IMG/VR virus record: IMGVR_UViG_3300021437_000039
Span: 1 to 42,018 of that record
Length of the DNA: 42,018 nt
From: a virus
Strand: one strand, 5' to 3'
In this document: one piece after another, positions 1 to 42,018 of the stretch
Position numbering within the stretch: position 1 is the first letter of the stretch
Layout of the letters: each line of letters starts with the position of its first letter
Program-made: the position numbers and the translations under genes
Notes under the pieces: model-generated
The model's input: the letters and a program-made list of their open reading frames with translations, nothing else
Told to the model about the DNA's origin: nothing
Databases searched by the model: none

Positions 1-653
1 ATAGCCCCATTTTTTAATTGGTCAAATTTTTTACCAAAATAATCGTTGGTTTTTTCTCCGGTAGATGGATCATAATATGTTTCAACATTATCGACTGGCT
101 GCGCAGCAGAAAACCCCGCCCCAGTTATTGCAGACTTGCCAATTCCATAAATTTTAGGCAAAATTCCTGGGGTTTGAGCGGCTGCCGTTGTCCCTCCACT
201 TAATAAAAATGGAGCCGCACCACCTATAAATCTTCCTACCCCAGCAGAAGTAGAGCCGGGAGTAAGACTTTGATATGTGTCTTCTTGTTTTTTAACGTAA
301 TTATTTAATTGCTCTGCTAATTCTTTCGTTTTTCTTCCAATAGCACCATTGCCAGATATTTTTGCGATTCCATTTGCAATGAGTTGAGCTGGTGCATAAG
401 CCAAATCAGCCCCACCTTTAAGAGAGCCATAAATAAAGTTTTCTATTTTATGATCATTAGATGGAGAATTCGCGTTTAACGTTGCTGTCAAATTTGGCGC
501 AACATATTTAGATGACCTAGAACTAATTTGTTTTGAGGAAGAAACTGGCACGCCAGAACTAAATCTTTCTGGTTGCGCGGTAGATAAATCAAAACCGCTT
601 ACTCCATTGTTTTCTTCCAAAATAGGATATGCACTAGATAAATCGAATGGCAT
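1..653 (-). CDS. Ejection/internal virion protein, N-terminal part (cut by left edge)
   Basis: An open frame of 217 codons without a stop runs off the left end. It starts at an ATG that shares one base with the stop of the upstream gene (TAATG), so translation is probably coupled. The product begins MPFDLSSAYPILEE. Residues 1-60 are Ser/Asn-rich and polar; about 75-110 look helical; about 130-165 form a Gly/Ala-rich hydrophobic stretch (GRFIGGAAPFLLSGG) that could contact a membrane. It is the last in a row of Gly/Gln-rich genes after the tail genes, where podoviruses keep DNA-ejection proteins that leave the capsid with the genome. No enzymatic domain is visible in this part; a lytic transglycosylase could lie in the missing portion. 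Function is inferred mainly from position. Confidence 0.7.
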   Translation of the reverse strand, partial: MPFDLSSAYPILEENNGVSGFDLSTAQPERFSSGVPVSSSKQISSRSSKYVAPNLTATLNANSPSNDHKIENFIYGSLKGGADLAYAPAQLIANGIAKISGNGAIGRKTKELAEQLNNYVKKQEDTYQSLTPGSTSAGVGRFIGGAAPFLLSGGTTAAAQTPGILPKIYGIGKSAITGAGFSAAQPVDNVETYYDPSTGEKTNDYFGKKFDQLKNGA

Positions 654-2473
654 TATTTCACCTCTTGGAATTGTTTTCTATCAGGACTTACATATGCTTT
701 ATTGCCTTGTGAATCTGTGTGCAAAATCCACCCATTTGAATTTTTAAAAGGTAAATTTTTTACTGGATTTGGTGTTTTTGTATCTCCGCCACCAGAAATT
801 TCATTTTTAACAACTCCAGAATCTTGCAAATGATTATTCCAATAAGAAGAAAAATTATCAGGGATATGTCCGCTTTCAATAGCTTTTTTCTTATACTCAA
901 CGTAAGCATTTTGTTTATCAAGAGCAAGTTTGTTTCGTTCTTGCGCACGATTAAAAATATTTTCTGTAGCAGATTTTAAAATTCCTATATTAGGATTGTT
1001 ATCCTTGTAAATTTGGAACTCTGCTTGCGTAATACGTCCATTTTCCATATCAGACTTCAATGCTTCCATTGAGTTTGTAACCGCTAATTTTTGGAATGTT
1101 TGCAATGCTGCCAAATCTCCTCCAGCTATTTTATTTACTACATTATCAGGCAGACCAGATGCTTGCGCCATTTCTGCCACTCTCTTTCGTGTTGGAGTAC
1201 CGGAATTAGGGTCAAAAGCAGAAAGAATTGTACGCATATCTGAAATGCGTTTAGAAAAATCTGCCGCATTTTGCGCTTGAGAGTTAATATCATTCTCTTC
1301 TTTATCAGCAGAAGAAGCACGTTTAGTTTGATAATCAAGTAATGGCTGAGTTTGCAATTTAATTGCAGCTTCAGATCTTTGTTTTTCTTCCGGCGTTTGG
1401 TATTGATCTGGCAGTTCTGAATCGACTGGTGCGCTAGTAGGTTGCTGTGATAATTGATATTGATTTTTATAGAAATTCTCTATTGACCTTGCGTACCCTT
1501 CTGGGTCTTTTCTTGCTAATGCCGTTTTTTGCTGTGGCGATAACTTGGATACATCAAGCCCTTGCAACCCGTTTGCGGTTCCATTTTGGTTCAAAAATTG
1601 AGAAGGCGTATCCATAGAGCTGCTACCAGCACTATTTGCAACACCACGAGAATTTGAAACCATATCAAGGCGAGTAGTACCGGGTTTAATTGTTTTCTGA
1701 CCCTGCAAACGGAAATCATCCGGCTTCACAAGATCGTACCTAGCCTTAGCTTTTTCCTGCGCGTCAGTTTTTGCGCCCTCTGTCCCTGCTTGAATTTCAT
1801 TGAAATTGGATATAGGAATAATGCTATTAGTTGACTGGTCAAATCCAGCAGCATTGTTTTTAATGTCTGGGATAAATTTAGAACTGCCATCCGGCATTCT
1901 GCGGAACGTGCCGGGCTGTTCTTGGAATCCTTCATTGGCAGTTTTCCAAAGGTCGCCCAAATCTTTGCCATTCATTTTATAGAATGCAATTTGTTCAGGT
2001 GTTAGCCCAGCCAATCCGCCAGCTCGCTGCTGTGGCACTGATTGCGGAATTGTAGGAATTCCGTTAGGTAATTGCATAGCCCCAAATGTTCCACTACCTA
2101 ATTGCCCCGGCATCGGAGGAACGATAGATTGTTGCGGTTGACTTCCGCCAATATCACGCAAAAACTGATCATTTAACATGCGTTGCTGTTGCAGTTTTGC
2201 CGCTTCAAGCAATGCTTGGGTAACGTGCGGAACATACGAAGCCTTTAATGCCTCTTGTTTGCCTTCAACGTCATTCATAGCAGATAAGCCACCAGAAAGA
2301 GATTCACCAAAATCTGCTGCGCGTTTAGGCGCAAGAACCCCCGCAGCAAATGCGCCCCATTTTCTGTTAGGGTCAATAGGGTTTGAAGAAAGCCCAGATA
2401 ATGCACCCATTAAAGCATCATTACCACCAGAATTACTTAATCCGCTCAAAGCACCTTTTAATTCATCGCTCAT
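653..2473 (-). CDS. Ejection-type internal virion protein, 606 aa
   Basis: 606-residue polar protein rich in Gln, Asn, Ser and Lys. The N-terminus is low-complexity with LSGLS repeats (ALSGLSNSGG, ALSGLSSNP). About residues 75-105 and 360-510 are predicted helical and charged, probably coiled coil. There is no signal peptide and no recognised enzyme motif. It directly abuts the gene before it and overlaps the next by one base. Size, composition and place in a four-gene run behind the stabiliser and adaptor genes fit the injected proteins of P22-like podoviruses (counterparts of gp7, gp20 and gp16), but homology cannot be shown by eye. It could instead be a scaffold-like structural protein. 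Confidence 0.72.
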   Translation of the reverse strand: MSDELKGALSGLSNSGGNDALMGALSGLSSNPIDPNRKWGAFAAGVLAPKRAADFGESLSGGLSAMNDVEGKQEALKASYVPHVTQALLEAAKLQQQRMLNDQFLRDIGGSQPQQSIVPPMPGQLGSGTFGAMQLPNGIPTIPQSVPQQRAGGLAGLTPEQIAFYKMNGKDLGDLWKTANEGFQEQPGTFRRMPDGSSKFIPDIKNNAAGFDQSTNSIIPISNFNEIQAGTEGAKTDAQEKAKARYDLVKPDDFRLQGQKTIKPGTTRLDMVSNSRGVANSAGSSSMDTPSQFLNQNGTANGLQGLDVSKLSPQQKTALARKDPEGYARSIENFYKNQYQLSQQPTSAPVDSELPDQYQTPEEKQRSEAAIKLQTQPLLDYQTKRASSADKEENDINSQAQNAADFSKRISDMRTILSAFDPNSGTPTRKRVAEMAQASGLPDNVVNKIAGGDLAALQTFQKLAVTNSMEALKSDMENGRITQAEFQIYKDNNPNIGILKSATENIFNRAQERNKLALDKQNAYVEYKKKAIESGHIPDNFSSYWNNHLQDSGVVKNEISGGGDTKTPNPVKNLPFKNSNGWILHTDSQGNKAYVSPDRKQFQEVK

Positions 2474-3514
2474 TTATAGCCCCACTAAATCTTTGATCCC
2501 ATCATATCCAAATGTTGCAGGGGATGATGAAGGGGAAGAACCATTTGATAAACCAGATAACCAGTCAGGATAGTATTTATTCATTAGTCCTGCACCTGCC
2601 GTCAAATAACTTGCCGCAGAAGTAGAAGGCGTTTGTGCAGAACTTGTGGTAGTTTGCCCGGGTCGTGGCAATCCATTTGCAACGCCAGTAAGCCAATTAA
2701 GATTATTCTTATCGTAATCTCTTTGGTTTTGAAAATCCTGATAACCAATATCAAGTCCAGCTTGGTTCAATGCCTGCTGTTTTGCGCCAATACCATATAG
2801 CGCATTAGCATCTTGCGACGATAAATTTGATGTTGTGTTGGCTAACGTATTGCCAATTTGTGCGCTATTATTTGATAAAGCACCAGCCCCAAGATTTGTT
2901 TGCGCTTGTAATTGCTGCTGTTGTTGTTGTCGATTAGCATCAGAATTAAATATATTTGCTGAAGTACCATAGCCAGATTCAAGTGCTTGTGCTTGCTTTC
3001 CTGAAATATCCGCTTGTGCATCGCGCACAGTTCGCCCTAAAATGTCAGCATTACGCGTAGAGCCAAATTGTCCACTTCCCAAAAATTTATCTTGGACGCT
3101 TGGAATAAGGTTTTCATTTAGGTTTTGATTGCCAAGACGAGAAATTTCATTCGTAACCGCAGACGTGTACGGCGACATATACGATTGCCAATTATTTCCC
3201 CACTTTTGCGCATCACCAGCAACGGAAGATTGCGCAGCTTTCCCATATTGCCCCGCCGCTGAAATATTATCATTCGCTGTATTTAAAGCAGGCTTCCAAT
3301 TTCCTTGGTTTGCACGAATAGCATTAAATGAAGTATTCTGATCTGGCGTAAAATCTGCAAGCCTTTGCCCGGGATATGTCTGATAAGGGCGATTTGCAAT
3401 GTCTATTGCTTTACCTGCAACACCTTGCGTATAATTTTGCAACCATGCTGGAAGTTGAGTAGAACTAGTCGCAGTCCCGCCACTAGTTAATCCACCATTA
3501 AAAAAATCAGCCAT
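2474..3514 (-). CDS. Ejection-type internal virion protein, 346 aa
   Basis: 346-residue Gln/Asn/Ser/Ala-rich protein. About residues 10-60 read WLQNYTQGVAGKAIDIANRP followed by YQTYPGQRLADFTPDQ, a sequence style common in phage proteins encoded just after the head-tail genes. The middle (about 95-260) is helical with a short polyglutamine tract near residue 195. The C-terminus is Ser/Pro/Gly-rich with a mildly hydrophobic stretch. The stop touches the start of the next gene and the start overlaps the preceding stop by one base, so it belongs to a tightly coupled cassette. Role as an injected virion protein is inferred from position and composition. Confidence 0.7.
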   Translation of the reverse strand: MADFFNGGLTSGGTATSSTQLPAWLQNYTQGVAGKAIDIANRPYQTYPGQRLADFTPDQNTSFNAIRANQGNWKPALNTANDNISAAGQYGKAAQSSVAGDAQKWGNNWQSYMSPYTSAVTNEISRLGNQNLNENLIPSVQDKFLGSGQFGSTRNADILGRTVRDAQADISGKQAQALESGYGTSANIFNSDANRQQQQQQLQAQTNLGAGALSNNSAQIGNTLANTTSNLSSQDANALYGIGAKQQALNQAGLDIGYQDFQNQRDYDKNNLNWLTGVANGLPRPGQTTTSSAQTPSTSAASYLTAGAGLMNKYYPDWLSGLSNGSSPSSSPATFGYDGIKDLVGL

Positions 3515-4650
3515 TATTTGCCCCTCATATAATCTGTAATTGATAATGCGCGTGGCGGGATAGAATGAGATGGCGCACTTCGCTTATGCTCCCGTAATGC
3601 CTTCCTGAATTGGTCGAGTTTACGAATTCCTGCATCCGTTGAACCATCGCCTAAAGCACTTACAGTATCGGCATCAAGCATATATTCACCATGCGCGCCC
3701 ATAATCGGCACAACATCATCCTGACCGCCAGACATATCTCCTTTTACATGGCCGCCTTCAGCCATAGGCTTGAACCATTGATGTTCGCCACCTTCAATAG
3801 GTGCACGAGCAAGGTTGCCATCGTAAGGGTTGACTTGTCTTGCGGATGACTTGCTAAAGTAATCATTTGCCGTTTGTTGTTGTTGTGGATTCCATCCACC
3901 AGACATGCCAGCTAATGCGCCGCCACTATTGCCAGAATCAGACGATGAACCGCCCCCAACTAATTTATTAACAAGACCACCAGCAGTAGCCAATAAATCA
4001 GGATGTTTCAACAATGCGCTACCAACATCCTTTAAAGAAGATAACCCGCCGTTAGAACTTGCACTGCCAGCAGAAGGAACAAACTCAGAAGATAATGTGG
4101 AAGGTAATGCAGAATTCCCCAATCCAAACGTTGATCCTAATCCCGTTGCCCCGCCTGCGCCTTCAACGCCACCAGCAATGCCACCAAGGTCAAATGCGCC
4201 ACCACCAAGCCCACCAGCAGCTTCAGCCGCGCCACCTGATCCAGCCGCGCCAAGACCAGCTCCAAACGTAGCCGCTGCAATAGGGATAAGTGGCGCTATT
4301 TTATCAAACCAGCTTGGCGAGCGATCTTCGTTGTATATCCCAACATTGCCATTTTGGTTGATATATTTTACTCCAACATTCGGATCGCTTGTTTTTGAAA
4401 CAAATGAATCAAACTTTCCAGACGGAGAAAAAACATTATCATCTTTTTCTCCGCTATTTCCTTGATAAAAATCGTATATTGGGTTGCCAATAATATTATC
4501 ACCGCCATTAATATACGGGCTGTTATATCCATTTATTGAATATGCCTCTTGGCTTCCTTCCCCATTATACGTTGGAGATATTGGCTTCATGGATGCAACC
4601 AACTCATCCCATGTTATGCCATCTAAGTTTCCTTGGTATCCTAAAGCCAT
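3514..4650 (-). CDS. Glycine/alanine-rich ejection-type virion protein, 378 aa
   Basis: 378 residues. Residues about 115-260 form a long Gly/Ala/Ser-rich hydrophobic region (AAATFGAGLGAAGSGGAAEA) that could insert in or cross a membrane. The C-terminal part has a motif recurrent in phage virion proteins, AEGGHVKGDMSGGQDDVVPI then GEYMLDADTVSALGDGS, about residues 298-340, followed by a basic tail. The first gene of the ejection cassette, it begins three bases before the stop region of the small upstream gene. I infer a pilot/ejection function; the recurrent motif is remembered from related phages, not searched. Confidence 0.7.
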   Translation of the reverse strand: MALGYQGNLDGITWDELVASMKPISPTYNGEGSQEAYSINGYNSPYINGGDNIIGNPIYDFYQGNSGEKDDNVFSPSGKFDSFVSKTSDPNVGVKYINQNGNVGIYNEDRSPSWFDKIAPLIPIAAATFGAGLGAAGSGGAAEAAGGLGGGAFDLGGIAGGVEGAGGATGLGSTFGLGNSALPSTLSSEFVPSAGSASSNGGLSSLKDVGSALLKHPDLLATAGGLVNKLVGGGSSSDSGNSGGALAGMSGGWNPQQQQTANDYFSKSSARQVNPYDGNLARAPIEGGEHQWFKPMAEGGHVKGDMSGGQDDVVPIMGAHGEYMLDADTVSALGDGSTDAGIRKLDQFRKALREHKRSAPSHSIPPRALSITDYMRGK

Positions 4651-4653
4651 TTT

Positions 4654-4938
4654 TTATCCTTGGGCAATTTCGGTTAATTTTTCAGCCCATCCACGCCAAT
4701 CAGAATACATTTCAGGACTTGGCATGCCTTCTGCTGATAAATCTAGTATTTCACATATTTTAGTTGCCCAAAACGCCCACGCATTTTCACTAACTGGCAT
4801 ACTTATATTGTATAACGATAACTCTTCATTTACAATACTTGCCCATCTTTCAAATGGCAATCCGTATGGGTTAGGGCAAATAAATTTAACCACGTTTATC
4901 GCCAGGCTTGATGGTTGCCAAAACTTTCCCCATCTCAT
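4654..4938 (-). CDS. Small virion-cassette protein, about 94 aa, unknown function
   Basis: Acidic, Trp-rich soluble protein (FERWASIVNEELSLYN ... WRGWAEKLTEIAQG). The reading frame overlaps the 3' end of the stabiliser gene. The ATG used here gives a 52-base overlap. A GTG at 4893, overlapping the stabiliser stop, is an alternative that would remove most of the overlap, and neither start has a strong ribosome site. It lies between the stabiliser and the ejection genes and four bases before the next gene. No family recognised. Confidence 0.65.
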   Translation of the reverse strand: MRWGKFWQPSSLAINVVKFICPNPYGLPFERWASIVNEELSLYNISMPVSENAWAFWATKICEILDLSAEGMPSPEMYSDWRGWAEKLTEIAQG

Positions 4939-6649
4939 AATGACCACCAGCAATATTTGATTCAAATTTCAATGAGATTAAACGGCGTTGGTCGCGCAAA
5001 TCAACAAATTCTGTTGTTGGGTCAAAGGTATACATTCTTGATTCTGTATTTTGGCTATTTGCATAACTTCCACCCTCAACATACAAATTCATTTGTCCTG
5101 TTTGCAAAAAGTCCGGCTCAATCCTGCTTACGACTGCTTGAATATCAGTAGGTTGAACATTTTCAGATGGCCCACCAGTAGTAAATGACATGTTTGTTGT
5201 TTCGATATAGCTTTTAATGGCACTAACATTTTGCTGTTTGATTTTATCGTGCCCGAATTCATGCTGCCATATTACATCTAATTGTTGATCAGCTGGCTCC
5301 GCATCAATTGTTCCTGTTGATCCTTCAGTGTTAGAAATGGTTTCGCCATTTAAAAATATTGATAGCCCATTTACTAAAACATTCATGTACCCACCAACAA
5401 TTTTTAAAATAGTCCCACTTGCACTACTTGTTGCGCCAGTTATTACATCTCCAGCAGCAAATGCGCCACTTATTGCAGTAAAAGGAAAGCGTTTAGTTTG
5501 TTGGTTATCTTCTATTCCTGCCATAATTGGATAGGTCAAAAGCTGCGGGGATGAGCCAGCACTACGTCCTATCTCAATATCGTACCATGTACTTTCTCGA
5601 ACGTTAAAGATTACTGCTCGATTGCATTCTGTGCTTCCTCCAGAAGGATAAAACCACCAAATTTCACCATAACGCGGAATTTTCATTGCCCATACTTTTT
5701 GACGTTGTGAAAAGTTCAGATTGTCAAAAAAATAGTTCAAATTCATTTCATTTGGCAATTCTTTCACTACGCCATTATAGAAATAGAACCTATCAACACC
5801 AGCCCAAAAATAAATGCCATCGTATTCCACAACACAATTTTTAGACAAAATTGAAATGCTAGAGGAAATTGTGTCAAAATTCCATATTGTCGTTCCGCCT
5901 GTGAAGGTTACGCGAATTAAAGAATCAAGCGACCAGAATAGCCCAGCAGGCGACCCACTGCCACCGCGCATTGGTAGCCCTTTAATAATCTTAGTACCAC
6001 ATGGATTTGCGCTATTAGCATAATTTGATCCGCCAGTTGTCCACCCCGTTGCCGCTGAATAATCGTTAGGGTTTGAATTTCTGATTAAACCATTGCTTCC
6101 ATATACAAATAGAAATGGCTGAAGAACTACGCATCCACCGGAAACAAGAATGTCACCCGCACCATCTTGAATGACTGTAAGCGCGCTTGTTCCGGTTACA
6201 TCGCCAGAATAAACGCGACCTCCTGAATCACTTGAAATATCTGATAAATCCGGCGTAGCCGCGGCAATCAATGCAGTAAATGCTCCGCCTGTACTACTAT
6301 ACATTTGCCCTGTTGACCATGTAAGATTATCATTTTTTATAAAGCCGGATGGTGTTCTGTTATAAACAGCACCACCAGTTCCTACATTATCAACTTGAAG
6401 CCTTTCAACTCCCCAAGGGCTAAAAGAATGAATTGAATTAGTGGATGCTCGGCTGTCTGTGTGCGTTGCGCGAATTGGCGCAGCCAAAATATCACTAATT
6501 AAACGGTATCCGCCTATTTTTTTTGGCTTCCCGCGCTGGAAACGAACCCATTGCCCATCATTATAATAAGAGCTATCAAAATTCGTTCCATCACGCTTAA
6601 TGCCGGGTTTCGACGCGATGTCAAAAATAGACTGAATTTCAGGCATCAA
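4886..6649 (-). CDS. Packaged-DNA stabilisation / tail hub-like protein, 587 aa
   Basis: 587 residues. The N-terminus (FDIASKPGIKRDGTNF, then GQWVRFQRGKPKKIGGYR, residues 7-48) is a recognisable signature of podovirus proteins annotated as packaged-DNA stabilisation protein (P22 gp10-like) or tail accessory proteins. The remainder is rich in beta-strand and Gly/Ser/Thr, with repeated YFYNG/YVYGSNG-like units typical of beta-propeller folds. Its start overlaps the adaptor gene stop (ATGA). In P22-like virions this layer closes the portal-adaptor channel after packaging. The beta-propeller reading is an inference from repeat style. Confidence 0.78.
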   Translation of the reverse strand: MMPEIQSIFDIASKPGIKRDGTNFDSSYYNDGQWVRFQRGKPKKIGGYRLISDILAAPIRATHTDSRASTNSIHSFSPWGVERLQVDNVGTGGAVYNRTPSGFIKNDNLTWSTGQMYSSTGGAFTALIAAATPDLSDISSDSGGRVYSGDVTGTSALTVIQDGAGDILVSGGCVVLQPFLFVYGSNGLIRNSNPNDYSAATGWTTGGSNYANSANPCGTKIIKGLPMRGGSGSPAGLFWSLDSLIRVTFTGGTTIWNFDTISSSISILSKNCVVEYDGIYFWAGVDRFYFYNGVVKELPNEMNLNYFFDNLNFSQRQKVWAMKIPRYGEIWWFYPSGGSTECNRAVIFNVRESTWYDIEIGRSAGSSPQLLTYPIMAGIEDNQQTKRFPFTAISGAFAAGDVITGATSSASGTILKIVGGYMNVLVNGLSIFLNGETISNTEGSTGTIDAEPADQQLDVIWQHEFGHDKIKQQNVSAIKSYIETTNMSFTTGGPSENVQPTDIQAVVSRIEPDFLQTGQMNLYVEGGSYANSQNTESRMYTFDPTTEFVDLRDQRRLISLKFESNIAGGHYEMGKVLATIKPGDKRG

Positions 6650-7272
6650 TCATTCTCCGTTGTTCTATCTTTGCTTCGATTTTTATCTTCACCATGAAAT
6701 GCAGCAATTGACCTATCATAGGTGCTTTGCCACTTTGCCGTTTCAGCATCATTACGAACCCAAGTATAAGCCTGAATTAAACATTGTGCCAATAATAATT
6801 GTGGTGCATTATCCGTAAGCCAATTTGTTTGATGAGAATTATCAAGAGGCTGCAATCGAGTATGATACAACAATTCAAATGTCAAACCTGTTGCTGGAGT
6901 TGGTACGATAAGGAAATTATCGAAATTGTAGTCCGCATAAAATCTCGGCTGACCAGTTAGCGATTGATTTTGCCAAAAATTACGGCAATACTCGTATGTG
7001 CGGGGAAGCAATTCGATTCTATTGCCAGAAGCATCGGTAAAATTAAAGCTGATATTATCGCGCCATAATGCGGGCTTAGGCAAAGTGTTATTGTTTGGCG
7101 TAAAAGTACCAGTCACTACATTTTGAAATCCAAGTAATTTTAACTCTGTTGCAAGAGTATTTTCAGCAAGCATGATAAATCGCGGAATTTCATCCGAAAA
7201 TTCCTGATCGTCACGTTGCGTGTAACCGATTAAATCCGTGACAAGTGAATCATATGTCATTGCTGCTGGCAT
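6646..7272 (-). CDS. Head-to-tail adaptor protein (P22 gp4-like), 208 aa
   Basis: 208 residues. The N-terminus MTYDSLVTDLIGYTQRDDQE plus FSDEIPRFIMLAENTLATEL matches the opening of the phage adaptor family that binds under the portal ring. Central ERxxEYCRNFWQNQ-like segment and FLIVPTPATGLTFELLYHTR are also typical of that family. A helix near 150-200 (LLLAQCLIQAYTWVRNDAET) completes the pattern. It sits between the tail fibre and stabiliser genes and overlaps the latter by four bases. Assigned by remembered family sequence pattern; no search was possible. Confidence 0.8.
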   Translation of the reverse strand: MPAAMTYDSLVTDLIGYTQRDDQEFSDEIPRFIMLAENTLATELKLLGFQNVVTGTFTPNNNTLPKPALWRDNISFNFTDASGNRIELLPRTYEYCRNFWQNQSLTGQPRFYADYNFDNFLIVPTPATGLTFELLYHTRLQPLDNSHQTNWLTDNAPQLLLAQCLIQAYTWVRNDAETAKWQSTYDRSIAAFHGEDKNRSKDRTTEND

Positions 7273-7273
7273 A

Positions 7274-9283
7274 TTAAACCCTTCTCAATCCGTATAATTG
7301 GAAATTACCAGAAGAAATATTTCTTACGAGTGAATCATCTGGTTGCGCAAAATATATTCTAACCCCTGTTAGTGCTGATGTTGAATTTTCATATCTTCCA
7401 AATCCTTCAGCTTTATTTCCGCCACTGCCATTTCTATAAGAGCTTCCTTTATAATCAATTCCTTTTTTCGATGAGGCACTTGATGGATTGTAAATAGTAA
7501 TGATTGTGTTTGTGGCATCCCCAGCAGATGGCGCGCCCCCATCTGAAGTAAGATAAATTGCATTGCTATTTAATGCGCTAGCATTTATAAATGAATAACC
7601 AGAGCCAACAGAGGATGTATCAGTGTAAAATACATAATTTGCTGTTTGATATGTCCCTCCAATTTTTAATCGGCATTTCATATACCCGCCATTTGATATT
7701 ACAATATTGTTTATAATTAAAGTATAAACATCATAAGTAGAATTAAAATTTCCTTCTATATCAACTTGAGTATCACCAGAAGCACTATAAGAGGACAAAA
7801 GATCGCCATATGGCGTTGATAAAATTATGTCTTTATCTGGCACTGTAATTGATCTATCTTGTCCTGCCGTTATTCCAGTAGAGACAAAATGAAATTTCTT
7901 AGTTATACTAGCACTATCAGAAAATCGGCTAGCAGAACTAATAGTTTGTATAGTTGCTAGTCCATTAGCATCGACCAACATGCTTTGTACGCCATTGGAT
8001 GAAAGTGCCCATTGATTTGCAGCAGGGGAATATGCGCCAGTTGCAGGGCTATTGATAAAAGAATGAGATGGTGTTGCTGCTACCCCATCTACTGTTAACA
8101 ACCCATTCCCTGTAGCTCGCAATGACTCAACACCACCAGCGGAAACGCTGATAGTGTTTGCCAATAGTTGAAACAATCCAGTATTTGGATTTGCTGAAAA
8201 TGATAATGATGGATTTGCGGCACTTCCAGCACTAAGCAACAAAGAAGCAATACCAGAAACAGTCGTCGAAGCATTGATCACATTCACGCCATCGCAAAAC
8301 AATACTGCATTTTGGCTTTGCGGAATAACAACGACATCCCCCGGAGTTGGGGTTTGCATTGTAAATGAATATGCGCCTGTTGTCTTGTTTGATACGTAAT
8401 AAACTTGAACAACTGGTGGCAAAACAACGATTTGGTTTGATGTGAGTATGCCGCTGTACTTTTGGCACACATTTGCAGCTTCTGTGTTCGTAAGCGTAGT
8501 TGTCCCGCCAGTTACGGATTTTGTTAGTTGCGTGAAGTTAAATTGCTGGCTTCTTCCACGTCCGACGCTGCACCATTTTGATACTTGATTTGCATGAAGA
8601 ATGCACGATTCGGAAGGTTGCAATGCAATGCTTGAAAATCCATTATCAATGGTGTTTGATCCTGAGCATTGAACAGTCAGTATTCCAGTGCCATCATTCC
8701 TAACTTCAAAGAAAAACCCGTAAAACGTTGAAGATGACAATGGCAATGTCATCGTTCCAACACCGCCCTTCCATACCAATAATTTAGCCCTATCGGATGT
8801 TTTGTTTACAGAATAGTTAGAAAATATTTCAGTCTGTGCCAAAGCTATAGATAGCCCAGTTCCAAACCCTACAATGCCTTGCCCTACCAATGATGCAGCA
8901 ATTACTTCACTTGTACCAACTCCGTATAAAAATGAATCCCATCCGCCTGCAATTGTGGAATTATCATTGATATAAACTAAAATTCTTTGCCCAGCAGAAA
9001 TTGACGCAATTACAGTTCCATCATTTTTTTTGACGTAAAACTGCCGAGAACTTCTATTGACAAATAAAATGTCGTATCCTTGCGACACTTGATTTGCAGG
9101 CGGCATTGTAATTGACAACAGATCAAATGTTGGCGTAACATCCATAATACGCGCAACATAATCCGTGTTTGATGTGCTTACGTCTGCCCATGCTAGTGTT
9201 ACGTCAGCAGTAAGCGATACCGCGCGATAGGATACATCGGAAGGTTGCAGCGTCGATCCGCCAAAAACGTTATTAAAGCTCAT
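7274..9283 (-). CDS. Tail fibre / receptor-binding protein, 669 aa
   Basis: 669 residues, almost wholly Ser/Thr/Gly/Asn/Val-rich beta-type sequence. Residues about 365-450 hold imperfect repeats of the form LSAGSAANPSLSFSANPNTG then GLFQLLANTISVSAGGVESL, repeated with GVAATPSHSFINSPATGAY, the usual signature of trimeric phage tail fibre shafts. The C-terminus (about 490-669) looks like a globular binding domain. No intramolecular chaperone autocleavage motif was recognised. It lies between the zinc-ribbon gene and the adaptor gene, all closely packed. Confidence 0.82.
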   Translation of the reverse strand: MSFNNVFGGSTLQPSDVSYRAVSLTADVTLAWADVSTSNTDYVARIMDVTPTFDLLSITMPPANQVSQGYDILFVNRSSRQFYVKKNDGTVIASISAGQRILVYINDNSTIAGGWDSFLYGVGTSEVIAASLVGQGIVGFGTGLSIALAQTEIFSNYSVNKTSDRAKLLVWKGGVGTMTLPLSSSTFYGFFFEVRNDGTGILTVQCSGSNTIDNGFSSIALQPSESCILHANQVSKWCSVGRGRSQQFNFTQLTKSVTGGTTTLTNTEAANVCQKYSGILTSNQIVVLPPVVQVYYVSNKTTGAYSFTMQTPTPGDVVVIPQSQNAVLFCDGVNVINASTTVSGIASLLLSAGSAANPSLSFSANPNTGLFQLLANTISVSAGGVESLRATGNGLLTVDGVAATPSHSFINSPATGAYSPAANQWALSSNGVQSMLVDANGLATIQTISSASRFSDSASITKKFHFVSTGITAGQDRSITVPDKDIILSTPYGDLLSSYSASGDTQVDIEGNFNSTYDVYTLIINNIVISNGGYMKCRLKIGGTYQTANYVFYTDTSSVGSGYSFINASALNSNAIYLTSDGGAPSAGDATNTIITIYNPSSASSKKGIDYKGSSYRNGSGGNKAEGFGRYENSTSALTGVRIYFAQPDDSLVRNISSGNFQLYGLRRV

Positions 9284-9285
9284 CG

Positions 9286-9522
9286 TTACTCCACGGATAA
9301 ATCCACGTCAGGGCGCGGATATTTAATGGTTATTTTTTCGGTTTTTCGAGCTGGCAATCTGTACGGATCAAAATGGTCATAGCATCCAGCATCTTGGCAT
9401 ACGCGCAATCCGGGGGAATTCCCATCGGATCGCAATTCGCCAATTGGCACCTTTTTTTTGCACCTATCACAAATTCCTATCGCAACACTTGTATTTCCTA
9501 GAGTATCAAGATAAAGAGCCAT
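9286..9522 (-). CDS. Small zinc-ribbon virion-cassette protein, 78 aa
   Basis: 78 residues with CDRCKKKVPIGEL at 18-30 and RVCQDAGCYDHFDPYR at 40-55. Two Cys pairs (CxxC and Cx4C) spaced about 20 residues suggest one structural zinc site. The protein then has a basic tail and an acidic end. It sits between the connector and tail fibre genes with two-base gaps. Small proteins of this look recur beside podovirus connector genes, but I know no defined function. Confidence 0.75.
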   Translation of the reverse strand: MALYLDTLGNTSVAIGICDRCKKKVPIGELRSDGNSPGLRVCQDAGCYDHFDPYRLPARKTEKITIKYPRPDVDLSVE

Positions 9523-9524
9523 GA

Positions 9525-10523
9525 TTACCTTGTATATGCTGAGAAATTAGGGGTTATCCGAATTGGTGCGCCGTCCGTCTCGCCATCTTCAGCGCGACGC
9601 AAATGCTCGTCTGCTTTATGATCTAGCCATTCCAAACGACCGGGGGGAAGTTTGTCAGCAGGAAGTTCAAGTACCATACGCGCAGCGAGTGAGAATATGA
9701 TCGATTCAAACCACCTTTGCGGCACTTCAAGCGTGTTGCTTAACGCGCCTATATCCTGAATATGCCTATGATTCCATATGACGATCTGTGCGGTTATGTT
9801 GTCAGGAACGGGCCATAGCCACAAACGCGGAACTTGGTACTGCTTATCGTACCAATATTGCAAAGCACGACCAGCAAAGTCTTTATTCGGTAAATTGGTA
9901 TAGTCATCACGGTTAAGCGGTGACATTTCAATTTCCGTCGTGTTATAGCCGAAACTTGCACTTGTCAGCGTCAATGCTGGCAAAGTGTTTTCACGAATAC
10001 TCCAGTACCGCGATGCAGAAGAAGGATCAATGTCAAACCAATACGGCAAACCTGCCACAGTGGTAAACGCTGGAACCGTGTATAAAGTCGTCCATGTAGC
10101 GTTATCCGGTGAAATCTGCACGCTGAGGTTCAACGTTTGAACCGTAGCCGATGTAACGCTAATGGTTGTTACCGCTGGCGCATTACCCGTTCCAGCATCC
10201 GTCGCCCACGTTATCGCAGACGAAGAAGCCGGAACGCCAACAAAATTACAGGTACGATAAAACGTGTTGAGAATATCCAGCGTTCCAACAGGAAGATCGT
10301 AAACCTTCTTGTTGAGAGCTAATCCCAATACGTTTTTTTGAACGCACCACAGACTAACACCACGATTAGCCAAGTCAGACAAAAGAAAGTATAAATTCTC
10401 CTTTGCTGATATTTGCTGTTCCGCGCTGAGAGTACTTGCTAATACTCCGCAACGCCGTGCAGCATGCTCAATAATTGTAGTTACGTCAATCTGTGTTGCG
10501 CCTATCGTGCCGGATGTTGTCAT
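9525..10523 (-). CDS. Connector/tail accessory protein with embedded beta domain, 332 aa
   Basis: 332 residues. N-terminal IDVTTIIEHAARRCGVLAST then EQQISAKENLYFLLSDLANR (about 13-60) and C-terminal YWYDKQYQVPRLWLWPVPDN with MVLELPADKLPP are typical of phage head-to-tail connector proteins. Between them (about 88-165) lies a Thr/Ser-rich insert (LSVQISPDNATWTTLYTVPA) resembling a carbohydrate-binding or discoidin-like beta domain. It is packed between the SGNH esterase and zinc-ribbon genes. Connector role rests on remembered pattern and position; the insert's fold is inference. Confidence 0.75.
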   Translation of the reverse strand: MTTSGTIGATQIDVTTIIEHAARRCGVLASTLSAEQQISAKENLYFLLSDLANRGVSLWCVQKNVLGLALNKKVYDLPVGTLDILNTFYRTCNFVGVPASSSAITWATDAGTGNAPAVTTISVTSATVQTLNLSVQISPDNATWTTLYTVPAFTTVAGLPYWFDIDPSSASRYWSIRENTLPALTLTSASFGYNTTEIEMSPLNRDDYTNLPNKDFAGRALQYWYDKQYQVPRLWLWPVPDNITAQIVIWNHRHIQDIGALSNTLEVPQRWFESIIFSLAARMVLELPADKLPPGRLEWLDHKADEHLRRAEDGETDGAPIRITPNFSAYTR

Positions 10524-10525
10524 TA

Positions 10526-11653
10526 TTAAGACAATGCAGACAGAATAGTTGGCGAAATATACCCTGCTCCGACAAGAGCACCAGCACCATTAAGATGAAC
10601 ATTATCAGATTGCAACCATGCGCCGCCTAATGCCATATTCCCAGTGCTACCCATTAGATCATATAAATTTGCACCAGCAAATACTTTTGCGCCATATGCG
10701 CCTGCTTGTAGCGATGCAATAGCTGCCAGTCTGCCTGTTGCCAATAAATTGTAGTTAGCAGTTGTTGTGTTTGGATTAAAACAAGACAATCCAATTACAA
10801 CTTTATATCCTCTGATAAGGAAAAAAGTAGCAATATTTTCCAAAGCAGATTGATAAGTTGCAGCAGGCGTTCCGGCATCAGATTGAGCATTTTGTATATA
10901 AATTATTTTTTGAGACGCGCGAATGTTACTCATATTTATATGCACGCGCTCTAAAATGCCAAACGGGTCAAATCCATAAGCTGAAAATGTTGGCGATAGA
11001 ACCTGACCATTTGACATTCCAGTGCTATTTGTAGTGTCAACGCACGTCCATGTTACAGTTCCATCAGTAATGGTTCCGCCAAGTGCAGCAGCAGACCATC
11101 CTCCCGGATCGGATGCGGCAGTTGTTCCAGTTCCAGACGTGGAAATAAAATCAATTCCTGATTCTGCCCACGAAGTTGCACCAAAAATATTTTTACGGCG
11201 AAACGCCACTTGTTTTTTTGCTGTAGTAGCAACAAAAACTTTCCCGCCTTGAACTGTTGTTGCGCCAAAATACCCGCGATCTTCAAAATCATCTGGCGAA
11301 CGCCTTGCAGCTACTCCTGAGCTATTTGCTCTAGTTAGAACTTGACCACATGTTGCAGTTACAAAAGAACTTGATCCTACAGCACCATTGAAAATCTTTG
11401 CTTCATAACCTTGAGCGGCTAAATCATCATAAACTTTATGCCAAAAACCACCATACCCAGGTAAAATTTGCCCCCAAACTGGCGAATTAAAAGATGGGTT
11501 TGTTAAAGACGCAAAACATTGTGGATATGCCGCCAAATCAGAAGGGTCAACCCTTCCCTGCTCATTTGATTGTCCTACAACACCAATGGCAACTTTATTC
11601 AGAACAGAGCCGCCAAAGGACGTAATCCCATATGGGAAATTAGTAGTAGCCAT
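10526..11653 (-). CDS. Virion-associated SGNH/SASA-type esterase, 375 aa
   Basis: 375 residues. The catalytic serine block is VAIGVVGQSNEQGR (Ser near residue 29, GQSN as in sialate O-acetylesterase/SASA proteins) and the late Asp/His block is SDNVHLNGAG near residue 352. The N-terminal 18 residues (MATTNFPYGITSFGG) resemble the short leader of several phage structural proteins and may anchor it to the virion. Such enzymes usually deacetylate capsule or O-antigen sugars during adsorption. It is encoded among tail genes, supporting a receptor-processing role; the substrate cannot be told from the sequence. Confidence 0.75.
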   Translation of the reverse strand: MATTNFPYGITSFGGSVLNKVAIGVVGQSNEQGRVDPSDLAAYPQCFASLTNPSFNSPVWGQILPGYGGFWHKVYDDLAAQGYEAKIFNGAVGSSSFVTATCGQVLTRANSSGVAARRSPDDFEDRGYFGATTVQGGKVFVATTAKKQVAFRRKNIFGATSWAESGIDFISTSGTGTTAASDPGGWSAAALGGTITDGTVTWTCVDTTNSTGMSNGQVLSPTFSAYGFDPFGILERVHINMSNIRASQKIIYIQNAQSDAGTPAATYQSALENIATFFLIRGYKVVIGLSCFNPNTTTANYNLLATGRLAAIASLQAGAYGAKVFAGANLYDLMGSTGNMALGGAWLQSDNVHLNGAGALVGAGYISPTILSALS

Positions 11654-11667
11654 TTGTCACCTCAATA

Positions 11668-12384
11668 TTAGTTTGATACATTGTTTATCCTTTTGTGTAA
11701 AATTAAATACTCAATCGCTTTTTGCATGTTCTCAATATTATCCATGAAATGCCCAAGTCCAGCATTACATTTAGAACACAAAAGCGCCCTTACTTTTCCT
11801 GTTTCATGGCAATGATCTACAGCCAACCTACGGATTCGCTTTGTTTTTGGATCAATCGACTTTTCTTCCTGAAAGCATATTTTACATACTCCATTCTGAG
11901 TATCATGCATTTCAAGATATTTATCAATAGTTAACCCATATTTCCTTAAAGAATATTTCATTGCATGAAAAGGATTATTTTCTCGCATCCTTTTTTGGAA
12001 TTCTCGCGCATATGCAGCACGATCATTTCTATATTCCAAATCATTTACTAAGCGAATCTTCCAAAAAACATTTCCTTTGCAGTAAAGTCCAGATTCATCA
12101 ATTCTTTTTAATTGGTGATTTTTGTCGGGTCTTTCTCCAACATCCGCAACAAATTTCCAAAAATCTTGAATCCATTCTTCGCAGGCGACATTTTTCCTTC
12201 TTCTAAAAATGTCAGTCCATATTCCATACAAAGGATGCTTCTCTTTACTACCCCAATCAGACGGTCTAGTAGAGAAAACATGTCCGTGCCTTTTCCATCT
12301 CATGTAATGCGTCTGGCAAAAATCTCTTGCCACAACAGGTTTAGAGCACCCCAAAATAGAACATTGCCTAATCGATTGAATCAT
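11668..12384 (-). CDS. Endonuclease VII-type homing-like endonuclease, chimeric, 238 aa
   Basis: Three parts are visible. Residues 8-26 form a small Cys/His cluster (C8, C13, C23, H26). Residues about 50-112 (HPLYGIWTDIFRRR, CEEWIQDFWKFVADVG, GLYCKGNVFWK) resemble the DNA-reading module found in HNH homing endonucleases. Residues 167-210 are a recombination endonuclease VII domain with CKIC, DHCHETGKVRALLC and SKCNAGLG, giving metal ligands C167, C170, C203, C206 and catalytic D190/H191/H193. It is inserted between the capsid and esterase genes, as free-standing phage homing endonucleases often are. Start and ribosome site (AAGGAG) lie in a hairpin described separately. Confidence 0.85.
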   Translation of the reverse strand: MIQSIRQCSILGCSKPVVARDFCQTHYMRWKRHGHVFSTRPSDWGSKEKHPLYGIWTDIFRRRKNVACEEWIQDFWKFVADVGERPDKNHQLKRIDESGLYCKGNVFWKIRLVNDLEYRNDRAAYAREFQKRMRENNPFHAMKYSLRKYGLTIDKYLEMHDTQNGVCKICFQEEKSIDPKTKRIRRLAVDHCHETGKVRALLCSKCNAGLGHFMDNIENMQKAIEYLILHKRINNVSN

Positions 12385-12412
12385 TAAAGCTCCTTTTTAA
12401 AAGAGCTTTAAT
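12383..12412 (-). promoter_or_regulatory. Hairpin burying the start codon and ribosome site of the endonuclease gene
   Basis: On the minus strand ATTAAAGCTC (12412-12403) pairs perfectly with GAGCTTTAAT (12392-12383), a 10-bp stem with a 10-base loop. The right arm contains part of the AAGGAG ribosome site and two bases of the ATG (12384-12382). No T-tract follows, so it is not a standard terminator. Translation from long capsid transcripts should be low; RNAs beginning inside the loop would be translated. This resembles the structure-blocked ribosome sites described for T4 homing endonuclease genes. Confidence 0.7.
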
Positions 12413-12435
12413 TATACTTTACTTTTCCGCGCAGC

Positions 12436-13353
12436 CTAAGAGCCTTGCGTAGAGAAAAAGCAACGTGGATCAGTCCATCCATACGCTTTACGCATAGTGG
12501 ATTTGTACCGGACGCTGTCTGTTTCAAAGTCACCTTCCATTGATTTTTCAATTTGACGGCGCACCATTACTGACAAGCCTTTTGGCGCGTCAGTAGTGAT
12601 ACCCCATTGAGTAGGAGAAGTGATACGGGAGATAACAGCCACTTCCTTCAAATAGCCCATCGACTTAACAGGGTTAATGTCGTTGTTTGCAACGCCTGTA
12701 CGCAGAACAGAATTCAGCAATACTTCTGCTTGCAATTCGTTACCGGGGGAAACGACTAATTTTTGTGGCATTAAGCGGATTTTCTTGCCGTTGTTATCCA
12801 CACCTTGCGTACGAATCTGAACCAGCAATTGCTCTAACGATGTTTGAGACAATGCAGCAGGCGTTGCAAGAATGTTGGAGAACGAACCGCCGATAATTGG
12901 GTGTGATGCGCTACCCAATGCAACGCCATCACCACCGGGATAAGAAGCGTTATATGCACGGTTAATAATATTCGCCCCATTAAGCTCATCCGTTTCAATC
13001 ATGGATTGCGCCAAATGTTCGGAATACTCTTTGCCGATACGAATATGATCGCCGTCTTCAGTCAGCACACGGGTAAGAGCGAACGCCAAGCCATACACTT
13101 TGTAGATGTAGCGTTTGGTGAATAAAACGCCACCAGCTTGATACGTTACTGGCGCGCCATCGTTTAACTCGGGGGCTGCACCAAAACCGTATTGAACGGG
13201 TTCCTCATGGTACGACCGAGGAATGCCATCACGGATTTTAAAAATTTGTTTGTATTCGTCTTTGCGTAAGTCATAAACGCCATCAAAGGCTTCGTTTAGA
13301 ATCGGCTCGACTATCGGACGAAAGTCCGAACTGCGCATGATATTAGCTGCCAT
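12436..13353 (-). CDS. Major capsid protein, 305 aa
   Basis: 305 residues beginning MAANIMRSSDFRPIVEPILN. The pattern RDGIPRSYHEEPVQYGFGAA, FTKRYIYKVYGLAFALTRVL, RIGKEYSEHLAQSMIETDEL and LVVSPGNELQAEVLLNS is that of Mu gpT-like, HK97-fold capsid proteins: an E-loop-like early segment, a long central helix and a P-domain strand. Strong AAGGAGC ribosome site. It follows the scaffold, unknown and decoration genes, the usual order. No N-terminal protease domain is seen, matching the presence of a separate scaffold. Confidence 0.85.
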   Translation of the reverse strand: MAANIMRSSDFRPIVEPILNEAFDGVYDLRKDEYKQIFKIRDGIPRSYHEEPVQYGFGAAPELNDGAPVTYQAGGVLFTKRYIYKVYGLAFALTRVLTEDGDHIRIGKEYSEHLAQSMIETDELNGANIINRAYNASYPGGDGVALGSASHPIIGGSFSNILATPAALSQTSLEQLLVQIRTQGVDNNGKKIRLMPQKLVVSPGNELQAEVLLNSVLRTGVANNDINPVKSMGYLKEVAVISRITSPTQWGITTDAPKGLSVMVRRQIEKSMEGDFETDSVRYKSTMRKAYGWTDPRCFFSTQGS

Positions 13354-13371
13354 TTGTAGCTCCTTTAAATG

Positions 13372-13941
13372 TTAGATGGCTGTTTTGTTAGCGCGATATT
13401 GGCTACGTGCCATTTTTACCCGTACAACGGTAAAGGCATCACCAACTGCGTTATCAGGTGCTTGACCAAAGCCAATAATTCGCCATTGACCTTGCACGCC
13501 CGCACCAACCAAAGTGCTGTTTAATGTTGAAGTAGACAATCCTGTTGCGGTGCTACCAGCTCCAACGCTAGTAACGTCAGCCTGATCGCCGATTGCCGTT
13601 TGTGCTACAGAGCCATCGGATTGCACTTCAAATTCGGTATCTTCATCATCAAGCACGTATGCCGTGACTGTCGTGCCAGAAAGAACGGTTGTGCTAGCGG
13701 GCCAGAAATTGCTAACCGTAGGCTTTCCAGTAGCATCGACATATTCGCAGCCCATGAAAATTCCGAGAAAATCTGCGGCAGCGGCTGAAATAGTGATAGT
13801 TCCGCTCGTGTTCAGCGTGACCATCGTGCCTTTGTAAAGAGTTGTTGCATAGCCAGAAGCAATCTGATAAACTTTTGCTCGTGCGTTACCTGTTGGGTGA
13901 TCGACTGGTCGAAAACCAAATGGGGAATTTGTTGCGCTCAT
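13372..13941 (-). CDS. Capsid decoration / structural cement protein, 189 aa
   Basis: 189 residues of Ala/Thr/Ser/Gly/Val-rich beta sequence opening MSATNSPFGFRPVDHPTGN. That opening and the TTLYKGTMVTLNTSG and DFLGIFMGCEYVD segments resemble proteins annotated as head decoration or structural cement (Gp24-like) encoded just before capsid genes. The last strand is basic (VRVKMARSQYRANKTAI). Gap to the capsid gene is 18 bases. Role as capsid-stabilising protein is a family-level inference. Confidence 0.72.
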   Translation of the reverse strand: MSATNSPFGFRPVDHPTGNARAKVYQIASGYATTLYKGTMVTLNTSGTITISAAAADFLGIFMGCEYVDATGKPTVSNFWPASTTVLSGTTVTAYVLDDEDTEFEVQSDGSVAQTAIGDQADVTSVGAGSTATGLSTSTLNSTLVGAGVQGQWRIIGFGQAPDNAVGDAFTVVRVKMARSQYRANKTAI

Positions 13942-13955
13942 TTAAGTTCCTTTAA

Positions 13956-14504
13956 TCAATTAAAATAAGGGGTAGCACGATGTGCGCCCATGTCTTTGAA
14001 TCCATCCACTTCAGTGGCGCAAACTCCTGCCGATTCTAAATTATGGGCTTCAATATCAGCCCTAACACCCTGTTCATGTTCCAGTGGCATTTCATGGTGG
14101 AATATCGACATGTGAAGCTGATATAGCTCCTCTGGGATTTTGAATAAAACCATTTCATTGCATGAAACGAAACCCGAAAATTCGCCATCTTTCATTGTCC
14201 ATTTGTCCATTCCTGGAAGTTCGCTATTCTTTACGGCTTCGTAGCCTTGGTGAATGCGATTGTGGATTGGATCGGCACGGCTATTTGTTGATAGCCAACA
14301 AAGATGATACCCGGGGATAGAGGGTGGAGTTGGTAGGATTTCCTGCTTGTACTCATTGCGCAGCATCCTACGACGCTCCTCAATTGAGAATGCAGTACCA
14401 TCTTGAAGTTTGCGACTGTGATCTGCCGTGCCACGATCTGCGCGGGATTCAGTCTGATTTGTTTGTTTTACGCGGTCATCGCCGCCGATAAAGCCTTTAG
14501 ACAT
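13956..14504 (-). CDS. Conserved-type head-cassette protein, unknown function, 182 aa
   Basis: 182 residues. Polar, highly charged N-terminus (KQTNQTESRADRGTADHSRK), then EERRRMLRNEYKQEILPTPP and a compact region containing PGYHLCWLSTNSRADPIHNR and RIHQGYEAVKNSELPG. Its place between scaffold and decoration genes suggests a head-associated structural role. The domain reads like a conserved phage protein that I have no name for. Confidence 0.75.
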   Translation of the reverse strand: MSKGFIGGDDRVKQTNQTESRADRGTADHSRKLQDGTAFSIEERRRMLRNEYKQEILPTPPSIPGYHLCWLSTNSRADPIHNRIHQGYEAVKNSELPGMDKWTMKDGEFSGFVSCNEMVLFKIPEELYQLHMSIFHHEMPLEHEQGVRADIEAHNLESAGVCATEVDGFKDMGAHRATPYFN

Positions 14505-14516
14505 AATTATCTCCTT

Positions 14517-15485
14517 TTACTTTGACAGACGATTACTTTTGTTGTAATCGGAATAAACTTTGATCATCTTCTTACGGCGTTCTGGGTTGTCCCAGTCGCC
14601 CGAATCTTTCAAAGCCTGAATCTGTCCAGGATATAATTTACTGTGTTCAGCCCCTTCGGAAGATGATTCTCTTCCTGAGCTAGCCACAATACTTTTACGG
14701 CTTTTTGCACTTGCTGACGAAACACTACCAGAATTAAACCGATGTGGCAAGTACTTTTTCGTTAAATTTTCAAGTTTTTCCCAATAATCGAAACTTGCTG
14801 GGTTTAGCCCGTCTCTTTTAAGTGAAGAATCTAACGCAAGAACCAATTTACTATCATCATCGGCACCATTTAAATCAACCCAGTTATGCTTAGACAAGAA
14901 TTCTTTTCCATAGGATTCCACAACTGGGTCAACGCGCGTTGTTTTTGGCGCAGATTGTTGCTGCCTATTTTGTTCGTACTGCTGCTTTTGCATGTACAAA
15001 TGACGTGCTTTTTCTTCAGCGGATGCCTTAGCTCTTTCCCATTGAATTGCAGTGCGTGTATCATTTGCTTCTGCTGCTTGATCCGCGTAAGCCATTGCTG
15101 TATCGCGCTCTTGAATTGCTTTTTGCAAATCAGAATCAAGACGAACAATATCAGTATGTGTTGTTCGGCTCTCAATCTGCAAAACTTTTTGTCGCAATTC
15201 TTCCAGCTCCCTATCACGCGCAGAAATTTGCAAACGCAACCGTTCTTCTTTCTGCCTCTGATAGAGCTTTTTCTTTTCACGCTCTTCACGACGACGCTTC
15301 TTAATAGCTTCTCTCTCTGGGTCAACGTCTTGATCTTCTTCGTCGGATTCTACATGTTTAACAGTCTTAGCATCATCATCCGATTCATGATCTTTTTGCT
15401 CATCATGATCGTCATCTTCTCCGCCATGCTCATCATCCAACAAATCGTCATCTTCATGATCGATATTTAAATTTTCTTTCGTCAT
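14517..15485 (-). CDS. Capsid scaffolding protein, 322 aa
   Basis: 322 residues of very high charge. Residues 8-60 are almost entirely Asp/Glu/His/Lys (DDDLLDDEHGGEDDDHDEQK). About 60-195 is a continuous Arg/Lys/Glu/Gln coiled coil (REAIKKRRREEREKKKLYQR). The C-terminus is basic and Ser-rich. Acid head, long coiled coil and basic end, together with position just upstream of the capsid gene, are the hallmarks of phage scaffolding proteins, whose basic C-terminus usually binds capsid subunits. Confidence 0.8.
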   Translation of the reverse strand: MTKENLNIDHEDDDLLDDEHGGEDDDHDEQKDHESDDDAKTVKHVESDEEDQDVDPEREAIKKRRREEREKKKLYQRQKEERLRLQISARDRELEELRQKVLQIESRTTHTDIVRLDSDLQKAIQERDTAMAYADQAAEANDTRTAIQWERAKASAEEKARHLYMQKQQYEQNRQQQSAPKTTRVDPVVESYGKEFLSKHNWVDLNGADDDSKLVLALDSSLKRDGLNPASFDYWEKLENLTKKYLPHRFNSGSVSSASAKSRKSIVASSGRESSSEGAEHSKLYPGQIQALKDSGDWDNPERRKKMIKVYSDYNKSNRLSK

Positions 15486-15494
15486 GTCAGCTCC

Positions 15495-15980
15495 TTATAG
15501 CACAAAGGCTTTAACGTTACGGGGGTCTTCAGTAATCAAACTAATTAGTTCGTGATCATTGAATACTGCAAATGTGACTTTTTCTTCTTCGCCTTCGATG
15601 TTTTTTTCCCATCGATCGCCTCCCCAGCGCGGAACGCTTACAAAGTCGCCGATTTTCGCCCATGCGCCCTCCGGCCAAGGCTCTTTGGTTTCGCGATTGC
15701 AGAATGCCAATGAGCCAATTCCGACAACTTTGGCAACCTGATCATTCCATTTGTCTGTTTCTTTTGTTTCAGAAGCCAAGATAATCCCACCCTTTGACTT
15801 CCGCTTAGTTCGCCGCAATTGAACAATCACCCGAGCACCAAATGGCGTACGCCCCGGCTCAATCTCTGGGAAATACCATTCAAGGCTTTCCTGTTCAGCA
15901 ACCTCTTTAGCAGTTACGCCAATTGCTGCGTTAAATTCGTCTTTGTTTTCTGCACTAGGCAGGATCAATTCAGTAGACAT
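15495..15980 (-). CDS. GroES-like (Cpn10) co-chaperonin, 161 aa
   Basis: After an N-terminal extension of about 43 residues, the Cpn10 fold is readable: RTPFGARVIVQLRRTKRKSK (44-63) is the first strand, KSKGGIILASETKETDKW matches the mobile loop and its following strand, QVAKVVGIGS matches the GxVVAVGxG strand, and KIGDFVSVPRWGGDRW plus HELISLI match the later strands. In cells GroES caps GroEL; phage versions such as T4 gp31 replace it so that the viral capsid protein folds. It lies immediately before the scaffold and capsid genes, behind tandem terminators, with an AGGAG ribosome site. The long N-terminal extension is unusual. Confidence 0.82.
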   Translation of the reverse strand: MSTELILPSAENKDEFNAAIGVTAKEVAEQESLEWYFPEIEPGRTPFGARVIVQLRRTKRKSKGGIILASETKETDKWNDQVAKVVGIGSLAFCNRETKEPWPEGAWAKIGDFVSVPRWGGDRWEKNIEGEEEKVTFAVFNDHELISLITEDPRNVKAFVL

Positions 15981-15993
15981 ACGTCTCCTATAT

Positions 15994-16013
15994 AAAAAAA
16001 GCCCAAAATGGGC
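15994..16013 (-). terminator. Intrinsic terminator, second of a tandem pair
   Basis: On the minus strand GCCCATTTTGGGC folds to a GCCC/GGGC stem and is followed by seven T residues. It is just downstream of the stronger hairpin at 16015-16039 and just before the ribosome site of the co-chaperonin gene. Confidence 0.7.
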
Positions 16014-16014
16014 A

Positions 16015-16039
16015 TAAAAAAAGCCACCCGAAGGTGGCT
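16015..16039 (-). terminator. Intrinsic terminator with UUCG tetraloop
   Basis: On the minus strand AGCCACC-TTCG-GGTGGCT is a perfect 7-bp stem closed by the stable UUCG tetraloop and followed by seven T residues. It would stop transcripts of the small-gene cassette above. The capsid genes must then be reached by read-through or antitermination, or from a promoter I did not find. Confidence 0.88.
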
Positions 16040-16058
16040 GTCTGTAAAACTTTGTTTG

Positions 16059-16325
16059 TTATTTATTTTCGTCTGATTGTTCAGAAATATATTCGTGCAC
16101 CTCAATAATTTCTTTCACTTCTTCATCACTTTCGGATTCTTCTTCTTGCTCTGAATCAGCTTCTACTGGCAATTTAGTTTCATTGATTAACTCAACCTCA
16201 ACACCATTGCTTTTGTAATCAGCACTACCAAACTTGACATTAACCAATTGCTCAATAGTTGAGCAGTCTGATTGCTCAAACTCTTCAACTACTCCGCTTT
16301 TGTATGTGATTTTAAACTTTGTCAT
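16059..16325 (-). CDS. Acidic small protein, unknown, 88 aa
   Basis: 88 residues. N-terminal FKITYKSGVVEEFEQSD is a beta hairpin-like start; the C-terminal 35 residues are strongly acidic (ADSEQEEESESDEEVKE). It overlaps the upstream gene by 14 bases and is the last gene before the tandem terminators. Could be a DNA-mimicking or chaperone-like acidic protein, but nothing shows this directly. Confidence 0.62.
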   Translation of the reverse strand: MTKFKITYKSGVVEEFEQSDCSTIEQLVNVKFGSADYKSNGVEVELINETKLPVEADSEQEEESESDEEVKEIIEVHEYISEQSDENK

Positions 16326-16518
16326 ATTTTCGCTCTTCGTATTTACGTTTTAATTCAGATAATTCATTGCCCAATATCTCGTTTCCTTTTTCATCAAAGG
16401 CAGAAATTATAGTCAACTTTTTTTCCATGTTAATTGTTAGATCAGAATACTCGGGGTATGCGTTATCTTCGGCGTAAGAAACGCCGCCGAAACCATCCTT
16501 ATATACAAACTTTGCCAT
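16312..16518 (-). CDS. Small protein, unknown, 68 aa
   Basis: 68 residues, soluble (MAKFVYKDGFGGVSYAEDN...). Ribosome site AGGA seven bases before ATG. Overlaps genes on both sides, consistent with a coupled cassette between portal and co-chaperonin. No family recognised. Confidence 0.62.
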   Translation of the reverse strand: MAKFVYKDGFGGVSYAEDNAYPEYSDLTINMEKKLTIISAFDEKGNEILGNELSELKRKYEERKYDKV

Positions 16519-16861
16519 AATCTATCCTCATTCTTTCTAAAAACGTTTCTACTTCATATTTAAGCCAGAACTCAAATGCAACATAAGCACCCATATTGCA
16601 TACCATAAATTGTTTTGACTTTTCGTCTAATCCTTCTTCCGGCACGTATGGGTTATCTTCTAAAAATTTAGATACGCACCCAGTATAATTTCTCACTCTT
16701 TCAGAAATAGAATGCCAAAATTTCTTCCATTGTTTTTTTCGATGCTCGTCACTCATTACAAGCCATTCGTCAATACGACCTAACGTTAAATCAGGCAATT
16801 CTTTTGCAATGAAAAAATCAATAAGCATTTGCGCTGATTTCATAGATTCACTCATCCTCAT
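16499..16861 (-). CDS. Small protein, unknown, 120 aa
   Basis: About 120 residues, largely helical (SAQMLIDFFIAKELPDLTLG) with an aromatic, charged centre (KKQWKKFWHSISERVRNYTG). The chosen ATG overlaps the upstream stop as ATGA; a second ATG two codons on, or one at 16843, is also possible. No family recognised. Confidence 0.6.
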   Translation of the reverse strand: MRMSESMKSAQMLIDFFIAKELPDLTLGRIDEWLVMSDEHRKKQWKKFWHSISERVRNYTGCVSKFLEDNPYVPEEGLDEKSKQFMVCNMGAYVAFEFWLKYEVETFLERMRIDYGKVCI

Positions 16862-17238
16862 CCCCACGAGCCATTCATAGTAATTGGATTATAAGGGCAA
16901 AACCTACGTAAAACTTTGTTAATTATTTTTGATTGAATTGTATAAATATATTGTTTTGTTGGGGCGACATTATGAAAACAAAACTTTGGTGCGCATATAA
17001 AATATTTCCCTTTTGGTACTGGAACGTTTGGGTGAATGTATGGTCTTGGGTCAACACTCAATAATATATATTTACCATACTTAATAAATTTTCTGTGCAT
17101 CGCCGATCTTAATAAATAAATCTTCCATGTAAAATCTGTATTTACTCGAATTCTCCAAGAGGCATTGGCAACCCGTTTAATTTCCAATAACTTGCTCGTT
17201 GGAAGGGCACAAGATAGTTGTTGTATTTCTAATTTCAT
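16858..17238 (-). CDS. Small basic protein, unknown, 126 aa
   Basis: 126 residues, basic and rich in Tyr, Ile and Lys (FIKYGKYILLSVDPRPYIHP). Start overlaps the upstream stop (ATGA). No hydrophobic span long enough for a membrane helix and no recognised motif. One of the A/T-rich small genes inserted between portal and head genes. Confidence 0.6.
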   Translation of the reverse strand: MKLEIQQLSCALPTSKLLEIKRVANASWRIRVNTDFTWKIYLLRSAMHRKFIKYGKYILLSVDPRPYIHPNVPVPKGKYFICAPKFCFHNVAPTKQYIYTIQSKIINKVLRRFCPYNPITMNGSWG

Positions 17239-17411
17239 TCGTCCTCATCCCCTCGCGCAATTTTCTCAACCATATCAATCAATTCAATGCACTCGTGATA
17301 ACGTCCGACGCGATACTTTAACGCTTCCATTGTTGCAGGAGGCTGAGAAAGTATTTCGTCAGAGTATTTTTGTTTGCGTGCAAGCAATTCGTTTAGGAGT
17401 TTTTCAATCAT
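17235..17411 (-). CDS. Small helical protein, unknown, 58 aa
   Basis: 58 residues, MIEKLLNELLARKQKYSDEI ... ECIELIDMVEKIARGDEDE, mostly amphipathic helix. The ATG overlaps the preceding stop as ATGA, which decides the start over a longer frame. No family recognised. Confidence 0.6.
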   Translation of the reverse strand: MIEKLLNELLARKQKYSDEILSQPPATMEALKYRVGRYHECIELIDMVEKIARGDEDE

Positions 17412-17788
17412 AATTTGCAGCCAAACACTTTGCAAGAAGTGTTAAATTTCTCCCGATTAAATTTAACATTTTGTTTCATGTGAGTATAAAATAAAATAAG
17501 AGCATGCCTTTTATTTAAATTATTCCAAAAAAATGCAAATGCTTTTTTACTTGCGCCAAATTTACTATTTATTGCTATAGGCTCCATAATTCCACGTTTA
17601 ATACAATGCTTAGAAAAAGAACATTGACTAGCATCTAGCTTAACTCCGCATAGTGAACAATTATATCCAATCACTTCACGGTAGTTGTTAAAACTCTGAT
17701 CTTTTTCAACAATTTTAAAACGTGGGGTTAATAATCTCCACCCTTTATGAATCCCTTTATTGCAATAATCACGTTTTGCTTTATTCAT
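17408..17788 (-). CDS. Cys-containing basic protein, possible zinc finger, 126 aa
   Basis: 126 residues with a CSLCGVKLDASQCSFSKHC segment near 45-63 (CxxC, then CxxxxxC), followed by a basic helix-rich half (KFGASKKAFAFFWNNLNKRH). The Cys spacing suggests a single zinc finger and thus nucleic-acid or protein binding. No family recognised; coupled to the next gene by a four-base overlap. Confidence 0.6.
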   Translation of the reverse strand: MNKAKRDYCNKGIHKGWRLLTPRFKIVEKDQSFNNYREVIGYNCSLCGVKLDASQCSFSKHCIKRGIMEPIAINSKFGASKKAFAFFWNNLNKRHALILFYTHMKQNVKFNREKFNTSCKVFGCKL

Positions 17789-17897
17789 GAGTTAATTTTG
17801 CAATCAATTTCAACATCTTGCACGCAAAAATATTGTAACCCATCTGGCTTATAAAATTTTTTCCAAGTGGCGTGCGAGTATGATTTTCAGCATTCAT
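17781..17897 (-). CDS. Very small ORF, 38 aa
   Basis: ATG preceded by GGAAAG at suitable spacing; encodes MNAENHTRTPLGKNFISQMG followed by a hydrophobic/basic tail. Its stop overlaps the start of the next gene, as in the rest of the cassette. Fills the otherwise empty stretch between neighbours. Coding status is uncertain. Confidence 0.42.
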   Translation of the reverse strand: MNAENHTRTPLGKNFISQMGYNIFACKMLKLIAKLTHE

Positions 17898-17919
17898 ACG
17901 AATACTTTCCTTTCTTTTG

Positions 17920-18252
17920 CTATTGAAGTGCAATCCTACATGTAAATTTCTTTTGTTCTACACCATCCTCGTCTTTACAAAGTGAAAAAGAAGGATATTC
18001 TCTCCATTCTAACTGATTTTTCGATGGATTATCATTTATTTTTTTGGATATATAGCCAGAAAAACCTTCAACAATCGCACGCATACATAAAGATTCATCC
18101 TCCGTATAAACATAGACAAATCCAATAAGTACATATTTTTCACCTTTGCTGCTTGTAAGATTTTCTCCAATAATAGCGGAAATAGTGCCATTATTCTGCA
18201 ATACTTCTGATTCAATTGCTTGCTTAATTTCATAGCACAAATTATTTAGCAT
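17920..18252 (-). CDS. Small protein, unknown, 110 aa
   Basis: 110 residues, alpha/beta mix (AIIGENLTSSKGEKYVLIGF, EDESLCMRAIVEGFSGYIS). AAAGG ribosome site; start overlaps the stop of the glycine/lysine-rich gene. No recognised domain. Confidence 0.6.
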   Translation of the reverse strand: MLNNLCYEIKQAIESEVLQNNGTISAIIGENLTSSKGEKYVLIGFVYVYTEDESLCMRAIVEGFSGYISKKINDNPSKNQLEWREYPSFSLCKDEDGVEQKKFTCRIALQ

Positions 18253-18410
18253 TTTTTACCTTTAATAGCACCGCCAGCTTTATATTTTGGGATTCCGTTT
18301 TCTTTTTTAGCTTGCACGACTGGATTTTTAACTGCTCCGCCCGCTTTCATCCCCGTTACTTTCTGCCCCATTGCCATTTGTTTGTGCTGATTCAATTTGC
18401 TGTCTTTCAT
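18246..18410 (-). CDS. Small Lys/Gly-rich protein overlapping the portal gene, 54 aa
   Basis: The ATG chosen has GGAG seven bases upstream, whereas the longer frame starts without a site. The product repeats a KAGGA(V/I)K unit twice (MKAGGAVK near 21-28 and YKAGGAIK near 43-50). The first 83 bases overlap the portal 3' end in another frame. Short KxGGAVK proteins encoded after portal genes occur in other phages; function unknown. Confidence 0.65.
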   Translation of the reverse strand: MKDSKLNQHKQMAMGQKVTGMKAGGAVKNPVVQAKKENGIPKYKAGGAIKGKKC

Positions 18411-20976
18411 AACTATCTCCAAGATGTTGATTCTTGTATCCCTGATGGTTGACAAGAGTTAAAATGTGCTTCAATAAATCGTTTTGCTCTTTACGCTCTA
18501 ATTCCCATTTGTCGAACATCAAACGGCTTGCTTCTGCTCGTTGCTCTGCATCTAACCGCATTTGCTCAATCATCACAGCAAGGTTACTCTCTTTGTCAAT
18601 CTGCGACAACTTTGTTTGTTGCTCTGCTGCCGTAGCGTCTTTTTCGGCACTTTGCGCCATTATAGCAGCTTGTTGATTCGATTGTTGCTCTTGTTGTGCT
18701 AATTGATGATCTTGTGCATCTTTCTGTTGTTTGCTTTGTGTTTCAGCTTGCAGTTTGGATTGATCAAATTGTGTTTTTGCTTGCAATTTTGCTTGCTCAA
18801 CTTGAATGTATGCCTCTGTTTGTGGGTCTTTAGGAGGTTGTGGCATAAACTTTTGCGCTGCTTGCTGTGCCATCTCCAACTGCTGCATGACCGGGGCTAA
18901 TTGTTGCGCCATTGATTGATCTGCTATTGCTGCTGCCTGCATTTTAACTTGAGGATCATTTTTGTCTAACGCCTGCAATTCAGGATGATTCATCGCCTCG
19001 TTAAACGCGTCCTCTGCTGCTTGCGCATTCTGCATGTAGAACATTGCTAAATGCTCTTTGCAATGGTTTATAAGCGCGGGCAATGCGGGCATAGCCATAA
19101 TTGGGTTTGCGCAGAATATCGGCGATAAAGCGTAGTGCATGTGCTTAAGCATATGATCAATATGATCCTGATCATCATAGGCTTTGAGTGGCTTTCCTTC
19201 TGACGCTGCTGTGTTTTCTTCGATTGCTTCCAAGCGTTCAGGCTTGTAAATTTCTTTTAATACTTTTTTGTTTGGATAATTTAGCAATTGAATCCCATCT
19301 GCCACCAAAACATCTTGGTCAAACTGATTCGGGAACATTTTAAATATTTCAAGTGTTGATTGATACAGCGCGAACCGTTGCGCCGATGAGAAAATATTAG
19401 GATCGGAAACTGGCACAACATCCATTGCGCCAGTGAAGTCATCACGTCGAACAATCAACTCGCAAAGCTCTTCGATCGTTTCTTCGTCGTCCAAATACTG
19501 TGCGTTGATACGATGTAGAATCTCAAGAACTTTTGCTTGTGAGGCGTGCATACGCGCATGGATTGACGAGAACGTTGTACTACCTTGCTCAATCAATGCT
19601 AACGTAGTGCCAACGGGCATGTTGCTCGTTGCGTCCGCAATCTTTTCGTCAGCCGTGGCAACCACGCCTTTTGCTTGACCTGTCAGCCAGTCCAATAATT
19701 GGAACAGCACTTGCGATGGGCCGGGGAACGGTAACGGCATCATGAGCTTACGGATGTCATCGATATTCGCAGTGCCTTCGATCTCTTTGATCTCGCATGG
19801 GCTGACCGAATCGCTTTGCCCTGATACACGCGCACCTTTTAATTTCAGCATGCCCGGCATATTGGCGATGATTGCCGAATCCATTAACGACCGCAATGCG
19901 CCAGTTAGTGCGCCAGACATACTACCGATGATGTGCGGCAATCCAATCCCATACGCGCCGCGCCACGGGATGAACGCGAACTCTACAATCCAATCGAGTT
20001 TTAATCGTTGCTCGTCGTTTTCTTCCCAATTGCGATAAATAGACAATACTGTTTTTGTTGCTTCGTCAATGGTAATGATATACGGCAGTAAATCGCCACC
20101 ATCTACATCATCATCCAGCGCGTAATCGACTTGTACTTCGTAGATTGTACGCAGCCCATCTTCGTTATATGCAGAATCCTCTTTGCCTTCGATCTTGTCG
20201 GTGGCTTGTTGTGATTTTGAAACATCAGTAATCTGGCTTGCATCAAAAACTTCAGTTTCTGCGTATAGCCCGCTATTTACTCGGGCGTTAAATGTATTGC
20301 GGCTGATTAACTGGCGATGCGTTACGCGATGGGATGAATAAAAGTGCGAAACACTGAATGGCAGGTAAATGTCATCGATGGGGATGAATTCAGTACGAGC
20401 ACGGTTTAAGCCAGAATCAAACCAAATTTTAATATATTGACTACCCCCAAGAGGCACTTGCGTCAAACATTGCTCTAGCTCTGAGCGATACTCACGAATC
20501 TGTTTCGTAAGCTGCCAGTTCATGTATTCTTTTTTTCGTTCGGCTTTGTCAATCTTGTAATCAGTTGCCGTCCCAATGATCTGCGTCTTGCATGGGCCAG
20601 AGGGCGGGAAAATGTTGTTCATTGTTTTGGCTGAAAAATCAATACAGCCTTCAACGAGCAGCGGATGCACTACACGGCTTGCGCCTTCAAAATCTGCGCC
20701 GCCGGGGGCTTCATTACCTAACCCAGTACGTTTAATCCCCTCGGCATATTGCTTATCTCGTTTCTCACGCGCATTTTTGTCTTTTTCAATTAAATCGAGT
20801 AATTCATTGGCAATTTTATCAAGCTGCGCTGTATCAATGACTTCTGCAAGATTTTGCAAAAATTCTTGATCTTCGTTGCCAGCTTCATCATCGCCAATTT
20901 CCAAAGATTCAATATTTTCAGAAAAGAGGTTTTCTGGAAAATCTTTCGACGTTACTGTTTCATCTTGAATAGTCAT
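18328..20976 (-). CDS. Portal protein, long form, about 882 aa
   Basis: About 882 residues from the ATG at 20976; an upstream ATG lies in the terminator hairpin and is unlikely. The N-terminal third has GGADFEGASRVVHPLLVEGC and FSAKTMNNIFPPSGPCKTQI, typical of podovirus portal proteins of this size class. The centre includes WIVEFAFIPWRGAYGIGLPH and a RSLMDSAIIANMPGMLKLKG segment. Residues about 690-850 are a Gln/Ala-rich coiled coil, as in the barrel-forming C-termini of large portals. It forms the dodecameric DNA gate for packaging and ejection and follows the terminase genes. No clear Shine-Dalgarno is visible before this start. Confidence 0.88.
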   Translation of the reverse strand: MTIQDETVTSKDFPENLFSENIESLEIGDDEAGNEDQEFLQNLAEVIDTAQLDKIANELLDLIEKDKNAREKRDKQYAEGIKRTGLGNEAPGGADFEGASRVVHPLLVEGCIDFSAKTMNNIFPPSGPCKTQIIGTATDYKIDKAERKKEYMNWQLTKQIREYRSELEQCLTQVPLGGSQYIKIWFDSGLNRARTEFIPIDDIYLPFSVSHFYSSHRVTHRQLISRNTFNARVNSGLYAETEVFDASQITDVSKSQQATDKIEGKEDSAYNEDGLRTIYEVQVDYALDDDVDGGDLLPYIITIDEATKTVLSIYRNWEENDEQRLKLDWIVEFAFIPWRGAYGIGLPHIIGSMSGALTGALRSLMDSAIIANMPGMLKLKGARVSGQSDSVSPCEIKEIEGTANIDDIRKLMMPLPFPGPSQVLFQLLDWLTGQAKGVVATADEKIADATSNMPVGTTLALIEQGSTTFSSIHARMHASQAKVLEILHRINAQYLDDEETIEELCELIVRRDDFTGAMDVVPVSDPNIFSSAQRFALYQSTLEIFKMFPNQFDQDVLVADGIQLLNYPNKKVLKEIYKPERLEAIEENTAASEGKPLKAYDDQDHIDHMLKHMHYALSPIFCANPIMAMPALPALINHCKEHLAMFYMQNAQAAEDAFNEAMNHPELQALDKNDPQVKMQAAAIADQSMAQQLAPVMQQLEMAQQAAQKFMPQPPKDPQTEAYIQVEQAKLQAKTQFDQSKLQAETQSKQQKDAQDHQLAQQEQQSNQQAAIMAQSAEKDATAAEQQTKLSQIDKESNLAVMIEQMRLDAEQRAEASRLMFDKWELERKEQNDLLKHILTLVNHQGYKNQHLGDSYERQQIESAQTNGNGAESNGDESGRSS

Positions 20977-20998
20977 TTTGTATAATTTATTTAGACGT

Positions 20999-21022
20999 AA
21001 AAAAAGCCGCACATGGCGGCTT
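20999..21022 (-). terminator. Intrinsic terminator upstream of the portal gene
   Basis: On the minus strand AAGCCGC-CATGT-GCGGCTT is a perfect 7-bp stem followed by a T-run of seven bases. It lies between the small gene at 21073-21375 and the portal, so late transcription must pass it to reach the structural genes. Confidence 0.82.
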
Positions 21023-21070
21023 GATAATTTTATTAAAAATACATGGCGGCTTGATAATTTTATTAAAAAT
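21011..21070. repeat. Perfect 30-bp tandem duplication
   Basis: The 30 bases at 21011-21040 (acatggcggc, ttgataattt, tattaaaaat) are repeated exactly at 21041-21070. One copy supplies one arm of the terminator hairpin; the other has lost its partner arm. This suggests a recent slippage duplication. Confidence 0.95.
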
Positions 21071-21072
21071 CA

Positions 21073-21375
21073 TTATTCTCTAATGCTAACTTTTATTTTG
21101 CAAATATCTTTAGGGCTTTCATTGTGATCAATTTTGCCAATTCTTAATATTTTTTCATTTAAGAAATTTTCACAGTGAAAAACAGTGTCATGTCCTGCCA
21201 ATAATACTATATCACCAGCATTACAATTTTCAACCACTTGATAAGCATCCTCAACTTTTGTAGTCATTAAATCCACAAATTTAAGTGGTATAAAATTGCC
21301 ATTTTCAATAACGCCAATGTCGCCCATAAATAAATTATGAGTAGCAACCGCTTTGTATAAATTGTTAACAATCAT
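21073..21375 (-). CDS. Small protein, unknown, 100 aa
   Basis: 100 residues with beta-rich pattern (HNLFMGDIGVIENGNFIPLK, DIVLLAGHDTVFHCEN). Resembles a small beta-barrel virion or adaptor protein in style, but no family is recognised. It lies between TerL's follower gene and the portal and ends just before the tandem repeat. Confidence 0.6.
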   Translation of the reverse strand: MIVNNLYKAVATHNLFMGDIGVIENGNFIPLKFVDLMTTKVEDAYQVVENCNAGDIVLLAGHDTVFHCENFLNEKILRIGKIDHNESPKDICKIKVSIRE

Positions 21376-21413
21376 TTTCCACCACGTAAGTAAAAAACTA
21401 TTTATATTTTAAA

Positions 21414-21782
21414 TTATTTACTAAATATTTTAAAAAATGAGAATTTACTTTTTTCGTCACGCTTCTTGTGATGACACTTTAATAATTCTAAATCTTCTCT
21501 CATTTTTCTCAGCTCTTGCTTTGTCTTAGCTTTTTCAAACATTTCTTTGCCAATTATTTTTTTAATCGCAATTCTTTTGGCACACATTTGCAACATTTTC
21601 TCAATTATTTCACATTTTGGAATATCATCTAAATCGGCAATATAAGGCAAAGGGAAGGACATATTAAAAAACATTCCTACCGAATAATTCTTTTTGGCAA
21701 TCTCTTCCGTTAAACCAACAGAATAACGTTCATCGTCAAAGCATATAAATAATGATTTTTCTTCAATAAATTTAACAATCAT
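21414..21782 (-). CDS. Small protein, unknown, 122 aa
   Basis: 122 residues. N-terminal half is alpha/beta (VKFIEEKSLFICFDDERYSV), C-terminal half a charged helix (KAKTKQELRKMREDLELLKC). Overlaps the TerL stop by 11 bases, so coupled to packaging genes. No family recognised. Confidence 0.6.
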   Translation of the reverse strand: MIVKFIEEKSLFICFDDERYSVGLTEEIAKKNYSVGMFFNMSFPLPYIADLDDIPKCEIIEKMLQMCAKRIAIKKIIGKEMFEKAKTKQELRKMREDLELLKCHHKKRDEKSKFSFFKIFSK

Positions 21783-23391
21783 ACGGGTTCCTATTTGTAT
21801 TATTTCTTCGTTGATTGTAATCTATTTCCTCAATTTCGTCATCTTCCGCAATCGGCAACATCAGCATGTTGTTATCGCGCAACCATATTAACGCTTGCGT
21901 CATTGTATCGATCATGTCGTCGTTCTTGCCGTTTGGGAATTGCTCGCACTGCTTTAAAAATGGTCTAGCCCATGAGATTGGCAATGTTGGTTGTTTGGCT
22001 GATTCGAGCACATAAACGCACTCCACGTCCAAAATTGGCGCAACCTGATTAGCTCTGCTGATTTTGTCTGCTTTCCCCGGGTTATACGATATAACAGGTA
22101 CTTTTGCACGCCGCAAATCTTGAATTAAGCTTATTCCGCTGCCCTTTTCCTCAATGATAATAGCGTCTACTCTGCGCGGGGTATTTTGCACGTCGTTTTT
22201 ATTGCCGCCGTACTTTGCTTGCCAATCGTCGATCACGCGCTGCCTAAGTGGCGTATACTCCAAATGATCCGCCCACACATCCAACAACAACACGCACTTT
22301 TGTTTATTATGAGTAAATACTCCCCAGACTGTGCACGCTGTAGGATCGTTCTGCGTTTTCTCGGTAAACGCGGTATCATAACTTTGCAATATGTAATCAA
22401 AATATGGAAGATCATTTTTCCACAATTGAAATTGATCAGCATGTAGTATGCTACCACCTTGAACTGTTGGACGTTGCTGATATAGTGATGCCCAACTACG
22501 TTTTTTTAGCGGAGTAGAGGATTCGTCAGCCTCGAACTGTGACCAGTGTTTTTCGTCAAACCACTCCGGCCAGATATATTCGCCGATATTACGACCCAAC
22601 GGATCATTCACATCATCGCATTTTGCGGATAGACAAATAACCTCCCAATCAAACCCATCCCTGCATTTGATCGTTCCGCTTTGCCCGTTCCAGTTTTCCG
22701 GCAAAATACAACCAGCTAGATCGTTTACATGCCAACGAGTTTGAATTAAGATTATCCACCCGCCGGGCAACAGCCGTGTTTTTAGATCGTCCTCATACGC
22801 ATCAATCGTGCGCGACCTGATTGTTTCCGATTCTGCTTCTTCGCGCCCTTTGACGGGGTCATCAATGATAATACCATTGGCTCGATTGCCAGTAATGCCA
22901 GACATAATCCCGCAAGACATGTACTCGCTACCATTAGTAATACTCCATTGCTCAACTGACGCATTATCAGCAGATATTCCGCATCCAAAAATAGACTGGT
23001 ATTTATCAGACTTTACAATCTGTCTTGCCCTGCGCCCATGCTTGCGCGCCAAATCAGAGCCATACGACGCGAGAATAATTTTATACCCTTTTTCTCTGCC
23101 CATACACCACGTTGGCACAACAACACTGCCATAAGTTGATTTTGCCGATCCGGGGGGCGCAAATATCATCAGCCTCCCGTAAGGCTTGTCAATAGTGCGT
23201 TGGCATGCCTCTAAAATCACTCTGTGATGATCTGCCACCGTTGTTTCAACGGGCTTAAATATCCATTCATCCGCGTCGTCAGAAATTGGCTTTCCGGGTA
23301 TATCAATAGCATTTACATACCCAATCAACGATTCGCGGGCTTTTCTTCGCCGCAGTAACTCGCGCGCAGCCTCTTGCTTAGATATTGTCAC
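21772..23391 (-). CDS. terL: Terminase large subunit (TerL), 539 aa
   Basis: ATPase motor plus nuclease that packages DNA. Walker A is FAPPGSAKSTYG (residues 77-88), Walker B IIIDDP (174-179) and the coupling segment ILIQTRW (214-220). The RNase H-like nuclease shows its acidic residues in QSYDTAF (D339), IIIEEKGSG (E414/E415) and NDDMIDT (D491-D495). Length and motif order match phage TerL. It follows TerS by 20 bases and precedes the portal with two small genes between. Confidence 0.95.
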   Translation of the reverse strand: MTISKQEAARELLRRRKARESLIGYVNAIDIPGKPISDDADEWIFKPVETTVADHHRVILEACQRTIDKPYGRLMIFAPPGSAKSTYGSVVVPTWCMGREKGYKIILASYGSDLARKHGRRARQIVKSDKYQSIFGCGISADNASVEQWSITNGSEYMSCGIMSGITGNRANGIIIDDPVKGREEAESETIRSRTIDAYEDDLKTRLLPGGWIILIQTRWHVNDLAGCILPENWNGQSGTIKCRDGFDWEVICLSAKCDDVNDPLGRNIGEYIWPEWFDEKHWSQFEADESSTPLKKRSWASLYQQRPTVQGGSILHADQFQLWKNDLPYFDYILQSYDTAFTEKTQNDPTACTVWGVFTHNKQKCVLLLDVWADHLEYTPLRQRVIDDWQAKYGGNKNDVQNTPRRVDAIIIEEKGSGISLIQDLRRAKVPVISYNPGKADKISRANQVAPILDVECVYVLESAKQPTLPISWARPFLKQCEQFPNGKNDDMIDTMTQALIWLRDNNMLMLPIAEDDEIEEIDYNQRRNNTNRNPYDC

Positions 23392-23411
23392 GTGTTAAAA
23401 GTGCGTAAAAA

Positions 23412-23756
23412 TTATTCAGAACCTGCTGCAATACTTGCTAATTCTTCATCGCTAATTGTATTGACATTTACAGTAATTTTTCCGCCAAGCGTCATATCAA
23501 CCGCTTGAGTAGCTTTGCCAAATGCTCGATCAATAATATATTGCGCCGCTAACAATTTGTTTTTTTCTTGTTGCCCATTTTGCATTATTTCGCAAATGAC
23601 ATTTAAAGCAGACGCGGCTTTTGTTTTGCATGCAGATATTAAATCAATTTCCTCAGCAGATCGTTTTGGTCTGCCACTTGGGTTGGGACACTGCCCCGGC
23701 TTAAACGCAGTTCTAGGGGCTTTCCTTTTTTTTGGTGGTGTGATTATTTCAGACAT
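23412..23756 (-). CDS. terS: Terminase small subunit-like protein, 114 aa
   Basis: 114 residues. The opening PRTAFKPGQCPNPSGRPKRS matches the FKPGQSGNPxGRPKG signature of DUF5681-type proteins often encoded directly before TerL. The middle (about 40-85) is helical and could form the oligomerising or DNA-binding region. Small terminases recognise the packaging site and regulate TerL. Identity rests on signature and position immediately upstream of TerL. Confidence 0.75.
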   Translation of the reverse strand: MSEIITPPKKRKAPRTAFKPGQCPNPSGRPKRSAEEIDLISACKTKAASALNVICEIMQNGQQEKNKLLAAQYIIDRAFGKATQAVDMTLGGKITVNVNTISDEELASIAAGSE

Positions 23757-23783
23757 TATTCAACGCCTCATTAGTAAAATACA

Positions 23784-23835
23784 AATAAAAAAGCCCCACA
23801 TTTTTACGTGCGAGGCAAAGCTCGTTGTTACGAGC
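23784..23835 (-). terminator. Late leader: hairpin plus intrinsic terminator before terS
   Basis: On the minus strand the leader first forms GCTCGT-AACA-ACGAGC (23835-23820), a perfect 6-bp hairpin. It is followed by GCCTCGCAC...GTGGGGC (23815-23791), an imperfect stem with one bulge, and then seven T residues. Placed about 70 bases after the late promoter and before terS, it is positioned like lambda tR', where Q-modified polymerase reads through. Confidence 0.72.
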
Positions 23836-23888
23836 GGGAGAAATCAATTCTTTGCAGCAAAAAACTCAACAATACTAAATTAAACCAC

Positions 23889-23917
23889 ATTATGATTAAA
23901 CATTTTTGTTGCGTCAA
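23889..23917 (-). promoter_or_regulatory. Late sigma70 promoter
   Basis: Minus strand -35 TTGACG (23917-23912), 17-base spacer, -10 CATAAT (23894-23889). The -35 overlaps the last codons of the Q-like gene. Transcription would start near 23882 and enter the leader terminator and then the terminase genes, the same layout as lambda Q-pR'-tR'. Confidence 0.75.
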
Positions 23918-24264
23918 GTGTTTTTTGCATTTAATTTGTGAGCTAAGTGATCGTGGATAAAACGCAACACTGTGCAGTATGTTGCTGCGTTGAGTTTTAA
24001 ATTTTTAGCATGCTCTCGCATTGACCCGCGCTTTGTGTAATGCTCATGTATGATTGCGCGGTGCGGAGGAGACATTGCCGCAATCTCATCGTCAACCGCT
24101 TTTGCGTCATCGGGAAAATCGCGGTCAACATAGCTCTCCGTCGATCTGTTGTTATCTTGCACGCGCTCGTTGACAAATGCGGATTGTTTGGGGTATCCGC
24201 TTACTTTATAATTATCAACAAAGTAAGCGGCCCACTCCGTTAAAATATCTTTAATTTCGCGCAT
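23914..24264 (-). CDS. Lambda-Q-like late antiterminator, about 116 aa
   Basis: About 116 residues. N-terminal REIKDILTEWAAYFVDNY and the C-terminal helix-turn-helix-like stretch MSPPHRAIIHEHYTKRGSMR, EHAKNLKLNAATYCTVLRFI resemble phage antitermination Q proteins (82/21-type) and the related sigma-region-4-like regulators. The longer frame begins with TTG; the ATG here begins just after the upstream gene's stop. Placement directly over the late promoter and leader terminator strongly supports the role. Q proteins bind DNA at the promoter and modify polymerase to ignore terminators. Confidence 0.72.
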   Translation of the reverse strand: MREIKDILTEWAAYFVDNYKVSGYPKQSAFVNERVQDNNRSTESYVDRDFPDDAKAVDDEIAAMSPPHRAIIHEHYTKRGSMREHAKNLKLNAATYCTVLRFIHDHLAHKLNAKNT

Positions 24265-24268
24265 AAAT

Positions 24269-24601
24269 TTACGCAATACAAATTGTCACATCAGCGCATC
24301 GTATTTTTGCAACAATAGGCAATGCACTACTATCAATATGCACAACCTCCGGCGTAAACAATACATCGCCATCAATGTTGCGCAATGTTAATCTTACGGC
24401 ATAACGATCATCAGACAAATCATAATCAAACATTGCGCCATCGATGCAATCTTGATCAATGGTAAATTCACATGTTGCTGCTGTATCGCCGATTACTAAC
24501 CCGGTATCAGTAACAATGGGATTTTTAATCAAATGTGCTAAACAATAATTTGCGATATGTTGCTGATTGTTGTGCTTTAGTAAAAGTTTTAATTTTGCCA
24601 T
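24269..24601 (-). CDS. Small protein upstream of the Q-like gene, unknown, 110 aa
   Basis: 110 residues: a basic helical start (MAKLKLLLKHNNQQHIANYC) then beta-rich sequence (AATCEFTIDQDCIDGAMFDY, DRYAVRLTLRNIDGDVLFTP). Reads as a compact alpha+beta domain. It is first in the minus-strand operon driven by the promoter at 24676-24704, just ahead of the antiterminator. No family recognised. Confidence 0.65.
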   Translation of the reverse strand: MAKLKLLLKHNNQQHIANYCLAHLIKNPIVTDTGLVIGDTAATCEFTIDQDCIDGAMFDYDLSDDRYAVRLTLRNIDGDVLFTPEVVHIDSSALPIVAKIRCADVTICIA

Positions 24602-24675
24602 TTTTTTTCCATGAAAATTAGTTGATTAACTTGCATTTAGAACCGACGCGTACGCAGATCAGAGGCTGCGGTCAT

Positions 24676-24704
24676 ATTATAGCTAAATTAGTGGGGTTAT
24701 GCAA
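24676..24704 (-). promoter_or_regulatory. Sigma70 promoter for the Q-containing operon, with flanking inverted repeat
   Basis: Minus strand -35 TTGCAT (24704-24699), 17-base spacer, perfect -10 TATAAT (24681-24676). An inverted repeat ATTAGTG (24687-24693) / CACTAAT (24708-24714) brackets the -35, an arrangement expected of an operator. A second repeat, GGATCGC (24720-24726) / GCGATCC (24745-24751), lies just upstream. Confidence 0.72.
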
Positions 24705-25112
24705 TATCACTAATCGACTGGATCGCCGACACATTACTATGCAAGCGATCCTTATACTCGACCTACACCTGACAGGCAAGCATTATAAGTATAATGCCAA
24801 ATCAGTAGTTATACATGCTTTTACACATTAAAACGGAAGCCCTAGCGGCTGGTTGAGCGCAGCTTTTTCAGCGGTCTTTTGTAGTGGTAACGCAAAAAGA
24901 CTATATAGATGACTATATCAGCCGATTCGACCATTTCCTAATGTTATTTTTGCATAGCGTTGTTTTTGCGCATCATTGGAATGTAAGTGCCTGATTGCAA
25001 ATGCTTTTGGTTATTTTATCCCGCATTCAGCTCAAGCAATAATTAAAAATAACCAACATAACAAGAGCAAATTCATTAAAACATTATGCAAAAAACGCAT
25101 AATCATTATAAG

Positions 25113-25121
25113 TTATCCACA
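25113..25121 (+). promoter_or_regulatory. Perfect DnaA box
   Basis: TTATCCACA equals the bacterial DnaA-box consensus TTATNCACA. It lies ten bases after a 7-bp inverted repeat in an A/T-rich intergenic stretch. A single box could mark a host-dependent origin or be chance. Confidence 0.5.
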
Positions 25122-25198
25122 CAACATGAATAAAATTTATAGTGATGTGGGGATTTATGAAAATAAATCATGTTTATTAGGTTGTTGGAAAATCTAAT

Positions 25199-25216
25199 CC
25201 CCCCGAATTCGGGGGG
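25199..25216. repeat. 18-bp perfect palindrome CCCCCCGAATTCGGGGGG
   Basis: Self-complementary and very GC-rich inside A/T-rich DNA, followed by two more G. The plus strand has only a short T-stretch after it, so terminator function would be weak. It lies about 75 bases before the rightward promoter. Confidence 0.6.
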
Positions 25217-25291
25217 GGTTTGGCTGGGCTGGCTCATGTTAAATAAACTGGATTTTTGCAACGTGTGGGAATACAACATCATAAATAATGC

Positions 25292-25320
25292 TTGACGCGT
25301 AAAATAAACAGGTCTATGAT
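25292..25320 (+). promoter_or_regulatory. Early promoter P1 (TTGACGCGT family)
   Basis: -35 TTGACG (25292-25297), 17-base spacer, -10 TATGAT (25315-25320). Sequence around the -35 (AATGCTTGACGCGTAAAA) is shared with two other plus-strand promoters at 26591 and 27765. Drives the gene at 25370 onward. Confidence 0.82.
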
Positions 25321-25369
25321 GTAACACATGGACAGCGCACAACGTGCCGACAATAACAGGAGAGCCAAA

Positions 25370-25684
25370 ATGATTGACGTTTATAAAATTGAAGAAATTA
25401 TCACTAAAATTGTTGAGGAATGCGGAGCTAGCGTTTTAAAAGTTGGCGCATCGGAAAAATCTGATTCTATTTATATAAACATAAGAAAACCAAAGGAAAT
25501 GTGGGAAGGGCGCGTTTTAGAATCATGGGAGGCACTTATCCGCGTATCAAATCATTTTAATGATTACAAAACTCACGATAGATTGACAGCAGATTTTTTT
25601 GCCAACATTTATGACGAAAGAGAAATTGATGCGCATATTGAGGATTTAAAAGATTTTTTAAGCCAATGTGAATGTATAAATTAA
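25370..25684 (+). CDS. Early small protein, unknown, 104 aa
   Basis: The start with AGGAG seven bases upstream is preferred over an in-frame ATG at 25328, which lies too close to the promoter -10. Product MIDVYKIEEIITKIVEECGA ... is an acidic alpha/beta protein with YINIRKPKEMWEGRVLESWE and an acidic C-terminal helix ending CECIN. First gene of the early operon. No family recognised. Confidence 0.68.
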   Translation: MIDVYKIEEIITKIVEECGASVLKVGASEKSDSIYINIRKPKEMWEGRVLESWEALIRVSNHFNDYKTHDRLTADFFANIYDEREIDAHIEDLKDFLSQCECIN

Positions 25685-25699
25685 TAAACGGAGAATAAA

Positions 25700-25945
25700 A
25701 TGTTAATTGAAATTGTAGACGAGTCAACGCCAGAAACCGAAATGCGAATAAAATCGCGTGGTTTGCAAATTTCTGCTATTTGTAAAATTTTGCAAGAAAA
25801 AAGAAACGAAAAAATTGAGCACGTTAAAAAGTATGGTGGAGATTTAGACAAAATTCAAGAATTTGACAGAATTGAAACTAGTTTATCTCTGTTTGCGATG
25901 GATAATGACAAATTCGAGAGAATTGCGAACCTTGTACTAAGATAA
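25700..25945 (+). CDS. Early small protein, unknown, 81 aa
   Basis: 81 residues with a strong GGAG site. Mostly helical and charged (ICKILQEKRNEKIEHVKKYG, FDRIETSLSLFAMDNDKFER), possibly coiled coil. Second gene of the early operon. No family recognised. Confidence 0.65.
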   Translation: MLIEIVDESTPETEMRIKSRGLQISAICKILQEKRNEKIEHVKKYGGDLDKIQEFDRIETSLSLFAMDNDKFERIANLVLR

Positions 25946-25960
25946 AAAAGGAGAAAGAAA

Positions 25961-26245
25961 ATGAGCGCACAAAAATTGTTCGAACAACTAAAAACAGAAT
26001 TAAATTTTACAAAAGACAACTTAGAAGTTTTTGAATGGCTTAAAAACAATCTACAGGGATCAATGTGGATGCGTTATTTAATGACGCATGGGATTGACCA
26101 CCCGCATGATGTTCGCACGAGCAAAGAGCTTATTGATTTGATTGATCGCGTGCTGCGCAACGAGTGCGAAAGTGGGTGGCAAACAACACTAGTTGACCTT
26201 GTGCGACAAATTCACAGTGATTTTTTGGAAAGCGTAGTGCAATAG
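25961..26245 (+). CDS. Early small protein, unknown, 94 aa
   Basis: 94 residues after an AGGAG site; helical, with WMRYLMTHGIDHPHDVRTSK and RNECESGWQTTLVDLVRQIH. Its stop lies within a perfect 6-bp hairpin TAGTGC-AATA-GCACTA (26235-26250) that could mark the transcript end, though no T-tract follows. No family recognised. Confidence 0.65.
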   Translation: MSAQKLFEQLKTELNFTKDNLEVFEWLKNNLQGSMWMRYLMTHGIDHPHDVRTSKELIDLIDRVLRNECESGWQTTLVDLVRQIHSDFLESVVQ

Positions 26246-26274
26246 CACTAATATAGCGCGCGTGTATTTGTAAC

Positions 26275-26335
26275 GATAATGCGAATCATTCTCATTCTCA
26301 TTTCGATTATTATTATAATTCGCATTCTCAATATC
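26275..26335. promoter_or_regulatory. Fur-box-like array of ATT-hexamers
   Basis: 26275-26293 reads GATAATGCGAATCATTCTC, matching 16 of 19 positions of the classical Fur box. It continues as a run of seven in-phase hexamers starting ATT (26288-26329), the repeat unit Fur dimers recognise. It lies in the gap before a small hydrophobic frame and promoter P2. Binding by host Fur is inferred only from sequence. Confidence 0.5.
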
Positions 26336-26590
26336 TTTTCGCAATCTGATAGCACATAGTGCGTGTTATAACTCAAACGCATAACACAAAAATATAAACT
26401 CGGTGATTTTTGCACTCGTATGGTTTAGTTATAAGTTTAGTGAATGTCTTGTCTGCTGTAGGTTTCTTGATTCTTTCTTCATTTTAAACGAGAAATTTTT
26501 TGCAAATTGGCGTAACACGTTGATTTTTATAATTATTCTTTCTTTATTGTGTTTTTATTGTGTGCGTTTGCAACAGCCTCAAATAAATAC

Positions 26591-26619
26591 TTGACGCGTT
26601 AAAGATTGTAAGGTAAGAT
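26591..26619 (+). promoter_or_regulatory. Early promoter P2 (TTGACGCGT family)
   Basis: -35 TTGACG (26591-26596), 17-base spacer, -10 TAAGAT (26614-26619). Upstream AAATAAATA and downstream GTTAAAGATT resemble P1 and P3. Drives 26670 onward. Confidence 0.8.
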
Positions 26620-26669
26620 ACATACATCGATACAGCAATTGTGCTGACGAAAATTAAAGGAGAAATAAA

Positions 26670-26990
26670 ATGCATATCGACTTCGCAAAAGAAGTTTATG
26701 AAAGCAATAAAAACCAAAAATACTGCGCCCCTGTTTCCGATCAACACATATTAGAAATATTAGCAATAGATCAAATGTTGGATTTATGTGTAAAAATTGG
26801 CGATGAAAAAATTCAAACTATTGCGAAATCGATGAAAGAAGCTGAGAACAATCGGTACAAAAAAGTAACGGAAAAACAAAAATATGCAATCGCTAAATTT
26901 TTATTAGACAATTTTCACGATGCAAAAGAAGCAATCGCAGCAGCATTTAACAAAACCGCTTCTGAAATGTTTTCAAGTCAATCTAACTAA
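26670..26990 (+). CDS. Early small protein, unknown, 106 aa
   Basis: 106 residues with AGGAG site. The C-terminal half KVTEKQKYAIAKFLLDNFHD then AKEAIAAAFNKTASEMF resembles a short conserved segment seen in many phage hypothetical proteins (TEKQxxALAKxLL). N-terminal half has a Cys-containing helical region. No function known to me. Confidence 0.7.
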   Translation: MHIDFAKEVYESNKNQKYCAPVSDQHILEILAIDQMLDLCVKIGDEKIQTIAKSMKEAENNRYKKVTEKQKYAIAKFLLDNFHDAKEAIAAAFNKTASEMFSSQSN

Positions 26991-27001
26991 ATGAGGAAAA
27001 T

Positions 27002-27220
27002 ATGACTACTATCATATCAATTGAGCAATTCCCAAAAACTATCGAAAATTACGAAATAACTATGAAAAAAGATGGGAAAACAACGCGGCATGATGCGGGT
27101 AGAGATGCTAGCGGCGCAGCAGCAACTGCACTTTGTCTTGCGATGCAAAGCGAACATTATGTGATTGTCGGACATAGCAAAGTTATGTCGCACATTCAAC
27201 TAAACGTGCGGAGTGCTTAA
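27002..27220 (+). CDS. Early small protein, unknown, 72 aa
   Basis: 72 residues after a GAGG site. Beta-rich with a basic mid-section (MKKDGKTTRHDAGRDASGAA) and AMQSEHYVIVGHSKVMSHIQ. Follows its neighbour by 11 bases. No family recognised. Confidence 0.65.
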   Translation: MTTIISIEQFPKTIENYEITMKKDGKTTRHDAGRDASGAAATALCLAMQSEHYVIVGHSKVMSHIQLNVRSA

Positions 27221-27222
27221 AA

Positions 27223-27522
27223 ATGAGCGATGAAAGATTAAATTATTTAAAAAAGCAAATAGTTTTGCGTTGTAAAAACCCAACGTATCGCCGGCACACA
27301 ATGAAATTATTAACAGAGCGCGAGGCGCAGGTGCTGATTTTTGTTGCTGCGGGCGAAAAAACTTTTGCAATATCTGATCGGCTTGGGATTAGTGAGCGCA
27401 CGGTAAATTTCCATAGAGTAAATATTTTGAAAAAACTATGGGCAAAAAATACGGCGCATGTTGTTATGTTGGCTTTTAAACTAGAGATTTTGGTGCCTGA
27501 AGATTTTTTAGTAACATTTTAA
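27223..27522 (+). CDS. LuxR/GerE-type HTH transcription regulator, 99 aa
   Basis: 99 residues. The complete GerE domain is LLTEREAQVLIFVAAGEKTF (about 29-48), AISDRLGISERTVNFHRVNI (49-68), LKKLWAKNTAHVVMLAFKLE, with the characteristic E at TxRE, the ISERTVNFH recognition helix and KLWAKN. Only about 28 basic residues precede it, so there is no signal-sensing or receiver domain; it is a stand-alone DNA-binding module. In the early operon it may control phage or host promoters. Its start follows the upstream stop closely. Confidence 0.88.
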   Translation: MSDERLNYLKKQIVLRCKNPTYRRHTMKLLTEREAQVLIFVAAGEKTFAISDRLGISERTVNFHRVNILKKLWAKNTAHVVMLAFKLEILVPEDFLVTF

Positions 27523-27531
27523 AGGGATTGC

Positions 27532-27768
27532 ATGAAAAAACTACACGGCAACACATCAAAACACGCTATGAGCGCAGCGCAGACAATTATCGACAATCGG
27601 GATGCGGGAGGGGATTTGACGGCGTATGGTCTCTGTAAACGCTTGCGTGGCACCAATCAATACGCTAGCCGTCCGAGTGTGATTGCCGCACTGCGCAGGT
27701 TAGGGCGCGATGATCTAATTGGGGATGAGCCTGCGACGTTAAAACAACACCGGATAAATAATTCTTGA
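27532..27768 (+). CDS. Possible small DNA-binding protein, 78 aa
   Basis: 78 residues, basic. Segment DLTAYGLCKRLRGTNQYASR then PSVIAALRRLGRDDLIGDEP looks like a winged-helix or helix-turn-helix half (Ala/Arg-rich helices with a glycine turn), but no family is certain. Higher G+C than its neighbours. The stop lies within promoter P3. Confidence 0.62.
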   Translation: MKKLHGNTSKHAMSAAQTIIDNRDAGGDLTAYGLCKRLRGTNQYASRPSVIAALRRLGRDDLIGDEPATLKQHRINNS

Positions 27769-27793
27769 CGCGTAAAAGATTAAGGACTATTAT
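27765..27793 (+). promoter_or_regulatory. Early promoter P3 (TTGACGCGT family)
   Basis: -35 TTGACG (27765-27770), 17-base spacer, -10 TATTAT (27788-27793). Shares ATAAATAATTCTTGACGCGT and AAAAGATTAAGGA with P2. Drives the small genes from 27840. Confidence 0.82.
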
Positions 27794-27839
27794 TAACACA
27801 TAGACGACGCAGCCGCGAAGTCAAACCAAGGGGAATAAA

Positions 27840-27998
27840 ATGCGATTAAACCAAGAATTTTACTTGTCTGAAATGAAAACAGTGCGATACCGAGTTGTGG
27901 GATTTGACGACAAAGGGCGCGCAATGTTTGTGCCGATTGAATTTGAGCATGGGTCACCAATGCCGCTGCATTCCGATCAACCTGTTTTTTTAGCATAA
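27840..27998 (+). CDS. Small protein, 52 aa
   Basis: ATG after AAGGGGAATAAA. Product MRLNQEFYLSEMKTVRYRVV then GFDDKGRAMFVPIEFEHGSP is a compact beta-type protein ending VFLA. Too short for most gene callers. No family recognised. Confidence 0.6.
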   Translation: MRLNQEFYLSEMKTVRYRVVGFDDKGRAMFVPIEFEHGSPMPLHSDQPVFLA

Positions 27999-28011
27999 AC
28001 TTGGTGAAAAA

Positions 28012-28164
28012 ATGAACTCATGGGATGAAAAACACGGCGGGCGATACAAATCCAAGCGCGAAAATGAACGCAAGCTGAAGTCATTTGCAGTAGCTAAAAA
28101 GCTACAATCTGAACGCGCTCAGGACAGGAAAATAGTGCTGCATGAGGTAAAATCTTTGAAATGA
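28012..28164 (+). CDS. Small basic protein, 50 aa
   Basis: MNSWDEKHGGRYKSKRENER then KLKSFAVAKKLQSERAQDRK: highly basic helical protein that might bind nucleic acid. Weak ribosome site (GGTGA). Lies in line with neighbours under P3. Confidence 0.52.
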   Translation: MNSWDEKHGGRYKSKRENERKLKSFAVAKKLQSERAQDRKIVLHEVKSLK

Positions 28165-28171
28165 GAATGTT

Positions 28172-28309
28172 ATGCGTAAAATTAAAGAATTTCTCTCGCG
28201 AATCCGTAATGATGTTATGAGCGACAATTACGATGTGGATTCCATTGTTTATGTTGTTTCTGGGGCATGTTTTATTTTTGGCGCGATTGTTCTTTATTTT
28301 ACAAGGTGA
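28172..28309 (+). CDS. Small single-pass membrane protein, 45 aa
   Basis: Basic start MRKIKEFLSRIRNDVM, then one hydrophobic span DSIVYVVSGACFIFGAIVLY (about 23-42). Probably inserted in the inner membrane with the N-terminus in the cytoplasm. Function unknown. Confidence 0.6.
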   Translation: MRKIKEFLSRIRNDVMSDNYDVDSIVYVVSGACFIFGAIVLYFTR

Positions 28310-28312
28310 TAT

Positions 28313-28603
28313 ATGAGTGATAATTCTATCCATAATTGGGACTATACAAAAATGACTGGCGCATTAAATGCAAGTCAACTTAACTATAAATGGAAAAATG
28401 AAATGGCAATGATGACATGTGTGGATTTTCGCAACGATCATTTAATTGGTATTAACACGTTTTCAGATGAAATTGCTCAGGAAAATTATGATTTGAGAAT
28501 TGAAAATGCAAACTTAAAACGAAGCGTAAAAATATTGCATATCGTAAATGCAATGAGTTTTATTTCCGTTGTTTTGTTATTTTTAAAGGTGATTTTAAAA
28601 TGA
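28313..28603 (+). CDS. Tail-anchored small membrane protein, 96 aa
   Basis: 96 residues. Soluble N-terminal part with a coiled-coil segment (DEIAQENYDLRIENANLKRS), then a hydrophobic C-terminal span (IVNAMSFISVVLLFLKVILK). AAGG ribosome site. Could attach to the inner face of the membrane. Overlaps the next gene by four bases. Confidence 0.65.
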   Translation: MSDNSIHNWDYTKMTGALNASQLNYKWKNEMAMMTCVDFRNDHLIGINTFSDEIAQENYDLRIENANLKRSVKILHIVNAMSFISVVLLFLKVILK

Positions 28604-28797
28604 CCGATATTGAATTAGTGGACAAAGCAAAATTTTTCATTGAAAAAAATGAATACAATTCAGCAATTGATTGTCTTGATAAGATGCAAAATAAAAAATT
28701 ATCAGAACAATTTAAGGAGCTTGCAATTAAACAACAAATGAATTATTTTTGCAAATGCGAAATTCAAAAATTATTTTCTGAAATTAAAAATGACTGA
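28600..28797 (+). CDS. Small helical protein, paralogue A, 65 aa
   Basis: MTDIELVDKAKFFIEKNEYN then SAIDCLDKMQNKKLSEQFKE: TPR-like pair of helices. Its opening resembles the following gene (MTDxxxVxKFIExxNYDxA), pointing to an ancient tandem duplication. Overlaps its neighbours by four and eight bases. Confidence 0.62.
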   Translation: MTDIELVDKAKFFIEKNEYNSAIDCLDKMQNKKLSEQFKELAIKQQMNYFCKCEIQKLFSEIKND

Positions 28798-28957
28798 CGA
28801 ACGAATTATTGAGCATGTCCACAAATTTATAGAGGCGCACAATTACGATCAGGCGTATGAGCTGGCGCGGACAATTTCAGATTGCGAAACTAGCATGGAT
28901 ATTGAAATGCTAGTTTCGCAAGAAGAAAAACGTTTCTTTGAATATATCAGGCACTAA
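28790..28957 (+). CDS. Small helical protein, paralogue B, 55 aa
   Basis: MTDERIIEHVHKFIEAHNYD then QAYELARTISDCETSMDIEM, similar in opening to the preceding gene. The coding region contains a 15-bp perfect inverted repeat (see separate entry). The stop overlaps the end of the convergent gene at 28947. Confidence 0.58.
   Translation: MTDERIIEHVHKFIEAHNYDQAYELARTISDCETSMDIEMLVSQEEKRFFEYIRH
28882..28921. repeat. 15-bp perfect inverted repeat in a coding region at the convergent junction
   Basis: TTGCGAAACTAGCAT (28882-28896) pairs with ATGCTAGTTTCGCAA (28907-28921) around a 10-base loop. Neither strand has a T-tract after it. It lies 25 bases beyond the stop of the leftward gene and 36 bases before the end of the rightward one, so a bidirectional RNA-end structure is plausible. 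Confidence 0.9.
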
Positions 28958-29357
28958 TCGGATGCTTTGTTTGCATACCCTTCCAAAAATCTAGTATGAT
29001 TTTATCCCAGACAACTAAAATTTCCTTTTTTATCTCTGGCGTAAAAATTGCCGAATAATCTTGTTTTTTAGCCTGTTTTTTTGCTACGGTTTTTTTAATT
29101 GGTTCCGTTTTTTTCTGCATTTTTTTTGCTGGCGGCGTATTAACAACTTCTTTTTTCAATTCTGCAACCGGTTTCGGTTTCCGCACGCGCTTTTTTGCAA
29201 CAGTTTTCCCCGCCGAAAAATTGTGATGCTCTTTGTTCCAGCAGTGTTGTTTTCCGTGCACAGAAGGTTGACCACATTGTTTACCTGATTTTGCAATCGC
29301 TTGACAGCGCGGCACAGGCACGCCAAACACTATGACTGTTTTTTCTAATTTTACCAT
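28947..29357 (-). CDS. Basic Cys/His-motif protein with histone-like tail, about 136 aa
   Basis: The ATG at 29357 is chosen; a longer frame to 29525 overlaps the preceding gene. Residues about 17-44 (RCQAIAKSGKQCGQPSVHGK then QHCWNKEH) form the C-x-A...C...G-x3-C-x3-H motif of small phage zinc proteins. Residues about 50-110 are Lys/Pro/Ala-rich (KTVAKKRVRKPKPVAELKKE, TEPIKKTVAKKQAKKQD), like histone H1 or bacterial HU extension tails. Last gene of the replication region. DNA binding is inferred from charge. Confidence 0.68.
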   Translation of the reverse strand: MVKLEKTVIVFGVPVPRCQAIAKSGKQCGQPSVHGKQHCWNKEHHNFSAGKTVAKKRVRKPKPVAELKKEVVNTPPAKKMQKKTEPIKKTVAKKQAKKQDYSAIFTPEIKKEILVVWDKIILDFWKGMQTKHPISA

Positions 29358-29443
29358 GATTTTTCTTTTTAAAAAGGGATTAAGGCTTTTCAACCCGACC
29401 GAGAACACCCGATCCAGCGTTTCCGCAAGCTCCCAAGGCTTAT

Positions 29444-29671
29444 TCAAACCCAATCTAATTGTATCACGCAAGTGATAACTTCTGCACCATTTCTTACTTC
29501 TTCTGTGGGAAATTTTACAAGCCAATCACCTTTACTATATGCAACCGCGTTTAATAATTTATCGGGGAATTGAAACCCAGTCCATCCGTCGAATTCTGAA
29601 AAATCCCCATCAAGCACAAGATAATTTACACGATCAACTGTTTCCAACAAACATACCAATACCGTTTTCAT
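29444..29671 (-). CDS. Small protein, unknown, 75 aa
   Basis: 75 residues, alpha/beta (MKTVLVCLLETVDRVNYLVL, WTGFQFPDKLLNAVAYSKGD). Overlaps the preceding stop by four bases. A GC-rich stretch with imperfect direct repeats lies directly after it. No family recognised. Confidence 0.65.
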   Translation of the reverse strand: MKTVLVCLLETVDRVNYLVLDGDFSEFDGWTGFQFPDKLLNAVAYSKGDWLVKFPTEEVRNGAEVITCVIQLDWV

Positions 29672-29856
29672 TCACTTTTCACAATCTCAAAAACGTTCTT
29701 TTTGACTTCAATTGATTTTAATGGCTCTGAAACCCATTCATAAAACATTTTAGCAGCAGCAATAATTTGATCTTGCGTACTTCCATCGATCTTGCTAGCA
29801 ACTTCGAGACATGCGAGTTTTAATTCTGGTGCTAAGTCAAATGTAATTTCGTCCAT
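29668..29856 (-). CDS. Small protein, unknown, 62 aa
   Basis: 62 residues from an ATG with AGGG upstream. MDEITFDLAPELKLACLEVA then SKIDGSTQDQIIAAAKMFYE: acidic two- or three-helix protein. Coupled to the next gene. The strand-helix pattern superficially resembles a small ribbon-helix-helix-like antitoxin fold, but evidence is weak. Confidence 0.63.
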   Translation of the reverse strand: MDEITFDLAPELKLACLEVASKIDGSTQDQIIAAAKMFYEWVSEPLKSIEVKKNVFEIVKSE

Positions 29857-29885
29857 GATTTTACCCTGTATTAAAAAACAATTGA

Positions 29886-30323
29886 TCATGCCCCTGTGCT
29901 GCCAAAACCCCCCGTACCGCGTTCCGTATCGATTAAATTTTCCACTTCGACAAATTGCACTTTTTGAAATGGAATCATCATGCCTTGTGCAATTCTGTCA
30001 CCGTGGTTGATGTTTAACGTGTTTATATCGATAGAATCTTTGCGTAATTTTACCATAATTTCTCCGCGATAATCCGAATCAATCACACCAACACAATTTG
30101 CCAAACGAACATCATTTTTAAAACCATGTCCGCTTCGGCTAAAAATTAACAACACATGCCCTGCCGGAATTTCAACTGCAATCCCTGTGCCAATTGTTAC
30201 GGATTCTGCGCATGTTTTTAGCCCATAAGTACATGCGTAAAAATCAAAACATCCCGATCCGTCGGTAGCGTATGTTGGCACCTGCGCATCTTCGTGTAAT
30301 TTTTCAAATTTTACATCAATCAT
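29886..30323 (-). CDS. dut: dUTPase (deoxyuridine triphosphatase), 145 aa
   Basis: All five motifs of trimeric dUTPases are present: I ATDGSGCFDFYA (19-30), II SRSG (62-65), III GVIDSDYRGE (79-88, with catalytic Asp in VIDSDY), IV GDRIAQ (108-113), V RGTGGFGSTG (135-144). It converts dUTP to dUMP and PPi, keeping uracil out of phage DNA and supplying dTMP precursor. Length is normal. Located downstream of the helicase module. Confidence 0.95.
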   Translation of the reverse strand: MIDVKFEKLHEDAQVPTYATDGSGCFDFYACTYGLKTCAESVTIGTGIAVEIPAGHVLLIFSRSGHGFKNDVRLANCVGVIDSDYRGEIMVKLRKDSIDINTLNINHGDRIAQGMMIPFQKVQFVEVENLIDTERGTGGFGSTGA

Positions 30324-30371
30324 TTTTCACCTCATCAACGTGTAAAACTGCATTTTTAATCACAATGTTTT

Positions 30372-30500
30372 TTATTTGTTAAAATTTTTTAGAAAAGCTT
30401 TCATTTCTTCCGCGTGTTCCCAAAGCACGCTGCGAAACCACAACACAATTAAAATTTGAACAAATAAAACAACGCAAATTGCAAAAAAAATTTCTTCCAT
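30372..30500 (-). CDS. Small single-pass membrane protein, 42 aa
   Basis: MEEIFFAICVVLFVQILIVL then WFRSVLWEHAEEMKAFLKNF: one hydrophobic helix at about 3-22 with a charged cytoplasmic-type tail. No strong ribosome site is visible. Occupies the gap between dut and the next gene. Confidence 0.5.
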   Translation of the reverse strand: MEEIFFAICVVLFVQILIVLWFRSVLWEHAEEMKAFLKNFNK

Positions 30501-30504
30501 TTTA

Positions 30505-30882
30505 TTATCCCGCGCTCCCGCCGCAAAATGCTAAAAGCATATAATCGTTTATAAGTTTTTGCAAATGTTTTTTGTAATCATTATTATGCTTTATTAGCAT
30601 TAAAGTAGTTGATCCGTCGATTATCATCGTCAACGCGTGCCGCCCATTTTCAATCCCTGCATTTTTAAATTCCGAATAAATGTGCTGGAATTGTTCAAAA
30701 ATGTTGTTAATATTCGGATTAAATTTTGATCCAGCAGCACAATCATAAAACATATACGGCTGGATTGTAAAAAAATCACAGAACTTACTTACACTTATCC
30801 CAAAATATCCGAGTATTTCTCGAATGTTTTCAGTTTTACGGAATATATTTTCTTCGCTTAATAGCAAATTTTTATCGCTCAT
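30505..30882 (-). CDS. Small protein, unknown, 125 aa
   Basis: 125 residues, helical. ENIREILGYFGISVSKFCDF (about 18-37) has the look of an HTH-type first two helices; the rest (NIFEQFQHIYSEFKNAGIEN) is helical. No recognisable recognition helix, so DNA binding is uncertain. Confidence 0.6.
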   Translation of the reverse strand: MSDKNLLLSEENIFRKTENIREILGYFGISVSKFCDFFTIQPYMFYDCAAGSKFNPNINNIFEQFQHIYSEFKNAGIENGRHALTMIIDGSTTLMLIKHNNDYKKHLQKLINDYMLLAFCGGSAG

Positions 30883-31106
30883 TTTGGCTTCCGATCGGTG
30901 TAAATGTCATGAAAAATATTGTAATTTGCGCGTTGTTTTTTATTGACAAACATCTTGATTAGTTTTTCAATTGCAATATTCCAGCATATTTGCAATATTT
31001 GAAACCATTGTTTTGCAATAAAATATCCAAAAGCTGCGGCAAATGATATTAAAAAAACAGCCTGTAAAAATGCTAATGTTTTTTGCATGTCCATGTTAAC
31101 TACCAT
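30879..31106 (-). CDS. Membrane protein, single span, about 75 aa
   Basis: From the ATG at 31106 (GAGG upstream) the product has a hydrophobic segment LAFLQAVFLISFAAAFGYFI (about 11-30), then a basic amphipathic C-terminus (IEKLIKMFVNKKQRANYNIF). Overlaps the upstream small gene by 11 bases. Alternative ATG at 31094. Confidence 0.6.
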   Translation of the reverse strand: MVVNMDMQKTLAFLQAVFLISFAAAFGYFIAKQWFQILQICWNIAIEKLIKMFVNKKQRANYNIFHDIYTDRKPK

Positions 31107-31263
31107 TTGTTTTGCTTGCCTCGACCTGCGCAATAAACTCTTCAGCCCATTGTCTACAATGAAATTTCGCAGCAAAGTCCCAAAAAATCCATAAGAACCG
31201 TTTTTTTACGACGTAAACTTCTACTCCACGGTCATATTCTTTTACAATTTTTAAGTTTTTCAT
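31096..31263 (-). CDS. Small protein, 55 aa
   Basis: MKNLKIVKEYDRGVEVYVVK then KRFLWIFWDFAAKFHCRQWA: short beta/helix protein rich in Trp and Phe, like several phage proteins of the form VxxKRGxFW...FxxxxxAExFI. Overlaps the next gene. Too short for most gene callers. Confidence 0.55.
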   Translation of the reverse strand: MKNLKIVKEYDRGVEVYVVKKRFLWIFWDFAAKFHCRQWAEEFIAQVEASKTNGS

Positions 31264-31268
31264 GATTA

Positions 31269-31526
31269 TCACCCGTAAATTTGCAAAGGCTTTCCGTGTA
31301 TTAGCACATCAACAAAGTCTTTCAGTTCTCGACTTGCTTGATCGTGCGTGTTCATACCGCGGCAAAGCACTTCTATTAAGTCTGATTTTTTTACTTTGTT
31401 AAAGTATTCTTGTTCTTTCTGCGTCAGAAAATCACTCCCACCGCGAACAAACCCCATAATCACCCCAATATCGTTTTGCACGTTTAGCAAAGCGCGATGC
31501 ACATCAATTGCTTTTTCTAGCATTTT
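31269..31526 (-). CDS. Small helical protein, unknown, 85 aa
   Basis: The AAGG site five bases before the ATG at 31526 decides the start. MLEKAIDVHRALLNVQNDIG ... QEYFNKVKKSDLIEVLCRGM: mostly helical, soluble. No family recognised. Confidence 0.62.
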   Translation of the reverse strand, partial: KMLEKAIDVHRALLNVQNDIGVIMGFVRGGSDFLTQKEQEYFNKVKKSDLIEVLCRGMNTHDQASRELKDFVDVLIHGKPLQIYG

Positions 31527-31533
31527 TATTTCC

Positions 31534-31926
31534 TTAAAGTAATTCGTAATCTTTGGCGGATAGATCATCTTCTGTAAATAATACAGAAATTTCAGTGTAC
31601 CGAAGAGACGCTTGCAGCCCTCCTGTGGTAGTTTTAGCCCATGTTTTTATATCTGTTGTTTCAAAACATCGCCTAAACCCACGCCCTGTTGATGCAAAAT
31701 GCGCAAGCGCATCCTTTAATGATTTATTTTTCTCGTTAAAAACATACAAATCGTTAATAAAATCATCAGAATCTAAAAAATCAAATGAAAATTTTTCTCC
31801 ATTCTGCGTAACAAGTTCATCTTTATCATTTACAAAAATATACTCATTGCATTCCCAATCTGGGTAAGTTAATCTTTCACCATTATCCAATAAATCAAAT
31901 TTTTGTTTAATAATAGAAAATTTCAT
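31534..31926 (-). CDS. Protein of unknown function, paralogue of the next, 130 aa
   Basis: 130 residues. Aromatic and acidic; N-terminal MKFSIIKQKFDLLDNGERLT then YPDWECNEYIFVN. Ends LFTEDDLSAKDYELL, matching the end of the neighbouring 31937 gene (CFDEDDLVAENYELI). Both have an ...L..G..(I/L)T.... opening strand, typical of small phage proteins built from repeated Trp/Phe-rich beta units (DUF2829-like in feel). Function unknown. Confidence 0.65.
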   Translation of the reverse strand: MKFSIIKQKFDLLDNGERLTYPDWECNEYIFVNDKDELVTQNGEKFSFDFLDSDDFINDLYVFNEKNKSLKDALAHFASTGRGFRRCFETTDIKTWAKTTTGGLQASLRYTEISVLFTEDDLSAKDYELL

Positions 31927-31936
31927 TTTTTATCCC

Positions 31937-32362
31937 CTAGTAATTATAAATAAGCTCATAATTCTCAGCAACCAAATCATCTTCATCAAAACATGAAAAT
32001 GGAATCCTAAATTGCCCCGGCGCAAAAATAAAATAGCACTTAATTTCCTCGCCAGACATATACCAGTGTTTTTCGCCTTTTTCTGTTATGCGCTTGATCG
32101 ATCCAGATTCTTTTACTAAGTGCTCAATGGCGTTCGTTAAAGTATATTTAAGCTTTGGTGCCTCATATATAACCCAATCTAAACACGACATTGAATAAAA
32201 TACTCCACAATTTCCATATTGATCTGATATGGAATCTCCAACTATCCTAAACCGTATCTTATTTTCATCATATTCGCCTTTAGATGAAAACCTAGTAATT
32301 TCTTTACCATCCAATAATGCCTGCATCATCTCAACCGTGTTCAATATTTTTGCATTAGTCAT
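31937..32362 (-). CDS. Protein of unknown function, paralogue of the previous, 141 aa
   Basis: Start at ATG 32362 with GGGAG upstream. Has TVEMMQALLDGKEITRFSSK and DWVIYEAPKLKYTLTNAIEH, then the EDDLVAENYEL ending shared with the neighbour. Likely arose by tandem duplication and divergence. No function recognised. Confidence 0.65.
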   Translation of the reverse strand: MTNAKILNTVEMMQALLDGKEITRFSSKGEYDENKIRFRIVGDSISDQYGNCGVFYSMSCLDWVIYEAPKLKYTLTNAIEHLVKESGSIKRITEKGEKHWYMSGEEIKCYFIFAPGQFRIPFSCFDEDDLVAENYELIYNY

Positions 32363-32450
32363 TTTTAATTCTCCCTCAAGCAAGTCATCATTATACCAAA
32401 TTTTTAACGCGGATTGTGTATTTTTTTGGTGTGTTGCTTTATCGAAAAAA

Positions 32451-32633
32451 CTAAATTGTCAAACCAAATTCCTTAACAGCCATTGATTTTAATTTGTTTA
32501 TCGATAATAACGCCTCTTTTTCAAGTTCATTAAACTGTTCATTTCGGCATTTGAAAACAAATGGCATGTCGTTAATAAAACTCTCAAGAGTTTTAATCGC
32601 ATTGATTAAATTTTGTTTTTCATCGTAGTTCAT
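32451..32633 (-). CDS. Small helical protein, unknown, 60 aa
   Basis: MNYDEKQNLINAIKTLESFI then NDMPFVFKCRNEQFNELEKE: amphipathic helical protein. AAGGA site precedes two close ATG codons (32639 and 32633). Follows the helicase gene by 16 bases. No family recognised. Confidence 0.6.
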   Translation of the reverse strand: MNYDEKQNLINAIKTLESFINDMPFVFKCRNEQFNELEKEALLSINKLKSMAVKEFGLTI

Positions 32634-32649
32634 TTTCATTTTTCCTTGT

Positions 32650-34011
32650 CTAATCGAATCCTGATTTTGTTTTAGGCTGCGGAGGTGGTGGCTCCCAGCG
32701 TCCAGCGTAATCCTCAAACCTTGCTTGGTGACCATAGTACGTCATCACAACAACGCCTGTTTCCCCTTGCCGCTGCTTGGCAATATTAAACTCGCAAATG
32801 CCTTTATCTTGCGAGTTTGGATTATATACTTCGTCGCGGTAAATAAAAATTATGTTCGCCGCATCTTGTTCAATTGAGCCAGATAATGCCAAATCAGACA
32901 TTTGCGGGCGTTTATTTGTCCGATTTTCGCACTCTCGGTTTAGTTGACATAGTAAAACAACTGACATATCCAATTGTTTTGCAAGTGCAATAAGTCCGCG
33001 CGTGTACTCCCCGACCAGCTCATAAGTTTTTTTCTCTTTTGCGCCGCCAGTGATAAAACTTAATTGGTCAATAACCAAAAGGTCAAGCCCATTTTTTCTC
33101 TTAATCTGTCGAGCTTTATTTCGGATTTCCAACATGTTCAAATTTGTTTCGTCATCAATGTAAAATTTCATTTCTCGCGCTTTTTGCATTGCAAACGTTA
33201 AATTATTCCAATTTTTTTCATCTTCCGCGCAATCGTCTTTGCTTGTCGGTGACCGTAACCAATCAATCGGTATTTTCCCTATTGCGGCAATATTTCTGTC
33301 ATTTACTTGCCTAATGTCCATCTCCATGGATAAAAACCCAGCAGAAAATCCTTCGTTTGCTACGCTTCTGCAAAAATCCAGTCCTGCGGCAGACTTCCCC
33401 ATCGCAGGTCGACCAGCCAAAACCGTTAGTGTGCCTCTTTCAAAACCTCCCCCTAGCTTCTTATCCAAATCAACGTGCCCAGTGCTTATAGGCTTGATCC
33501 CGCCATCCATGCGTTTTTCCAAAACAACTACGTAATCCCCGAGTGAATCAGAAAATTTAATTGGGTCTTTCCGAGTTTTCTTTTGCCCCAATTCTTCAAT
33601 TTTTGTTGCTGCAGCATCAATTATTGAATAAATGCTTTCATGCGATGTTGTTGCAATTTCTTGCAATTCAGAGCTTGTCGCTGACAATGCTCGACGCAAT
33701 GCGCACTCCGTAACAATTTCCGCATGCGCTTTTATCTGCCTCGTGCTAAGTGTTGAATTAACAATTTCAGTAATGTACCGCATGCAGTTCGGAACTTTAT
33801 CAGCAAGAGCCGATCCAATGCTGATTGCATCCACCGTTTCCCCAGCCGTAATTTGCCGTACAATTTCGCCAAAAAATGCCCGATGTTCAGAATTATAAAA
33901 ATATTCATCCTTTAAATCAGGGATGTTGTTTATTGATTCATTATCAATCAGCAATGCACCAATTATTGATTGTTCTGCGTGGATCGATTTTGTTCTGTCA
34001 GTTGTTTGCAT
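32650..34011 (-). CDS. dnaB: DnaB-like replicative DNA helicase, 453 aa
   Basis: Hexameric 5'-3' helicase opening the fork. N-terminal domain (HAEQSIIGALLIDNESINNI, residues 11-30) is of DnaB type; Walker A is LAGRPAMGKS (198-207), then FLSMEMD (226-232), Walker B LLVIDQLSF (311-319) and the QLNRE sensor-like segment. Near-full length for the family (about 450-470). Overlaps the initiator-like gene by one base, giving a compact replication unit. Confidence 0.92.
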   Translation of the reverse strand: MQTTDRTKSIHAEQSIIGALLIDNESINNIPDLKDEYFYNSEHRAFFGEIVRQITAGETVDAISIGSALADKVPNCMRYITEIVNSTLSTRQIKAHAEIVTECALRRALSATSSELQEIATTSHESIYSIIDAAATKIEELGQKKTRKDPIKFSDSLGDYVVVLEKRMDGGIKPISTGHVDLDKKLGGGFERGTLTVLAGRPAMGKSAAGLDFCRSVANEGFSAGFLSMEMDIRQVNDRNIAAIGKIPIDWLRSPTSKDDCAEDEKNWNNLTFAMQKAREMKFYIDDETNLNMLEIRNKARQIKRKNGLDLLVIDQLSFITGGAKEKKTYELVGEYTRGLIALAKQLDMSVVLLCQLNRECENRTNKRPQMSDLALSGSIEQDAANIIFIYRDEVYNPNSQDKGICEFNIAKQRQGETGVVVMTYYGHQARFEDYAGRWEPPPPQPKTKSGFD

Positions 34012-34832
34012 TAGTTTCTATCCTCATATTTCCCCTCGCGGATTTTCACAAAGTTTTTCGACTTAGTAATCCATTCTAAATCTGCAAAAAACGGTTTGTT
34101 CCCAGAATTGCCAATTAAGAAATTACATGACAAAATGTATTCAAATAGCCCACGCCAGTACTCTAAATTCTGACGTTTTTTATCCTCATTCCATCGAGCG
34201 CGTAGCTGCGTTGCTCTTGCCGCCGTCCAATCGCGAATTCTTGGGCACATAGGCAAAACCTCATGGTAAAGGTCAATAATTTTTTGATGAGGGCAGTTTG
34301 CAAATGCCGTGTCCTCCGGAGCTTCTTCGATGAGAAGACGTGACTGCTGCGCATCGTCGCCAGAATTTCTGGCGGCAATTACTACGTTAGTAGTAATTAA
34401 ATTGGTTCTTGGTTCTTGGTTAGCTTCTGATCCGCTTTCTCCTGGGTTAGCTGTAGCAACCGAATCAGAACCTAAAATAAACCCACTGGGTTTTTCTAGG
34501 TTTCTATTTTTCTTTGGTCTCCCACCTAATTTTCCATTTTCTTTTGCTGTTTCAGCTTTAGAATGGTAAATTGCTATTTCAGCATCGCATCTTCTATGAT
34601 GATACCCGTCATTCGATTTTTCAAATTTAAAACGCAAAAGTTCTGTAACTATTTTTTTCTCTTCGTCCGCTCTTACTCCAATCTCATGGCAAAGTCTTTC
34701 TTGGTCTAAAGGTAGCGGTCTCTCAAGATCATAATAAACGTCAAGCATGTCTCTATAAATCCACCGCTCTTGTCGCGTCATATTTACTGTTCCTGAGCGA
34801 AAATCGCCGATGTGATGGGGGTAATGGTGCAT
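34011..34832 (-). CDS. DUF1376-type replication initiator-like protein, 273 aa
   Basis: Residues 2-90 match the DUF1376 (YdaU) pattern: HYPHHIGDFRSGTVNMTRQE, RWIYRDMLDVYYDLERPLPL, then a winged-helix part ending HRRCDAEIAIY and the basic KLGGRPKKNRN linker. The C-terminal part (about 205-260, WTAARATQLRARWNEDKKRQ, FEYILSCNFLIG) is a replisome organiser-like helical domain. Immediately before dnaB, it fits the lambda O role: binding the origin and recruiting the helicase loader. Assignment of the second domain is weaker. Confidence 0.78.
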   Translation of the reverse strand: MHHYPHHIGDFRSGTVNMTRQERWIYRDMLDVYYDLERPLPLDQERLCHEIGVRADEEKKIVTELLRFKFEKSNDGYHHRRCDAEIAIYHSKAETAKENGKLGGRPKKNRNLEKPSGFILGSDSVATANPGESGSEANQEPRTNLITTNVVIAARNSGDDAQQSRLLIEEAPEDTAFANCPHQKIIDLYHEVLPMCPRIRDWTAARATQLRARWNEDKKRQNLEYWRGLFEYILSCNFLIGNSGNKPFFADLEWITKSKNFVKIREGKYEDRN

Positions 34833-34839
34833 TTTATCT

Positions 34840-35022
34840 TTATCTCCCCTCGCATAATTTTAATAAAGCATGACCCAATAAATAGGCATCCTCAATAGAA
34901 ATGGAATTTTGTTGATAATCCTCCTCCTCACCTTCCAACCCAGACTGGAAAAATATTTCATTATTTCCATTGTCTGAATGAATTATCGTTAGCTGAAAAC
35001 TGTTGATTTTAATTTTGTCCAT
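34840..35022 (-). CDS. Small acidic protein, unknown, 60 aa
   Basis: 60 residues with an AAAGGG ribosome site. MDKIKINSFQLTIIHSDNGN then an acidic stretch (GLEGEEEDYQQNSISIEDAY) and a helical end. No family recognised. Confidence 0.62.
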   Translation of the reverse strand: MDKIKINSFQLTIIHSDNGNNEIFFQSGLEGEEEDYQQNSISIEDAYLLGHALLKLCEGR

Positions 35023-35024
35023 TT

Positions 35025-35222
35025 TTATTTCCCTTTAAATAAAAATTGATATTTATTTAAATCAGCAAAATTCACACATATTTCAGACACGATAATTGAT
35101 GGTGGCGTCCATTGTTGTTTTTCATGCTCTGGCGCGATTTTACGAATGCAGCGGCTGCATAAATCGCTTGGAGTGCCTATGCACTTATGTATATCTGCTC
35201 GTGGCTTTAAAACAATGTTCAT
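35025..35222 (-). CDS. Small Cys-containing protein under the structured leader, 65 aa
   Basis: 65 residues from ATG at 35222. HKCIGTPSDLCSRCIRKIAP (about 12-31) carries C14, C22 and C25 like a small zinc-binding motif, followed by EKQQWTPPS. Short proteins with a C-x2-C-x-R signature of this type recur near phage replication genes. No Shine-Dalgarno is visible outside the stem at 35226-35239, so translation may be controlled by that structure. Confidence 0.6.
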   Translation of the reverse strand: MNIVLKPRADIHKCIGTPSDLCSRCIRKIAPEHEKQQWTPPSIIVSEICVNFADLNKYQFLFKGK

Positions 35223-35225
35223 CAA

Positions 35226-35370
35226 AGCACTTTCAAGGAAAGCTGGTTAGTAGCCAGCAGGAAAAATTGTCCGCAGCGAAGACCGGACAAAAGCCCATGT
35301 CATCCTTGAAAGTGCTCTGAATAATATTTGACACTTCGCTGTGAAGCATTCAGGTTACTAAGCTGAATGT
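35226..35370 (-). ncRNA. Highly structured leader or small RNA, about 145 nt, possible riboswitch-like element
   Basis: On the minus strand, from an expected start near 35370: a 5' hairpin CATTCAG/CTGAATG (35369-35347) and then a 14-bp perfect stem AGCACTTTCAAGGA (35316-35303) / TCCTTGAAAGTGCT (35239-35226). That stem encloses hairpins TTGTCCG/CGGACAA (35290-35267) and GCTGG/CCAGC (35258-35242). Two long-range complements also exist: the 8-base CAGCGAAG (35341-35334) with the loop CTTCGCTG (35281-35274), and loop TTAGTA (35361-35356) with loop TACTAA (35252-35247). It ends three bases before the ATG at 35222. No known family recognised; strand assigned from the promoter. Confidence 0.62.
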
Positions 35371-35376
35371 GAATAA

Positions 35377-35405
35377 ATCATAGCAGAACTTCCGGCAGTG
35401 CGCAA
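35377..35405 (-). promoter_or_regulatory. Sigma70 promoter for the structured RNA
   Basis: Minus strand -35 TTGCGC (35405-35400), 17-base spacer, -10 TATGAT (35382-35377). Start is expected near 35370, exactly at the 5' hairpin of the structured element. The stretch follows the stop of the gene at 35408 and also serves 35222 downward. Confidence 0.68.
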
Positions 35406-35407
35406 CA

Positions 35408-35734
35408 TTAAAACAGCTCACTACCCGCTAAATTTTTTTGTTGCATAGGTGCAACGTGTTTTTTCTTGATTTTTTCTTTCGTCTGCTGGAAATTTTTGGC
35501 GGTAATTTTGTTCGATGTCATGCAAATGCCGTCCTCTGTATACAGCGATCCAGTGATGATGTCCGCATAGTAAATATCGCCATCTAAATCATCAATTTTA
35601 GTCATGTTACGCTGTCCGCCAATACTAAGTTCTGCAACGTATAGTGGTTCGCCGTAAAACGCCGCTCCGCAGTTATAAGCGTCGAGGCAAAAATCAAATT
35701 GCGATAGCCGCAAGTTTTCTCCAAGTGTTTTCAT
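35408..35734 (-). CDS. Protein of unknown function, 108 aa
   Basis: 108 residues. Beta-rich N-terminal two thirds (RLSQFDFCLDAYNCGAAFYG, YVAELSIGGQRNMTKIDDLD), basic C-terminus (NFQQTKEKIKKKHVAPMQQK). Start coupled to the preceding stop (ATGA). No family recognised. Confidence 0.65.
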   Translation of the reverse strand: MKTLGENLRLSQFDFCLDAYNCGAAFYGEPLYVAELSIGGQRNMTKIDDLDGDIYYADIITGSLYTEDGICMTSNKITAKNFQQTKEKIKKKHVAPMQQKNLAGSELF

Positions 35735-35964
35735 GCTTCGCCTCGCGCTTTTTTGATTGTAAAATATACTTTACTATAAAGATTTGGCGCGTCCTTTGTA
35801 TAATCAAGTTCGTTTAGGCATTGATCCAAAATTTCCAACATTTCTGCTTCCAATGGTGTAAACAATTCAACCGTTTCGCCTTTTTCGGAATTAAAGGCTT
35901 TGTTGGTTCCATGTAGCCTGAAATATCCAGCCTTCAACGCTTCTGCTGCTGTCATTCGTTTCAT
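35731..35964 (-). CDS. Small protein, unknown, 77 aa
   Basis: 77 residues: MKRMTAAEALKAGYFRLHGT ... LFTPLEAEMLEILDQCLNEL. Helix-rich and acidic. A second in-frame ATG at codon 4 is possible. No family recognised. Confidence 0.62.
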   Translation of the reverse strand: MKRMTAAEALKAGYFRLHGTNKAFNSEKGETVELFTPLEAEMLEILDQCLNELDYTKDAPNLYSKVYFTIKKARGEA

Positions 35965-35965
35965 T

Positions 35966-36067
35966 TTAAATCTTCCATTTCCGCCATAAAAAGCAAAAAA
36001 TTACTAAACATAAAAAAACCTGATGCCATAACAGCAATAAAATTACATTGAGTAGCATACATTGCAT
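35966..36067 (-). CDS. Very small hydrophobic ORF, 33 aa
   Basis: MQCMLLNVILLLLWHQVFLC then LVIFCFLWRKWKI: one membrane helix with a basic end. No good ribosome site; its stop lies two bases before the next start. Coding status doubtful; otherwise the 164-base gap holds nothing but A/T-rich DNA. Confidence 0.3.
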   Translation of the reverse strand: MQCMLLNVILLLLWHQVFLCLVIFCFLWRKWKI

Positions 36068-36128
36068 AAAAAATATGGCAAAATTGATTAAAAAAATATA
36101 AAATGAAATACTGCTAACAATTTTTTAT

Positions 36129-36314
36129 TCATTTGTCGATCTCCACGATTAAAAAATCTTTTATTTCTACCTCATAACAATGATCCTCCATGAATAAAAA
36201 ATAGGGAATTTCTTTTTTAATTTGTATTTTTATTTCCTCTCTTAAATCTTCGTTGGAAGATGCAAATGCACCACACTCAATGTCAAACGATATGCGGTAG
36301 GTTTTTGTACTCAT
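36129..36314 (-). CDS. Small protein, unknown, 61 aa
   Basis: AGGGGA precedes the ATG at 36314. MSTKTYRISFDIECGAFASS then NEDLREEIKIQIKKEIPYFL: short beta-helix-beta protein, acidic and lysine-rich. No family recognised. Confidence 0.62.
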   Translation of the reverse strand: MSTKTYRISFDIECGAFASSNEDLREEIKIQIKKEIPYFLFMEDHCYEVEIKDFLIVEIDK

Positions 36315-36324
36315 GATTTCCCCT

Positions 36325-36927
36325 TTATTCAATGCGTGATTTTAGTCTCTTTATTTTACGCGAAAAAATGTTTTTCAACCTGATTAAATAGTCTTTGTCG
36401 TAAATACGCGAACGTGGATGATTTTCGAGAAATTCCACTTTTTCTATGCCTATTTTTTTAATCAGGCGCGGGCGGTATTCTCCAATGTTGCCTGCTTTTT
36501 CAAAATTACAACTATAGCAAGAAGTATTTGTATTCCAAAGATTAAACCGTAATGCGGAATAGGCTCCCCGTGATTTGTAATGTGATGCATTTCTAACACC
36601 TTTATGCGCTGGTTTATCGCAGCTTATACATGGCTTATTTTTGTCTCGCAAATTTATGTATCGATTAAAAACTTCTTGCGCCTCTTCTGCATAATTTGTG
36701 CGAGATTTTAGCTTTTCTTTTCTTTCCTTGTATTCTTTGCGTTCCTTTCTCTTACGCACATCCTCTGCTATTATCAATGCGCATTCTGGCGTGCATGCCT
36801 TATGTGTAATGGTGCGCGGCGTAAACAAAGCCCTACACGTTTTGACGGCGCACTTCTTTTGTGGCTTTTGGCGTTGTTCTGGCGATACTGGCGCGGGAAT
36901 TTTACGCACAAATCCTGTACGCTTCAT
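36325..36927 (-). CDS. ninG: NinG-like recombination protein, 200 aa
   Basis: The ATG overlapping the upstream stop as ATGA is chosen; a longer frame from 36945 is possible. KCAVKTCRALFTPRTITHKA (about 25-44) with CTPEC, then the charged linker RKRKERKEYKERKEKLKSRT, then RYINLRDKNKPCISCDKPAH, NASHYKSRGAYSALRFNLWN, SCYSCNFEKAGNIGEYRPRL match lambda NinG, whose HNH/zinc region acts in phage Red-type recombination. All zinc Cys pairs (CxxxxC, CxxC, CxxC) are present. Length normal. Confidence 0.9.
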   Translation of the reverse strand: MKRTGFVRKIPAPVSPEQRQKPQKKCAVKTCRALFTPRTITHKACTPECALIIAEDVRKRKERKEYKERKEKLKSRTNYAEEAQEVFNRYINLRDKNKPCISCDKPAHKGVRNASHYKSRGAYSALRFNLWNTNTSCYSCNFEKAGNIGEYRPRLIKKIGIEKVEFLENHPRSRIYDKDYLIRLKNIFSRKIKRLKSRIE

Positions 36928-37376
36928 TGTTGCGCGTTCCGCCATGCAATAAATGGCTTCCTAAATTTGTTGTGAAAAATATTAGCAGCCTCGTCGTTAT
37001 TGTCGAGTTCTTTTCGACTTTCAATCTCGCACCACATAAGGATTATTTCTTTCGGTTCTATTTCTTCTGCTAAATAATCTTGTGCGCATATACCGGATGC
37101 TATCAGCCATTTTTTAAACTGCGGGTCATTGCAAAAATTACACGCCATTATGCACAAACTACCGGGTTGTCCTTTTTGCTCTTCCGCCTGCATTTCTTTT
37201 TGCGCGGCTTGCAATGATGCGTCTTGCGTCAATGCAGCAACTGCGCATGCTGTCCCTCGCGCGCCAAATAACGAATAGGCTTCTTTAGCGTGGCGAGGTT
37301 CAAATTCTAGCGTAATGCGAAGTGATCCGTCCGCCATGTCTTTAACGCCCGCGCTTGTTGCTTGTAATACGCTCAT
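36924..37376 (-). CDS. Conserved phage protein next to ninG, unknown, 150 aa
   Basis: 150 residues with ADGSLRITLEFEPRHAKEAY, SLFGARGTACAVAALTQDAS and KWLIASGICAQDYLAEEIEP. This pattern is remembered from proteins encoded beside ninB/ninG in other phages but I cannot name a function. Stop overlaps the ninG start by four bases. Confidence 0.75.
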   Translation of the reverse strand: MSVLQATSAGVKDMADGSLRITLEFEPRHAKEAYSLFGARGTACAVAALTQDASLQAAQKEMQAEEQKGQPGSLCIMACNFCNDPQFKKWLIASGICAQDYLAEEIEPKEIILMWCEIESRKELDNNDEAANIFHNKFRKPFIAWRNAQQ

Positions 37377-37389
37377 TATTTCTCCAATG

Positions 37390-37599
37390 TTATTTAGGCT
37401 TTACAGCTAATCCGCGCCATATTCTGTTTTGGTTTCTTGACGGAATTACCCAAGCAATAGCATCTTTAGGTGAAATTCCCGTCATGCCCCATTTACCATG
37501 CTTAAATAGGCAATAATATCCTTCACTTCCAAACAATTTAACTTCGTACACGCCATCATGTGCAGGTTTACAACTTTTAAACCACTGGGTGCGCGTCAT
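37390..37599 (-). CDS. Small protein, unknown, 69 aa
   Basis: 69 residues from ATG 37599 (an ATG at 37617 is an alternative; neither site is strong). MTRTQWFKSCKPAHDGVYEV then KLFGSEGYYCLFKHGKWGMT: beta-rich small protein, as in phage proteins with a DGVYEV...Y..F..G.W pattern. Function unknown. Confidence 0.63.
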   Translation of the reverse strand: MTRTQWFKSCKPAHDGVYEVKLFGSEGYYCLFKHGKWGMTGISPKDAIAWVIPSRNQNRIWRGLAVKPK

Positions 37600-37619
37600 G
37601 TCTATTTGTCTTCTCATAG

Positions 37620-37874
37620 TTATTTTTCATCAATATAAAATTCTTGGTAAATAGCAAAATGCGTTGGCATGCAATCATCTTCCCAGTCCATAGTTTCTTC
37701 TGCGCCAGTGACCTCTTCCCACAGCCACCCTTCTTCGTAATCAGTACGCTTATATGCACTGAATCCGACAAACGGTTTATTTGTTTTCTGAAACGGATTT
37801 TTCTCCCATGCCAAAATAACTGGCACGCCTAGTTCAGGCAAATTATCCTCTGTGATTTTTGTAAATTTAATCAT
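37620..37874 (-). CDS. Protein of the phage DUF551-like type, unknown role, 84 aa
   Basis: GGAG precedes the ATG. ITEDNLPELGVPVILAWEKN, then GWLWEEVTGAEETMDWEDDC MPTHF-like ending: the P-x2-x-VPVIL...W...PTHF layout resembles DUF551 proteins, although the assignment is by eye. Such proteins are common in enterobacterial prophages and have no known function. Confidence 0.62.
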   Translation of the reverse strand: MIKFTKITEDNLPELGVPVILAWEKNPFQKTNKPFVGFSAYKRTDYEEGWLWEEVTGAEETMDWEDDCMPTHFAIYQEFYIDEK

Positions 37875-38068
37875 TTTGCTTTCTCCATTGGGATTAGAAA
37901 TTCGCATTCAAACGAAATAATCGGGGGAGGCTCTATCCACCAATGCGTATGACCTGCAACAATGCACAGTCGGCGGGCGCAGTTCTCGCAACCTTCGCGC
38001 CACTCCATGCCATTTCCTTCGTCGTAACCAACACCATTACATCTCGCAACATCGTTTAATAAGCGCAT
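37871..38068 (-). CDS. Small Cys/Trp-containing protein, 65 aa
   Basis: AAGGAG precedes the ATG at 38068. RLLNDVARCNGVGYDEGNGM, EWREGCENCARRLCIVAGHT, HWWIEPPPI: two CxxC-like Cys (GCENC, RLC) and a C-terminal WWIEPPP. This matches short zinc-type phage proteins of the form CxGxGxxxEGxxWREGCExCLRRxxxxxxxxxWIEPP. Function unknown. Confidence 0.68.
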   Translation of the reverse strand: MRLLNDVARCNGVGYDEGNGMEWREGCENCARRLCIVAGHTHWWIEPPPIISFECEFLIPMEKAK

Positions 38069-38328
38069 TAGTCTGGCTCCTTTACTCTTGTTGGATTTTC
38101 TTTCTTCCACTGTTTAAATGCAGTATGAATTTGCGCCGCACTACTATATTTTTTCGTATTGCTCCTCAAATTATCCATCCAATTCCAGATAGCATATGAA
38201 GCATATAAATCAGTAGGCTTAAGTACAAATACTGGCATTTCTTCTTTGATGCCTACGGATAGGAGTTTTTTTGCAAGCACCTGAATAGCTTCCCGTACCT
38301 CATTTTCATCGTACTCGTCAGGCGACAT
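38068..38328 (-). CDS. Small helical protein, unknown, 86 aa
   Basis: 86 residues. MSPDEYDENEVREAIQVLAK ... IWNWMDNLRSNTKKYSSAAQ. Helical, charged. Stop and next start overlap by one base. No family recognised. Confidence 0.6.
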   Translation of the reverse strand: MSPDEYDENEVREAIQVLAKKLLSVGIKEEMPVFVLKPTDLYASYAIWNWMDNLRSNTKKYSSAAQIHTAFKQWKKENPTRVKEPD

Positions 38329-38336
38329 ACCAATCG

Positions 38337-38660
38337 TTAAGGCATGTTAAATGGCATGGAATAAAATGAATCAACAGGCTTTGAATGGTCATACCCTCCT
38401 ATTAGTGATTCATCATTTTTAATGGTTATAATGCTTTTATCATTACCACGTAGATCATCTACAAACTCCGTGGCGTTTGGAACGTCTGACCATGCTTTTG
38501 TTCCAGCTTTTATGAGTTTTTCGAGTTCATCATTTTGCGGAATGTCCGGCATTTCTAGCCAAGTTGTGTTTGGATAAGGACTGGCAACAAATACTTTCCC
38601 ATCATCGCTTAAGGCAAACAAAGCCCTGTTGTTTGCGGTTATCTGTACAATTTTTCTCAT
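38337..38660 (-). CDS. Protein of unknown function, 107 aa
   Basis: GGAG eight bases before ATG 38660. The N-terminal ITANNRALFALSDDGKVFVA resembles a short beta-propeller blade start. Rest is alpha/beta (LEKLIKAGTKAWSDVPNATE). First gene behind the palindrome-controlled promoter at 38702. Function unknown. Confidence 0.62.
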   Translation of the reverse strand: MRKIVQITANNRALFALSDDGKVFVASPYPNTTWLEMPDIPQNDELEKLIKAGTKAWSDVPNATEFVDDLRGNDKSIITIKNDESLIGGYDHSKPVDSFYSMPFNMP

Positions 38661-38680
38661 TTGTTTCTCCATTTTAATTC

Positions 38681-38694
38681 GGTGGAATTCCACC
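38681..38694. promoter_or_regulatory. 14-bp perfect palindrome, probable operator
   Basis: GGTGGAATTCCACC lies at the expected transcription start of the promoter at 38702-38729, where a repressor dimer would block initiation. It is GC-rich for its surroundings. Confidence 0.65.
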
Positions 38695-38701
38695 TATTTG
38701 C

Positions 38702-38729
38702 ATTATACCACGCTAAAAAAATAACTCAA
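38702..38729 (-). promoter_or_regulatory. Sigma70 promoter overlapping the end of the small HTH gene
   Basis: Minus strand -35 TTGAGT (38729-38724), 16-base spacer, perfect -10 TATAAT (38707-38702). The gene just upstream encodes a small HTH protein, which may act at the adjacent palindrome. Confidence 0.66.
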
Positions 38730-38891
38730 TCAAAGAACGTTTTTCCGTGTCCTATATGTAACAATGTCGCGAATAGTGCTTTCGCCACAGTTGTATTCTT
38801 TTGCCAAACGCGGATAGCCAATAATGTAAGCCATGTATTTTGCGCGAATTTCACGCACTTGCGTATTAGTTAGTTTGGTTTTTTTGTTCAT
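38730..38891 (-). CDS. Small HTH DNA-binding protein, 53 aa
   Basis: GAGGGA precedes the ATG at 38891. MNKKTKLTNTQVREIRAKYM, then IIGYPRLAKEYNCGESTIRD and IVTYRTRKNV: this is the compact HTH seen in phage and plasmid proteins of the form LTxxQVREIRxxx...xxxAxxxxVSxxTIxxIxxxRTW. Candidate regulator of the neighbouring palindrome promoter. Missed by length cut-offs. Confidence 0.78.
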   Translation of the reverse strand: MNKKTKLTNTQVREIRAKYMAYIIGYPRLAKEYNCGESTIRDIVTYRTRKNVL

Positions 38892-39246
38892 CAATGTCCC
38901 TCAAATCATATACAAGGTGTAATGTGTTTTTTTCTAAAAAAGAAAAATCCATTATTAGGTTTTTTGGCACATCTCTTGGAAATCTAGTCCAGACGGGGAT
39001 ATGCAAAGAAAGGCGTTTTAAATCCCAGAAATAATCCATACTTCCATTACTTGGTCTAATCAAAAACCGTAATTTATGTAGTAATTTTACCTCTTCGACA
39101 AAATCTTTACGCCGCATTAAAAACATTTTCCCTTTTTTGTCGATTCCATCGCATTCCCAAGTACCTTGTTCATAGTTTATTTCAAACAGCCTGCCTTTTT
39201 CGTATGACTTTTCCAGTACTGCCAAGTTTTTTTCAAATTCAGTCAT
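38866..39246 (-). CDS. Protein of unknown function next to the methyltransferase, 126 aa
   Basis: Start at ATG 39246 has AGGGGA upstream and lies just past the methyltransferase stop; a longer frame is mere overlap. MTEFEKNLAVLEKSYEKGRL, FEINYEQGTWECDGIDKKGK, FLIRPSNGSMDYFWDLKRLS: alpha/beta, aromatic. Its stop overlaps the HTH gene by 26 bases. No family recognised. Confidence 0.62.
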   Translation of the reverse strand: MTEFEKNLAVLEKSYEKGRLFEINYEQGTWECDGIDKKGKMFLMRRKDFVEEVKLLHKLRFLIRPSNGSMDYFWDLKRLSLHIPVWTRFPRDVPKNLIMDFSFLEKNTLHLVYDLRDIDEQKNQTN

Positions 39247-39247
39247 T

Positions 39248-39970
39248 TCATTTTCCCCTAAAAAAATCACCCTGCGCGTATTCTGCTCTGATTCTTTCGC
39301 ACGCAATGTCAAAATATTTCTTGTCTCGTTCAATCCCAATAAAATTACGACCAGATCGGGTGCAGGAAATAGCCGTAGTTCCGCTGCCCATAAACGGGTC
39401 AAGTACTAGTTCTCCCTTATTAGAAAACAACGTCACTAATTCGCTCATCAACGGAATTGGCTTTTCTGTCGGGTGCCCGCCAAATCGCCCAGTGTTGCAA
39501 TTGTGCGTAAACACGCCGCGCTTGCCGCCACCGTTCCATTTGCTTGCGCCTTTCCCGCACCATGCCGCCACAATACTTTCATGCCCCTGAGCTGGACATT
39601 GCCCGTTAAATTGAGGTGACGAATCTGGTTTAATCCATACCATTGCGCGTTTATATTTTGCACCGAATTTCTCGACCGCAGCACGCCACAAATGCACTCC
39701 TTCAGCTTGGCAAAACATCAAAGTCCAGCCATCGCAAAACTCTGCGCAGTATTCCGCAATAGCATCCCGCGTTTTTTCGTCTATCGAATCAAAATCGATA
39801 ACGTCATTAACTTTGTTTTTTATTGCCAACCTAGAACGCCGCATTTCTGTATGCGCTTCTTTTTCGTAAGGTGGATCGGTTATCACTGCATCTACTTCCG
39901 ATAGCTTTGGCAACACATCCAAGCAATCCGCATTGTATAGTGTGCAATTGCCAATTATTGTTGGGGTCAT
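39248..39970 (-). CDS. DNA methyltransferase, beta-class (N6-adenine or N4-cytosine), 240 aa
   Basis: Catalytic motif IV TDPPYEK (31-37) comes before motif I DPFMGSGTT (191-199), the beta-class order, with VWIKPD and HPTEKP (166-171) of the same family between. It would transfer a methyl group from S-adenosylmethionine to an amino base. No restriction enzyme partner is encoded nearby, so it probably protects phage DNA or regulates it. DPPY is typical of N6-adenine or N4-cytosine enzymes; specificity cannot be told. Confidence 0.9.
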   Translation of the reverse strand: MTPTIIGNCTLYNADCLDVLPKLSEVDAVITDPPYEKEAHTEMRRSRLAIKNKVNDVIDFDSIDEKTRDAIAEYCAEFCDGWTLMFCQAEGVHLWRAAVEKFGAKYKRAMVWIKPDSSPQFNGQCPAQGHESIVAAWCGKGASKWNGGGKRGVFTHNCNTGRFGGHPTEKPIPLMSELVTLFSNKGELVLDPFMGSGTTAISCTRSGRNFIGIERDKKYFDIACERIRAEYAQGDFFRGK

Positions 39971-40188
39971 TTATTCCCCGCTAAAACAAAGCCAAAAGAA
40001 TCTACGACTTCTTCCCGTTTTAAAAAACCGTCTTTGACAAGGTTCTTATATATACGCACACCGGGTATATCCGACGGCAATTCACGCATGCCGTTTTGCG
40101 AGCGTGTTGGCAGTGAGCTGCTTAATACGCATCCCTGCTGCCTAACAGTTTCCATGGCGATGCGTTCCAAGTGCGATAGGCTCCTCAT
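39967..40188 (-). CDS. Winged-helix-like small protein, 73 aa
   Basis: AAGGG site before ATG. LSHLERIAMETVRQQGCVLS ... GVRIYKNLVKDGFLKREEVV: a helix-turn-strand pattern like a winged helix wing end (LVxDGFLKR). Coupled to the methyltransferase by a four-base overlap. Possible DNA-binding role, unproven. Confidence 0.6.
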   Translation of the reverse strand: MRSLSHLERIAMETVRQQGCVLSSSLPTRSQNGMRELPSDIPGVRIYKNLVKDGFLKREEVVDSFGFVLAGNK

Positions 40189-40334
40189 TGTAAAATCCCT
40201 TCAGGCTCCAGTTCGGTGAAAAATGCTTTCGTGATTTTTGCCATGTGCGACCACAATTTGTCGGATTGCGAATCGTTCGGGAATCCCCAGCCGTTCAGCA
40301 AGATTGGCTTTGCTTGTTCTTCCCATGTTCCCAT
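40185..40334 (-). CDS. Small protein, 49 aa
   Basis: GGAGG directly before ATG 40334, overlapping the upstream stop as TAATG. MGTWEEQAKPILLNGWGFPN then DSQSDKLWSHMAKITKAFFT: short helical protein. No family recognised. Confidence 0.6.
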   Translation of the reverse strand: MGTWEEQAKPILLNGWGFPNDSQSDKLWSHMAKITKAFFTELEPEGILQ

Positions 40335-40549
40335 TATTCTTCCTCCGGTTTTGGGGGGGATGGTAGTGGCATCCAATGGGTGGCATCTGTGCAGATTTTG
40401 GCGATGCTTTCAAATGCCCCGACCATTTTATGCGTCTTGTACAAGTCCTCCCACTCTTCGCGCACGTGCGGTGGGTATCGCAATGCCTCCCGAATGCCCT
40501 TTGCTTCTTTTGCATGCTTGTTAAACTCTTCCCTATTTACTAATTCCAT
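40334..40549 (-). CDS. Small protein, unknown, 71 aa
   Basis: 71 residues, AAAGG site. MELVNREEFNKHAKEAKGIR ... WEDLYKTHKMVGAFESIAKI, ending in a Pro-rich acidic tail. Overlaps neighbours. No family recognised. Confidence 0.62.
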   Translation of the reverse strand: MELVNREEFNKHAKEAKGIREALRYPPHVREEWEDLYKTHKMVGAFESIAKICTDATHWMPLPSPPKPEEE

Positions 40550-40709
40550 TTTTTACCTTTCTGCATGAATTGCATTGTCCATATTGTGTTAGCTGCTTAA
40601 GTGTTACGCGTTTACCACATACGCATGCTTTGCGCGTGTGGATGTAGTGCGTATCTAAATTTGTGCGTTCGCGGAAGTATGCAACTGCATCCGGTTTCGG
40701 GTCAAACAT
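40533..40709 (-). CDS. Small zinc-ribbon protein, 58 aa
   Basis: From ATG 40709, 58 residues with CVCGKRVTLKQLTQYGQCNS, CRKVK: a CxC and CxxC pair giving a short zinc ribbon. Its start overlaps the upstream stop. Function unknown. Confidence 0.63.
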   Translation of the reverse strand: MFDPKPDAVAYFRERTNLDTHYIHTRKACVCGKRVTLKQLTQYGQCNSCRKVKNGISK

Positions 40710-41004
40710 TTTTTTGATAATCCCCAAAAAGTGCGATTACTGCTTGATCGCGAAAAACATACGTTTTGGCAATTCCCCCGTTCTCCGCTACAATCGTTTG
40801 CATGTAGTAAGTCGTATAGCAATCGTTGTTTTGCTCGCCGTGGTTGATGCGCCCATCCGCAACAAATTTTTTCAAAATTTCAATGCAGATTTTTGGCGGG
40901 GTATCAGAAAGTTTTGCAATCTCTTTGTTCGTAAAACGCTTTTCAGGGTTAGCGATAAATACCTGCAAAATCGCATCCATGTCATCTTCGCCGTAAACTA
41001 CCAT
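40702..41004 (-). CDS. Winged-helix-like DNA-binding protein, 100 aa
   Basis: The ATG with GGGAG upstream (41004) is preferred over a TTG-started longer frame at 41061, which lies inside the promoter. DAILQVFIANPEKRFTNKEI, AKLSDTPPKICIEILKKFVA, DGRINHGEQNNDCYTTYYMQ: helix, helix, recognition helix and a beta wing. First gene of the leftward operon, so possibly an autoregulator. Identity by pattern only. Confidence 0.68.
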   Translation of the reverse strand: MVVYGEDDMDAILQVFIANPEKRFTNKEIAKLSDTPPKICIEILKKFVADGRINHGEQNNDCYTTYYMQTIVAENGGIAKTYVFRDQAVIALFGDYQKNV

Positions 41005-41032
41005 TTCATTCTCCCGTTGTTGTAACGCTTCA

Positions 41033-41061
41033 ATTATGACCGCCACGCTAAAATTTTGCAA
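41033..41061 (-). promoter_or_regulatory. Sigma70 promoter of the leftward replication region
   Basis: Minus strand -35 TTGCAA (41061-41056), 17-base spacer, -10 CATAAT (41038-41033). Start near 41026 precedes the winged-helix gene by about 20 bases. Confidence 0.6.
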
Positions 41062-41176
41062 CGTTTATTAAGCCCAAAAACAACAAAAAAATAATTCTCG
41101 TAAAAACTAAAAAAATAGCTTGCGTTTGAAAAATTTACTTGTTAAAGTACGTTTATTGATTCAGCGGATGTGGGAA

Positions 41177-41368
41177 ATGACCAAACAAAAAACCAAGAAA
41201 TTGATTAAAAAGCTGGGAAAAATCAACGAAGAAACAATCGATTTTGCCACGGAACTTGATTATTATGGCGGGCTTAACGCAAACCAAGAGCTGATTGCAA
41301 AGATCATGGTTTTATCCACACTAATCAAAATACAATGCGAGGAAATAAAATGCACTATGACCACGTAA
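41177..41368 (+). CDS. Small basic helical protein, about 63 aa
   Basis: MTKQKTKKLIKKLGKINEET then IDFATELDYYGGLNANQELI: basic N-terminal helix and acidic second half. Start uncertain (a TTG and another ATG lie upstream in frame). No clear plus-strand promoter was seen in the 115 bases before it. Overlaps the next gene. Confidence 0.55.
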   Translation: MTKQKTKKLIKKLGKINEETIDFATELDYYGGLNANQELIAKIMVLSTLIKIQCEEIKCTMTT

Positions 41369-41514
41369 CGCCGTTTGATAAGTTCCTACATGCTGGCGAA
41401 GTTTTGCTGTCATGCAAAGTATGCCACAACGATTATTGCGAAGAAAAAGATGAATTTCAGTCTGATATTTGCGAATCGTGCCAAGAATTAAATAGCGAAG
41501 CCAGCACCGCTTAA
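41350..41514 (+). CDS. Small zinc-ribbon protein, 54 aa
   Basis: GAGG precedes ATG 41350. Product has CKVCHNDYCEEKDEFQSDIC then ESC: CxxC and CxxC pairs about 15 residues apart, a classic small zinc ribbon. Missed by length cut-offs. Confidence 0.7.
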   Translation: MHYDHVTPFDKFLHAGEVLLSCKVCHNDYCEEKDEFQSDICESCQELNSEASTA

Positions 41515-41542
41515 TGTTGGCAAAATAAATTAGGATATAAAT

Positions 41543-41911
41543 ATGAATATTGATGAATTAACTATTTCACAAGCAAAAGAACTTTTTAAATTGTTTTCTG
41601 GCACAACAGGAGAACAAAAAAAAGATCACCCTTTTGTTGGTAAATATTGTATCGCAAGATGCTATGCAGCGGGTGTACATGTGGGAAAAGTTGTAAGTAT
41701 TGATGGGGAAAACGTAATACTTGAAAATTCTAAGCGTTTATGGAAATGGAAAGCAAGAGATGGCGTTGCATTGTCTGGTGTTGCGCAAGCAGGTATTTCT
41801 ATTGATGAGTGCAAAATTGATGTAGAAAATCCACTAATTTATTTATCAGGGATTTGCGAGCTAATCCCATGTAGCGAAAAATCAAAAGGTACAATTTATG
41901 GGGAAAAATAA
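41543..41911 (+). CDS. DUF6948-like protein, 122 aa
   Basis: 122 residues. GKYCIARCYAAGVHVGKVVS, NVILENSKRLWKWKARDGVA, LSGVAQAGISIDECKIDVEN and LIPCSEKSKGTIYG match a family I recall as DUF6948 (VRxYSAGVHxG...RRLWxW...IIPCTEKAKxSI), frequent in phages; function unknown. Its last codons overlap the repeat-protein start. Confidence 0.75.
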   Translation: MNIDELTISQAKELFKLFSGTTGEQKKDHPFVGKYCIARCYAAGVHVGKVVSIDGENVILENSKRLWKWKARDGVALSGVAQAGISIDECKIDVENPLIYLSGICELIPCSEKSKGTIYGEK

Positions 41912-42018
41912 AAAATTTATTGATGGCTATGGCGATGGCTCTGGCGATGGCTATGGCGATGGCTCTGGCGATGGCTATGGCTATGGCGATGGCTATGGCG
42001 ATGGCTCTGGCGATGGCT
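41898..42018 (+). CDS. Gly/Asp/Tyr/Ser repeat protein, N-terminal part (cut by right edge)
   Basis: ATG at 41898 overlaps the DUF6948-like gene. MGKNKKFIDGYGDGSGDGYG continues with GDG(Y/S) units to the edge; the DNA is a near-perfect 12-base repeat of GGCTATGGCGAT / GGCTCTGGCGAT. Asp-Gly repeats might bind metal or form a flexible filament. Such repeats recur in phage proteins of unknown role. Confidence 0.65.
   Translation, partial: MGKNKKFIDGYGDGSGDGYGDGSGDGYGYGDGYGDGSGDG
41922..42018 (+). repeat. Tandem 6/12-base repeat ggctatggcgat / ggctctggcgat
   Basis: From about 41922 to the edge the DNA is built from six-base units (ggctat, ggcgat, ggctct) in mixed order. Such arrays change length by slippage. 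The true length is unknown because the window ends inside it. Confidence 0.9.

Follow-up and report, generated by a model that had tools for sequence, protein, structure and literature searches.

Genomic setting of the RNA element

The window, which means here the whole stretch of DNA analysed, was a virus record of 42,018 bases from a podovirus-like phage with genes for portal, terminase, DNA ejection protein, a DUF1376/O-like replication protein, DnaB helicase and NinG. The structured RNA predicted here occupies 35369-35222 on the minus strand, flanked by a 108-aa ORF (stop at 35408) and a 65-aa ORF (ATG at 35222). The 65-aa ORF (35025..35222), which contains Cys residues, lies directly after the RNA; we found no family or relative for it, and no homologue in the sister phage described below. 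It is followed on the same strand by a 60-aa ORF of no family with a good ribosome site, AAAGGG (34840..35022), and by two genes recognized by family assignment, the O-like replication protein with DUF1376 (34011..34832) and a DnaB-type helicase (32650..34011).

The record end sits within a short degenerate tandem repeat (41960-42018, ATGGCTATGGCGATGG...), which may mean that the contig stops at an assembly break. In the sister phage there are about 18 kb between the places matching the two ends of the window.

Promoter and strand

An extended -10 promoter was predicted on the minus strand at 35377..35405, consisting of TTGCGC (35405-35400), 17 nt and TATGAT (35382-35377), with TG one base before the -10 hexamer. 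The -35 hexamer is weak (3/6 match), and a consensus scan with a minimum of 4/6 omits this promoter. The original prediction had placed the same two hexamers here with the RNA starting on its 5' hairpin, and our analysis agrees with it, the TG giving the extended -10. The sister phage keeps the promoter: the two copies differ at four positions, none of them in the hexamers or the TG. Its retention alone is weak evidence, because the flanks are about 90% identical anyway. Judged from these motifs, transcription would begin on the 5' hairpin. We also weighed the opposite strand as the RNA strand and rejected it, as the promoter and a U-run in the sister both indicate the minus strand.

Predicted structure of the RNA

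The main body of the RNA is a long closing rod, whose perfect part has 14 bp (35226-35239 / 35303-35316) and which extends to 18 bp (35222-35239 / 35303-35320). Its 5' arm UCAGAGCACUUUCAAGGA (35303..35320) and its 3' arm UCCUUGAAAGUGCUUUGA (35222..35239), the final base of which is the A of AUG, were both identified in the sequence, in the fold and in the inverted-repeat ranking, where by length the rod came second among all pairs of the window within 200 nt. Upstream of the rod, approximately at the predicted transcription start, the sequence and the fold give the 5' hairpin H1 (CAUUCAG-CUUAGUAAC-CUGAAUG, 35347..35369), and between H1 and the rod lies a linker S (35334..35341), itself a weak hairpin. 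The rod encloses two hairpins, HA (UUGUCCG-GUCUUCGCUG-CGGACAA, 35265..35288) and HB (GCUGG-CUACUAA-CCAGC, 35242..35258).

Two further complementarities connect these elements. In the first, a 6-nt kissing contact (pseudoknot 1), the H1 loop UUAGUA (35361-35356) matches the HB loop UACUAA (35247-35252). In the second, an 8-nt pairing (pseudoknot 2), S joins the HA loop through CAGCGAAG and CUUCGCUG (35334-35341 with 35274-35281). The stem closing two hairpins, the outer 5' hairpin and both loop complementarities had been pointed out in the original prediction, and all of them were recovered at their positions. Its statement that the stem ends three bases before the ATG is right for the perfect 14 bp; the 18-bp extension pairs also the A of AUG. 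It had also seen no free ribosome site before this ATG. A weak site, GAAAG, does stand 7 nt upstream of the ATG at 35222; it had been overlooked and lies within the stem.

That such pairings are hard to get by chance was borne out by calculation. The minimum free energy of the window fold was -54.4 against a mean of -34.4 for shuffled sequences (z -5.2), and 0 of 200 shuffles were as stable. With an architecture descriptor, which describes a 5' hairpin in loop-loop contact with a hairpin enclosed by a rod, the window RNA scored 17.3, and the maximum in 10,000 dinucleotide shuffles of the stretch was 11.6. When the letters of the loops were permuted, the chance of the contact was 0.0014 for the 6-nt pairing and 0.0003 for the 8-nt pairing, both before allowing for the choice of loops. 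The H1-HB contact is made of six mostly A-U pairs worth -2.8 kcal/mol as a free duplex. While the pairings and their unlikelihood are computed, the pseudoknots are what we infer the RNA would form from them.

The rod of the window also contains a 21-codon ORF, MGFCPVFAADNFSCWLLTSFP (35300-35232, minus strand), which lies next to the 65-aa ORF, so that translational coupling is possible. An AAGGA ribosome site in the 5' arm of the rod stands 4 nt before its AUG, and its UGA is followed after 10 nt by the AUG at 35222. This layout would suit a leader-peptide device, in which translating the short ORF opens the rod and couples to the 65-aa ORF. Such a device would apply to the window only, since the sister has no comparable short ORF, and it leaves H1, the two loop contacts and the architecture shared by both phages unexplained. 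We regard it as a minor rival and improbable.

The same shape with different letters in a sister phage

A sister phage was found in an IMG/VR record of 58,672 bases (L012; whole record G001). It matched most of the window in a series of blocks about 83-98% identical, the majority above 88%. The longest stretch left unmatched extends from the stop codon of DnaB (32650) to 35373, which is a few bases past the -10 hexamer. These two points, the DnaB stop and the 5' end of the RNA, are the exchange boundaries; the promoter is common to both phages and the sequence 3' of it is unrelated. Thus the replication cassette has been swapped, and the RNA is the first element of what was exchanged.

The sister also carries a structured RNA (fold z -7.2) at the corresponding place after the promoter, and this RNA scored 19.2 with the descriptor (maximum in 10,000 shuffles 10.3). 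Its H1, AUGUUGAU-GUAACGGC-GUCGACAU, stands at the same distance from the -10 as H1 of the window, and is followed by an 8-nt linker and a 26-position rod with two mismatches. Inside this rod there are two hairpins, UGGG-GAAA-CCCA and ACUGG-CCGUUA-CCAGU. The H1 loop UAACGG is complementary to the CCGUUA loop of the second inner hairpin, which is the equivalent of the H1-HB contact of the window (loop-permutation chance 0.0035). The lowest-energy form of the sister H1 closes two extra pairs that must open for this contact. After the rod comes UUUUUUAUUUU, a terminator-like U-run (U6AU4), and 3' of it a separate ribosome site and ATG.

No alignment of the two RNAs was obtainable with MAFFT, so they are compared here in a structural alignment made by hand, with n=2 too few for a formal covariation test. 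In this alignment 27 pairs were changed on both sides and were still standard pairs: 5 in H1, 17 in the rod, 1 in HB and 4 in the kissing contact. By element, the both-side changes were 5/7 in H1, 13/18 in the rod, 4/8 in the outer rod, 1/5 in HB and 4/6 in the kissing contact. The inner four pairs of HB (CUGG/CCAG) are identical in both, and beyond them almost no sequence is common to the two RNAs (n=2). The order of the hairpins is the same. The sister uses several G-U pairs in H1 and in the rod, which makes selection on the RNA more plausible than on the DNA.

The original prediction had called for covariation of all five helices in relatives. The sister bears this out for H1, the rod, HB and the 6-nt contact. 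The 8-nt pairing is not kept: pseudoknot 2 is without counterpart in the sister, where a hairpin with a GAAA tetraloop replaces HA. With H1 at the start, the H1-HB loop contact and the rod all kept through compensatory changes in two members only, the prediction of a structured, pseudoknot-capable RNA is supported, and it is strengthened by finding the 5' hairpin, the rod and the 6-nt contact written in different letters. Unrelated sequences with the same fold and a covarying loop contact in two sister phages are a kind of natural experiment: the shape itself has seemingly been selected, and that it was kept suggests a role.

Search for further members

We gathered about 3.7 Mb of DNA from related phages and prophages through eight viral scans, a genome scan and several searches of genomes. 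When the O-like protein, the 108-aa ORF, NinG, the GIY-YIG protein of the sister, the promoter and the terminase served as queries in viral scans, the sister was the only near relative. The architecture descriptor, run over these 3.7 Mb, found no further convincing member beyond the two. Blastn against phages gave no match for the window RNA, the sister RNA or the L252 element described below, and blastn of both RNAs against 369 genomes gave just short matches at chance level. Because there are only two members in 3.7 Mb of related DNA, an RNA family is not established; we consider the two a good lead rather than an established family.

Several descriptor matches were rejected as members. The match at L212 12558 scored 14.0, within the shuffle range, the match at L274 9458 was located inside a coding frame, and those in L023, L244 and L272 were repeats. 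Near-palindromic repeat clusters of the type GTACTGAATCGGTAC / GTTACCGAATCGGTAAC occur in related phage or prophage loci (L061 about 8989, L069 about 4096, L244 about 1757), and a Burkholderiales genome has alternating palindromic repeats made of GCATCAATTGATGC and a GC-rich GCGCGCGTGAGGGGTGGGGG unit (L272 5850-6000).

One match, at 13244 in a Burkholderiales prophage (L252), scored 18.2. It is left as an unconfirmed member, because its loop match is not significant (chance 0.16) and it has no apparent promoter. The same place (L252 13244-13375, plus strand), after ninB and before an HNH-like ORF, shows a pair of long inverted repeats that interleave, CGCUCGCACCGU/ACGGUGCGAGCG and a rod of about 20 bp ending GGCUUUU. 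The two cannot both form in full, and from the sequence they look like a terminator/antiterminator switch.

This third match, with its loop match at a chance of 0.16, together with there being only two cases, is what speaks for the view that we are looking at common intergenic inverted repeats or terminators with loop matches by chance, and the shuffles understate chance because natural terminators make rods common. Against it, the loop match itself is unlikely in both phages (0.0014 and 0.0035), and the two RNAs agree in their place relative to the shared promoter, in hairpin order and in the CUGG/CCAG stem of HB. Chance is a minor rival that we think rather improbable.

Possible function

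We tentatively favour, at somewhat below even odds, a cis-acting gate: a structured RNA close to the promoter that stands first in the replication cassette and controls the genes of this cassette. For this reading speak the fold and descriptor scores of both RNAs, the pairs changed on both sides between them, the exchange boundaries, the U-run after the sister rod and the G-U pairs of the sister. The regulatory effect that we infer for the RNA would come from the rod, which would block what lies 3' of it. In the sister, the rod with the U-run would serve as an intrinsic terminator. The rod of the window extends as far as the A of AUG, with the weak ribosome site inside it. If the 5' hairpin docks into the rod, this would determine the order of folding or the stability, or would be what a phage or host protein recognizes by its shape. 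This common gating would differ in detail between the phages, because the window RNA has no terminator and the sister RNA has no start-codon occlusion. The position just before a start codon, part of the original prediction, accordingly holds for the window, where the rod runs into the codon at 35222, and not for the sister, which has a U-run after the RNA and then a different gene.

Several points weigh against a gate in cis: there are two examples only, the promoter and the RNA are predicted, pseudoknot 2 is not kept, the H1-HB contact of the window is short and mostly A-U, and the sister H1 must open two pairs. In addition, the gene after the RNA differs, being the 65-aa Cys ORF in the window and a GIY-YIG-like protein in the sister (L012 5513-6241, between the sister RNA and the O-like gene). 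The best-named relative of this protein is an annotated homing endonuclease of Vibrio phage MZH0603, and the GIY-YIG gene is probably a newcomer.

That the genes directly 3' differ fits as well with a free-standing small RNA gene of about 115-150 nt acting in trans, whose kissing-loop fold would give stability or be recognized through its shape by a protein of the host or the phage, with the genes around it incidental. This possibility comes close behind and is nearly as likely as the cis gate. Among the features of an autonomous sRNA gene, the promoter is present in both phages and the terminator-like U-run in the sister only. The sister shows such a layout, with promoter, start at H1, U-tailed terminator and then a gene with its own ribosome site, but the window has no terminator and its rod extends into the start codon. 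Moreover, we found no complementarity of at least 12 nt to any other site in either phage.

Going beyond the cis gate, the two RNAs may represent a new class of phage RNA read by shape and not by sequence, in which a 5' hairpin docked by kissing into a long rod is kept at the head of replication cassettes during exchange between phages and acts on cassette expression or replication. We hold this wider claim as less likely than not. Most structured RNAs were found via conserved sequence, and sequence searches would miss an RNA conserved in shape; this one sits at the entrance to the DNA-replication genes of the phage.

Comparison with known RNA classes

Rfam 15 gave 0 matches in the window at the gathering cut-off, which is consistent with the original prediction, where hammerhead, purine and TPP cores compared by eye did not fit. 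With E up to 10, both RNAs had matches only below gathering scores and nothing credible. Of the roles proposed there, a riboswitch-like leader in the loose sense and a regulatory RNA both stay plausible; a true riboswitch aptamer or a ribozyme is disfavoured. As a riboswitch aptamer the element lacks a ligand-binding core conserved in the sister (n=2) and a Rfam match, and as a self-cleaving ribozyme (hammerhead, twister, pistol and others) it lacks a catalytic core recognized by the Rfam models. Because both need conserved core nucleotides and the two phages share almost no nucleotides, a small-molecule riboswitch or ribozyme is unlikely.

In general outline the RNA resembles purine-type riboswitches, with a closing stem, two hairpins and loop-loop contacts. 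In those riboswitches the two inner hairpins of a three-way junction kiss each other and the junction sequence is conserved, whereas in the phage RNA the hairpin that would dock into the rod lies outside it, on the 5' side, the core lacks conservation and there is no Rfam match.

The element resembles the put antitermination RNA of phage HK022 in being a structured RNA that would open an early phage transcript. The put RNA consists of two simple adjacent hairpins and modifies the transcribing polymerase. A polymerase-modifying role here would agree with the position, the extreme 5' end of a transcript entering the replication cassette, and with the terminator-like U-run at the sister rod. However, put has no long rod or kissing loop, and the sister terminator belongs to the RNA itself. 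This is also a minor rival and the least probable of those considered.

The C4 antisense RNA (RF01695) of phages P1/P7 and Acinetobacter (PMC5320573) is likewise a small phage RNA with several stem-loops and variable loops. C4 has a conserved sequence, three stem-loops P1-P3 and antisense loops, and is processed by RNase P from a larger transcript (PMC5320573). The two phage RNAs differ from it in having no Rfam match, RF01695 being absent also among the matches at E up to 10 for both; a search for antisense targets of at least 12 nt found none in either phage.

The ornate RNAs GOLLD, ROOL and OLE are large and form homo-oligomers (PMC12286853). The RNA described here is only about 150 nt long and belongs to no Rfam family, but like them it is an elaborate RNA with kissing contacts.
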